From assembly GCA_016213405.1 (NCBI GenBank), contig JACRAM010000108.1:1-40978 (forward strand): a stretch of DNA of 40,978 bases, given 5' to 3'. The notes beneath the pieces were generated by a model that saw only the letters and a list, made by a program, of their open reading frames with translations, ran no database searches and was not told the origin of the DNA. Origin of the DNA: Bacteroidota bacterium. GTDB lineage: Bacteria > Bacteroidota > Bacteroidia > Palsa-948. Shown piece by piece: positions 1-40,978 of this stretch; position 1 is the first letter of the stretch; each line of letters starts with the position of its first letter. Made by a program: the position numbers and the translations under genes.

Positions 1-17
1 ACAGTATAAAAGTATGG

Positions 18-97
18 TACAGATAACAGATATTTTCAGATTTACAGAGTTCGGATTGGCTGTTTATCAGAAAATCTGTGTGAATCTGTTATCTGTA
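18..97. repeat. Intergenic inverted repeat (TACAGATAACAGAT arms)
   Basis: The 14-base arm TACAGATAACAGAT at 18-31 is repeated as its exact reverse complement at 84-97. The spacer contains further CAGATTTACAG / AAATCTGTG partial complementarity. The same GGTACAGATAAC start recurs upstream of holA near 9127, so this appears to be one member of a dispersed intergenic repeat family. No gene is visible in bases 1-198. Confidence 0.6.
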
Positions 98-139
98 TCA
101 AGGCAGCTTTAATGTACAATCCTTAATCGGAATAAACTC

Positions 140-178
140 TAATGAAGCAATAGAACAATAGAACAATGGAACAATGGA
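140..178. repeat. Short tandem repeat, about 9-nt period (GAACAATAG-type)
   Basis: The tract repeats AACAATAGA / AACAATGGA units about four times. Similar AACAATA-rich tracts occur at about 1840-1930 and 3761-3836, always between genes. Its function is unknown. Confidence 0.5.
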
Positions 179-198
179 ATCAGTAATCATTAATCAAT

Positions 199-906
199 TC
201 AAAACTTCAAATAATACTCCTTGGTAAGCTCTTTATACTCTTTTGTATATTCATTATCGCTTTGAATAACTAAAATTTTATCGTCATTCATTTGCTTTTG
301 AGAGAATTCAAATTTCATAAGTATCCTCTTCGGAAACTTTTTTCGCGCAGTTGTTTTCACCCAAACGTAATCTGTTAAAAACAGTTTTCTCTTTTCGGCT
401 TCGTTGGTGAAACTGGTGCCTTCGTGCACAGGAAGAATTACATGAAAGCTTCCTTTGGGAGAAAGCAATCTGACAACCCCATCTGCCAGTTCGGCAAAAG
501 ATAATTTATGATTGAACCTTGCCTGCGCTCCATCTTTTTCTTTATGCGCTTTGGGGCAGGGGAAAAAAGGCGGGTTGCTGATAATCAAATCGTATTTCTT
601 TTTGGGGAAAAACTCTTGCAGCGGGGTGCATTGAATAGTCAGTTTATTGCTCCACGTTGAATTAGAAAAATTTTCGGCTGCTTGTTTGCATCCTTCGGCA
701 CAAATATCAATGGCATCAATCATGGCGGAAGAGCGCTGGGCGAGCATGAGGGCGAGGATGCCTGTTCCTGTTCCGATATCTAAAATTGTATTTTTTCCCT
801 TGGGATTAACCCATGCGCCAATCAGAACCGAATCGGTGCTGATTTTCATCGGGCACTTATCCTGCCTTACTTTGAACTGCTTAAAGGCAAAAATGGCATT
901 TGACAT
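199..906 (-). CDS. trmN6: tRNA1(Val) (adenine(37)-N6)-methyltransferase
   Basis: This is a class I SAM-dependent methyltransferase of the YfiC/TrmN6 type, which methylates N6 of A37 in tRNA-Val in the cytoplasm. Residues 41-50 hold the SAM-binding ILDIGTGTGI loop. Residues 111-114 are NPPF, the catalytic motif of amino-group methyltransferases. The N-terminus carries FKQFKVRQDKCPMKISTDS, typical of the family, where K(M/V)STDS is expected. I start at the ATG at 906 (235 aa). A longer TTG-initiated version from 963 would add 19 residues with no family resemblance and would overlap the promoter-like TATATTTGC. The gene stands alone on the minus strand, downstream of rpsP but with a 200-bp gap. 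Confidence 0.88.
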   Translation of the reverse strand: MSNAIFAFKQFKVRQDKCPMKISTDSVLIGAWVNPKGKNTILDIGTGTGILALMLAQRSSAMIDAIDICAEGCKQAAENFSNSTWSNKLTIQCTPLQEFFPKKKYDLIISNPPFFPCPKAHKEKDGAQARFNHKLSFAELADGVVRLLSPKGSFHVILPVHEGTSFTNEAEKRKLFLTDYVWVKTTARKKFPKRILMKFEFSQKQMNDDKILVIQSDNEYTKEYKELTKEYYLKF

Positions 907-959
907 AAAATCATTTTCGCATGGGAATCTTAATGGGGCAAAACTTTCTTCTCTACAAA

Positions 960-968
960 GCAAATATA
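960..968 (-). promoter_or_regulatory. Putative -7 box upstream of trmN6
   Basis: On the minus strand the sequence reads TATATTTGC, a perfect match to the Bacteroidota -7 consensus TAnnTTTG. Transcription would begin about 50 bases upstream of the ATG at 906. I do not see a clear -33 TTTG at the usual spacing. Confidence 0.35.
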
Positions 969-1109
969 ACAGTGCTACGAATGTAAAAGAAAATGGTTAC
1001 ACTAAAGATGATGAATGATGCCGAAAGGTTGCAGAGGCAGATTAACAATTCCTTATTACCCTTTTTTCTGGCGGGGATTGGGCTTTTGGCTTTCCCGATT
1101 ACTACAATC

Positions 1110-1628
1110 TTATGTGGCATCTGCTCCTTTAGATGTGGCATCTTCTGCGGGAATTTGGGCTGCAACTAGTGCATCTTCTTTTGCCTTGCGTTTTGCGCTG
1201 CGGTTGTCTCTTGCCGATGTTTCAGTTGCCATGCGTTTTTTGTAGGCATCTTTTCTGGATGCTTCAGAAGATGATTTTTTAGTGCTGGTTTTTACATCTT
1301 TTTCAGACATCCATTGGGCGAATTTTGCATCTGCCAGTTCTTGTGTGAGAACTCCTTTAGCCACTCCTTTCTGCAGATGGGCTTTATACATTACTCCTTT
1401 ATTGGAAAGTATGGATCGCATGGTGTCAGATGGCTTTGCTCCTTTCTGAATCCAGGCAACAGCATTGTCAAATTTAAGTTCAACTGTTACGGGATTAGTG
1501 CGCGGGTTGTAGGTTCCGATTTTTTCAATGAAACGGGCATCGCGGGCATAACGGCTGTCGGCAACCACAATGTGGTAGAACGCTTGTCCTTTTTTTCCAT
1601 GGCGTGAAAGGCGGATAATGGCTGGCAT
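1110..1628 (-). CDS. rpsP: 30S ribosomal protein S16 with a long C-terminal tail
   Basis: S16 is a component of the small ribosomal subunit that binds 16S rRNA early in assembly. Residues 1-80 are the conserved fold: MPAIIRLSRHGKKGQAFYHIVVADSR at the start, then the IEKIGTYNP segment, then the AVAWIQKGAKPSDTMRSIL segment. The total is 172 aa, about twice the core length. Residues from about 110 onward form a low-complexity Lys/Ser/Ala/Asp tail ending in SKGADAT. Tails of this kind are common in S16 of Bacteroidota. The rimM and trmD genes that often follow rpsP in other phyla are absent. A tandem-repeat leader and a convincing promoter lie upstream. Confidence 0.97.
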   Translation of the reverse strand: MPAIIRLSRHGKKGQAFYHIVVADSRYARDARFIEKIGTYNPRTNPVTVELKFDNAVAWIQKGAKPSDTMRSILSNKGVMYKAHLQKGVAKGVLTQELADAKFAQWMSEKDVKTSTKKSSSEASRKDAYKKRMATETSARDNRSAKRKAKEDALVAAQIPAEDATSKGADAT

Positions 1629-1645
1629 CTTTTTTAGTTGATTGG

Positions 1646-1690
1646 TTAATTAAGTTAATTAAGTTAATTAAGTTAATTAGGTTAATTGAG
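1646..1690. repeat. Five 9-nt tandem repeats (TTAATTAAG) in the rpsP leader
   Basis: Units start at 1646, 1655, 1664, 1673 and 1682: three exact TTAATTAAG copies, then TTAATTAGG and TTAATTGAG. The stretch 1700-1740 holds degenerate units of opposite sense (ACTTATTTA, ACTCATTTA), so the whole region could fold back imperfectly. It lies between the inferred rpsP transcription start and the ATG at 1628. It could affect S16 expression or be a neutral minisatellite. Confidence 0.7.
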
Positions 1691-1772
1691 TTGTTTTGGT
1701 TTTAACTTACTTGACTTATTTAACTCATTTAACTTAGTTGACCATTTAACTTTCCCCTTCTTAAAAAGGATT

Positions 1773-1803
1773 GCGAAAGTAGGTAAAATATCTGAACAGC
1801 AAA
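1773..1803 (-). promoter_or_regulatory. Putative rpsP promoter
   Basis: The minus strand reads TTTG (1803-1800), then an 18-base spacer, then TACTTTCGC (1781-1773). This is close to the Bacteroidota housekeeping pattern TTTG-N(about 19)-TAnnTTTG, with one mismatch in the -7 box. It would give a leader of about 140 bases containing the 9-nt repeats. Confidence 0.5.
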
Positions 1804-1839
1804 AAAATTGTTTTATTGTTGTATGGCTATATGGCTGCG

Positions 1840-1930
1840 GTTTAAAACAATAAAGCAATAAAGCAATGCAACAATACTATTTACCTAATTGTTTCTGTTT
1901 AACAATTTAGCAATAGAACAGTAGAACAAT
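1840..1930. repeat. Low-complexity CAATAAAG/CAATAGAA tract
   Basis: The tract contains repeated AACAATAAAG-CAATAAAG-CAATGCAACAATA units and then CAATAGAACAGTAGAACAATA. It resembles the tract at 140-178 and is part of a 430-bp gene-free interval (1629-2058). That interval otherwise holds the rpsP leader repeats, the rpsP promoter and the MITE-like element. Confidence 0.45.
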
Positions 1931-1934
1931 AATC

Positions 1935-2055
1935 TAGGACTTACGCACTCTGTGAAACTCTGTGTTTCTCCGTGAACTCTGTGTTGAAAATTTTAACACA
2001 GAGAACACAGAGTTTTAAGAGTTTCACAGAGAAATACAAAATTGCGTAAGTCCTA
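1935..2055. mobile_element. MITE-like palindromic element with 13-bp inverted ends including TA
   Basis: TAGGACTTACGCA at 1935-1947 is exactly mirrored by TGCGTAAGTCCTA at 2043-2055. If the outermost TA is a target duplication, the element is 117 bp with 11-bp terminal inverted repeats. That geometry fits a non-autonomous relative of IS630/Tc1-mariner elements. The interior is also largely self-complementary: ACTCTGTGAAACTCT pairs with AGAGTTTCACAGAG, and CTCTGTGTT pairs with AACACAGAG around GAAAATTTT. No transposase is present. The element ends 3 bases before the stop codon of the PorE-like gene, so it could also serve as that gene's terminator hairpin. Confidence 0.6.
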
Positions 2056-2058
2056 TAA

Positions 2059-3678
2059 TCAATTCTTAATGAGAGTAATGTCTTTGGAAGAAGTTTTTCC
2101 TGCGGGAACAGATATTTCTTCAGAGAACTTCTGATATCCATCGGGCTTTATTTCAAGGATGTATTGCTTATCACCGGGGAATTCTATGGAATAAGAACCA
2201 TCTTCGCCTGATTTTGTCATTGTTACCTGAGCGCCTGTTGCTTTATCTATAATTCTGATTTCAACAAAAAGGGCAGCATGGGCGCTGTCTGAACTCATTA
2301 CTTTTCCTTTTAAAGTAGAAATAGTAGTAATGGAAAGAATGTTTACTGCAGTCATCACATCATAATTAGAAATATCTATCATTACAATATCCCTTTCGCC
2401 CAAGCCGCTATCGCGAACGGATGCTATATAGGCAGTTTTTTTATCCGCAGTCATAACAAATTTTGTTTCCATTGCTACACTGTTTATTGGGCAGCCAACA
2501 TTTACAGGAGATGTCCATTTTCCATCTGAGCCGAGTGTGGTTTTAAAAATATCATACGAGCCCATGGAAGCAGGTCCGTTGGAACAGAAGAAAAGAGTTT
2601 TGCCATCAGGCAGAAGATATAATCCGTTTTCATCAAAAGGAGTATTGACAGGAGCTCCAATATTTACCGGCTCTGCCCACACTTCGCCTGCTTTTTTTGA
2701 TTCATATATATCACCTCTTCCTAATCCGCCCGGGCGTTCGCTTATAAAATAAAGTGTGTTGCCATCAGGAGAAATACAAGCGGCATCTTCATAGTAGCTT
2801 GTGTTTACGGGCTTGAGCAGTATTTCAGGTGTTTTCCATTTGCCGGAAGTTGCTTTTCTGGATAAGAAGATTTCTCCTCCTCTTGCTTCGGCAGGGTCAT
2901 TGCGGTAAAGAAACATCATGGTTCCGTCTGGTGAAATGCTCGTAACCGCATCGTACCCTGGCGTATTGATGGGTCCGCGAATGGGTTCGGCAGAAAGCCA
3001 TGTTCTTTTTTCATCGCTCCAATAACTTTCATATACATCATCATAGAATCCATAGTCGCCTTCGGTATCGGTTTTTGATTTATCATCTGCGGGCCTGCGG
3101 GAAGTGAATATGATTGTTTTGTCTGCATTGGTCAGCACCGGACCTTTGTCATCATACTGCGAATTAATATCCACCAAAGAGATAAGTTTCACATTCACGG
3201 GTTTTGACATCAGTTCCTTTGCCACATTGCATTGGGCGATTTCAACATCTACTTCGCTTTCAGTAATTTTCTTAGAGTTGTCGGCTATAGACTTTCGGTA
3301 GATGTTTAATTCATCCAGCGCTTTATCTATCAGGGAGCGCATGTGATAGGTTTTTCCAAGCAGCAGCGGAAGTTCTGCTGTTGCGCTGGGATTAAGTGAT
3401 TTGGCTTTTTCCAGTTCATCCAGCGCATCTTCATAGGTCTTCATCATGTAATAACATTCACCTATATAAAAGTGAACCGCTCCATCGTTGGGTCGGTTTT
3501 TTTCAACTTCCTTATATTTATTCAGCGCAGAACGGTAATCTCCTCCAAAAAAATCCTGGCGCGCCATAAACATTTTGTATTCATCCGTTCCTTTTGTGAA
3601 AACGTTTGTATCGTCTTTCTGCGAATACGATGCCTGAAAGACGGTGAATGCAATAAACAAGAGAAGAGTTTTTTTCAT
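2059..3678 (-). CDS. TPR / PD40 beta-propeller / carboxypeptidase-regulatory-like periplasmic protein (PorE-like, no OmpA domain)
   Basis: The protein has 539 aa. Residues 1-19 form a signal peptide (MKKTLLLFIAFTVFQASYS). Residues about 35-130 are TPR helices (for example VHFYIGECYYMMKTYEDALDE). Residues about 155-445 contain WD40-like PD40 blades with repeated SPDG/LPDGKTLFF motifs. Residues about 455-539 form a carboxypeptidase regulatory-like fold (GEDGSYSIEFPGDKQYILEI). This order matches PorE, a T9SS-associated envelope protein, and related OmpA-family proteins, but the C-terminal peptidoglycan-binding OmpA domain is absent. A periplasmic or outer-membrane role is likely, while a T9SS role is only inferred. 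It is preceded by a strong promoter match and flanked at its 3' end by the MITE-like element. Confidence 0.85.
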   Translation of the reverse strand: MKKTLLLFIAFTVFQASYSQKDDTNVFTKGTDEYKMFMARQDFFGGDYRSALNKYKEVEKNRPNDGAVHFYIGECYYMMKTYEDALDELEKAKSLNPSATAELPLLLGKTYHMRSLIDKALDELNIYRKSIADNSKKITESEVDVEIAQCNVAKELMSKPVNVKLISLVDINSQYDDKGPVLTNADKTIIFTSRRPADDKSKTDTEGDYGFYDDVYESYWSDEKRTWLSAEPIRGPINTPGYDAVTSISPDGTMMFLYRNDPAEARGGEIFLSRKATSGKWKTPEILLKPVNTSYYEDAACISPDGNTLYFISERPGGLGRGDIYESKKAGEVWAEPVNIGAPVNTPFDENGLYLLPDGKTLFFCSNGPASMGSYDIFKTTLGSDGKWTSPVNVGCPINSVAMETKFVMTADKKTAYIASVRDSGLGERDIVMIDISNYDVMTAVNILSITTISTLKGKVMSSDSAHAALFVEIRIIDKATGAQVTMTKSGEDGSYSIEFPGDKQYILEIKPDGYQKFSEEISVPAGKTSSKDITLIKN

Positions 3679-3718
3679 TGTCAGATTAATTTGGTTCCCG
3701 TGTCCTGATAATTAAGGC

Positions 3719-3750
3719 GCAAACATAATGATTCCGATTCAAAAGCCAAA
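3719..3750 (-). promoter_or_regulatory. Putative promoter of the PorE-like gene
   Basis: The minus strand reads TTTG (3750-3747), a 19-base spacer, then TATGTTTGC (3727-3719). Both boxes match the Bacteroidota consensus exactly at the expected spacing. The start of transcription would lie about 40 bases before the ATG at 3678. Confidence 0.6.
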
Positions 3751-3760
3751 ATGATTTTTT

Positions 3761-3836
3761 TTATTGTTTTATTGTGATATTGTTAAATTGTATATAAAGG
3801 GTGAAAACAATAAAACAATCCGTCAATACAACAATA
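3761..3836. repeat. ATTGTTTTATTG / CAATAAAACAAT inverted low-complexity repeat
   Basis: The left part reads TTATTGTTTTATTGTG. The right part reads AACAATAAAACAATCC, its near reverse complement, followed by CAATACAACAATAG. The right end runs into mqnA and supplies its last codons (LLLY-stop). Confidence 0.5.
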
Positions 3837-4572
3837 GGTCTTTGCCAAGTTTCAGAAACAAATTCATTGCCTGCCTCTTAGATGAATCAAAATAATAACT
3901 GATAGAATGATTCAGGTAGGTCTTTATTAGTTTTTTGTCATATTTATTTTGCAACTGCTTAATCACTTTATCTCTGTTATCAAGACCGAACTTAAGGGCG
4001 TTGTAAAATGTTTCCGATTGTTTTTTGTCAAGCTTTTTATTTGAAATCCAGCAGGCGAAAACAAAAGGAAGCCCTGTGAAAAGATTCCATTGTTCCGATA
4101 AATCATAAACATGTTTGAATCTTTTCTTCATTGAAAAATTCCGGTCGCCAATGATTACGCCAGCAGTTGTTTCTTTTATCTTCGTTTCATATCCTTTTTT
4201 TGCTCCGATAAATCGAGGTTTTATCTTCCAGAAATGTTTGGCGAGAATCTGAACGAGCATCACTGAAGTTCTCGATTGATTATCAAGATAAACATTTTTG
4301 ATTTCCTGCAGCGGAACATCGCTGTAAAGCATCACGGAACTCACCGGACCGTTTGCTCCTATACAGAAATCGGGGAGGATGTAATACTCTTTCAGTTTCG
4401 GAAGTATGGCAACAGGCGCAAGACCGATATCTACTTTTCCTTTCAATAATTTTTCAGCGCACACAGAAGGAACATCCAACGAGAGAGAATACTCTTTCAG
4501 AAAACCCGAATGTTCAATACCATAAACAAAGGGCTTGGTATTAATATAGGATACAGCAGAAATCCGAAGCAT
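3823..4572 (-). CDS. mqnA: Chorismate dehydratase MqnA (futalosine pathway of menaquinone synthesis)
   Basis: MqnA converts chorismate to 3-enolpyruvylbenzoate, the first step of the futalosine route to menaquinone. It has a periplasmic-binding-protein-like fold but acts in the cytoplasm. Recognisable segments are RISAVSYINTKPF at the N-terminus, ANGPVSSVMLYSD, and LDNQSRTSVMLVQILAKHFW. The start at 4572 (249 aa) puts the family motif at residue 3. An ATG at 4587 would add MGFKS, encoded by a C-rich palindromic repeat, so I prefer the shorter form. The extreme C-terminus (LLLY) is encoded by an AT-rich intergenic repeat and may be altered. It follows murB and the EI24-like gene on the same strand. 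No other mqn genes are in the window. Confidence 0.9.
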   Translation of the reverse strand: MLRISAVSYINTKPFVYGIEHSGFLKEYSLSLDVPSVCAEKLLKGKVDIGLAPVAILPKLKEYYILPDFCIGANGPVSSVMLYSDVPLQEIKNVYLDNQSRTSVMLVQILAKHFWKIKPRFIGAKKGYETKIKETTAGVIIGDRNFSMKKRFKHVYDLSEQWNLFTGLPFVFACWISNKKLDKKQSETFYNALKFGLDNRDKVIKQLQNKYDKKLIKTYLNHSISYYFDSSKRQAMNLFLKLGKDLLLY

Positions 4573-4584
4573 AGATTTGAAGCC

Positions 4585-4613
4585 CATCCTAAATCCTTCC
4601 CAAAGGGAAGGAC
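4585..4613 (+). repeat. C-rich hairpin repeat, copy 1
   Basis: The unpaired C-rich arm is CCCATCCTAAAT. It is followed by a stem TCCTTCCC (4594-4601) / GGGAAGGA (4605-4612). It overlaps the alternative upstream start of mqnA. It is an inverted partner of copy 2, and the two could pair across 4583-4686. Confidence 0.7.
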
Positions 4614-4651
4614 TTGTAGAAAGTTTTTTTGTGGGTGGTAAAGGTAATATT

Positions 4652-4686
4652 TCTCCCTTCCCTTAGGGAAGGGTCGGGGATGGGCT
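4652..4686 (-). repeat. C-rich hairpin repeat, copy 2, containing the stop codon of the EI24-like gene
   Basis: The stem is CCCTTCCC (4655-4662) / GGGAAGGG (4666-4673), with loop TTA at 4663-4665. That TTA is the complement of the TAA stop of the upstream gene. The arm TCGGGGATGGGC follows. The last codons of the gene (SPSPTLP) are encoded by the element. Confidence 0.75.
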
Positions 4687-5451
4687 TTTGACTTCATTCA
4701 CTGCCAGCGTTGCCGCCACTACAGAAACAATGGCAGCAAAACCAGAGAACAACACTCCGCAGAAAGGAAGAATCAGAAAAAGACAAAAGATAGTTCCGTT
4801 GGCGATGGCGAGCCATTTATAGGAACGAACAAACTGTACACTCTGAGAAATTTTCATTCGTCTGCGCTCGCTGGTATAATCAATAAATGCGAAACCATAA
4901 AAGTATGCCGAAATAATAAAAAGGACAATAGCGCCAAGCCAACCGATGACAGGAATGAAACCAATAAAGAAAAATAAAATCATCCAGCCGGTTTGTATAA
5001 ACATGTTTCTTAAAGAAATGAGAATACCTCTTACAATATCGCGCATCAGCTGGTCGCCATTGAATGGATATTTTTTCCCCGAAACGATTTCCTCTGTTCT
5101 TTCGGAGAGATATGCAAACAAGGGTGAAAGTAAAATGAGTGTAATGTAACCGCCCCAGTAAGCGAACACAAAAAAGAACATCACTTTCATCAAAAGCCAG
5201 ATTACTCCTGAAAGAAAACCGGTAAGAACCTCTGAAAGAAAAAAATCGTTTTCTTTTAATCCGATTAAATCCAAAACCCAGTCCTGAATGTTTCCGGTGA
5301 CAGAAGAAATGATTTCATAGCCGCCAATAAATAATAACACATTCAGAATGACGGGGAATATAAACGCCCACCACAACCCTTTGGAGAAAATAAATCCGAT
5401 GGCACTGAAGTAAGTGCGGAATCCTAACTCAAGTTGTTTTCCTATTGTCAT
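4663..5451 (-). CDS. EI24-domain (CysZ-like) integral membrane protein
   Basis: This 262-aa protein has about five or six hydrophobic segments, at roughly residues 20-50, 75-110, 145-185 and 215-250. The pattern of the EI24/CysZ family is visible: an N-terminal GFRTYFSAIGFIFSKGLWW stretch, LLSPLFAYLSERTEEIVSGK in the middle, and FIPVIGWLGAIVLFIISAYFYGF. CysZ proteins move sulfate across the inner membrane. Sulfate transport is not demonstrated here, because no cysteine-synthesis genes are nearby. The last seven residues (SPSPTLP) and the stop are supplied by a palindromic repeat. The gene lies between murB and mqnA on the same strand. Confidence 0.85.
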   Translation of the reverse strand: MTIGKQLELGFRTYFSAIGFIFSKGLWWAFIFPVILNVLLFIGGYEIISSVTGNIQDWVLDLIGLKENDFFLSEVLTGFLSGVIWLLMKVMFFFVFAYWGGYITLILLSPLFAYLSERTEEIVSGKKYPFNGDQLMRDIVRGILISLRNMFIQTGWMILFFFIGFIPVIGWLGAIVLFIISAYFYGFAFIDYTSERRRMKISQSVQFVRSYKWLAIANGTIFCLFLILPFCGVLFSGFAAIVSVVAATLAVNEVKSPSPTLP

Positions 5452-5452
5452 T

Positions 5453-5490
5453 TGCCCTCTCCCTTTGTCCCTCTCCCAAGGGAGAGGGAA
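5453..5490 (+). repeat. C-rich hairpin repeat, copy 3
   Basis: The arm GCCCTCTCCCTTTGT precedes a stem CCCTCTCCC (5469-5477) / GGGAGAGGG (5480-5488). It fills the 44-bp gap between murB and the EI24-like gene. Confidence 0.75.
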
Positions 5491-5495
5491 TTGTT

Positions 5496-6575
5496 TTATA
5501 CGATTACTACCTCTCTTTCCAGAACAACTCCAAACTTTTCTATAACTGATTGCAAAACTTTTCCTGACAATTCATAAATCTCTTTCCCGTTTGCTCCTCC
5601 GTAATTCACCAGCACCAATGCCTGGTCTTTGTGAACTCCGTAGGAAGGTTTTTCATTTCCAACGGGATGAACGCCATAAGAGCCGAATTGTTTTCCTTTC
5701 CAACCGCATTGTTCGATGAGCCAGCCGGCAGCTAACTTAAAGCCCCCTCCCTGCCCTCCCCCATTGGGTGAGGGATATGCAACCACTGAAGGATAATCGT
5801 TCTTCAATGAATTATATTTCTCTGCACTCACAGTAGGGTTCTTGAAAAAACTTCCTGCGTTGCCGATGACTGCAGGGTCTGGGAGTTTGCTTCTGCGTAT
5901 GTTGCACACGGCTTGTGAAATTGCCGAGATGGAAATTTCTTTCACTCCCATCTTTTCTAATTCCTGATTGATGGCTCCGTAACTTGTATTAAGTTTTGGT
6001 TTCTTGTTCAATATAAATGTAACGGAAGTAATGATGAATTTATTTTTCGCTTCGCGTTTGAAAATGCTGTCGCGGTAGCCGAACTGACAATCGGAGTTTT
6101 TGAAAACTACTTTTTTGTTTTCTTCAAGATTGATTGCTTCGAGCTCTTGAAAGACTTCTTTCTGTTCTACTCCATACGCGCCAATGTTCTGAATGGGAGC
6201 AGCGCCTACTGAACCGGGAATGAGTGAAAGGTTTTCCACTCCTGCGTAATTATTTTTAATGCAATGCAAGACAAACTCGTGCCACACTTCTCCCCCGCCC
6301 GCTTTCACAAAATAGCTTTCCGAGTCTTCTTTCAGTAATTCAATTCCTTTGAGATTGTTTTTCAGAACGGTGCCGTCAAAGTTTTTTGTGAAGAGAATAT
6401 TGCTGCCGCCACCAAGAACTAACAACCCCCTAGCCCCCTTTATTAAGGGGGAACTTTTGTCGTCTAAGAAGTTTTGAATATCAGAAGCAGAATTTGCTTC
6501 AAGAAAATACTTTGCAGAAACATCAATGCCGAAAGTGTTAAACTTCTTTAAAGAAATGTTTTCTTGAAGATTCAT
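5496..6575 (-). CDS. murB: UDP-N-acetylenolpyruvoylglucosamine reductase carrying two in-frame repeat insertions
   Basis: MurB uses FAD and NADPH to reduce UDP-GlcNAc-enolpyruvate to UDP-MurNAc in peptidoglycan synthesis. Visible motifs are LGGGSNILF (FAD binding), SLIPGSVGAAPIQNIGAYG, FGYRDSIFK with the substrate-binding Arg, and NAGSFFKNP with the catalytic Ser at about residue 240. The length is 359 aa. Two segments look foreign: residues about 40-50 (SPLIKGARGLL) and about 267-279 (YPSPNGGGQGGGF). Each coincides exactly with a C-rich palindromic repeat in the DNA, and without them the protein is about 335 aa, near the usual size. The frame is open throughout, so the enzyme is probably functional. 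Confidence 0.95.
   Translation of the reverse strand: MNLQENISLKKFNTFGIDVSAKYFLEANSASDIQNFLDDKSSPLIKGARGLLVLGGGSNILFTKNFDGTVLKNNLKGIELLKEDSESYFVKAGGGEVWHEFVLHCIKNNYAGVENLSLIPGSVGAAPIQNIGAYGVEQKEVFQELEAINLEENKKVVFKNSDCQFGYRDSIFKREAKNKFIITSVTFILNKKPKLNTSYGAINQELEKMGVKEISISAISQAVCNIRRSKLPDPAVIGNAGSFFKNPTVSAEKYNSLKNDYPSVVAYPSPNGGGQGGGFKLAAGWLIEQCGWKGKQFGSYGVHPVGNEKPSYGVHKDQALVLVNYGGANGKEIYELSGKVLQSVIEKFGVVLEREVVIV
5740..5775 (+). repeat. C-rich hairpin repeat, copy 4, inside murB
   Basis: The arm AGCCCCCTCCCTG precedes a stem CCCTCCCCCA (5754-5763) / TGGGTGAGGG (5765-5774) with one mismatch. It is translated in frame as YPSPNGGGQGGGF. Confidence 0.75.
6424..6456 (+). repeat. C-rich hairpin repeat, copy 5, inside murB
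   Basis: The arm AACCCCCTAG precedes the perfect palindrome CCCCCTT-TATT-AAGGGGG at 6434-6451. The identical palindrome occurs in copy 7 (7977-7994). It is translated in frame as SPLIKGARGLL just before the LGGGSN motif. Confidence 0.85.
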
Positions 6576-6579
6576 GATT

Positions 6580-6588
6580 GCAAAGGTA
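6580..6588 (-). promoter_or_regulatory. Putative -7 box of murB, almost leaderless
   Basis: The minus strand reads TACCTTTGC, a perfect TAnnTTTG. Its end is only four bases from the murB ATG at 6575, so the transcript would have a leader of about two bases or none. No -33 box is clear. Confidence 0.4.
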
Positions 6589-6595
6589 ATAGGAT

Positions 6596-6683
6596 GTGCA
6601 AAACAGATGTGCAGATGAGTAAATGTGCGGATGTGCGGATGAATTTCATCTTCACATCAGAAATCTGCACATTCGCACATCAG
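6596..6683. repeat. GTGCGGATG / CATTCGCAC intergenic inverted repeat
   Basis: The left half contains ATGTGCGG repeated twice and CAGATGTGCAGATG. The right half contains CATCTTCACATC and ATCTGCACATTCGCACATC, the opposite sense. The stop codon of the EVE-domain remnant lies at its right end. Confidence 0.5.
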
Positions 6684-6780
6684 ATTCCCATCTTCACAAT
6701 CAACTCAAACTCTTCCTTGCCGAGCGGCATTACAGAAAGCCGTCCTTGCCGAACCAAATAAATATTTTGCAGTTTTTTTT
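6680..6780 (-). pseudogene. 3' remnant of an EVE-domain gene
   Basis: The minus strand encodes KKLQNIYLVRQGRLSVMPLG, then KEEFELIVKMGI, then TGA at 6682-6680. This closely resembles the C-terminal end of EVE-domain proteins, where an LVRQ.RLSVMPLT.EEF..I pattern ends the fold. Only about 33 codons remain of the expected 135-150. The similarity stops at a run of T at 6773-6780, where a different gene fragment begins on the other strand. There is no start codon in this fragment. It is a truncated remnant or an assembly junction. The assignment is from memory of the family. Confidence 0.6.
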
Positions 6781-7614
6781 CTGCTTTCATCTATAGTAAA
6801 CAAGCTTTCTGCTCCATTGTTATTGGGACAAAGTGCAATATCTAAACTTGGTGCATTTCAATTTGACCCTAACAATGGAGCATTGACAATTTTAAATACA
6901 ACAAATAAAATTAATAACTCATCTGAGGATAAAAAACAACCAATTGTTGAAGTTGCACCTATAACGACAAATACTTACTCGCAAAATGAAAAACCAAACA
7001 TTAGTTGCGATGATTTTCTATATAAAACAAATTTGACAAATACTACACAGGAGTATCTGTATCTCTTCAGCACGAAAACATACTCAGACAAATCAAAAAT
7101 AATCGCGACATTACCTAAAAATGCAACTTTGTATGTAATAGAAAAATCTATAGGAGCTGACATATTTTATTTGGTTTGCTACAATGGAGTTAAAGGTTAC
7201 ATAAGTAAATTCCTGTTACAAACTTTTTCTGAAGATGCACCTAAAACGACACAGAAGAATCCTACTACTGTCGAAAACGGAGAAACTGATGCTATTTTTA
7301 TTCTCAAAGGCAACATAAATTCCGATAGTAGCAATGGGAAATCAGTTATGGGCGCTGATATGGAGTTGAAAAAAAATGGACAGACTATTGTGAAAATTTC
7401 TTCAGGCATAAATGGAAAGTATTATTTACAAATGAGCATAAGCACCGTTGATAAAAATAATGAGTACTTGCTTTATATTACACAAGGAGGAACAATTCCA
7501 AAAATATTAAGCATTAATACTTATATCCCGCAGGAAGAATATTATAAATATCCATTCGTGCGTTATGATGTCAGTCTAACTGCGCGAGGGATTCCTTCGG
7601 CAGGCTCAGGATAA
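6781..7614 (+). pseudogene. 5'-truncated retropepsin-like aspartic protease fused to an SH3-like domain
   Basis: The frame is open from 6775 with no ATG. It reads SSIVNKLSAPLLLGQSAISK at the start, and LLLGQSAISKLGAFQFD is the hallmark C-terminal half of clan AA (retroviral-like) aspartic proteases of Bacteroidota. The upstream half with the catalytic D-T/S-G motif is missing. A TTG at 6817 could serve only as a poor start. Residues after the protease piece contain a bacterial SH3-like module (YLYLFSTKTYSDKSKIIATL through GVKGYISKFLL), then a carboxypeptidase-regulatory-like beta segment (ELKKNGQTIVKISSGINGKY). The stretch is distinctly more AT-rich than its neighbours. The last residues (RGIPSAGSG) and the stop come from a palindromic repeat. 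It is likely non-functional. Confidence 0.65.
7594..7610. repeat. CTGAGCCTGCCGAAGG-type short palindromic repeat
   Basis: CCTTCGGCAGGCTCAGG lies at the very 3' end of the retropepsin-like fragment and encodes its last residues. It resembles a short repeat type I recall from many bacterial genomes. Related GAGCGGAG-CGAA cores occur at 13881, 32481 and 33301. Confidence 0.5.
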
Positions 7615-7640
7615 AATCCGCGGAAATCCTGAAATTAATT

Positions 7641-7675
7641 ACCACCCCTACCCCTCTCCTTCAAAAGGAGGGGAG
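7641..7675 (+). repeat. C-rich hairpin repeat, copy 6
   Basis: The arm ACCACCCCTA precedes an imperfect stem CCCCTCTCCTT (7651-7661) / AAGGAGGGG (7665-7673). It sits immediately upstream of the first composite palindrome cluster, as copy 13 does for the second. Confidence 0.75.
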
Positions 7676-7695
7676 ATTTTGATTTGCATTCTTTA

Positions 7696-7824
7696 CCCCG
7701 ACATAAATGTCGGGGCTATTAATATTTCACTCCTACGGAGTGAAGAAAAATCAAAAACAAAATATTAATGGCTGTGTTTCCCCGTAGGGGAAAAATATTA
7801 ATAGCCCCGCGCTTTAGCGCGGGG
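7696..7824 (+). repeat. Palindrome cluster, composite element copy A
   Basis: Four hairpins follow one another. They are CCCCGACAT / ATGTCGGGG (7696-7715), TTCACTCC / GGAGTGAA (7726-7744), TTTCCCC / GGGGAAA (7777-7793) and CCCCGCGC / GCGCGGGG (7805-7824). They are linked by GGCTATTAATATT (7714-7726) and AATATTAATAGCC (7794-7806), which are exact reverse complements and could close a long-range stem. Copy B (33069-33186) has the same order. In it the last stem is CCCTCCGA / TCGGAGGG, with compensatory changes. The gene-free interval 7615-8004 is filled by this element, copies 6 and 7 of the C-rich repeat, and the adjoining ncRNA-like part. Confidence 0.8.
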
Positions 7825-7850
7825 AAAACGAAATGCCTCACCACACAGGG

Positions 7851-7946
7851 CTGTTTGCGCGAACGATTGAAGTGGAAATCCTCTGACGCTTCGGTCAGAG
7901 ATTGTAGCGGATAGCCCGACCTGAGTCTTCGAGGGGCGCGCCCAAG
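7851..7946 (+). ncRNA. Candidate structured RNA, copy A (GATTGAAGTGGAAATCC element)
   Basis: The core GATTGAAGTGGAAATCC is followed by a stem CTCTGAC (7881-7887) / GTCAGAG (7894-7900), then GATTGTAGCGGATAGCC and a variable terminal part ending in GCGCGCCCAAG. The two 17-base halves resemble each other. Copy B (33213-33345) keeps the core but has a different stem there (CTTTGC / GCAAAG), so the pairing is conserved while the bases are not. From memory this resembles the Flavo-1 RNA or a related repeated RNA of Bacteroidota, which I could not verify. No protein-coding potential is seen. Confidence 0.5.
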
Positions 7947-7963
7947 AAATAATTCAAAAGAAA

Positions 7964-7996
7964 CAACCCCCTTTGTCCCCCTTTATTAAGGGGGAA
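7964..7996 (+). repeat. C-rich hairpin repeat, copy 7
   Basis: The arm CAACCCCCTTTGT precedes CCCCCTT-TATT-AAGGGGG at 7977-7994, identical to the palindrome in murB. It lies 8 bases beyond the 3' end of holA. Confidence 0.85.
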
Positions 7997-8004
7997 GAAA
8001 TACA

Positions 8005-9123
8005 TCAATGCATGATTCGAAACACCATTTCCTTGAGGAGTTCGCCTTCGGCAGCGCCTGTGCTCTCGTAGCCCTTTGATTTCATATCGTATTCGCGGAG
8101 GAGGGAAATTACGTTCATCACTTTATTGAACGGGTAATGGGCGGATGCGGAAACATAATCTTTAACAAAGAACGGGGGCACCTTGAGCGCAGAAGCAACA
8201 TTGTTCTGCGATTTATCTGCCAGCGAATGATACACGAGCACTTTTGTGAAATATCCGGCAAGCGATGCCACGGTGACGACCATGGGATTGTCTTTAGGAT
8301 TGCTCGCACAATAATTTATGATGCGGTTTGCCTTGAGCACGTTTTTTTGTCCGATGGCGGTTTGCAGTTCAAAGTTGTTGTACTCTTTGCTGATGCCGAT
8401 GTATTTTTGAATATGGTCGGTGGTAATCCTGCCCTCACCCCCTGCCCCTCTCCCCGAGGAGAGGGGAGCAGGAATATTTATAAAAAGTTTTTCGAGTTCG
8501 TTAGCGATTTTGCTTAAATCGTTTCCGAGAAACTCTGTGAGCAGTGCGCTGGCGTGCGGTTCGATAGAATAATTTTTTTGTTTTACAAAATCTTCCACCC
8601 ATTTAGGAACCTGATTTTCATACAGCGACTTTGATTTCAGCACCACCGCTTTTTTCTCTATGGTTTTTCCGATGGCTGTACGCATGTCCACCGTTTTGTA
8701 TTTATGACAAAAAACTAAAATTGTACTCTTCTGGGGATTATCTAAATAAGCAAGAAGCCCACCCCTAACCCCTCCCGAAGGGAGGGGAACTTTATCACCA
8801 CTTTCTCCCTTCCCTTGGGGAAGGGATGGGGATAGGCTTTTTTCCTTCGGCACAAGGTCTTTCATATTCTGCGCTTCCTTTATAATCACCACGCGGTAAT
8901 TACTCATCATGGGATAACTCTTGGCTTCGCTGATGACTTGCAGAATATTTGTCTCGCCTCCGTATAAAACAGTTTGATTGAATTCTTTTTCGGAATCGTC
9001 CAGAATATTTTTCTCGATGTAATTGGAAACCTCATCAATGAAAAACGGCTCCTCGCCCATCAGAAAATAAACAGGGTGGTAAACTTTGTTCTTTAGGTCG
9101 GATATTATTTTGTCGAAGTCCAC
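8005..9123 (-). CDS. holA: DNA polymerase III subunit delta with three in-frame repeat insertions
   Basis: The delta subunit opens the sliding clamp within the clamp loader during DNA replication. The N-terminus DFDKIISDLKNKVYHPVYFL and the following MGEEPFFIDEVSNYIE are typical of Bacteroidota HolA. The C-terminal half contains ALLTEFLGNDLSKIANELEK and the helical collar domain. I start at the GTG at 9123 (372 aa). An ATG at 9189 would add 22 residues that are translated from an intergenic repeat. Three segments are repeat-encoded: residues about 96-107 (SLSPSLPQGKGE), 112-122 (VPLPSGGVRGG) and 217-231 (PAPLSSGRGAGGEG). Without them the length is about 334 aa, close to normal. All three keep the frame. 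Confidence 0.93.
   Translation of the reverse strand: MDFDKIISDLKNKVYHPVYFLMGEEPFFIDEVSNYIEKNILDDSEKEFNQTVLYGGETNILQVISEAKSYPMMSNYRVVIIKEAQNMKDLVPKEKSLSPSLPQGKGESGDKVPLPSGGVRGGLLAYLDNPQKSTILVFCHKYKTVDMRTAIGKTIEKKAVVLKSKSLYENQVPKWVEDFVKQKNYSIEPHASALLTEFLGNDLSKIANELEKLFINIPAPLSSGRGAGGEGRITTDHIQKYIGISKEYNNFELQTAIGQKNVLKANRIINYCASNPKDNPMVVTVASLAGYFTKVLVYHSLADKSQNNVASALKVPPFFVKDYVSASAHYPFNKVMNVISLLREYDMKSKGYESTGAAEGELLKEMVFRIMH
8429..8470 (+). repeat. C-rich hairpin repeat, copy 8, inside holA
   Basis: The arm GCCCTCACCCCCTG precedes a perfect stem CCCCTCTCC (8445-8453) / GGAGAGGGG (8458-8466). It is translated in frame as PAPLSSGRGAGGEG. Confidence 0.85.
8758..8790 (+). repeat. C-rich hairpin repeat, copy 9, inside holA
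   Basis: The arm CCCACCCCTAA precedes a perfect stem CCCCTCCC (8769-8776) / GGGAGGGG (8780-8787). It is translated as VPLPSGGVRGG. Copy 10 follows 12 bases away in inverted orientation. Confidence 0.85.
8803..8837 (-). repeat. C-rich hairpin repeat, copy 10, inside holA
   Basis: The stem CCCTTCCC (8807-8814) / GGGAAGGG (8818-8825) is followed by the arm ATGGGGATAGGC. It is in opposite orientation to copy 9 and is translated as SLSPSLPQGKGE. Confidence 0.8.
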
Positions 9124-9126
9124 TTT

Positions 9127-9333
9127 GGTACAGATAACGAATGCATGCGAATTTACAGAATTACAATAGTACAAATAACGAATGAACACTAATTTGCGAA
9201 ATTACGAATAGATACAAATTTGAAATCATATGTAGTTTCGTAAATCTGTAACGATTAGTTATTCGCACCATTATCAGACATTCGTAATGATTTGTAGTTT
9301 CGTAAATCCGTAACGATTAGTTATCCGCACCAT
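9127..9333. repeat. Intergenic repeat block between holA and the HsdR-N gene
   Basis: A 41-base segment starting TGTAGTTTCGTAAATC and ending CGCACCAT occurs at 9231-9271 and again at 9293-9333 with two differences, a period of 62. The left part (9127-9190) holds GGTACAGATAACGAATG and ACAAATAACGAATG copies in the opposite sense, so the block is a large imperfect inverted repeat. The ATG of the HsdR-N gene lies in the end of the second copy. The possible N-terminal extension of holA is encoded in the left part. Confidence 0.75.
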
Positions 9334-9802
9334 GGTTAAATTAAATCTCCCCGAATATTCTTTCCGCATTCAGAAAACGGAAAAGGGTTTGCGGATTTTT
9401 GATTCACTGAGAAAGAAGTTCGTTGTCCTCACTCCTGAAGAATGGGTGAGGCAGAATTTTATTCGGTATCTGATTGAAGAAAAGAAATATCCTGCTTCGC
9501 TGATTGCTGTTGAAATGGGATTGAAGTATAACAAACTTAAAAAGCGCAGCGATATCACCATCCACGACCGGAAAGGAAATGTGTGGATGATCATCGAATG
9601 CAAAAAACCGGATGTAAAAATTTCGCAGGATACGTTTGACCAGGTAGCTACTTATAACATGTCACAGAAAACTAAAACGAGATTTTTGGCAGTAACAAAT
9701 GGGTTGAAGCATTATTGCTGTGAATTACTTGCCCTATCCCTAAAGGGAGATTTTGAATCTGCTGGTTACCGATTTCTGAAAGATTTTCCTGAGTTTAAAT
9801 GA
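9332..9802 (+). CDS. HsdR N-terminal-domain protein (stand-alone PD-(D/E)XK nuclease fold)
   Basis: The 156-aa protein matches the N-terminal domain of type I restriction endonuclease subunits (HSDR_N). Residues about 30-50 read LTPEEWVRQNFIRYLIEEKK. A probable active site follows: Asp in KRSDITIHD near residue 74, then IIECKKP near residue 88. These fit the PD-(D/E)XK pattern. No helicase part, methyltransferase or specificity subunit is nearby, so this is not a restriction system. Stand-alone proteins of this type are common in Bacteroidota, and I recall them beside holA. The function is unknown. The start codon lies within the end of an intergenic repeat. Confidence 0.85.
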   Translation: MVKLNLPEYSFRIQKTEKGLRIFDSLRKKFVVLTPEEWVRQNFIRYLIEEKKYPASLIAVEMGLKYNKLKKRSDITIHDRKGNVWMIIECKKPDVKISQDTFDQVATYNMSQKTKTRFLAVTNGLKHYCCELLALSLKGDFESAGYRFLKDFPEFK

Positions 9803-9856
9803 CTCACCCCCTTCCCCTCTCTATCAGATAGAGAGGGGTGGCAAAACCGGGGTGAG
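9803..9856 (+). repeat. C-rich hairpin repeat, copy 11, nested hairpin after the HsdR-N gene
   Basis: The inner stem CCCCTCTCTAT (9814-9824) / ATAGAGAGGGG (9828-9838) is perfect over 11 pairs. An outer pair CTCACCCC (9803-9810) / GGGGTGAG (9849-9856) encloses it. It begins directly after the TGA stop at 9800-9802. It could stop transcription or protect the 3' end, though there is no U-run. Confidence 0.8.
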
Positions 9857-9882
9857 AGGTGCAAAAAAAAGTTTCGTTAAAA

Positions 9883-9914
9883 TTTGTTTTTGATATTGAG
9901 ATTTCTACCTTTAC
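9883..9914 (+). promoter_or_regulatory. Putative promoter of the first subtilase
   Basis: TTTG at 9883-9886 is followed after 19 bases by TACCTTTAC at 9906-9914, one mismatch from TAnnTTTG. The leader to the ATG at 9949 would be about 32 bases. Confidence 0.4.
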
Positions 9915-9948
9915 ATTCCATTTAATAACTTTACTAAAAAACACCTGT

Positions 9949-12900
9949 ATGAAAAAATTTACATCGTTGTTTTGTGTTTCAATTTTTTCTTTCAGCACTG
10001 TGCTGACTTTTGCCGGAAATAAATGTGAAGTTATTATTCCCGGGCAAGACCCATCCAAGAAACAATTTGTTATGGCAAAAGGTTTAGTGGACGGTGAAGA
10101 TTATCTTTCCAAAACCATCATCTTCCGTGTTAAACCGAATTACCGCCAGAACTGCAAAGTAAATTCTGTGGACAACATTCTGCCTCTTCAGGATTTTCTA
10201 AACTCTATCGAAGCGCAGAATCTTGCCAAGATTTATCCGCGCCATGAAAAGCCAGAGCAAGAAAGAAATGCTCTTGGTCAAAAATTAGTTGACCTTTCTC
10301 TCATCTATTCTTTCAAGTACACTGCTGATATGAAATTGGAAAAAGTAATCAATCAGATGAAATCACTCGGATATTTTGAATATGTGGAGCCATGGTATGT
10401 TCCGAAACTTCATGCAGTGTGTATTCCTAATGACCTGGGCACATCTGCACAATATCATTTACAGGGAAATGTGGCCGGAAGTATTAATGTACGCAACACC
10501 GCTTTTTGCACACAAAACGGAAGCACGAGTGTTGTAATCGGAATTACAGATACTGGTACTGAACTCAACCATCCTGATTTGGCAGCAAACATTGCACATA
10601 ATAATGCTGATGGACCAACCGTAAATGGAGTTGATGATGACGGTGATGGTTACATTGATAATTACCAGGGATGGGATGTTGGGATGAATGACAGAGACCC
10701 CACATGGCAAGGCGATGCTCACGGAGTTGCCACTTCAGGTGACGCATGTGCAGTTACTAATAATGGAACAGGTGTTGCCAGTCCGGGATTCAACTGCAAA
10801 TTTCTGCCAGTAAAAATTGCCGATGCAAGCGGTGCGCTTGTTGCCGCATATACCGGCATCACTTACGCTGCCGACCATGGTGTAAAAATTATCAGCAACT
10901 CATGGGGAGGAACAGGTGGTGGTTCTTATGGACAAAATATTATTGATTACGCAGCCATTAATAAAAACTGTCTTGTTCTCGCATCTGCAGGTAATGGCGG
11001 TGTGGAAGAATCCCTCTATCCTTCTTCCTATAATAATGTATATCGTGTAGCTTCAACAACCAGCTCTGATGCCAAGTCCGGTTTTTCATCCTATGGTTTG
11101 GATGTGGATTTTGGCGCTCCCGGAAGCAGCATTTATTCTACTTACAGCGGAGGCAGTTATTCCACTCTTAGCGGAACCTCCATGGCTTGCCCTGTTTCAG
11201 CAGGCGCTGCGGGTCTTGTTCAATCTCAATTCAATTATACTAACGCATTCCAGATTGGGGAAAAGTTAAAACAAACCTGCGATCCGTATGTTGGCGCATC
11301 TACCTTGGCGCTCTACAATGCAGGTAAACTTGGAAAGGGCAGGATTGATGTTAACAGCGCTCTTACAGTGACAGCAAAATCACTTGCGATGAATCCTATC
11401 ACCATCACCGATGGTAACGATGATGTTCTTTTGCCGGGCGAAAATCTTTCCATCAGAGGAAGATTTACTAATTACTTAGACCCTTCAAGCAGTTCTGCAA
11501 CAGCCACTCTTACTGTTGTTTCTGGACCAGGAACTATTACAAGCGGCAATCCCTTTATCATCGGCGTTTTGCCTACGCTTGATACGACAAATAACAACAG
11601 CAGTCCGTTCATAGTTAATATTAGCGGTTCAGCTGCTGTTAATTCAGTAATACAATTCAAAGTAACAATTACAGATGGCACTTTTACCGGCATCCAGTAT
11701 TTCAGTGTAACGGTGAATGTGGATTACATCAATATCACTATTAATGATGTTCATACCACCATCACCAGCAAAGGCAGACTTGGCTATAATCTTGACGGGC
11801 AGGCGCAAGGGCTTGGCTTCGAATACCAGATTCCCTCTCCCAATAGCTTACTATATGAAATGAGTTTAATGGTTGGAACTTCATCTACAAAAGTAGATGA
11901 CATGTTCCGCGAAACTACCAGCGGGAATACTGATTTTGCTTCTACCAACCGTGTTTACCAGGTTACTCCAGCCACTGTTTCTGATTTTGATGTGGATGGC
12001 AAGTTCAACGATGCTCCTTCTGCATCAGGCCCCCTGCCCGTTACTGTGCATCACAGCGCTTATGCCTGGTCTACCTCACCTTACAGGAAATTTGTTATTG
12101 TAAAATATGTAATTAAAAATACCGGAGGAAGCACATTAAACAATTTGTATGCAGGAATTGTGGCTGACTGGGATATCACCAATGCAGGCCAGAACAAGAG
12201 CGCGTATGATGCAACAAATAAAATGGGATATTGTTATGATGTTTCTTCTGCCAACGGTTTGTATTCAGGAATTAAATGTCTTACAAATCTTGCCAGCGTT
12301 AAGAACTACTGCATAGATAATATTGCAGGTGGTAATGGAGGTATTGATCCGGCAACCGATTTTCTTGTAGGAGAAAAATATACCGCACTTTCCACTACGC
12401 GAAATGCTGACGGGTTTTCTGCAACGGGCGGAGATGTGATGGACTGTGTGAGCAACGGACCCTTCAGCGTTAATGCAGGCGACAGCATTACCGTTGCGTT
12501 TGCTTTGATAGGCGGAGACAATCTTGCCGACATTCAGAACAGCGCTTGTTATGCACAACAAAAGTGGAACAATACCGGTCCCTGTTCCTTACCATTATCT
12601 GCAACAACCAGCTACGGAAATGTTTCTTGTTATGGACAATGTAATGGAACAGGAACTGCGAATGTTTCAGGAGGAGCTTTGCCTTATACCTATCTTTGGA
12701 ATAATGCACAAACAAATCAAACTGCAACCGGATTATGTGCGGGAACTTATACTATTACTGTAACCGATGCTGTAAGCGCAACTACGACCGCAGCAGTTAC
12801 AATATCTCAGCCTTCAGTATTGAATGTAACTGCAAACTCTCCATCACCTATTTGTTCAGGCAACTGTACAACACTAACGGCAAATGCTACAGGTGGCAAT

Positions 12901-14004
12901 GGAGGAAATAATTATGTTTGGCAGCCGGGAAATATGACGACAACAAGCGTGAGTGTTTGCCCCACTGCACTTACTAATTATACAGCTACAGTTACGGATG
13001 CTAATGGATGTACGGCAACCACTACAACAACTGTAAGTATGAATCCTCCGCAAGCAACGCCAGTAATTACTGCAAACGGTTCAACAACAATTTGTCAGGG
13101 CAACAATGTTACATTATCATCAAGTGCAGGAAATAGTTATGTATGGTCAACAGGTGCTACTACTCAGGATATTACAGTTTCAGTAGCTGGAAATTATTCT
13201 GTCACCGTAACAAACGCTGGCGGTTGTTCGGCAACTTCAACTGTAACAAATATTACAGTTCTTTCAACTACAGCCTCGATAACTCCAAGCGGTTTAACCA
13301 CATTTTGCATGGGTAATGACGTAACGCTCACAGCAAATTCAGGAAGCAGTTATTTATGGTCAAACAATGCAACCACGCAAAGCATTGTTGTAAATCAATC
13401 AGGAAGTTTTACCGTTGCTGTTACTAATCAGTGCGGAGCGGATACTTCTACACTTGTTTCTGTTACAGTAAATTCATTACCAGCAGTTTCTGTTTCTTTA
13501 AATCCTGACTCCCTTTGCATTAATGCAAGCGCTTACGCTCTCACTGGTGGAACTCCTGGCGGAGGAACTTATTCAGGAAATGGAGTGAGTGCAGGAAATT
13601 TCGATCCAAATATTGCTGGAGGCGGTTTACATAATATTATTTACACTTACACAGATGGAAACAACTGCTCCAATAGTGATACAGCACAGATTTATGTGGA
13701 TTTGTGTACGGGCATACAATCTATTTCAGAAAATCAATCAATAATTATTTTTCCCAATCCTACAACTGGCGAGTTTACGGTTTATGGTTTACAGTTTATG
13801 GTTGAAAGCAAATTACAAATTACAAATGCACTAGGAGAAAAGATGTATTCTGAAAAAATTCTTAATCCTAAACCTGTGGTGAGCGGAGCCGAACCATCCT
13901 TAATCCTTAATCTTGATTTACCAAACGGAATATATTTCATTCATCTTGTTTCGGAGAAAACAGGAGAAGCAGTGATGACTAAGAAGTTTGCAGTTGTAAA
14001 ATAA
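9949..14004 (+). CDS. Secreted S8 family serine peptidase with SprB/PKD-like repeats and T9SS type A sorting domain
   Basis: The protein has 1351 aa. Residues 1-21 form a signal peptide (MKKFTSLFCVSIFSFSTVLTF). The pro-region follows to about residue 160. The subtilase domain has Asp201 (TDTGTELNHPD), His258 (DAHGVATSGD) and Ser411 (SGTSMACPVSAG), a complete triad. The region about 480-880 is a conserved beta-rich part shared with the next gene. From about residue 885 come SprB-like and Ig/PKD-like repeats rich in Cys, Thr and Ser (YTYLWNNAQTNQTATGLCAG, then several YVWSTGATT-type units). The C-terminal part has IIIFPNPTTGEFTVYGLQ and ends in KKFAVVK, a T9SS type A domain. Residues about 1309-1316 are encoded by a small repeat. 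The start at 9949 fits the signal peptide; an upstream start at 9859 would add 30 residues without one. Confidence 0.93.
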   Translation: MKKFTSLFCVSIFSFSTVLTFAGNKCEVIIPGQDPSKKQFVMAKGLVDGEDYLSKTIIFRVKPNYRQNCKVNSVDNILPLQDFLNSIEAQNLAKIYPRHEKPEQERNALGQKLVDLSLIYSFKYTADMKLEKVINQMKSLGYFEYVEPWYVPKLHAVCIPNDLGTSAQYHLQGNVAGSINVRNTAFCTQNGSTSVVIGITDTGTELNHPDLAANIAHNNADGPTVNGVDDDGDGYIDNYQGWDVGMNDRDPTWQGDAHGVATSGDACAVTNNGTGVASPGFNCKFLPVKIADASGALVAAYTGITYAADHGVKIISNSWGGTGGGSYGQNIIDYAAINKNCLVLASAGNGGVEESLYPSSYNNVYRVASTTSSDAKSGFSSYGLDVDFGAPGSSIYSTYSGGSYSTLSGTSMACPVSAGAAGLVQSQFNYTNAFQIGEKLKQTCDPYVGASTLALYNAGKLGKGRIDVNSALTVTAKSLAMNPITITDGNDDVLLPGENLSIRGRFTNYLDPSSSSATATLTVVSGPGTITSGNPFIIGVLPTLDTTNNNSSPFIVNISGSAAVNSVIQFKVTITDGTFTGIQYFSVTVNVDYINITINDVHTTITSKGRLGYNLDGQAQGLGFEYQIPSPNSLLYEMSLMVGTSSTKVDDMFRETTSGNTDFASTNRVYQVTPATVSDFDVDGKFNDAPSASGPLPVTVHHSAYAWSTSPYRKFVIVKYVIKNTGGSTLNNLYAGIVADWDITNAGQNKSAYDATNKMGYCYDVSSANGLYSGIKCLTNLASVKNYCIDNIAGGNGGIDPATDFLVGEKYTALSTTRNADGFSATGGDVMDCVSNGPFSVNAGDSITVAFALIGGDNLADIQNSACYAQQKWNNTGPCSLPLSATTSYGNVSCYGQCNGTGTANVSGGALPYTYLWNNAQTNQTATGLCAGTYTITVTDAVSATTTAAVTISQPSVLNVTANSPSPICSGNCTTLTANATGGNGGNNYVWQPGNMTTTSVSVCPTALTNYTATVTDANGCTATTTTTVSMNPPQATPVITANGSTTICQGNNVTLSSSAGNSYVWSTGATTQDITVSVAGNYSVTVTNAGGCSATSTVTNITVLSTTASITPSGLTTFCMGNDVTLTANSGSSYLWSNNATTQSIVVNQSGSFTVAVTNQCGADTSTLVSVTVNSLPAVSVSLNPDSLCINASAYALTGGTPGGGTYSGNGVSAGNFDPNIAGGGLHNIIYTYTDGNNCSNSDTAQIYVDLCTGIQSISENQSIIIFPNPTTGEFTVYGLQFMVESKLQITNALGEKMYSEKILNPKPVVSGAEPSLILNLDLPNGIYFIHLVSEKTGEAVMTKKFAVVK
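13873..13896. repeat. Short palindromic repeat inside the T9SS sorting domain
   Basis: CCTGTGGTGAGCGGAG followed by CCGAACCA is translated in frame as PVVSGAEP within the sorting domain. The core GAGCGGAG-CCGAA also occurs, with T for C, on the minus strand at about 33304-33317. Confidence 0.5.
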
Positions 14005-14077
14005 TTTCAGAAACACTAATAAAAAATCCTAATTTAGTTCCTTCTCTTAATAAACCCCACCACTAAAAACAACCATT

Positions 14078-16987
14078 ATGAAAAAATTTACATCGCTGTT
14101 TTGTGCTTCCATTATTTCTTTCAGCACAGTGCTGACTTTTGCCGGAAATAAATGCGAAGTAATTATTCCCGGAAGAGATTTATCCAAAATTCCTTTTGTA
14201 ATGACAAAGGGTTTAGTGGACGGAGAGGATTATCTTTCCAAAACCATTATCTTCAGAGTAAAACCCAACTACCGTCAGAACTGCAAAGTAAATTCTGTGG
14301 ATAACATCCTTCCCGTTCAGGATTTCCTGAACGCTATCGGAGCGCAGAACCTTGCCAAGATTTATCCGCACCATGAAATGCCAGCGCAGGAAAGAAATGC
14401 TCTTGGTCAAAAATTAGTTGACCTTTCGCTCATCTATTCTTTCAAATACACTGCCGATATACAACTTGTGAAAGCAATCAACCAGATGAAATCGCTCGGA
14501 TACTTTGAATACGTGGAGCCATGGTATGTTCCGAAAATTCATCTCAATCCAAATGACCCTCAATGGAGTTCGCAATACCATCTTGTAGGCACTGGTGTAG
14601 TGGGAACAGGAAGTATAAATTGTCCAAACGCCTGGAACATTACAACAGGAAGCACAAGTGTGATAATAGGAATAACAGACACCGGAACAGAATTAAATCA
14701 TCCTGATTTAGCTGCAAATCTTTATCACAATACTGGCGATGGTCCGGCAGTAAATGGAGTGGATGATGATGGTGACACATACATTGACAATTACGATGGA
14801 TGGGATGTGGGGATGAATGATAGGGACGTAACATGGCAGGGAGATTCTCATGGCGTTTATACTTCTGGCGATGCCTGTGCAGTCACAAATAATAGTGTGG
14901 GAGTAGCGAGCCCTGGTTTCAATTGCAAATTTTTTATGACAAAGATTGCTGATGCAGGTGGTATTCTGATTGCCGCATATAATGGCATCACTTATGCAGC
15001 CGATCATGGTGCAAAAATCATCAGCAACTCTTGGGGCGGGGGCGGTGGAGGTTCTTATGGTCAAAACATTATTGACTATGCAGTTATCAATAAGAACTGT
15101 GTGGTATTTGCTTCTGCCGGAAACGGTGGCGCTGACCAATTGGTGTATCCTTCTTCCTATAATAATGTATATCGTGTATCATGGACAACCAGTGGCGATG
15201 CAAAATCAGGTTCTTCTGATTACGGAAATGATGTGGATTGGGCGGCTCCAGGAAGTAACATCTTGTCCACAAGTAGTGGAGGAGGTTATGGACCCGTAAG
15301 TGGAACTTCTATGTCTTGTCCTGTTTCAGCTGGTGCTGCAGGTCTCGTTCAATCTCAATTCAATTATACAAATGCTTTTCAGATTGGTGAAAAACTTAAA
15401 CAAACCTGCGATCCGCTGCCGGCTTCTTCTCAATATGTTGCAGGCAAACTCGGCAAAGGGCGCATTGATGTTTACAGCGCACTTACCGTTGCCGCAAAAT
15501 CTCTTATGGCAAACCCTATCACTATTACTGATGGTAATGATGATGTGTTCATGCCCAATGAAAATCTTTCTATCAGTGCGCTGTACACTAATTATCTTGA
15601 CCCTTCAAGCAGTTCTGCTTCCGCAGCGCTTACGGTTGTTTCTGGTCCCGGAACAGTTACTGTCGGCAGTCCCTATTCCATCGGATCATTGGCAACACTT
15701 GGAACCAACTCCCAGTCTGCTCCCTTTACTGTTAACATCCAGTCGGGCGCATTGCCTAACGCGGTTATCCAATTCAAGCTAACAATTACTGACGGCACTT
15801 TTACCGGCAGTCAGTATTTTAGTGTAACAGTAAATGAGGACTATATCAATATTACCATAAATGATGTGTTCACGAGCATTACAAGCAAAGGCAGAATCGG
15901 ATATAATAATGACGGGCAGGCGAATGGTCTCGGATTTGAATATCAATTGCCTTCTCCTGAGAATCTTCTTTACGAAATGAGTTTGATGATTGGAACATCT
16001 TCTACAAAAGTTTCTGATATGTTCCGAGGTGGAGCTACTGGAGATACAGATTTTGGTTCTTTAGCCCGTGTATATCAAGTTACTCCCGCAACAGTTTCAG
16101 ATTTTGATGCAGACGGAAAATTCAATGATGCTCCTGCACCGTCTGCCATTCCCGTTGAAGTGCATCACAGCGCATATGCATGGGTTGCCTCTCCTTACCG
16201 GAAGTTTATTATTGTAAAATATGTTATTAAGAATACGAGCGCAAGTACATTGAATAATATGTATGCGGGTCTGCTTGCCGACTGGGATATTCCCAATGCT
16301 ACTCCGCAAGACAAAGCCGCTTATGATGCCGTTAATAAAATAGGGTATGTGTGGAATCCGAATATTACTGGCCCTTATGCTGCCTTTAAATTACTGACAA
16401 GCGCTGGTGCCACCCATTATGTTGTTGACAACATTGCCGGTGGCGGTGGAGGAATTGACCCTACTGCGGGAACTCCCGCATTCGATACGCAGGAAAAATA
16501 CACAGTACTTTCTACCAATCGTGCTGCCGATGGATTTACTGCCACTGGCGGTGATGTGATGGATTGCATGAGCACTGGTCCGCTTTCAGTGAATGCAGGT
16601 GACAGCGTTATAGTTGCTTTTGCAATCATTGCCGGAGATAATCTAGCAGATATTCAAAATACCGCATGCTATGCACAGCAAAAATGGGATAATACCGGTC
16701 CTTGTGCCACAGGAGTTTCTGAAGTTACAGCAGATAATTTCTGGATGGAGGCATACCCAAACCCTGCCTCCAGCACAGTAAATATCAATTACAATATTGT
16801 TGGCAGTGGCAACGCTTCTCTTAAGCTTGTGAATTCTCTCGGAGAAGTTGTCATGGCATTTGATAACCTCCCGATGGGAAGAAACATGCTCCCTGTAGAT
16901 GTTTCAAAACTCAGTGCAGGAAATTACTTCTGCCAGTTCAAAACAGGCGAGGCGGTTCTGACAAAACAATTTTCAGTTGTGAAATAA
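14078..16987 (+). CDS. Secreted S8 family serine peptidase with T9SS sorting domain (tandem paralog)
   Basis: This 969-aa protein is a close paralog of the preceding one. Signal peptide, pro-region, catalytic domain and the following beta-rich region align almost residue for residue, with Asp201, His258 and Ser411 at identical positions. It lacks the long SprB/PKD-like repeat block. After the shared QNTACYAQQKWDNTGPCATG segment it goes directly to a T9SS domain (MEAYPNPASSTVNINYNIVG, ending KQFSVVK). The gap between the two genes is 73 bp, with no visible terminator, so co-transcription is likely. A clear terminator follows this gene. Export through the outer membrane by T9SS is inferred from the C-terminal domain. 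Confidence 0.93.
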   Translation: MKKFTSLFCASIISFSTVLTFAGNKCEVIIPGRDLSKIPFVMTKGLVDGEDYLSKTIIFRVKPNYRQNCKVNSVDNILPVQDFLNAIGAQNLAKIYPHHEMPAQERNALGQKLVDLSLIYSFKYTADIQLVKAINQMKSLGYFEYVEPWYVPKIHLNPNDPQWSSQYHLVGTGVVGTGSINCPNAWNITTGSTSVIIGITDTGTELNHPDLAANLYHNTGDGPAVNGVDDDGDTYIDNYDGWDVGMNDRDVTWQGDSHGVYTSGDACAVTNNSVGVASPGFNCKFFMTKIADAGGILIAAYNGITYAADHGAKIISNSWGGGGGGSYGQNIIDYAVINKNCVVFASAGNGGADQLVYPSSYNNVYRVSWTTSGDAKSGSSDYGNDVDWAAPGSNILSTSSGGGYGPVSGTSMSCPVSAGAAGLVQSQFNYTNAFQIGEKLKQTCDPLPASSQYVAGKLGKGRIDVYSALTVAAKSLMANPITITDGNDDVFMPNENLSISALYTNYLDPSSSSASAALTVVSGPGTVTVGSPYSIGSLATLGTNSQSAPFTVNIQSGALPNAVIQFKLTITDGTFTGSQYFSVTVNEDYINITINDVFTSITSKGRIGYNNDGQANGLGFEYQLPSPENLLYEMSLMIGTSSTKVSDMFRGGATGDTDFGSLARVYQVTPATVSDFDADGKFNDAPAPSAIPVEVHHSAYAWVASPYRKFIIVKYVIKNTSASTLNNMYAGLLADWDIPNATPQDKAAYDAVNKIGYVWNPNITGPYAAFKLLTSAGATHYVVDNIAGGGGGIDPTAGTPAFDTQEKYTVLSTNRAADGFTATGGDVMDCMSTGPLSVNAGDSVIVAFAIIAGDNLADIQNTACYAQQKWDNTGPCATGVSEVTADNFWMEAYPNPASSTVNINYNIVGSGNASLKLVNSLGEVVMAFDNLPMGRNMLPVDVSKLSAGNYFCQFKTGEAVLTKQFSVVK

Positions 16988-17009
16988 TTCTAGAATTAGT
17001 CAATAAGAA

Positions 17010-17040
17010 AACCCTGACACATACTGTCGGGGTTTTTTAT
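17010..17040 (+). terminator. Rho-independent terminator after the subtilase pair
   Basis: The stem AACCCTGACA (17010-17019) / TGTCGGGGTT (17025-17034) has ten pairs with one G-U and a five-base loop CATAC. It runs directly into a T-rich tract. Confidence 0.85.
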
Positions 17041-17079
17041 TTTATGTAAATTCGTTTTCGCAAAATAAACCTTACACCT

Positions 17080-19350
17080 ATGGCATTCGATATTTCAATG
17101 ATTCAGAAACTTTATGCAGGGCTTCCTGCTAAAGTAGCAGCAGCACGAAAATCAGTAGGGCGCCCGCTTACTCTCACAGAAAAAATTTTGTATTCGCATC
17201 TGGATTTGTCCTCTCCCCTTAGGGAAGAGTTAGAGAGAGGCTCCTCGTATGTTGATTTTAATCCCGACAGAGTAGCCATGCAGGATGCCACCGCACAAAT
17301 GGCGCTGCTTCAGTTCATGCAGGCAGGAAGAAAAAAAGTTGCTGTTCCGAGTACCGTTCATTGCGACCATTTGATTGTCGCCCAATCCGGAGCCCAAAAA
17401 GATTTAGAACGCGCTGTAAAAGTGAATGAAGAAGTGTATGCTTTTCTTTCCTCTGTTTCGAATAAATACGGAATAGGTTTCTGGAAACCTGGCGCAGGTA
17501 TTATTCACCAAGTGCTTTTAGAAAATTATGCATTCCCGGGTGGAATGATGATTGGAACCGATTCTCATACCGTAAATGCAGGTGGATTGGGAATGATTGC
17601 GATTGGAGTTGGCGGAGCGGATGCCTGCGATGTGATGGCCGGACTTCCATGGGAATTAAAAATGCCGAAACTCATTGGTGTAAAGCTCACCGGAAAATTA
17701 AGCGGATGGACTTCATCAAAAGATGTTATCCTGAAAGTGGCGGGGATTCTTACTGTGAAAGGCGGCACCGATGCCATTGTTGAATATTTTGGCGAAGGCG
17801 CGGATTCGCTTTCCTGCACAGGCAAAGGAACTATTTGCAACATGGGTGCTGAAATTGGCGCAACTACTTCTGTTTTCTGTTACGATGAAAAAATGTCGGC
17901 ATACTTAAAAGGAACTTCCAGAAAAGATGTGTCGGAACTAGCGGATAAAGTAAAAGAACATCTTCGCGGAGATAAAGAAGTATATCAGCATCCTGAAAAA
18001 TATTTTGACCAAGTGATTGAAATAAATCTTTCAGAACTCGAACCCCACATTAATGGCCCGTTCACTCCTGATCTGGCATGGCCTCTTTCAAAATTTGCAG
18101 AAGCAGTGAAGAAAAATAATTGGCCCGCAAAACTCGATGTCGGATTGATTGGTTCCTGCACCAATTCTTCTTACGAAGATATTTCACGCGCTGCTTCTCT
18201 TGCAAAATCGGCAGTTGACAAAGGGTTGAAAGCAAAATCGGAATTTACCATTACGCCCGGTTCTGAACTGGTCCGCTATACGGTGGAACGTGATGGTTAT
18301 CTCGACATTTTTGAAAAAATGGGAGGAGTTGTCCTTGCCAATGCCTGTGGTCCTTGCATTGGTCAATGGTCCCGCCATTCGGACGACCCGAACAGAAAAA
18401 ATTCCATCATCACTTCCTTCAACAGAAATTTTGCGAAGCGCAATGACGGAAATCCCAACACACACGCGTTTGTTGCTTCTCCCGAAATCGTTACAGCGCT
18501 GGCACTCGCAGGAGATTTGACTTTTAATCCTATTACCGATTTTCTCACAAATGAAAAAGGAGAAAAAGTAAAGCTCTCTGAACCGAGCGGTTTAGAACTT
18601 CCTCCGAAAGGTTTTGATGTGAAAGATGCCGGCTATCAGGAACCCGCTAAGGACGGAAGCAATGTGGAGGTGAAAGTAAAACCAAGTTCTGACCGCCTGC
18701 AATTGCTCGACCCATTTTCTGCATGGGAGGGTGCCGATATTAAAGGACTGAAACTTTTAATTAAAGCAAAAGGAAAATGTACCACCGATCACATTTCAAT
18801 GGCAGGACCATGGCTGAAGTATCGCGGGCATCTTGATAATATTTCAAACAACATGCTGATTGGAGCTGTGAATGCTTACAATGAAAAAACAAATTCAGTT
18901 AAGAATCAACTCAGCAATCAATACGATGAAGTTCCAAAAATTCAGCGTGCGTATAAAGCAGCACACATCGGCTCAATCATAGTAGGTGATGAAAATTACG
19001 GAGAAGGAAGTTCGCGCGAGCACGCTGCGATGGAGCCAAGGCATTTGGGAGTTCGTGCCGTGTTGGTAAAATCTTTTGCGCGCATTCACGAAACAAATCT
19101 GAAAAAGCAGGGAATGCTTGCGCTCACATTTGCCAATAAAGATGATTACAACAAAATTCAGGAAGATGACACCATTGATATTCTCGGCTTAACTGAATTC
19201 ACGCCCGGAAAACAATTACAATTAGTCCTTCATCACAGCAAGGGCGACCACGAAATCATAAAAGTGAATCATTCGTACAACGCGCAGCAAATTGAATGGT
19301 TCAAAGCAGGAGGCGCACTGAATATTATCCGCTCGAACGTGAAAGCGTAA
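17080..19350 (+). CDS. acnA: Aconitate hydratase
   Basis: Aconitase interconverts citrate and isocitrate in the TCA cycle in the cytoplasm using a [4Fe-4S] cluster. The cluster ligands are visible: Cys360 in [11 protein letters not shown], and Cys423 and Cys426 in [31 protein letters not shown] and the C-terminal swivel region with [20 protein letters not shown] are also typical. The length of 756 aa fits the mitochondrial-type aconitases of Bacteroidota. Residues about 43-54 ([12 protein letters not shown]) are encoded by a degenerate C-rich palindrome and may replace the usual loop before [20 protein letters not shown]. The gene symbol is by function, and the AcnA/AcnB naming is not certain. 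It starts 40 bases after a terminator. Confidence 0.96.
17208..17244 (-). repeat. Degenerate C-rich hairpin repeat, copy 12, inside acnA
   Basis: CTCTCCCC-TTA-GGGAAGAG forms an eight-pair stem with one mismatch, followed by TTAGAGAGAGGCT. The layout matches the inverted form of the family (copies 2 and 10), but it is more diverged. It keeps the frame. Confidence 0.5.
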
Positions 19351-19355
19351 CAGCA

Positions 19356-20453
19356 ATGAGAAAATTATTACCGGTTCTCATTTGCATAGTGCCAATTGCC
19401 TGTTGCCAATTGGTTTTCTCCCAGCAGTCAACTGTCGTCTCTGCTTCTGCTTTCTCTGTTGATACCAGCAGGATAGACACCAACTACCTTAAATTTTATA
19501 AAGACAAACTCATACTTGCTCTTTGGCAATCGGAAAGGCGGTTTGATATTACCATCTCTCAGAAAATGTTTCCTGATTCAGGAATGTCAACCATCAATTA
19601 CATCGCAAACGCCAATCAGGTTTCAGGAATTTCTCTGGACTATGATATTCTTTCTCTTGCATTCGGCTACCGTTCGGTTCCTTCTGTGGATAAAAGAAAA
19701 GGCAATACCGATTATCTTGATTTAGGTTTGAATATTAACACCAGCGGATTTCGTTTCGAAAACAGTTACAGGCGTTACACGGGATTTTATGACAACAACA
19801 CCACGAAATACATTCATCCGTTTACTGATTCCACACCGTATTTTCAGAATCCCAATATGAACATCAGCCAGGTTAAATCAAAACTGATTTATACTATTTC
19901 TCATAAACGATTTTCTTTGAGCGGTGCTTACGCGAATGTAAAACGCCAGGTGAAATCAGCCGGTTCGGTGCTGCTGGTATATAATTTTTACGGACTCTCT
20001 ATGTATTCTGATTCTTCCATTATCCCTCCCCCGCTTCAGAATTTTTACGGTCCCATCTGGGATGGTTTCAACAAAATGAACATATATGCTTACTCTGCCG
20101 GAGCGGGCTATACAAGGACATTTGTCTTCTGGAAAAAATTTTATTTCAACTTTTTGTTTGCGCTGGGTTATGAAAGACAGTACCGGCATTATTATATTTA
20201 TCCTGAAAACGTTCAATACAGTTACTGGAAAACCTGGTTTGCCGGAGACTGGCGAACTTCTGTCGGATGGAATGGAAAACGATTTTTCATCCGCGCCACC
20301 AGCACCTATGACCTGAATAATTATGAATCAACTGCCTTGAATTTTAAAATGAAATTCTTTGCCGGCTCTTTTGATCTGGGCTGGAGATTCAAATTCAGAG
20401 TTCCAAAGCCCTATCGGAAATTTCAGGAGACAAAGGTGTATAAGATGCTGTAA
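19356..20453 (+). CDS. DUF4421 domain-containing outer-membrane-type protein
   Basis: The 365-aa product begins with a signal peptide (MRKLLPVLICIVPIACC, then QLVFSQQ). The segment FYKDKLILALWQSERRFDIT and the later SGISLDYDILSLAFGYR correspond to DUF4421, a Bacteroidota family with alternating beta strands suggesting an outer-membrane barrel. It is rich in Tyr/Phe/Trp and ends in aromatic strands. No function is known to me. The ATG at 19356 is preferred because it starts the signal peptide. It begins 5 bases after the acnA stop, so it may be co-transcribed. Its signal peptide contains a duplicated GCCAATTG motif. Confidence 0.8.
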   Translation: MRKLLPVLICIVPIACCQLVFSQQSTVVSASAFSVDTSRIDTNYLKFYKDKLILALWQSERRFDITISQKMFPDSGMSTINYIANANQVSGISLDYDILSLAFGYRSVPSVDKRKGNTDYLDLGLNINTSGFRFENSYRRYTGFYDNNTTKYIHPFTDSTPYFQNPNMNISQVKSKLIYTISHKRFSLSGAYANVKRQVKSAGSVLLVYNFYGLSMYSDSSIIPPPLQNFYGPIWDGFNKMNIYAYSAGAGYTRTFVFWKKFYFNFLFALGYERQYRHYYIYPENVQYSYWKTWFAGDWRTSVGWNGKRFFIRATSTYDLNNYESTALNFKMKFFAGSFDLGWRFKFRVPKPYRKFQETKVYKML

Positions 20454-20562
20454 ACAGATTCTTCCCTTTCTTCATAGTACAATATTCTTTTTGTTTGTCC
20501 GTTTTATGGAAATTATGTTCCATTGTCATCCTGCATAAAACCTTTCTTAAAACCAACTTCCA

Positions 20563-21534
20563 ATGAAAAAACTTTTCACTATCGCTTTGCTGGGCTTAGC
20601 AGCCATAAGCAATGCACAGTACAATTCAAAAAACCTTACCATTCACGAAAGCACCATTACGCAGTTCACTTACAAGAACCTCCGCCTGTTTCCCATTTAT
20701 GCGAATGAAGCGTTTATGGATGCGCATAAAGACATTGGAAAATATATTTCCTTACAAAAAGCGCTGGAAGGAAAAAAAGTGGCAATCACCGAAACAGTTA
20801 ATAATACGCACGGTGAACAATCCGGAAGTGCAACCGTAAATACTCTTTTTATAGAAAACACTTCTACTGATTCTATTTTCCTGATGGCGGGAGAAATAGT
20901 GAAAGGCGGGCAGCAGGACAGGGTGCTGGCTCAGGATATGATCCTGCCTCCTAAAAGCGGCAAGAAAGATATTTCTGTCTTTTGTGTTGAACACGGGCGA
21001 TGGAGTTATTCCGATGAATCTGCAAAAGCAAATAATACTTTCTACGGATATTCTAAAGTAACCAGCAATAACATACGCAAAACTGCCATTGTGGAGAAAA
21101 GCCAGCAGGGGGTTTGGGATAAAGTGGCGGATGTAACATCAAAAAATTCTGCAGCAACTGAAACAGGCACTTATACAGCACTTGATACTTCTAAAAAATA
21201 TAACAACGAGTTGAACGGCTATACCGACTTTTTCAAAGCCGCTCTGAAAACACAAAGCAATGTGATAGGCGTTGTTGCCTGCACGGGCGATAAAGTGATA
21301 GGATGCGATATGTTTGCAACAGCGGTTATGTTTAACGAACATCTGGATGGTTTGCTGAACGCCTATACTACCGAAGCCATGACCAACGGCTCATCTGCAA
21401 AAGCGGAATATAAAACAGTGCAAAGTTATCTTGATAACATATTAAGCGATGAAAGCAAACAGGAAGAAAACGTAAAGAAAAAAGGGACCTTGCTGAAAAG
21501 CAAAGACAAAAAACTGCATATGGCTACTTTCTGA
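20563..21534 (+). CDS. DUF6569 (ARPP-1-type) secreted protein
   Basis: This 323-aa protein has a signal peptide (MKKLFTIALLGLAAISNA). The central stretch SIFLMAGEIVKGGQQDRVLA followed by QDMILPPKSGK, with the GGxQxR core, resembles the ARPP-1/DUF6569 family. The segment EHGRWSY and the late VIGVVACTGDKVIGCDMFAT fit the same family. No enzymatic function is established to my knowledge. It is separated from the DUF4421 gene by 109 bp with no obvious terminator, and it converges on the decarboxylase gene. I am fairly sure of the family and unsure of any role. Confidence 0.75.
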   Translation: MKKLFTIALLGLAAISNAQYNSKNLTIHESTITQFTYKNLRLFPIYANEAFMDAHKDIGKYISLQKALEGKKVAITETVNNTHGEQSGSATVNTLFIENTSTDSIFLMAGEIVKGGQQDRVLAQDMILPPKSGKKDISVFCVEHGRWSYSDESAKANNTFYGYSKVTSNNIRKTAIVEKSQQGVWDKVADVTSKNSAATETGTYTALDTSKKYNNELNGYTDFFKAALKTQSNVIGVVACTGDKVIGCDMFATAVMFNEHLDGLLNAYTTEAMTNGSSAKAEYKTVQSYLDNILSDESKQEENVKKKGTLLKSKDKKLHMATF

Positions 21535-21536
21535 AA

Positions 21537-22973
21537 TCACTTTTCGGGTTTTTTTACTTTCTCGTTGAGTATCTGCAAAAGCAAATCCACTTCTCTCAAA
21601 TGCGTGCGAAATGCCAGACAGGCAAAACGCAATGTGAATTTATTGCCCAGCATGGTTGATGAAATAAAAATTCTTCCGTCAGCCACCACCGCTTCCAACA
21701 ATTTTTTATTGAACGCATTAATATCTCCCCTCTTCGGAATCCATCTGTAAGTGCAAACAGAAAGTTCCGGCTCCGGTCCAACTTCAAATCCTGACTTTTG
21801 AATTTCTCTATGAAAATATTTGGCGAGAAGAAGTTTCTCTTCCAGACATGCACGAAATGGTTTCACACCCATCAGTTTCAACGGAAGCCATAAACGCAAT
21901 CCGCGAAAATGTTTGGTGAGTTCAGGAGACAGATCAGCCGGAGAAAGTTCATCGGCACCTTCAATCGCGTCTTGTAAATATTGCGCCTGATAATAATGTG
22001 ACTTCTGTAAATGCTTCACATCACGAACAAGAATAACTCCTAAACCGTATGGAAGAAATAATCCTTTGTGCGGATCAATGACAAGAGAATCTGCCATCTC
22101 CATTCCTTTCAGTTTCTTTTTTCCTTCATCCGTAAGAACAAAAAATCCACCGTAAGCCGCGTCAATGTGGTACCAGAGATTATTTTTTCCTGCAATTGTT
22201 CCGATTTCTTCCAGCGGATCAATTGCGCCCGTATCGGTTGTTCCCGCGGAAGCGATGACAAGAAAAGGATTTAGTTTATTCTGCCAGTCAAGTGAAATTA
22301 ATTTTTCAAGTTCTTTTATATCCATTTTGAATCTCTCATCCATAGGTACGTGGCGAATCACACATTCATTCAGTCCCGCTATGCGGATTGCTTTATCCAC
22401 AGAATGATGAACTTGTTTGGTCAGATAAATTACGCTCTTGGTAATGTTGGACGAAGAAATATTTTTCGCGTCACGCGCAGTAACAATTCCCATCAGATTG
22501 GCAAGCGAACCTCCTGAAGTCAGATTGCCTCCTGCGTTTTTCGAAAATCCAACAACTTCTGCCATCCATTTGATGAGCATATTTTCCATTCGCACAGCAC
22601 CGGGACTTGCGTAAAAAACTCCTGCGTAACGATTAAAAATATCCGCAAGATAATCTCCGAGCGCAGAAAAATAAATTCCTCCTCCGGGAATGTAAGCAAG
22701 GTGTCCACCCGAAGCAGGATTCAGTCCCGGATAATCAACATTCTTCTCAATCAGTTTAATTGCCTTATCAATATCAATCGGCTTTTCAGAAATTGGAGAT
22801 TCGAGCAAATCAATTCCTTTCCCGATAGTTACATTATACGCTTTTATCTTTTCAATATCGTTCAGAAATTTTTCGCTATACGAAACTACTTTCCTGCGAA
22901 CTTCTTTCCGTTCGCCCGGAGAGGGCTCAAGAAGGCGGGAAATCTTTTCGAGTTCTTTAATTCTTTTTATCAT
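21537..22973 (-). CDS. Pyridoxal-phosphate-dependent decarboxylase (group II, aromatic-amino-acid type)
   Basis: The 478-aa protein is a fold-type I PLP enzyme. HIDAAYGGFF contains the PLP-binding Asp. SLVIDPHKGLFLPYGLG contains the Schiff-base Lys, here in HKG rather than the HKW seen in many decarboxylases. NLTSGGSLANLMGIVTARDA is the phosphate-binding region. Family members decarboxylate aromatic amino acids, glutamate or related substrates, and the substrate cannot be read from the sequence. The gene lies 6 bases downstream of an S9 peptidase, suggesting one operon, perhaps linking peptide breakdown to amino-acid use. It converges with the DUF6569 gene, 2 bases apart. Confidence 0.85.
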   Translation of the reverse strand: MIKRIKELEKISRLLEPSPGERKEVRRKVVSYSEKFLNDIEKIKAYNVTIGKGIDLLESPISEKPIDIDKAIKLIEKNVDYPGLNPASGGHLAYIPGGGIYFSALGDYLADIFNRYAGVFYASPGAVRMENMLIKWMAEVVGFSKNAGGNLTSGGSLANLMGIVTARDAKNISSSNITKSVIYLTKQVHHSVDKAIRIAGLNECVIRHVPMDERFKMDIKELEKLISLDWQNKLNPFLVIASAGTTDTGAIDPLEEIGTIAGKNNLWYHIDAAYGGFFVLTDEGKKKLKGMEMADSLVIDPHKGLFLPYGLGVILVRDVKHLQKSHYYQAQYLQDAIEGADELSPADLSPELTKHFRGLRLWLPLKLMGVKPFRACLEEKLLLAKYFHREIQKSGFEVGPEPELSVCTYRWIPKRGDINAFNKKLLEAVVADGRIFISSTMLGNKFTLRFACLAFRTHLREVDLLLQILNEKVKKPEK

Positions 22974-22979
22974 ACTCTG

Positions 22980-25169
22980 CTATAAATTAGTCATGAAATA
23001 ATCCGTAATCTTTTCATACAAATGAACTCTGTCCTTGCCCAGCACATTATGCAGATGACCGGGATACACAAAATAATCCGGCTGAGTTCCTTTCTCCACG
23101 CATTTCTTCAAAAACAAAATGCTGTGCTGCCACACTACCACATCATCCGAAGTTCCGTGAATGAGCAACAATTTTCCTTTCAGGTTTTCTGCGTAGCTGA
23201 GCAAACTGCTGTTCTTATATCCATCCTGATTTTCCTGCGGAGTATCCATGTAGCGCTCGGTGTACATCACTTCGTAATAACTCCAGTCAATCACGGGACC
23301 ACCCGCAACAGCCGTTTTAAAAATTCCCGCGTGGCGTGTCATGAGCGAAGTAGTCATGAATCCTCCATAGCTCCAGCCGTAAACTCCCAGCCGGTTTGCG
23401 TCAACATAATTTTTTGATTTTAAAAACTCAACGCCTTTTAACTGGTCATTCATTTCCTCCATTCCGAGATTGCGGAAAGTTGCTTGCTCAAATTTCAGTC
23501 CCCTGTTTCCCGAGCCGCGTCCGTCAACCGTGAAAATAATGTAACCGTGTTCCGCCATGTATTGAAACCAAAGGTCGCTTCCGGCAAGCCATGTGTTTGT
23601 GATGAGTTGAACGTTCGGACCATTATACAAATATACAATGGCAGGATATTTTTTTGTGGAATCAAAATCAACCGGAAGAATCATCCTGCAATAAAGCGAA
23701 GTGGAATTGTCGGCTGCAGTGAGCGTGAACAAACGCATTTGTCCGAGCTTGTAATCTTTCAAAGGATTCACAGCGGTAAGAATATTCTGAATTCTTTTTC
23801 CCGCACTTGAAATAACATTTACGCTTTTTGGAATACTTACAGAAGAATATGTGTCAAGAAAATATTTTCCATCAGAACTCAAGATGGCAGAGTGAGTTCC
23901 TTCACCTGAAGCAATCGTATCATCAACGCTTCCGTCAATTTTTGTAAAACGGATTTCCCTTCCAAGAACTTTGCGGGAGTTGATTCCTATATAAAAAAGT
24001 TTCTCTCCCTTATCATCAAAACCAAGAACGTTAAAACATTCCACAGAATAAGCTCTTCGCACATTGGGCGCGGTGTAATTGGTGAGCTGACGGATTAATT
24101 TTCCATTGGTGTTATATAAGTAAACATTGTTGTAACCATCACGCTCGCTTTGCCAGATAAACTGGTCGTCATGTTTCTTGACAAATTGAAGCGGATGCAT
24201 GGGATGAACATATTTATCATCCTTTTCCTCAAACAAAGTTTTTTCAAAATCTCCGGTAAGTCCATTATAGCAATTGAGCCAGAGATGATTTTGCACTCTA
24301 TTGAGAATAGCTATGTAAATATGATTTTCATCTGGACTCCATGCGATGTTTGTCAGAAATTGTTCTTTGGGCTCTCCCGTTTTCAGAAAAACTGTTTTGT
24401 GAGTTTTCATATCAAACACGCCAACAGTTACTTCATGGCTTTTTCCTCCTGCCATCGGGTACTTGATATTTTCCGCCCGCGCAGGTTGCTTCGTGAAATC
24501 AATTATCGGATAATCCGTAACCATAGTTTGGTCCATTCGATAGAACGCCAGATAATTTCCTTTTGGCGACCAGAAAGTTCCTTTATTGATTCCCCATTCA
24601 TCTCGATGAACTGATTTTCCGTTTACAACATTTCTTTCAGCATCATTCGTTACCTTAACTTGTTTTCCATCAGACCATACATAAAGATTATTGTCAATTG
24701 TATAAGCCGCTGCAACATCCGAATCAGATTCTACATTTCTCTCCTCGATATTTTCTGCTTCTTTAGGAATATCTCTAGGAATAAAATTTGCTTTTTTAGA
24801 AAGTAAATCGATCACCGCTTTGTATTTATTATCCTTAAAGTTTATAGTACTTCCCTTACAAGATATAGTGGGGAAAACGCTTAGTGTATCAAACTTGGAA
24901 TCGCGTAACTGTTTATTAATTTCAGAAAGAGAAATTTTTCTTTCCGGCTTTCCTTTCTCAGCATTGCCGATCATCAGCCAGTTTTTATTAGTTCCATAAC
25001 CAACGAAAAAATAGTTATTGGATTTAGAAACCCAATTGAGCTGTTCCAGCTTTTGAGGTGCAAGTGTATTTCTTTGTTTTAGAACCGCCTCTTCAATCGT
25101 CAACATCTTTGTTTTGGAAGAAACAATAAACGGAAGAAGAAAAATAATAAGAATAGAAACTTTTCTCAT
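22980..25169 (-). CDS. S9 family peptidase (dipeptidyl-peptidase IV type)
   Basis: The protein has 729 aa with a signal peptide (MRKVSILIIFLLPFIVSSKT). The N-terminal two-thirds is a DPP IV-like beta-propeller (EWGINKGTFWSPKGNYLAFY, YPAIVYLYNGPNVQL at the junction). The C-terminal alpha/beta hydrolase has the nucleophile in GWSYGGFMT (Ser at about residue 600), Asp in GTSDDVVVW (about 673) and His in YPGHLHNV (about 705). Such enzymes cleave dipeptides after Pro or Ala in the periplasm. It is the first gene of a probable two-gene operon with the decarboxylase and has a TATCTTTG box upstream. Confidence 0.92.
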   Translation of the reverse strand: MRKVSILIIFLLPFIVSSKTKMLTIEEAVLKQRNTLAPQKLEQLNWVSKSNNYFFVGYGTNKNWLMIGNAEKGKPERKISLSEINKQLRDSKFDTLSVFPTISCKGSTINFKDNKYKAVIDLLSKKANFIPRDIPKEAENIEERNVESDSDVAAAYTIDNNLYVWSDGKQVKVTNDAERNVVNGKSVHRDEWGINKGTFWSPKGNYLAFYRMDQTMVTDYPIIDFTKQPARAENIKYPMAGGKSHEVTVGVFDMKTHKTVFLKTGEPKEQFLTNIAWSPDENHIYIAILNRVQNHLWLNCYNGLTGDFEKTLFEEKDDKYVHPMHPLQFVKKHDDQFIWQSERDGYNNVYLYNTNGKLIRQLTNYTAPNVRRAYSVECFNVLGFDDKGEKLFYIGINSRKVLGREIRFTKIDGSVDDTIASGEGTHSAILSSDGKYFLDTYSSVSIPKSVNVISSAGKRIQNILTAVNPLKDYKLGQMRLFTLTAADNSTSLYCRMILPVDFDSTKKYPAIVYLYNGPNVQLITNTWLAGSDLWFQYMAEHGYIIFTVDGRGSGNRGLKFEQATFRNLGMEEMNDQLKGVEFLKSKNYVDANRLGVYGWSYGGFMTTSLMTRHAGIFKTAVAGGPVIDWSYYEVMYTERYMDTPQENQDGYKNSSLLSYAENLKGKLLLIHGTSDDVVVWQHSILFLKKCVEKGTQPDYFVYPGHLHNVLGKDRVHLYEKITDYFMTNL

Positions 25170-25188
25170 AGGATTATTTTTAGGAAGC

Positions 25189-25196
25189 CAAAGATA
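25189..25196 (-). promoter_or_regulatory. Putative -7 box of the S9 peptidase
   Basis: The minus strand reads TATCTTTG, a perfect TAnnTTTG, giving a leader of about 15 bases to the ATG at 25169. No -33 element is clear. Confidence 0.4.
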
Positions 25197-25201
25197 TATT
25201 A

Positions 25202-25228
25202 TTTGATTCTTACGAATTAATAACTTTG
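25202..25228 (+). promoter_or_regulatory. Putative hemE promoter, leaderless
   Basis: TTTG at 25202-25205 and TAACTTTG at 25221-25228 are separated by 15 bases, a little short of the usual spacing. The -7 box ends 3 bases before the ATG at 25232, so the transcript would start at or next to the initiation codon. Confidence 0.4.
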
Positions 25229-25231
25229 CTC

Positions 25232-26254
25232 ATGTTAAAAAATGATTTGATTCTTCGCGCTGCAAGAGGAGAAAAAACAGAACGAACTCCTGTTTGGCTC
25301 ATGCGCCAGGCAGGAAGAGTGTTGCCTGAATACAGAAAGACCAGGGAAAAAGAAAAAGATTTCGTCTCGTTTGTAAAGAATCCAGAATTAGCTGCGGAAG
25401 TTACCGTCCAGCCCGTGGATATTTTAGGAGTTGACGCTGCAATAATTTTTTCTGACATCCTTGTAATTCCAGATGCGATGGGACTACCGTATAAAATGAT
25501 CGAAGCGAAAGGTCCGCTGTTTGAAAAAACTATTCGGACAGAAACTGATGTGAATAAATTAAGAATAGCAAACGGAGAAGATTTACATTATGTGACTGAC
25601 GCTATTAAACTCGCGAAAAAAGAACTGAACGGAAAAGTTCCGCTGATTGGTTTCTGCGGTGCTCCCTGGACAATTTTTGCCTACATGATTGAAGGAAGCG
25701 GTAGCAAAACTTTTTCGCAAGCGAAAAAAATGCTTTACACTAATCCGAAACTTTCACACTCGCTTCTTCAGAAAATTACAGATAGCTCAATCAATTATCT
25801 GAAAGCACAAATATCTGCGGGTGCTGACTTGATTCAGATTTTTGATTCATGGGCAGGGATTTTATCCCCGGAATATTACAATGAATTCTCTCTGAAATAC
25901 ATTTCTCAAATCTGCAACTCAGTAAATGGAGTACCAAAAATCATTTTCGCTAAAGACGCTTACTTCGCAAGAATGGAAATGAGCAAACTTAACTGCGAAG
26001 TAATCGGGCTTGACTGGACGATGGATATTGCAGAATCAAGAAACCTGATAGGAGAGAACAAAACTCTTCAGGGAAATGCTGATCCATGTCTTCTCTACTC
26101 CGATTTCGCTACCATAAAAAGAGAAACTGAAAAAATGCTTCGCGCATTTGGTCCGAATCGTCATATTGCAAATCTCGGTCACGGTCTTTATCCTGATATA
26201 GAAAAAGATAAAGTGAAATGCTTTATTGATACAGTAAAAGAATTCAGATTCTAA
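25232..26254 (+). CDS. hemE: Uroporphyrinogen decarboxylase
   Basis: HemE decarboxylates the four acetate side chains of uroporphyrinogen III to give coproporphyrinogen III in heme synthesis, in the cytoplasm. [16 protein letters not shown] near residue 22 is the family signature with the active-site Arg residues. [16 protein letters not shown] and [13 protein letters not shown] are further conserved segments, and [13 protein letters not shown] lies near the C-terminus. The ATG at 25232 gives 340 aa; a TTG two codons earlier is unlikely. It is followed after 3 bases by an OmpA-family gene, so the two are probably co-transcribed. No other heme genes are in the window. Confidence 0.96.
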
Positions 26255-26257
26255 AAT

Positions 26258-27424
26258 ATGAATGTTCTCTATAACTATTTAATTCTTTCTCAGATTTTTC
26301 TTTACAGTTATTCTTGCGCTCAAAACCTAATTCCAAATCCCGGATTTGAAGATCACGACAAATGCCTGGGATTGAATACAAGGATTTCCGTATGGTCAAT
26401 GCCTTCAAATAATTTTTACCATTATCTCTGCGATTGCCCTGTTCCGAAAGCCCAATACAATGGTGAAGAAAAAAATAAAGCGCATGAAGGGAAAGGAATT
26501 TCCGGAATTTGCCTCTACGGGCGGGAAGCCGGTGAATACATGATGGTAAAACTCACTCAGGCGCTTGTAGCAAATACGGAATATTATTTTTCGGGATATG
26601 TTTTGCTGGCTGACGAGAAAAAAGATAATTACGAAAACTTTAAACAACTGGAAATCGGTTTTTCAGGCAAAGATTTCTCTGTAACTAATCCCAGTTATAT
26701 TTTCTTTGACCCGCAGTTATTAATACCTGTTTCCTTTGCTTCTAAAGAAAAAGAATGGATTTTTATTTCTGGAAGATTCACTGCCAGCGGAAATGAAACT
26801 AATTTGATCATCGGAAATTTTCTTCCTTCCACTCCTATTGCCGATGAACTGACCGAATACATGAGTTTGTCGCAAAGCGACAGGGAATCGTATCTGAGAA
26901 AACACAAAAAACTTGCTGACGCGATGAATGAATTTAATTCTGAAGTTATTCAGGAATCAAGGCCCTACTCCATCCGCTGCTACTTTGATGATTTATGTCT
27001 CATGCAAGTTTCTGACAGCTTAAAGGGATATTGTAATTATCCTGTCACAAAAAATTCTTCTCCTGAAATTAAACCGGAAGTAAACAAGCCGATTGTACTT
27101 GAAAATATTTTCTTTGAAACTGCTAAGTCAACTCTTCTTCCTTCCTCATTTGAGTCTCTTAATAATCTGGGTGACTGGCTGAAAAAAAATCCTTCTGCAG
27201 AAATTCAAATCTCCGGACATACTGATAACAAAGGAAATGAAGAAGAGAATAAAAAACTTTCTTTTGACAGGGCAAAATCAGTGAAAGAATACCTCGCTTC
27301 TAAAAATGCAGTCAACAAAATTGAAATTAACGGATTCGGAAGCACAAATCCTATTGCTTCCAACGATTCGGAGGAAGGCAGAAGCAAAAACCGAAGAGTA
27401 GAATTTGTAATTATAAAACAGTAA
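26258..27424 (+). CDS. OmpA family protein with N-terminal carbohydrate-binding-like domain
   Basis: This 388-aa protein has a signal peptide ending near SYSCAQ; a Cys there could make it a lipoprotein. Residues about 22-255 (NLIPNPGFEDHDKCLG onwards, with EGKGISGICLYGREAGEYM) resemble a jelly-roll domain seen in Bacteroidota surface proteins. Residues about 280-388 are a typical OmpA peptidoglycan-binding domain (FFETAKSTLLPSSFESLN, ISGHTDNKGNEEENKKLS, RAKSVKEYL, SKNRRVEFVI). The protein likely anchors the outer membrane to peptidoglycan. It sits directly behind hemE with no functional link apparent. Confidence 0.88.
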   Translation: MNVLYNYLILSQIFLYSYSCAQNLIPNPGFEDHDKCLGLNTRISVWSMPSNNFYHYLCDCPVPKAQYNGEEKNKAHEGKGISGICLYGREAGEYMMVKLTQALVANTEYYFSGYVLLADEKKDNYENFKQLEIGFSGKDFSVTNPSYIFFDPQLLIPVSFASKEKEWIFISGRFTASGNETNLIIGNFLPSTPIADELTEYMSLSQSDRESYLRKHKKLADAMNEFNSEVIQESRPYSIRCYFDDLCLMQVSDSLKGYCNYPVTKNSSPEIKPEVNKPIVLENIFFETAKSTLLPSSFESLNNLGDWLKKNPSAEIQISGHTDNKGNEEENKKLSFDRAKSVKEYLASKNAVNKIEINGFGSTNPIASNDSEEGRSKNRRVEFVIIKQ

Positions 27425-27432
27425 TTATTTTT

Positions 27433-28911
27433 TCATTTATCTGTTTTCTTCTCCAGCCATTTTAGTATGTCAAACTCATCAAACGCTTTTTTCTCAAATC
27501 TGTCTTTTGAAAGCGGGAGAAGCTCTTTATGCAGCTTTCGGAACGATTCAAGAATTTCCTTTTTCGAATTCAGGTTCGCGTTCCTGCGCAAATAATTAAG
27601 TACAATGGTTTCTACCTTATACAAGCGCTGACTCTTGAGAAGAAAGCGATAAGTTGATTTGATAAAATATTCCAGTGAATCCGTATTGCCTAATTCATAA
27701 TGAAGAATGAGATTGAAAATACGCGCCATCGCCTGTATGTCCTGCCGAATTTCCGGAAAACTTTCATTAATGACCTTATTAGACCACAGCAAGGATTTTC
27801 TCAGTTCACCAGCTCCGAAATAAATATACTTTATGCTGTTATGGAGGACAATTTCATATTGCTTATGAATTTTTCCTGAGAATTTTTTCAGTCCTGCTTC
27901 CGATTCTTTCGCAGTGTAAATTCCGTTTTTCACATCGCCAGTTTTCAGACAGTAGTTCATTTCTAGAATAGATGCAAAAATGAAAACAGAAAGCTGTATG
28001 TCTTCAGATATTTTTTTTCCTAAAGCTCCGACAGATCGAATCTTGTAAATGGTTTCACTCATTTCGTCAAATCGTTTCAGTTCCATCTGGGAAATAGCAA
28101 GGTTGTTCAAGGCAGGGAGATAATTTTTTACATGAATCTCCATCCATCGCGGGTTTGATTCAGCTATTTCTACAAAATGTTTCCTGTACTTATAACTTCG
28201 CTTGAGATCGCCTTTCATCTCATAGCATACTCCATTGATATAGAAGAAATAAATCTTTGCAGTAAATGAATCTGCTTTGTTCTCATCCGAAAGAATATCG
28301 TCAGAAACTATTTTGTCAAACTCCGTCAACTCGGATTCTTTCCTAAGGTGATGGGCAGATGCAACCAGCTTTGCAACTTTATTACTTAAGACACGGAGAC
28401 GATTAATAGTTTTCATTTTTTTTAGCGCACTTCTTTCTTCTTCAGCTAATGCACCCATTGAATCCATGTCATACAAACGGCTTTCGATTCGAATAATCTC
28501 CGGAATAAAAACAAACCGTTCGTATTTGTATGCCAGCTTTTTTGTTTTTGTAAGTACTTTTTTACACTGCGGATAAAGCGATTTCTCATGAAGCACTTCA
28601 GCATCGATCAATAATTCCTTAATCGTCATATCAATATTTGTCTGTGAATGGTACTGCCTGAGCGATTTCTGGATGAGCGAGAAGAGATAATTCTTTTCGG
28701 AGGGAAGATGCTTGATGAATATTTCTCCTTTGAACTGATTCTTTATTTTTCCCTCATCATAGATTTTCTGTTTCTCAATCGCGTCAAACAAGCGGATGTA
28801 ATTATTCTGTCCGTCTCGTGTATAAGAAGATGAGGCAATTATCTTAAAATAGCGCTTTTCCTGCATAGTAAGTGCTAAAATCAATTTATGAAGGTCATCA
28901 GAAGCTTTCAC
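27433..28911 (-). CDS. Alpha-helical repeat protein of unknown function, conserved in Bacteroidota
   Basis: The 492-aa product has no signal peptide and is almost entirely helical. It has TPR-like patterns, for example INGVCYEMKGDLKRSYKYRK and YLPALNNLAISQMELKRFDE. The N-terminus LHKLILALTMQEKRYFKIIA and the next NNYIRLFDAIEKQKIYDEGKI look like a family-specific head. I have seen similar proteins in Bacteroidota but know no function. Translation begins with GTG at 28911; the next Met at about residue 16 would remove conserved-looking sequence. It is a single gene, convergent with the OmpA-family gene 8 bases away. Confidence 0.75.
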   Translation of the reverse strand: MKASDDLHKLILALTMQEKRYFKIIASSSYTRDGQNNYIRLFDAIEKQKIYDEGKIKNQFKGEIFIKHLPSEKNYLFSLIQKSLRQYHSQTNIDMTIKELLIDAEVLHEKSLYPQCKKVLTKTKKLAYKYERFVFIPEIIRIESRLYDMDSMGALAEEERSALKKMKTINRLRVLSNKVAKLVASAHHLRKESELTEFDKIVSDDILSDENKADSFTAKIYFFYINGVCYEMKGDLKRSYKYRKHFVEIAESNPRWMEIHVKNYLPALNNLAISQMELKRFDEMSETIYKIRSVGALGKKISEDIQLSVFIFASILEMNYCLKTGDVKNGIYTAKESEAGLKKFSGKIHKQYEIVLHNSIKYIYFGAGELRKSLLWSNKVINESFPEIRQDIQAMARIFNLILHYELGNTDSLEYFIKSTYRFLLKSQRLYKVETIVLNYLRRNANLNSKKEILESFRKLHKELLPLSKDRFEKKAFDEFDILKWLEKKTDK

Positions 28912-28931
28912 GAAATTCCAAGTTAATTAAG

Positions 28932-28939
28932 CAAATATA
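28932..28939 (-). promoter_or_regulatory. Putative -7 box of the helical-repeat gene
   Basis: The minus strand reads TATATTTG, a perfect TAnnTTTG, about 20 bases before the GTG start. No clear -33 box is seen. Confidence 0.35.
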
Positions 28940-29061
28940 GATATTTACTATACGTACTTAATGTAATTTATGTATAACGAATTTCCAATAATAAATCAAC
29001 ATTGGTTTGTGTAATCCATCATTTGCACTGACATTTGTTTCATAAATAAACCCGTTTCACC

Positions 29062-29081
29062 TCCGAAGGAGTTCCTTCGGA
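29062..29081. repeat. Small palindrome in the leader of the T9SS esterase
   Basis: TCCGAAGG-AGTT-CCTTCGGA forms a perfect eight-pair hairpin 15 bases before the ATG at 29097. It may be another dispersed repeat or a leader hairpin affecting translation. Confidence 0.55.
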
Positions 29082-29096
29082 ATAAAATCAAAACAA

Positions 29097-30416
29097 ATGA
29101 AAACAACTTTAACACAATTAAAAGAAGTAAGAGAAGTAACTGTTCTGTTGCTTGTCTTCATGTTGCTCATGATCTCTTTCTGGTCATTCGCTCAGCCCTG
29201 CCGTTGCGGGAATGATGGCTACACGACTTCCATTTTTCAAAACACAATTCTCGCCAGTAATGTTCAGTACACACAAAGTGCTGATGTAAATTTTGACGGA
29301 ACCACTGAACAAGAAAAAATGGACATATGGTCGCCAGTTGGAGATAATTGCAACAAGCGTCCCGTAATTATTTGGGTTCACGGTGGAGGATTCGCTCAGG
29401 GAGACAAAACTGCTCCTGATGTGGTAGCAATGTGCGATTCATTTTCAAGAAAGGGATTTATCTGCGCAACCATTGATTACCGCGATGATTACTGGGGACA
29501 ATTCGGACCTGTGAATGATAATTCACAAAATCCAAATCCTTACGACACCAAAGAATTCACACGCGCTGATTACCGTGCCATGCAGGATGCAAAATGCGCA
29601 GTTCGTTATTTCAAAGCAAATGCTTCTACTTATGGAATTGACACGAGCAATATTTTCATGGGGGGAACCAGTGCTGGCGGATGGACTTCGCTGATGGTTG
29701 CATTCCTGAACAAAGCTTCCGAAAAATTTTCTGACTGCAATCAGCAATCATTGGTTGCAGGAATGTATCAACGTCCTGATTTGGGAAGCATTGACGGCAA
29801 TGGCGGATGGAATAATGTTTCCTCGCGCGTGCGCGGAATCATTTCCATCTTCGGTGCAATTCCGGATACTTCTTTAGTGGATGGACCAAATGACCCTGCG
29901 GCAATTTTCTTTCATGAATACGGAGATCCGGTTGTGAATTTTTATTACGGGCAACCTTATCAGGGGCAATATCCGAATTATGCTTCTTACTGGGGAGATT
30001 ATTACGTGAACATGCAAATGGCAAATACTGGCGGAACTCATAAAGCGTTCTGGATTAACGGAAGTCAGCATTCTCTTTATCCTTATCGTGGATTGGTTAC
30101 CAGTGAAACATCCAAATTTCTTGACTCGCTGATTTGCGCAACACCTGCAACATCTGTAAATGAAGAAGTAAATAATAATTCTTTTTCCATATTTCCAAAT
30201 CCGTCAACAGGAGTTTTCCAACTCCAAACTCCGAACTCCCAACTCAGAACTTTGAAGATACAGGTGTACAATTCTATCGGGGGACAGATTCTCAGTGAAA
30301 CGGTGAATCAGAATAAAAGCACCATCAATCTGTCGGATAAATCAGACGGAGTATATTTCATAAAAGTAAATTCAGAAGAAAACGTCATGACAGAGAAAGT
30401 GCTTATCTCCAGATAG
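29097..30416 (+). CDS. Secreted alpha/beta-hydrolase (esterase/lipase-like) with T9SS sorting domain
   Basis: The protein has 439 aa. A long N-terminus precedes a hydrophobic signal segment (VTVLLLVFMLLMISFWSFAQ). PVIIWVHGGGFAQGDK carries the HGGG oxyanion motif of carboxylesterases and the hormone-sensitive-lipase group. GGTSAGGWTSLM holds the nucleophilic Ser, and ISIFGAIPDTS and NGSQHSLYP may contribute the Asp and His. The C-terminus FSIFPNPSTGVFQLQTPNSQ through MTEKVLISR is a T9SS type A domain. Substrate is unknown. The segment coding LQTPNSQLRT has an eight-base periodicity (AACTCC units) resembling a minisatellite. A terminator follows directly. Confidence 0.88.
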   Translation: MKTTLTQLKEVREVTVLLLVFMLLMISFWSFAQPCRCGNDGYTTSIFQNTILASNVQYTQSADVNFDGTTEQEKMDIWSPVGDNCNKRPVIIWVHGGGFAQGDKTAPDVVAMCDSFSRKGFICATIDYRDDYWGQFGPVNDNSQNPNPYDTKEFTRADYRAMQDAKCAVRYFKANASTYGIDTSNIFMGGTSAGGWTSLMVAFLNKASEKFSDCNQQSLVAGMYQRPDLGSIDGNGGWNNVSSRVRGIISIFGAIPDTSLVDGPNDPAAIFFHEYGDPVVNFYYGQPYQGQYPNYASYWGDYYVNMQMANTGGTHKAFWINGSQHSLYPYRGLVTSETSKFLDSLICATPATSVNEEVNNNSFSIFPNPSTGVFQLQTPNSQLRTLKIQVYNSIGGQILSETVNQNKSTINLSDKSDGVYFIKVNSEENVMTEKVLISR

Positions 30417-30441
30417 TTTCCTGTTGACACCTTTTTAAAAG

Positions 30442-30467
30442 TCCTCAGCTCCTGCTGGGGATTTTTT
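30442..30467 (+). terminator. Rho-independent terminator after the T9SS esterase
   Basis: The stem TCCTCAGC (30442-30449) / GCTGGGGA (30454-30461) has loop TCCT and is followed by six T. It separates the esterase from the transporter gene. Confidence 0.85.
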
Positions 30468-30482
30468 GTTTTCTTTGAAAGA

Positions 30483-31751
30483 ATGCAAAAAGGCGACAAG
30501 AAAATTATCACCGCCTGGAGTTTCTACGACTGGGCAAATTCCGTTTATCCGCTGGTTATTACATCCGCCATCTTTCCGATTTTTTATGAGAACGTTACAA
30601 AAAAAGATTTAGGCGGAATTGTTGAAATGTTCGGAAGAAAATTCGACAGTTCTGAAATATATTCCTATGCCATTTCTCTTTCGTTCCTCATCATTTCGTT
30701 TGTTTCTCCGGCACTTTCAGGGATTGCCGATTACGCAGGAAAGAAAAAACGGTTCATGCAGTTCTTCTGCTATCTCGGTGCGCTTTCTTGCGCGTCCTTA
30801 TATTTTTTCGATACCGCTAACATTGCGCTCGGATTATTGTCTGTGGTGTTTGCGAGTATCGGCTTTAACGGAAGTTTGGTTTTTTATAACGCTTTCCTTC
30901 CCGAAATTGCCGAACCCAAAGATCAGGATAAAGTAAGCGCAAAAGGATTTGCCATGGGATATATCGGCAGTTCAATTCTTCTTATCCTCAATTTAGTAAT
31001 GCTGAAAGTTTTTGATGTCAATGTACGCTGGTGTTTTGTTACGGTTGCTGTTTGGTGGATTGCATTCGCGCAGATTCCATTTTTTATTCTTCCCAATAAT
31101 GTTTTCGGGCATAAGCCGACAGGAAATTTAATCTTTAAAGGATTTAGAGAGTTATTGCAAGTGTTTAAAGAAATCCGATTGCTTCCCCGCCTGAAAAGAT
31201 TTCTTTCTTCTTTTTTTGTTTACAGCATGGGCGTGCAAACCATCATGCTCATGGCCGTTCTCTTCGCGAAAAATGAAATTATCGGATTGCAGGATTCGGA
31301 TCTGATTATCAGTATTCTTCTTATTCAGTTTGTAGGGGTAATTGGTGCTTATGCTTTTTCAAAACTTTCTTCTGTTATTGGGAATATAAAAGCAATTGGC
31401 GTTGCACTTTTTATCTGGATTGCCATATGTGTGGGAACTTATCTGTTTGTCTACACTCCCTTACATTTTTACATTATTGCTGGGTCAGTGGGACTTGTAA
31501 TGGGAGGAATTCAATCTTTATCACGCTCCACATATTCTAAACTATTACCCGATGAAACACAAGACCACGCATCTTACTTTTCTTTTTACGATGTAAGCGA
31601 AAAAATAGGTATCGTCATTGGGACGTTTTTGTTCGGCTATATTGAAGGATTCACAGGAAGCATGCGCAGTTCAATTCTCGCGCTCATTGCGTATTTCATA
31701 GTCGGATTTATTTTACTTTTGACCATTCCAAAGAGCAATAATGTAAAATGA
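30483..31751 (+). CDS. UMF1-type MFS transporter
   Basis: The 422-aa membrane protein has about 12 hydrophobic segments. Its N-terminus KKIITAWSFYDWANSVYPLV is the mark of the UMF1 family (Atg22-like major facilitator). SRSTYSKLLPDETQDHASYF and FFSFYDVSEKIGIVIGTFLFG-type segments near the C-terminus also fit. The substrate is unknown, although Atg22 proteins export amino acids from vacuoles. The stop codon overlaps the start of the LutA-like gene by four bases (ATGA), so translation is probably coupled. Confidence 0.9.
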   Translation: MQKGDKKIITAWSFYDWANSVYPLVITSAIFPIFYENVTKKDLGGIVEMFGRKFDSSEIYSYAISLSFLIISFVSPALSGIADYAGKKKRFMQFFCYLGALSCASLYFFDTANIALGLLSVVFASIGFNGSLVFYNAFLPEIAEPKDQDKVSAKGFAMGYIGSSILLILNLVMLKVFDVNVRWCFVTVAVWWIAFAQIPFFILPNNVFGHKPTGNLIFKGFRELLQVFKEIRLLPRLKRFLSSFFVYSMGVQTIMLMAVLFAKNEIIGLQDSDLIISILLIQFVGVIGAYAFSKLSSVIGNIKAIGVALFIWIAICVGTYLFVYTPLHFYIIAGSVGLVMGGIQSLSRSTYSKLLPDETQDHASYFSFYDVSEKIGIVIGTFLFGYIEGFTGSMRSSILALIAYFIVGFILLLTIPKSNNVK

Positions 31752-32470
31752 TAGTAGACATTTTCATCCCCTGTTTCATTGACCAGCTTCATCCGAATGT
31801 CGGGCTGAACATGGTGAAGGTTTTGGAAAAACTCGGTTGCGGCATCAATTATAACCCCGAACAAACCTGTTGCGGGCAACCTGCTTTCAATTCCGGTTAC
31901 TGGGACGAAGCACGCGAAGTGGGTGAAAAGTTTATAAAGGAATTTCAGAACGACAGATATATTGTTTCTCCTTCGGCTTCGTGTGTTGGATATGTGAAAA
32001 ATTATTATCCCGAAATGTTCCACAATTCTGTTTTGCATAATGAGTTCAAGCAAGTAAAAAGAAATATTTTTGAGTTCTCAGATTTTCTGGTGAATGTGTT
32101 GAAGATTACAAATCTTGGAGCTTCATTAAAAGGAGTTGCAACGTATCACGATTCCTGCGCTGCGCTGCGCGAGTACGGAATCAAGCGCGAGCCGAGAACG
32201 CTGTTGGAAAAAGTGCGCGGACTTGAACTTCGCGAAATGAAAGACACAGAAGTATGCTGCGGCTTTGGCGGAACGTTCTCCGCAAAGTTTGAACCCATTG
32301 CGGTTGGCATGGTAGAACAGAAAGTAAAAAATGCACTTGACGTAAAAGCAGATTATATTATTTCCACGGATATGTCCTGCTTGCTTCACATGGACAGTTA
32401 CATCAAAAAGCAAAAGCTTGACATGAAAGTGATGCATATTGCGGATGTACTTGTCTCTGGCTGGGAATGA
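31748..32470 (+). CDS. LutA/YkgE-type (Fe-S)-binding protein
   Basis: The 240-aa protein has two CCG-type cysteine-rich motifs: CCGQPAFNSGYW near residue 38 and CCGFGGTFSAKF near residue 173. These are characteristic of the heterodisulfide-reductase-like domain in LutA, YkgE and GlpC. Such proteins work in L-lactate or glycolate oxidation, usually with LutB and LutC. Neither partner gene is in the window, so lactate use is uncertain. It is four bases overlapped with the MFS gene upstream, and a DinB-like gene follows. An electron-transfer role in the cytoplasm is the safest inference. Confidence 0.88.
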   Translation: MIVDIFIPCFIDQLHPNVGLNMVKVLEKLGCGINYNPEQTCCGQPAFNSGYWDEAREVGEKFIKEFQNDRYIVSPSASCVGYVKNYYPEMFHNSVLHNEFKQVKRNIFEFSDFLVNVLKITNLGASLKGVATYHDSCAALREYGIKREPRTLLEKVRGLELREMKDTEVCCGFGGTFSAKFEPIAVGMVEQKVKNALDVKADYIISTDMSCLLHMDSYIKKQKLDMKVMHIADVLVSGWE

Positions 32471-32471
32471 C

Positions 32472-32499
32472 CGTCATTGCGAGCGGAGCGAAGCAATCT
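32472..32499. repeat. TCATTGCGAGCGGAGCGAAG palindromic repeat at the DinB-like gene start
   Basis: ATTGC (32476-32480) pairs with GCAAT (32493-32497) around GAGCGGAGCGAA. From memory this short repeat type is common in bacterial genomes. Here it would encode VIASGAKQS if translation began at 32467. Confidence 0.6.
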
Positions 32500-32508
32500 C
32501 ACAGAAAA

Positions 32509-33006
32509 ATGAAACATATTCTCGAAACATACACTTCCTACAATTTCTGGGCGAACGCAAAACTCACGGATGTTCTCAAAAGCATTGATCCCTCGCTCAT
32601 TGACAAAGAAGTTGCAAGCAGTTTTAATTCCATAAGAAAGACAACGTATCACACCTGGGGTGCGGAGGAATTATGGTGGAAACGGCTGCATGGGGAATCG
32701 CTAAGTAAAGTTCCTGCCATGGACTTTAGCGGAAGTTATGAAAAAGCCGTGAAACATTTTCTTTCTGTTTCAAAAAAAATTACGGAGTTGGTGAAAGAGA
32801 AAGATGAAAACTATTTGCAAACTCCCAACACCTACAAAGACACGCGCGGAAATTCCTGGACGAACACGCACTGGCAGATGATCATGCACTGCATGAACCA
32901 CAGCACTTTTCACAGAGGGCAGTTGATTACGATGATGAGGGCGGTGGGTGTTACAATAATACCCGCTACGGATATGATTGTTTATTTCAGGGAGCAAAAG
33001 AAATAA
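32509..33006 (+). CDS. DinB-like metal-binding four-helix protein
   Basis: The product (165 aa from the ATG at 32509) matches the DinB/YfiT fold: LETYTSYNFWANAKL at the N-terminus, TTYHTWGAEELWWKRL with a metal-ligand His, and MHCMNHSTFHRGQL with two more. The three His residues would bind a metal ion. Family members include thiol-dependent transferases, but the reaction here is unknown. An ATG at 32467, overlapping the LutA-like stop as ATGA, would add 14 residues. Those residues are encoded almost entirely by a palindromic repeat, so I prefer 32509 while not excluding the longer form. Confidence 0.85.
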   Translation: MKHILETYTSYNFWANAKLTDVLKSIDPSLIDKEVASSFNSIRKTTYHTWGAEELWWKRLHGESLSKVPAMDFSGSYEKAVKHFLSVSKKITELVKEKDENYLQTPNTYKDTRGNSWTNTHWQMIMHCMNHSTFHRGQLITMMRAVGVTIIPATDMIVYFREQKK

Positions 33007-33010
33007 TTTT

Positions 33011-33047
33011 GCCTCACCCCCAACCCCTCTCCTCAAGGAGAGGGGAG
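33011..33047 (+). repeat. C-rich hairpin repeat, copy 13
   Basis: The arm GCCTCACCCCCAA precedes a perfect stem CCCCTCTCC (33024-33032) / GGAGAGGGG (33037-33045). It begins 5 bases after the DinB-like stop and leads into composite element copy B. Confidence 0.85.
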
Positions 33048-33068
33048 GTTTTGGTTGGGACTTTTATT

Positions 33069-33186
33069 CCCCGACATAAATGTCGGGGCTATTAATATAT
33101 CACTCCTACGGAGTGAAGAAAAAATTTTAATGGCTGTGTTTCCCCGCAGGGGAAAAATATTAATAGCCCTCCGATTCATCGGAGGG
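33069..33186 (+). repeat. Palindrome cluster, composite element copy B
   Basis: The hairpin order is the same as in copy A (7696-7824): CCCCGACAT / ATGTCGGGG, CACTCC / GGAGTG, TTTCCCC / GGGGAAA and a final CCCTCCGA / TCGGAGGG (33167-33174 / 33179-33186). The spacer inside the third hairpin is shorter than in copy A. The final stem differs from copy A at three of eight pairs, each still Watson-Crick. The interval 33007-33376 has no gene and is filled by this element, copy 13 and the adjoining RNA-like part. Confidence 0.8.
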
Positions 33187-33212
33187 AAAATGAAATGCCA
33201 CAACCAACACGG

Positions 33213-33345
33213 CTGTTTGCGTTAGCGATTGAAGTGGAAATCCTTTGCGCCTTGCAAAGATTGAAACGGAAAGCGCGTCCCCGCACATTGAACAGCAGAT
33301 TCTTCGACTCCGCTCAGAATGACAATGTGCGGGGAAACGCCCAAG
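33213..33345 (+). ncRNA. Candidate structured RNA, copy B (GATTGAAGTGGAAATCC element)
   Basis: The core GATTGAAGTGGAAATCC is identical to copy A. The next stem is CTTTGC (33243-33248) / GCAAAG (33254-33259), then GATTGAAACGGAAAGC. A 12-pair stem CCCCGCACATTG (33279-33290) / CAATGTGCGGGG (33323-33334) follows, enclosing a loop that itself contains a short repeat. The end AAACGCCCAAG matches the GCGCCCAAG end of copy A. The two copies have different stems at the same positions. I recall Flavo-1-like RNAs with this core but cannot confirm it. Confidence 0.5.
33301..33324. repeat. TTCGACTCCGCTCAGAATGA-type short repeat in the RNA loop
   Basis: This short repeat sits inside the terminal loop of candidate RNA copy B. 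Its reverse complement carries TGAGCGGAGTCGAA, close to the GAGCGGAGCCGAA core in the subtilase sorting domain. Copy A lacks it, so it looks like an insertion of one repeat into another. Confidence 0.55.
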
Positions 33346-33376
33346 ACCTCTGCCATCTGCCCTCTTACATCTTACA

Positions 33377-35332
33377 TCATTTAATATGATCCTTGAACCA
33401 TTCGAGTGTGCGGTTCATGAAATCTATTTGAGCTTCGCGTTCTAAAATTCCGTGTGGCTGGCGCTTGTACACTATCATTTGCGTGTGAACTTTTTTCAGT
33501 TTGAGGGCGTTGTACATTTCTTCGCTTTGCGTGATAGGCACGCGCGTGTCGGCTCCGCCATGCACGATGAGCATGGGAGTTTTTGCGTCATTGATGTGCG
33601 CAAGCGGTGAGCGATCCCACACGAGTTCCATGTTGTCGTTCCACCATAAATCCCAATGCACGAGAGAATTTTCGTGAATGATCTCAGTGGTTCCGCTGAA
33701 AGAAATCCAGTTGGAAATTCCCGCGCCCATCACAGACGCTTTGAAACGCGCGCTGTGTTTTGTGGAAGCCCACGCGGATAAATATCCTCCGTAAGAAAAT
33801 CCGCCTGTGCCAATTTTATCGTTATCCACCATTCCTTTGGCTACGAGAAAATCAATTCCGGCAAGCACATCGTCCATTTCTTTTCCACCCATATCTTTAT
33901 GGTCACCTTTTGCAAAATTTACACCCCTGCCCTGACTTCCTCTGTAATTTGGCTCGAGCACAAAATATCCGTTGGCAGCATACCACTGCACGGGATACAC
34001 CGAGCGTGTGTTCCATCCATTGGCGGAAACTCCCTCGGGTCCACCATGAATCTGCAAGAGCAGAGGATATTTTGTTCCTGCTTTGTAATCTTTCGGATAG
34101 GTGAGAATGCCTTCTATCTTCCAGCCATCCGCTCCATTCCACGAAACGACTTCTTGCTTGGTGAGTTTTATTCCTTTCAAATCAGGGTTGCTGTCGGTTA
34201 GTTTTTTCAAACCTCCTGAAGTGCTACCGGAATAAACTTCATACGGATTTTGCGGAGTGCTTGCGGAAAAAGCCATGACTCCTGTCTTCACATTCAGACT
34301 CATCGCGCGGATGATGGCGCCTTTTCCATAGACAGAAGTCATTTTTCCTTTCAAATCAATTTTTTTGAGCGCGGAATAACATCCTTCCACCGTGAGTGCG
34401 AGAAGAGACGTATTGCTTATCCATTTCACTTCCACAACTGAACCTTCATAATTCGGTGTGAAATTTTTTGCTTCACCGCCAGAATCAGGAACGACAAATA
34501 CGCTTTGCGGAAGCGGGTCAGAAATATCCACCGCACCACAGAACGCAAGATTTTTTCCATCGGGAGAAACTGAAAGATTTCCGAGTTTGCCTTCGGTCTC
34601 GCAAACCACTTGCGGAGTTCCGCCTTCAGCATTCACTTTATAAATCTTTTGATACATGTATGTCCAGTCAATGCTGGTTTTATCAGACGCTTCAAAGAAA
34701 ATTGTTTTCCCATCGGGCGACCAGATAAAACTTGTTACGTTCAGGACTTTATCTGAAATTTCTTTTGGCTTTGCGCTTGCCTCAGCATCGGTGACATAGA
34801 GGCGGTCATATTTCAAGTTATCGTCTTTTATTTCCCAGTCTTTTTTCTTTTTCTCATCTGCTTTCTCCTGGTCATTTTGAGCATCCGTATAAATGAGAGC
34901 GAGTGATTGTCCATCAGGAGAAAACGCATAATGCGACACGGAATTTTCAGCAGATGTGATTTTCTTTATGTTGACCGTTTCTGCAAATTCAGCTGAATAC
35001 AATTGATTCGTTTTTGATACAGTATCTTTTGCGATGTAGAAGATTTTTTTCCCGTCTGTGCTCCATGAGATAGATGAAGGATTGTACTTTTTTTCCAAAA
35101 TTGTTTTAGATGAACCTCCAGCTTTGGGCACAATCATCAAAACTCCTTTTTGCATTCCTGAGGCGTCTTCTCCCGGCACACGAAGAATATACGCAATGTC
35201 TTTTCCGCTAGGAGATATGGCAACCTCCGATACGTTGCGGATGTCAGAGATAATTTCGGGTGTAATGGTTTGAGAGAAGGAGTACGAGGTACCAAGTACT
35301 AAGTACAATGAGAGTAAAAAGTATTTTTTCAT
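33377..35332 (-). CDS. S9 family peptidase (acylaminoacyl-peptidase / prolyl-oligopeptidase type)
   Basis: The ATG at 35332 gives 651 aa with a signal peptide (MKKYFLLSLYLVLGTSYSFS). The N-terminal part is a PD40 beta-propeller (VAISPSGKDIAYIL, FIWSPDGKTIFFEA, LSVSPDGKNLAFCG). The hydrolase domain contains LLLQIHGGPEG, the nucleophile in GGFSYGGYLSAW (Ser at about 512), Asp in HGGADTRVPITQSEEM (about 594) and His in YKRQPHGILE (about 627). It probably cleaves peptides in the periplasm. An upstream start at 35428 would add 32 residues without family similarity. It diverges from the M1 peptidase gene. The signal-peptide code contains a GTACTTAGTACTTGGTAC-type tandem repeat. Confidence 0.93.
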   Translation of the reverse strand: MKKYFLLSLYLVLGTSYSFSQTITPEIISDIRNVSEVAISPSGKDIAYILRVPGEDASGMQKGVLMIVPKAGGSSKTILEKKYNPSSISWSTDGKKIFYIAKDTVSKTNQLYSAEFAETVNIKKITSAENSVSHYAFSPDGQSLALIYTDAQNDQEKADEKKKKDWEIKDDNLKYDRLYVTDAEASAKPKEISDKVLNVTSFIWSPDGKTIFFEASDKTSIDWTYMYQKIYKVNAEGGTPQVVCETEGKLGNLSVSPDGKNLAFCGAVDISDPLPQSVFVVPDSGGEAKNFTPNYEGSVVEVKWISNTSLLALTVEGCYSALKKIDLKGKMTSVYGKGAIIRAMSLNVKTGVMAFSASTPQNPYEVYSGSTSGGLKKLTDSNPDLKGIKLTKQEVVSWNGADGWKIEGILTYPKDYKAGTKYPLLLQIHGGPEGVSANGWNTRSVYPVQWYAANGYFVLEPNYRGSQGRGVNFAKGDHKDMGGKEMDDVLAGIDFLVAKGMVDNDKIGTGGFSYGGYLSAWASTKHSARFKASVMGAGISNWISFSGTTEIIHENSLVHWDLWWNDNMELVWDRSPLAHINDAKTPMLIVHGGADTRVPITQSEEMYNALKLKKVHTQMIVYKRQPHGILEREAQIDFMNRTLEWFKDHIK

Positions 35333-35350
35333 AGATAGAATTTTGAGAGC

Positions 35351-35358
35351 CAAAAGTA
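35351..35358 (-). promoter_or_regulatory. Putative -7 box of the second S9 peptidase
   Basis: The minus strand reads TACTTTTG, a perfect TAnnTTTG, about 18 bases before the ATG at 35332. No -33 element is evident in the 96-bp divergent spacer. A weaker TATATTCG at 35405-35412 could serve the M1 gene. Confidence 0.4.
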
Positions 35359-35428
35359 AGAAAAAGCCCCTTTCCTCCTTCCCTGCTGATTTAGAGGAAT
35401 CTTTATATTCGCTTCTTATTTCTTCCAA

Positions 35429-38400
35429 ATGAAAAAAAGCTTGATGCTCACCTTCTGTCTTCTGTCTTCTGTCTTCTTACTTTCTCAATCTTATCGTTCC
35501 GCAAATAATCCTCACTACTGGAAAAACAAAAAACCATTCGAAGGTTACTGGCAACAGGATGTAGATTATAAAATCAAAGCGAAGCTGGATGAAAAGACAA
35601 ATATTATTTCCGCGACTGAAGACCTCACTTACTACAACAATTCTCCTGACACGCTGGCTTTTGTTTATTTCCATTTATATCAGAATGCATTTCAGCCGGG
35701 TTCTTATTTTGATAAAATGACCCGTGAGAATGGCGTGACTCCCGGATACGGAAAATATGAAGCGCAGAAAAAAAATACCGAGATACTTGAAATGACTTCG
35801 AACGGAATCGCACTGAAAAAAGAAGAAGACAACACGATTGTAAAAGTTTATCTCACAAAACCTCTTTTCCCGAATGATTCTGTTTCCTTCAGCATTGCAT
35901 TCAATTCTTACTTTGATTCGGGCACGCAACGAAGGAGAATGAAAATGTTCAATACGTATGGCTACAAGCATTTTGACGGAGTGCATTGGTACCCACGCCT
36001 CTGCGTGTATGACCGAAAGTTCGGATGGGAAACCGACCAACATATGGAAAAAGAATTTTATGGCGACTTCGGAACGTATGATGTGGAAATAAATTTCGCT
36101 AACAATTATATTGTTGAAGCCACAGGAGAATTACAAAACCGCAGTGAAGTCCTGCCTGATGATTTGAGAAAGCAATTAGACATTTCCAATTTCAAAGACA
36201 AGCCGATGTATTCAGCGCCTTCTATTATTATTCCGTATGACAGCACAGGCAGAATGCGCAAGACATGGAAGTATCACGCCATCAATGTTCATGATTTTGC
36301 TTTCACTGCTGATCCAACTTACAGAATCGGGGAATCAGAATGCCTGCCTGCCGGACAGGCAGGGAATGGAATAAAATGCATTGCGCTCGCGCAGGAGCCG
36401 GTCGCATCGCGCTGGCAGAACGCAGCGGATTACACAGCTAAAATCATCAAAACATATTCTGAGGATTTCGGAATGTATGTGTACCCGAAAATGGTGGTTG
36501 CTGATGCGCGCGATGGAATGGAATACCCGATGCTCACGCTGGATGGAGGTTTTGATCCGAACTACAGAGATTTACTTACGCATGAGGTCGGGCACAACTG
36601 GTTTTTCGGAATGATCGGTACGAATGAAACCTATCGCGCGTTCATGGATGAGGGCTTCACGCAGTTTCTCACCTGCTGGAGTTATGAAAAAATTGACGGA
36701 AAGGAAAGAGTTGAATCTCCTTCTTCGTCAATGTATGTTCAGAAATTTTCAGAGACGGATTATGTGCGCAACTCGGAAGTATATTTCCCGTATATGATGG
36801 CTGCAATCAAAGGAGAGGAAACAAACATCAGCAAACACTCGAATGATTTCGGCACAGCGCTTCACCATGGCGGAGGTTATCAGCAAGTATATTTCAAAAC
36901 CGCGGTGATGTTGTACAATCTCCAGTATGTTTTGGGCGATGAATTATTTCTGAAAGCGATGCAGCATTATGTGAGCCAGTGGAAAATCGCCCATCCTTAC
37001 CCGGAAGATTTCCGCAACTCCATCATTCAGTACACGCACGTTGACCTCAACTGGTTTTTTGACGAGTGGCTGGAAACAAGCAAGACGATTGACTATGAAA
37101 TTGAAGTGGTGAAGGCGCAGAAAATTCCTGGCGAATACACGATTAAGTTTTCACGCGAAGGGCAGATGCAGATGCCGATTGATTTTTCGGTGACAGATAA
37201 AAAGGATTCCGTTTACAAATTTCACATTCCGAATACATGGTTTGTGAAAAAGACAGACGCTACCGTTCTGCCAAAGTGGTTTGGATGGGATAAAATTCAA
37301 CCTACTTATGAAACGAGCATAAAAATTCCCGCAGGCATCAAGCAAGTTGTCATTGACCCCACTAACCGCCTCGCGGATATTTACATGCCCGATAACAGCT
37401 ACCCGAGCCAGGTGAGTTACAACTTCGATTCGCAGGTGAATAATTATCCTGACTGGACACACTATGAACTTTTTGCGCGCCCGGATGTGTGGTACAATTC
37501 TTTTGACGGCATGAAAGCGGGAATTCATGTCAACGGAAACTTCATGGATCACTATGATGTGTTTGACGCGAACTTCTGGATCAACTCAGGATTGGCACAG
37601 GGAAGCATTGACACATCGGTGAGCAGAAATTCTTTTGACAATATTTCTTACCGCCTGAATTACAAAACTGCGACAGACAACTTTGTGAAAAATTCTTCCG
37701 TTAACTTTTCGATAAAACATCTTGACGGACTGAATTCTTATTCCGCAGGATTTGAAAAACATGACAAAGCAAACGAAAATACAGTGTACGGCTCTTTCAA
37801 ATCCATGATCCGCCAGCGAAAAGAAGACCTCACCTATCTTTTGTATCCTGATGAATGGGACGCGGACATGCTGAACAATACGGTGAATCTGGGATATGAA
37901 CACAACTACTCTTACAAAAAAGGAACAGGGAAAATAAATCTGGACTTGCATTCGTCCACCCTGATGAGTGATTATGATTACGCGCATATCCGTTTGACTG
38001 CGGTGAATAAAAACAAACTCGGAAAATTTAATTTCAACACCCGGACTTTTCTGCAATACGGAACAGGAAACAAAGAGCCGAAAGAATCATCGCTGTATCT
38101 GGCGGGCGCGAATGGTGAAGAGATGATGGAAAATAAGTTCACGCGCTCACGCGGATTTTTTCCGGATGACTGGATGGGCTATGGCGCCAACACTAATTAT
38201 TTTCAGATGGGAGGCGGATTGAACCTGCGCGGATACGCGGGCTACCTTGTTACGGAAGAAGATAAAAACGGAAGAATGCATTTTGTGTATCGGGGCAACT
38301 CGGGCGCATCCTTTAATTCAGAACTGGAGTTTGACCGGTTGTTTAAATTCATCCGCATCACCGACCAGAACGGAATTATCAAATGGGCAAAGAATACCTT

Positions 38401-38656
38401 CAAGCTCAACACCTATTTGTTCGGAGATATTGGCGTGATCAACTATAACACATCGAATGAAAACCTGCTGCTGGCAAACTTTCGTGCCGATGCGGGAGTT
38501 GGCGCTGCGCTGACGATTAAAAAATGGGGTGCGCTGCAAACCGTTCAGCCGCTTACCATCCGCTTTGATATGCCGATGTTCCTTAACCGGATTCCCGCAA
38601 CGGAAACTGATTACATAAAGTTCAGATGGGTGGTGGGTGTGAGCAGGGCGTTTTGA
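35429..38656 (+). CDS. M1 family metallopeptidase with C-terminal barrel-like region
   Basis: The 1075-aa protein has a signal peptide (MKKSLMLTFCLLSSVFLLS). The zinc site is clear: HEVGHNWFFGMIGTNETY followed by MDEGFTQFL, the HExxH-x18-E gluzincin motif near residues 385-410. The exopeptidase-type GMEYPML motif precedes it. After about residue 600 the sequence becomes beta-rich, with aromatic strands and repeated asparagines (NYKTATDNFVKNSSVNFSIK, MGGGLNLRGYAGYLV), ending in WVVGVSRAF. That pattern suggests an outer-membrane beta-barrel fused to the peptidase. Residues about 305-312 (CLPAGQAG) are encoded by a perfect palindrome and look inserted. The signal-peptide code has three exact CTTCTGT units. 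Confidence 0.92.
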   Translation: MKKSLMLTFCLLSSVFLLSQSYRSANNPHYWKNKKPFEGYWQQDVDYKIKAKLDEKTNIISATEDLTYYNNSPDTLAFVYFHLYQNAFQPGSYFDKMTRENGVTPGYGKYEAQKKNTEILEMTSNGIALKKEEDNTIVKVYLTKPLFPNDSVSFSIAFNSYFDSGTQRRRMKMFNTYGYKHFDGVHWYPRLCVYDRKFGWETDQHMEKEFYGDFGTYDVEINFANNYIVEATGELQNRSEVLPDDLRKQLDISNFKDKPMYSAPSIIIPYDSTGRMRKTWKYHAINVHDFAFTADPTYRIGESECLPAGQAGNGIKCIALAQEPVASRWQNAADYTAKIIKTYSEDFGMYVYPKMVVADARDGMEYPMLTLDGGFDPNYRDLLTHEVGHNWFFGMIGTNETYRAFMDEGFTQFLTCWSYEKIDGKERVESPSSSMYVQKFSETDYVRNSEVYFPYMMAAIKGEETNISKHSNDFGTALHHGGGYQQVYFKTAVMLYNLQYVLGDELFLKAMQHYVSQWKIAHPYPEDFRNSIIQYTHVDLNWFFDEWLETSKTIDYEIEVVKAQKIPGEYTIKFSREGQMQMPIDFSVTDKKDSVYKFHIPNTWFVKKTDATVLPKWFGWDKIQPTYETSIKIPAGIKQVVIDPTNRLADIYMPDNSYPSQVSYNFDSQVNNYPDWTHYELFARPDVWYNSFDGMKAGIHVNGNFMDHYDVFDANFWINSGLAQGSIDTSVSRNSFDNISYRLNYKTATDNFVKNSSVNFSIKHLDGLNSYSAGFEKHDKANENTVYGSFKSMIRQRKEDLTYLLYPDEWDADMLNNTVNLGYEHNYSYKKGTGKINLDLHSSTLMSDYDYAHIRLTAVNKNKLGKFNFNTRTFLQYGTGNKEPKESSLYLAGANGEEMMENKFTRSRGFFPDDWMGYGANTNYFQMGGGLNLRGYAGYLVTEEDKNGRMHFVYRGNSGASFNSELEFDRLFKFIRITDQNGIIKWAKNTFKLNTYLFGDIGVINYNTSNENLLLANFRADAGVGAALTIKKWGALQTVQPLTIRFDMPMFLNRIPATETDYIKFRWVVGVSRAF
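36343..36363. repeat. CCTGCCTG / CAGGCAGG palindrome inside the M1 peptidase
   Basis: CCTGCCTG (36343-36350) and CAGGCAGG (36356-36363) are perfect arms around CCGGA. The translation is CLPAGQAG, in frame. I recall the same peptide in unrelated Bacteroidota proteins, which fits a dispersed coding-compatible repeat. Confidence 0.7.
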
Positions 38657-38711
38657 AAAAATAATTTCTCCGCATCCCGTCTTTCAAATCGCTGCTGTCC
38701 GCAGAAAGTAT

Positions 38712-39194
38712 TTACGTCATATTCTTCAACTGCAAACTGTATAAAATAATAAAGGCGAGTGTGAATATGCCATTGATGAATACTGCGAGAACAACAAACA
38801 GGTTTGAGCCGAGAAATATGAAGGGCATCATTGTCCAGAGCACTTGCGCGGTGGTATAAAAAAGAAGACCTGTTTTTTTCAGGTGCCACATCATCCATGC
38901 TCCCATCACGCTCATCACCGCAAGAAGAATAGTGGAAAGAATCATCATGGTCCAGTGGTCTGCCATGCGCTCCAGCATTGCCATCATATCATTCATCATT
39001 CCGGAAAGAAAAGGCGGAGCATTGGAATAGTCGTTCATTCCCTGCATTTGTTTCATCGTTTCCATATATGATTCCATAAAATTGGGCATCAGGAGGGAAG
39101 GAAGATTGAAAAGAATATTTAATCCTCCGTTAATGAAACTTAATATACACAGGACTGTGAGAAAGGTAGGACGTTGTTTAGTTGCAGGTTCCAT
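38712..39194 (-). CDS. Small integral membrane protein of unknown function
   Basis: From the ATG at 39194 the product has 160 aa, with about four hydrophobic segments: PTFLTVLCILSFINGGLNIL, MMILSTILLAVMSVMGAWMM, LLFYTTAQVLWTMMPFIFLG and FVVLAVFINGIFTLAFIILY. The first loop is Met-rich (YMETMKQMQGMNDY, MMNDMMAMLERM). A longer start at 39218 would overlap the preceding gene by 14 bases and adds only MKLIDFFE. I do not recognise the family. It lies 10 bases after the chalcone-isomerase-like gene on the same strand and is probably co-transcribed with it. Confidence 0.75.
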   Translation of the reverse strand: MEPATKQRPTFLTVLCILSFINGGLNILFNLPSLLMPNFMESYMETMKQMQGMNDYSNAPPFLSGMMNDMMAMLERMADHWTMMILSTILLAVMSVMGAWMMWHLKKTGLLFYTTAQVLWTMMPFIFLGSNLFVVLAVFINGIFTLAFIILYSLQLKNMT

Positions 39195-39204
39195 TTCAAA
39201 AAAA

Positions 39205-39768
39205 TCAATCAGTTTCACCGAGCATTCCTTCTTTCAAATCGCTGTCGGCAGGTTCTTTGCCGAGCCAGATTCCGAACACGGCTTTTTTGAAATCAAGCCC
39301 TTCAATTTCCGCTTTCAGTTTCCCCGCTTTGTATATAGAAGTTTTTTCGCCTGAATAAACAATGTCAAACACATCGCTTTTTGCAATAGGATCGCTGAAC
39401 GCTTTTTTGAATTTGTCAATTTTTTCTTTGTAGTCAGCTTGTTTTCCTCCTGTAGATTTTTTAAAACCTTCTTCTACCGCTTCAATCATCTTATCGCTGG
39501 TGATGAGTCCGGATACAATGCACATGCGTATCGCCATGGAAGAGTTCGCTGAGATGATGCTGTTCGCATCTTTATTTTTTTCTGTGAGATACAATCCTGC
39601 CACATACATATCCATCCAGTATTTTTCGCGCGTGCCTCCACCGTTCAGCACTAATTTGTCTTTGCCGGCAGTGTAGCTATCGGAAAAAGTGATTCCGTTT
39701 ATTTTGGTTTGCGCCTGTGAAAAAAAACAGGAAAGTGTGATTAGAATCAAAAAGATTATTTTTTTCAT
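39205..39768 (-). CDS. Chalcone-isomerase-like exported protein
   Basis: The 187-aa protein has a signal peptide (MKKIIFLILITLSCFFSQAQ). KLVLNGGGTREKYWMDMYVA followed by GLYLTEK is the typical beta-strand region of the chalcone-isomerase-like fold. VFDIVYSGEKTSIYKAGKLK and KAVFGIWLGKEPADSDLKEG near the C-terminus also fit. Bacterial members are generally not flavonoid enzymes; a fatty-acid-binding or unknown role is more plausible. It is the first gene of a two-gene unit with the membrane protein. A TACTTTTG box is found about 30 bases upstream. Confidence 0.88.
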   Translation of the reverse strand: MKKIIFLILITLSCFFSQAQTKINGITFSDSYTAGKDKLVLNGGGTREKYWMDMYVAGLYLTEKNKDANSIISANSSMAIRMCIVSGLITSDKMIEAVEEGFKKSTGGKQADYKEKIDKFKKAFSDPIAKSDVFDIVYSGEKTSIYKAGKLKAEIEGLDFKKAVFGIWLGKEPADSDLKEGMLGETD

Positions 39769-39796
39769 GGTGTTGTGTATTATGTGTGTGTATTGG

Positions 39797-39804
39797 CAAA
39801 AGTA
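39797..39804 (-). promoter_or_regulatory. Putative -7 box of the chalcone-isomerase-like gene
   Basis: The minus strand reads TACTTTTG, matching TAnnTTTG, with a leader of about 25 bases. A hairpin TTTTTTCAA (39832-39840) / TTGAAAAAA (39846-39854) lies in the same divergent spacer, nearer to pfkA. Confidence 0.4.
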
Positions 39805-39872
39805 TTAAAACAAGGTGATAACAGTCATTGATTTTTTCAATCTTGTTGAAAAAAAAATATCACCTTTATACT

Positions 39873-40841
39873 ATGAAAAAAATTGCCGTATTCACATCAG
39901 GGGGCGATGCACCGGGAATGAACGCCTGCATTCGCGCAGTGGTGCGCACTGCCGTATTTCACAAACTTGAAATCACTGGCATCAAGCACGGCTATGACGG
40001 AATGATTAATGAAGAATTCATTTCCATGAACGCGAAATCTGTTTCAGGAATTATTCAGCGCGGAGGAACGATTTTGAAAACAGCAAGAAGCGCAGAGTTC
40101 ATGACGAAGCAAGGAATGAAGAAAGCGATGCAGAATCTTGAAAAAAATAATATTGATGGCGTTGTGGCGATTGGGGGTGATGGAACATTTCGCGGAGCGC
40201 TGGAGTTCAGCAGAATTTGTTCAATTCCATTTGTTGGTTGCCCAGGAACAATTGATAATGATTTAATCGGAACGGATTTTACGATTGGATATGACACTGC
40301 GATAAACACAGTGGTGGAAGCCGTTGACAAAATCCGCGACACAGCAGAAAGCCACGATAGATTATTTTTTGTGGAAGTGATGGGAAGAGATGCAGGGCTC
40401 ATCGCGTTGAGAAGCGGCATTGGTTCAGGAGCTGAAGCGATATTAATTTCAGAAGCGAAAACTGCTTTTGAAAAACTCATTCAGCATCTGAAAGAGGGAA
40501 GAAAAGACAAAGCGTCAAAGATTGTCATCGTATCCGAACAAAAAGGTACAGGAAGCGTTTTGAAGATTGCAGAAAGAGTAAAAAAAGAAATTCCTTTCTA
40601 TGACATCCGCGTTTCCGTGCTCGGGCACATTCAGCGCGGAGGAAATCCTACCTGCATGGACCGAGTGAATTCATCGCGCATGGGGTTTTCTGCTGTGGAA
40701 GCATTGCTGGGTGGCAAAAAAGGAATGATGATTGGAATCATCAATAACAAAATTGTTTACACGCCTTTTGAAAACGCGGTGAAGCACATCAATGAAGTTC
40801 ATCCTGATTTGCAAAGGATGATGAGGATTCTGGCGCTGTAA
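39873..40841 (+). CDS. pfkA: ATP-dependent 6-phosphofructokinase
   Basis: PfkA phosphorylates fructose 6-phosphate in glycolysis, in the cytoplasm. The N-terminus KKIAVFTSGGDAPGMNACIR is the ATP-binding start. VVAIGGDGTFRGA is the GGDGT nucleotide motif, whose Gly (GGDGS/T) suggests use of ATP rather than pyrophosphate. PGTIDNDLIGTDFTIGYDTA carries the catalytic Asp, and EVMGRDAGLIAL binds substrate. The ATG at 39873 gives 322 aa, the family's usual size; an upstream start at 39828 would add 15 residues of AT-rich leader. It is followed within 6 bases by what looks like the 3' end of a group II intron on the other strand. Confidence 0.96.
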   Translation: MKKIAVFTSGGDAPGMNACIRAVVRTAVFHKLEITGIKHGYDGMINEEFISMNAKSVSGIIQRGGTILKTARSAEFMTKQGMKKAMQNLEKNNIDGVVAIGGDGTFRGALEFSRICSIPFVGCPGTIDNDLIGTDFTIGYDTAINTVVEAVDKIRDTAESHDRLFFVEVMGRDAGLIALRSGIGSGAEAILISEAKTAFEKLIQHLKEGRKDKASKIVIVSEQKGTGSVLKIAERVKKEIPFYDIRVSVLGHIQRGGNPTCMDRVNSSRMGFSAVEALLGGKKGMMIGIINNKIVYTPFENAVKHINEVHPDLQRMMRILAL

Positions 40842-40846
40842 TTAAA

Positions 40847-40978
40847 GTAGGAAGCGAAGGTACAAAGTAACTTCGCCACCTCTCACACCACTGTACATGC
40901 TTAGACGCATACAGCGGTTTCATAAAGTTTTAATCGTTTGTAGTTTGCCGATAAACTGTAGTAACCTTCTTTTGCAAA
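40847..40978 (-). mobile_element. Probable 3' end of a group II intron (domains V-VI), cut by the window edge
   Basis: On the minus strand a 34-base segment (40921-40888) can form a D5-like hairpin: ACCGCTGTA pairs with TACAGTGGT, with a G-U pair at the position of the catalytic CGC triad, and GTGTGAGAGG follows. The next segment GGCGAAG...CCTTCGC (about 40879-40853) can form a D6-like stem, and CCTAC near 40851-40847 resembles an intron 3' end. I recall the ACCGC-GTA...TAC-GTGGTGTGAGAGG pattern from bacterial group II introns. The loop is not a standard GNRA. A 25-codon open frame reaching the edge (ending LYETAVCV) overlaps the hairpin and is not claimed as a maturase. Confidence 0.5.

Follow-up and report, generated by a model that had tools for sequence, protein, structure and literature searches.

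The question raised by this locus is whether a dispersed repeat whose hairpins change in a paired manner should be read as a structured RNA or as a DNA element recognised by its fold. Two copies lie in the window, the whole stretch of 40,978 nucleotides analysed here (contig JACRAM010000108.1 of a Bacteroidota bacterium): copy A at 7651-7945 and copy B at 33011-33345. The preliminary description had reported compensatory differences between them and took these as the signature of either class of element. Compensatory changes by themselves do not identify an RNA, and the repeat is probably best read as mobile DNA of REP/MITE type, composite in build and constrained by its structure.

The differences between the copies are as described. 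Hairpin 4 reads CCCCGCGCTTTAGCGCGGGG in copy A (7805-7824) and CCCTCCGATTCATCGGAGGG in copy B (33167-33186), with three pairs changed and all of them Watson-Crick, and the downstream stem is CTCTGAC/GTCAGAG in copy A and CTTTGC/GCAAAG in copy B, preceded in both by the same core, GATTGAAGTGGAAATCC. Because the lengths of the downstream stem differ between the copies, this change is a stem replacement and not point covariation. Within the window, the two copies align over 106 and 132 nt at 81-84% identity. The fold of copy B as single-stranded DNA had z = -7.7, no shuffled sequence folding equally well, and that of its complement had z = -7.8. Two copies alone are insufficient to establish covariation, which is established by 107 copies gathered from many genomes.

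Rather than a single RNA, the composite comprises two or more modules: a transposase-type hairpin array is followed by a three-way-junction element that contains the Rfam motif Flavo-1. The two modules of copy A, and the 3' module of copy B, are laid out as follows.

7651-7824, + strand: copy A, hairpin 0 and the H1-H4 array (alignment with copy B, sequence).
7854-7945, + strand: copy A, three-way-junction element (Flavo-1 scores 39.8 bits against a cut-off of 42, and two of the three pairs at the base of P2 are mismatched).
33214-33284, + strand: copy B, Rfam Flavo-1 match (RF01705; 53 bits, E 7.9e-09, cut-off 42).
33216-33344, + strand: copy B, whole three-way-junction element, TTTGCG...CGCCCAA (ends defined from 18 copies).
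33219-33223, + strand: outer stem P1, 5' strand GCGTT (covaries with 33336-33340 across copies).
33225-33276, + strand: arm P2, which corresponds to the Rfam Flavo-1 model (its base and core pairs covary).
33279-33334, + strand: arm P3, with small hairpin CCCCGCACATTG/CAATGTGCGGGG (sequence, comparison of copies).
33296-33323, - strand: foreign palindrome GTCATTCTGAGCGGAGTCGAAGAATCTG in the P3 loop (similar sequence in the P2 loops of L006, L008, L012 and L104).
33336-33340, + strand: outer stem P1, 3' strand AACGC (partner of 33219-33223 by covariation).

Flavo-1 (RF01705) was described by Weinberg et al. (2010), who judged it to be probably RNA (PMC2864571), and Rfam files it under the type 'Gene; sRNA'; since 2010 it has been listed as an abundant candidate RNA awaiting a function. 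The gathering score of 42 bits is reached by copy B and missed by copy A. Searches of the genome from which the window derives (a draft of 3.65 Mb from an uncultured bacterium) yielded 18 matches, and the curated score is exceeded by copy B and 13 further copies in that genome. Of 80 genomes searched, 31 contained Flavo-1, and one relative had at least 51 matches. Two subtypes were distinguished, a classic form, TAGCCCCGAT...AGCGGGAAATAGC, and a form bounded by TTTGCG...CGCCCAA, to which both window copies belong.

In the latter subtype, GCGNN 5' of the arm pairs with N'N'CGC 3' of it. When copies were collected with simple anchors that fixed GCG and CGCCC and left both tested positions free, both positions of the variable dinucleotides were paired in 53 of 55 copies (one with a G-T pair), the types including TT/AA, TG/CA, CG/CG, CC/GG and CA/TG. 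Three of these (CG/CG, TT/AA and TG/CA) coexist in the window's own genome, so that the agreement in P1 is not a single inherited state. The preliminary description had proposed a covariation test over all copies, and an R-scape-like version was run on 53 P1-type copies (linker A) as an APC-corrected G-test of 38 columns and 703 column pairs. The stems passed: the six variable predicted base pairs occupied ranks 1-6 among the 703, with G of 76.0, 54.5, 47.9, 44.2, 39.3 and 38.6, the seventh pair scoring 23.5. Against a null for which 60 alignments were simulated along a tree and the substitutions of each column were redistributed, the six pairs gave E = 0, 0, 0, 0.07, 0.30 and 0.32 on a tree that is rough, the sequences being short; the P2 pairs core.2-5, core.7-0 and P2base.1 lay above all scores in the simulated alignments. 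One P2 core pair varies among T-A, A-T and G-C. Two of the six pairs sit in P1, which is absent from the Rfam model; each alone is suggestive, and the two combined with their ranking are convincing.

P1 is thus an outer stem new to Flavo-1, and with it the element, which forms the 3' part of copy B (33216-33344) and is conserved by paired changes, becomes a three-way junction with interchangeable arms. A second arm type, GATTGAGCCAWTTGTTTGAGC...GAGTGGCGAAAGC, occupies the same P1/P3 frame, with nine pattern matches in the window's own genome and few elsewhere; arms of the GATTGAGCCAWTTGTTTGAGC type were seen in L249, L250 and L252-L255 and are nearly confined to that genome. The apical loops of P2 or P3 hold other palindromes (GTCATTCTGAG... 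and TCTCGATACGC..., in L003, L006-L009, L012 and L104), and a GTCATTCTGAG-type palindrome is nested inside P3. The P1-subtype junction provides a corrected model of Flavo-1 that can be searched and tested.

Unpaired stems had been named in advance as what would count against a conserved structure, and copy A, through its mismatched P2 base, is a partial counter-example. Of the original either-or interpretation, the structure has held, while covariation leaves RNA and DNA unseparated. Nor does covariation require selection on a fold: arm-to-arm template-switch repair of palindromes during DNA replication creates paired changes, and both makes and maintains hairpins (PMC8794818), and the pairing could be its by-product. 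The apical stems and H1-H4, which are near-perfect palindromes swapped wholesale between copies, speak for such repair. As an account of the pairing it is improbable: the covarying pairs of P1, of the P2 base and of the core, which are retained across many genera, lie next to further hairpins and to large internal loops rich in purines, an arrangement unlike a simple palindrome.

Imperfect stem positions bear on the choice between RNA and DNA. Among about 1,300 stem positions counted, 26 were G-T and 10 A-C. This excess leans slightly towards RNA; it is mild and not decisive, because G-T, which makes up only about 1-2% of stem positions, is a comparatively stable mismatch in DNA too. It joins the strong covariation on one strand, the Rfam type and the assessment of Weinberg et al. 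(PMC2864571) in pointing to a transcribed structured RNA formed by Flavo-1 with P1 and P3, a small RNA or cis element that would have spread through its own mobility or through its use beside many genes. The genomic settings make this account unlikely. In F. psychrophilum some matches coincide with 5' transcribed regions, but sense and antisense matches occur alike and many fall outside transcribed regions (PMC9723704). Copies in the window's own genome lie in 10 tandem, 5 convergent and 2 divergent contexts by automatic ORF calls, and no neighbour gene recurs, no Pfam family being found more than three times among the 89 nearest neighbour proteins.

The reading as a mobile DNA repeat is favoured by dispersal, by absence from syntenic positions and by transposase genes flanked by the same hairpins. 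Copy B sits in the spacer between a DinB gene and a peptidase gene, the named relatives of the latter being from metagenome-assembled 'Bacteroidetes bacterium' genomes; the syntenic spacer in G004 is without the element, and the peptidase gene of G001 and the DinB gene of G006 each run directly into another gene, again without it. Copy A lies in the murB-holA region, whose counterparts in G003 and G006 are also element-free. As the congeners are separate species, these absences could be explained by loss or local rearrangement, and the element-free spacers differ in other respects as well, so that they document dispersal and not a precise event; neither a duplicated target nor a precisely matching empty site was seen, nor any event of transposition.

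The link to transposases comes from the 5' module, for which the features in copy B are as follows.

33024-33045, unstranded: hairpin 0, CCCCTCTCC-TCAA-GGAGAGGGG, after CCTCACCCC; a separate, highly dispersed palindrome (sequence).
33051-33057, + strand: upstream flank strand TTGGTTG, pairing with CAACCAA at 33201-33207 (whole-element fold; U-D pairing p = 0.17 over all copies).
33069-33088, unstranded: hairpin 1 (H1), CCCCGACATAAATGTCGGGG (identical to one beside a Y1 transposase gene of the sister genome G006).
33089-33098, + strand: spacer strand S1, CTATTAATAT, pairing with S2 (predicted stem around H2 and H3).
33100-33116, unstranded: hairpin 2 (H2), TCACTCCTACGGAGTGA (sequence, fold).
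33139-33155, unstranded: hairpin 3 (H3), TTTCCCCGCAGGGGAAA (sequence, fold).
33157-33166, + strand: spacer strand S2, ATATTAATAG, pairing with S1 (fold).
33167-33186, unstranded: hairpin 4 (H4), CCCTCCGATTCATCGGAGGG, the compensatory case (sequence; variants in other arrays).

The layout is symmetric, H1-CTATTAATAT-H2...H3-ATATTAATAG-H4 (33069-33186), and in the predicted fold of copy B, H2 and H3 lie inside the S1/S2 stem and H1-H4 inside the flank stem. Long-range pairing between the array flanks is partly supported: with segments U, M and D delimited by eye, U-M pairing (around H1-H2) was better in the copies' own combinations than in permuted ones (p = 0.0002, n = 12), while M-D and U-D pairing were not significant (p = 0.37 and 0.17). 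Each of 11 arrays read in G000 and G006, one of them without a clear H4, precedes a P1-type element, which may be of type I, of type II or reduced, in some cases with an intervening hairpin. The converse fails, as several Flavo-1 copies have no array. The stretch 33011-33047, containing hairpin 0, recurs by itself many times across the genus; hairpin 0 was rejected as a candidate whalefall-1 RNA, scoring 19.7 bits against the Rfam model, far under the cut-off of 37.

In G006 (at G006:C19), a gene with a Y1_Tnp domain sits between CCCCGACATTTATGTCGGGG and CCCCGACATAAATGTCGGGG, the latter being H1. Its 153-aa product (Y1_Tnp E 5e-28) carries the motif YISNQEAHH, which fits Y---Q--HH, the signature of TnpA-Y1 subclass 1.2 (Quentin et al., 2018; PMC6006769). 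H1 thus occurs both beside a Y1 transposase gene and elsewhere without one, as expected of a REP/BIME-like hairpin. At L202:1455-2076, L052 and L224, genes for subclass 1.2-like Y1 transposases lie between matching hairpins, those on either side in L052 and L224 being CCACGACCT..AGGTCGTGG; L223 and L210 are likewise enclosed by a similar hairpin on each side, and the remaining genes have hairpins on one side or not at all. Because H1 also brackets the G006 gene, the array could derive from a Y1-transposase unit without retaining its gene. H2 and H3 differ in type from those by the G006 transposase, and for this reason the array may, alternatively, combine two units as a mosaic.

The transposase link is supported for the hairpin array only. 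For the Flavo-1 part, the corresponding pairing with a Y1 gene was found neither at the loci of RAYT relatives nor at 28 Y1 loci. A RAYT-like gene at L001:939-1579 has a stop codon that abuts the start of a Flavo-1 element, the sole case seen. On the strength of that adjacency, Flavo-1 might be taken as the cognate REP of this larger RAYT directly upstream; several of the enzyme's relatives bear GTAG-type palindromes and none bears Flavo-1 (L059-L084 have their own palindromes or none), and the arrangement was not repeated at the 28 further Y1 loci, which makes such a relationship very improbable indeed. Nor was Flavo-1 supported as the repeat of any Y1 transposase in Flavo-1-rich genomes, a single weak match having been found by those 28 loci, drawn from ten such genomes; G015, with 27 Flavo-1 copies, had no Y1_Tnp match.

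If the repeat is mobile DNA, the array would be a MITE-like, gene-less derivative of a Y1-transposase unit, with hairpins that a Y1-type enzyme would recognise in their folded single-stranded form and copy in trans. The Flavo-1-type module would either travel with the array or be mobile in its own right, as a repeat of similar style served by a putative enzyme. Stems would stay paired through the propagation of folding copies only, with template-switch correction of palindromes perhaps helping. With Flavo-1 as one arm of a covarying junction in this subtype, its leading reading moves from small RNA to mobile DNA. A more specific proposal, and a doubtful one, is that Flavo-1 represents one piece of a larger three-way-junction element that is recognised by its structure, has swappable arms, spreads in Bacteroidota via a not-yet-known enzyme and is co-assembled with subclass 1.2 Y1 hairpin arrays; if true, such co-assembly would give orphan subclass 1.2 transposases their missing substrates.

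Other repeats were seen in the window. The sequence GACCGTCATTGCGAGCGGAGCGAAGCAATCTCACAG (32470-32510), at the beginning of the DinB-like gene, is a palindrome of CGTC type whose copy number in the genus is very high. A tandem gene duplication spans 9859-16987, where two large ORFs (1381 and 969 aa) contain long direct repeats of 74-85% identity at a spacing of about 4.1 kb, and a 54-nt direct tandem repeat (9218-9333; two copies, 89%) lies upstream of a gene for an HSDR_N-domain protein (9332-9802).

Among known systems, integron attC-like sites were considered and dropped, as the order of the ends does not seem to fit. Arm P2, with internal loops rich in purines, is common to Flavo-1 and the copies described here, whereas the Rfam model leaves P1 and P3 unpaired or outside, and P2 can be replaced by the GATTGAGCCAWTTGTTTGAGC...GAGTGGCGAAAGC arm. 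Like MITEs, the repeats are short, gene-less and multi-copy with an inverted-repeat layout; unlike them, they have imperfect ends (TTTGCG/CGCCCAA) and no target-site duplication in the flanks inspected. With REP/BIME sequences and their RAYT or TnpA-REP enzymes (PMC2817692, PMC3733652) they have in common dispersed intergenic palindromes in alternating orientation that also occur at a Y1 HUH unit, but the GTAG or CGTC foot tag, sought by inspection, is absent from H1-H4 and the P1 element, and the hairpins form part of a composite that is multi-branched and over 300 nt long. Finally, the genes flanked by H1-type hairpins bear the Y---Q--HH signature of TnpA-Y1 subclass 1.2, a group reported to lack, in general, typical terminal secondary structures (PMC6006769); in contrast to that description, several members here are bracketed by matching hairpins, and the H1 hairpins suggest substrates for these transposases.
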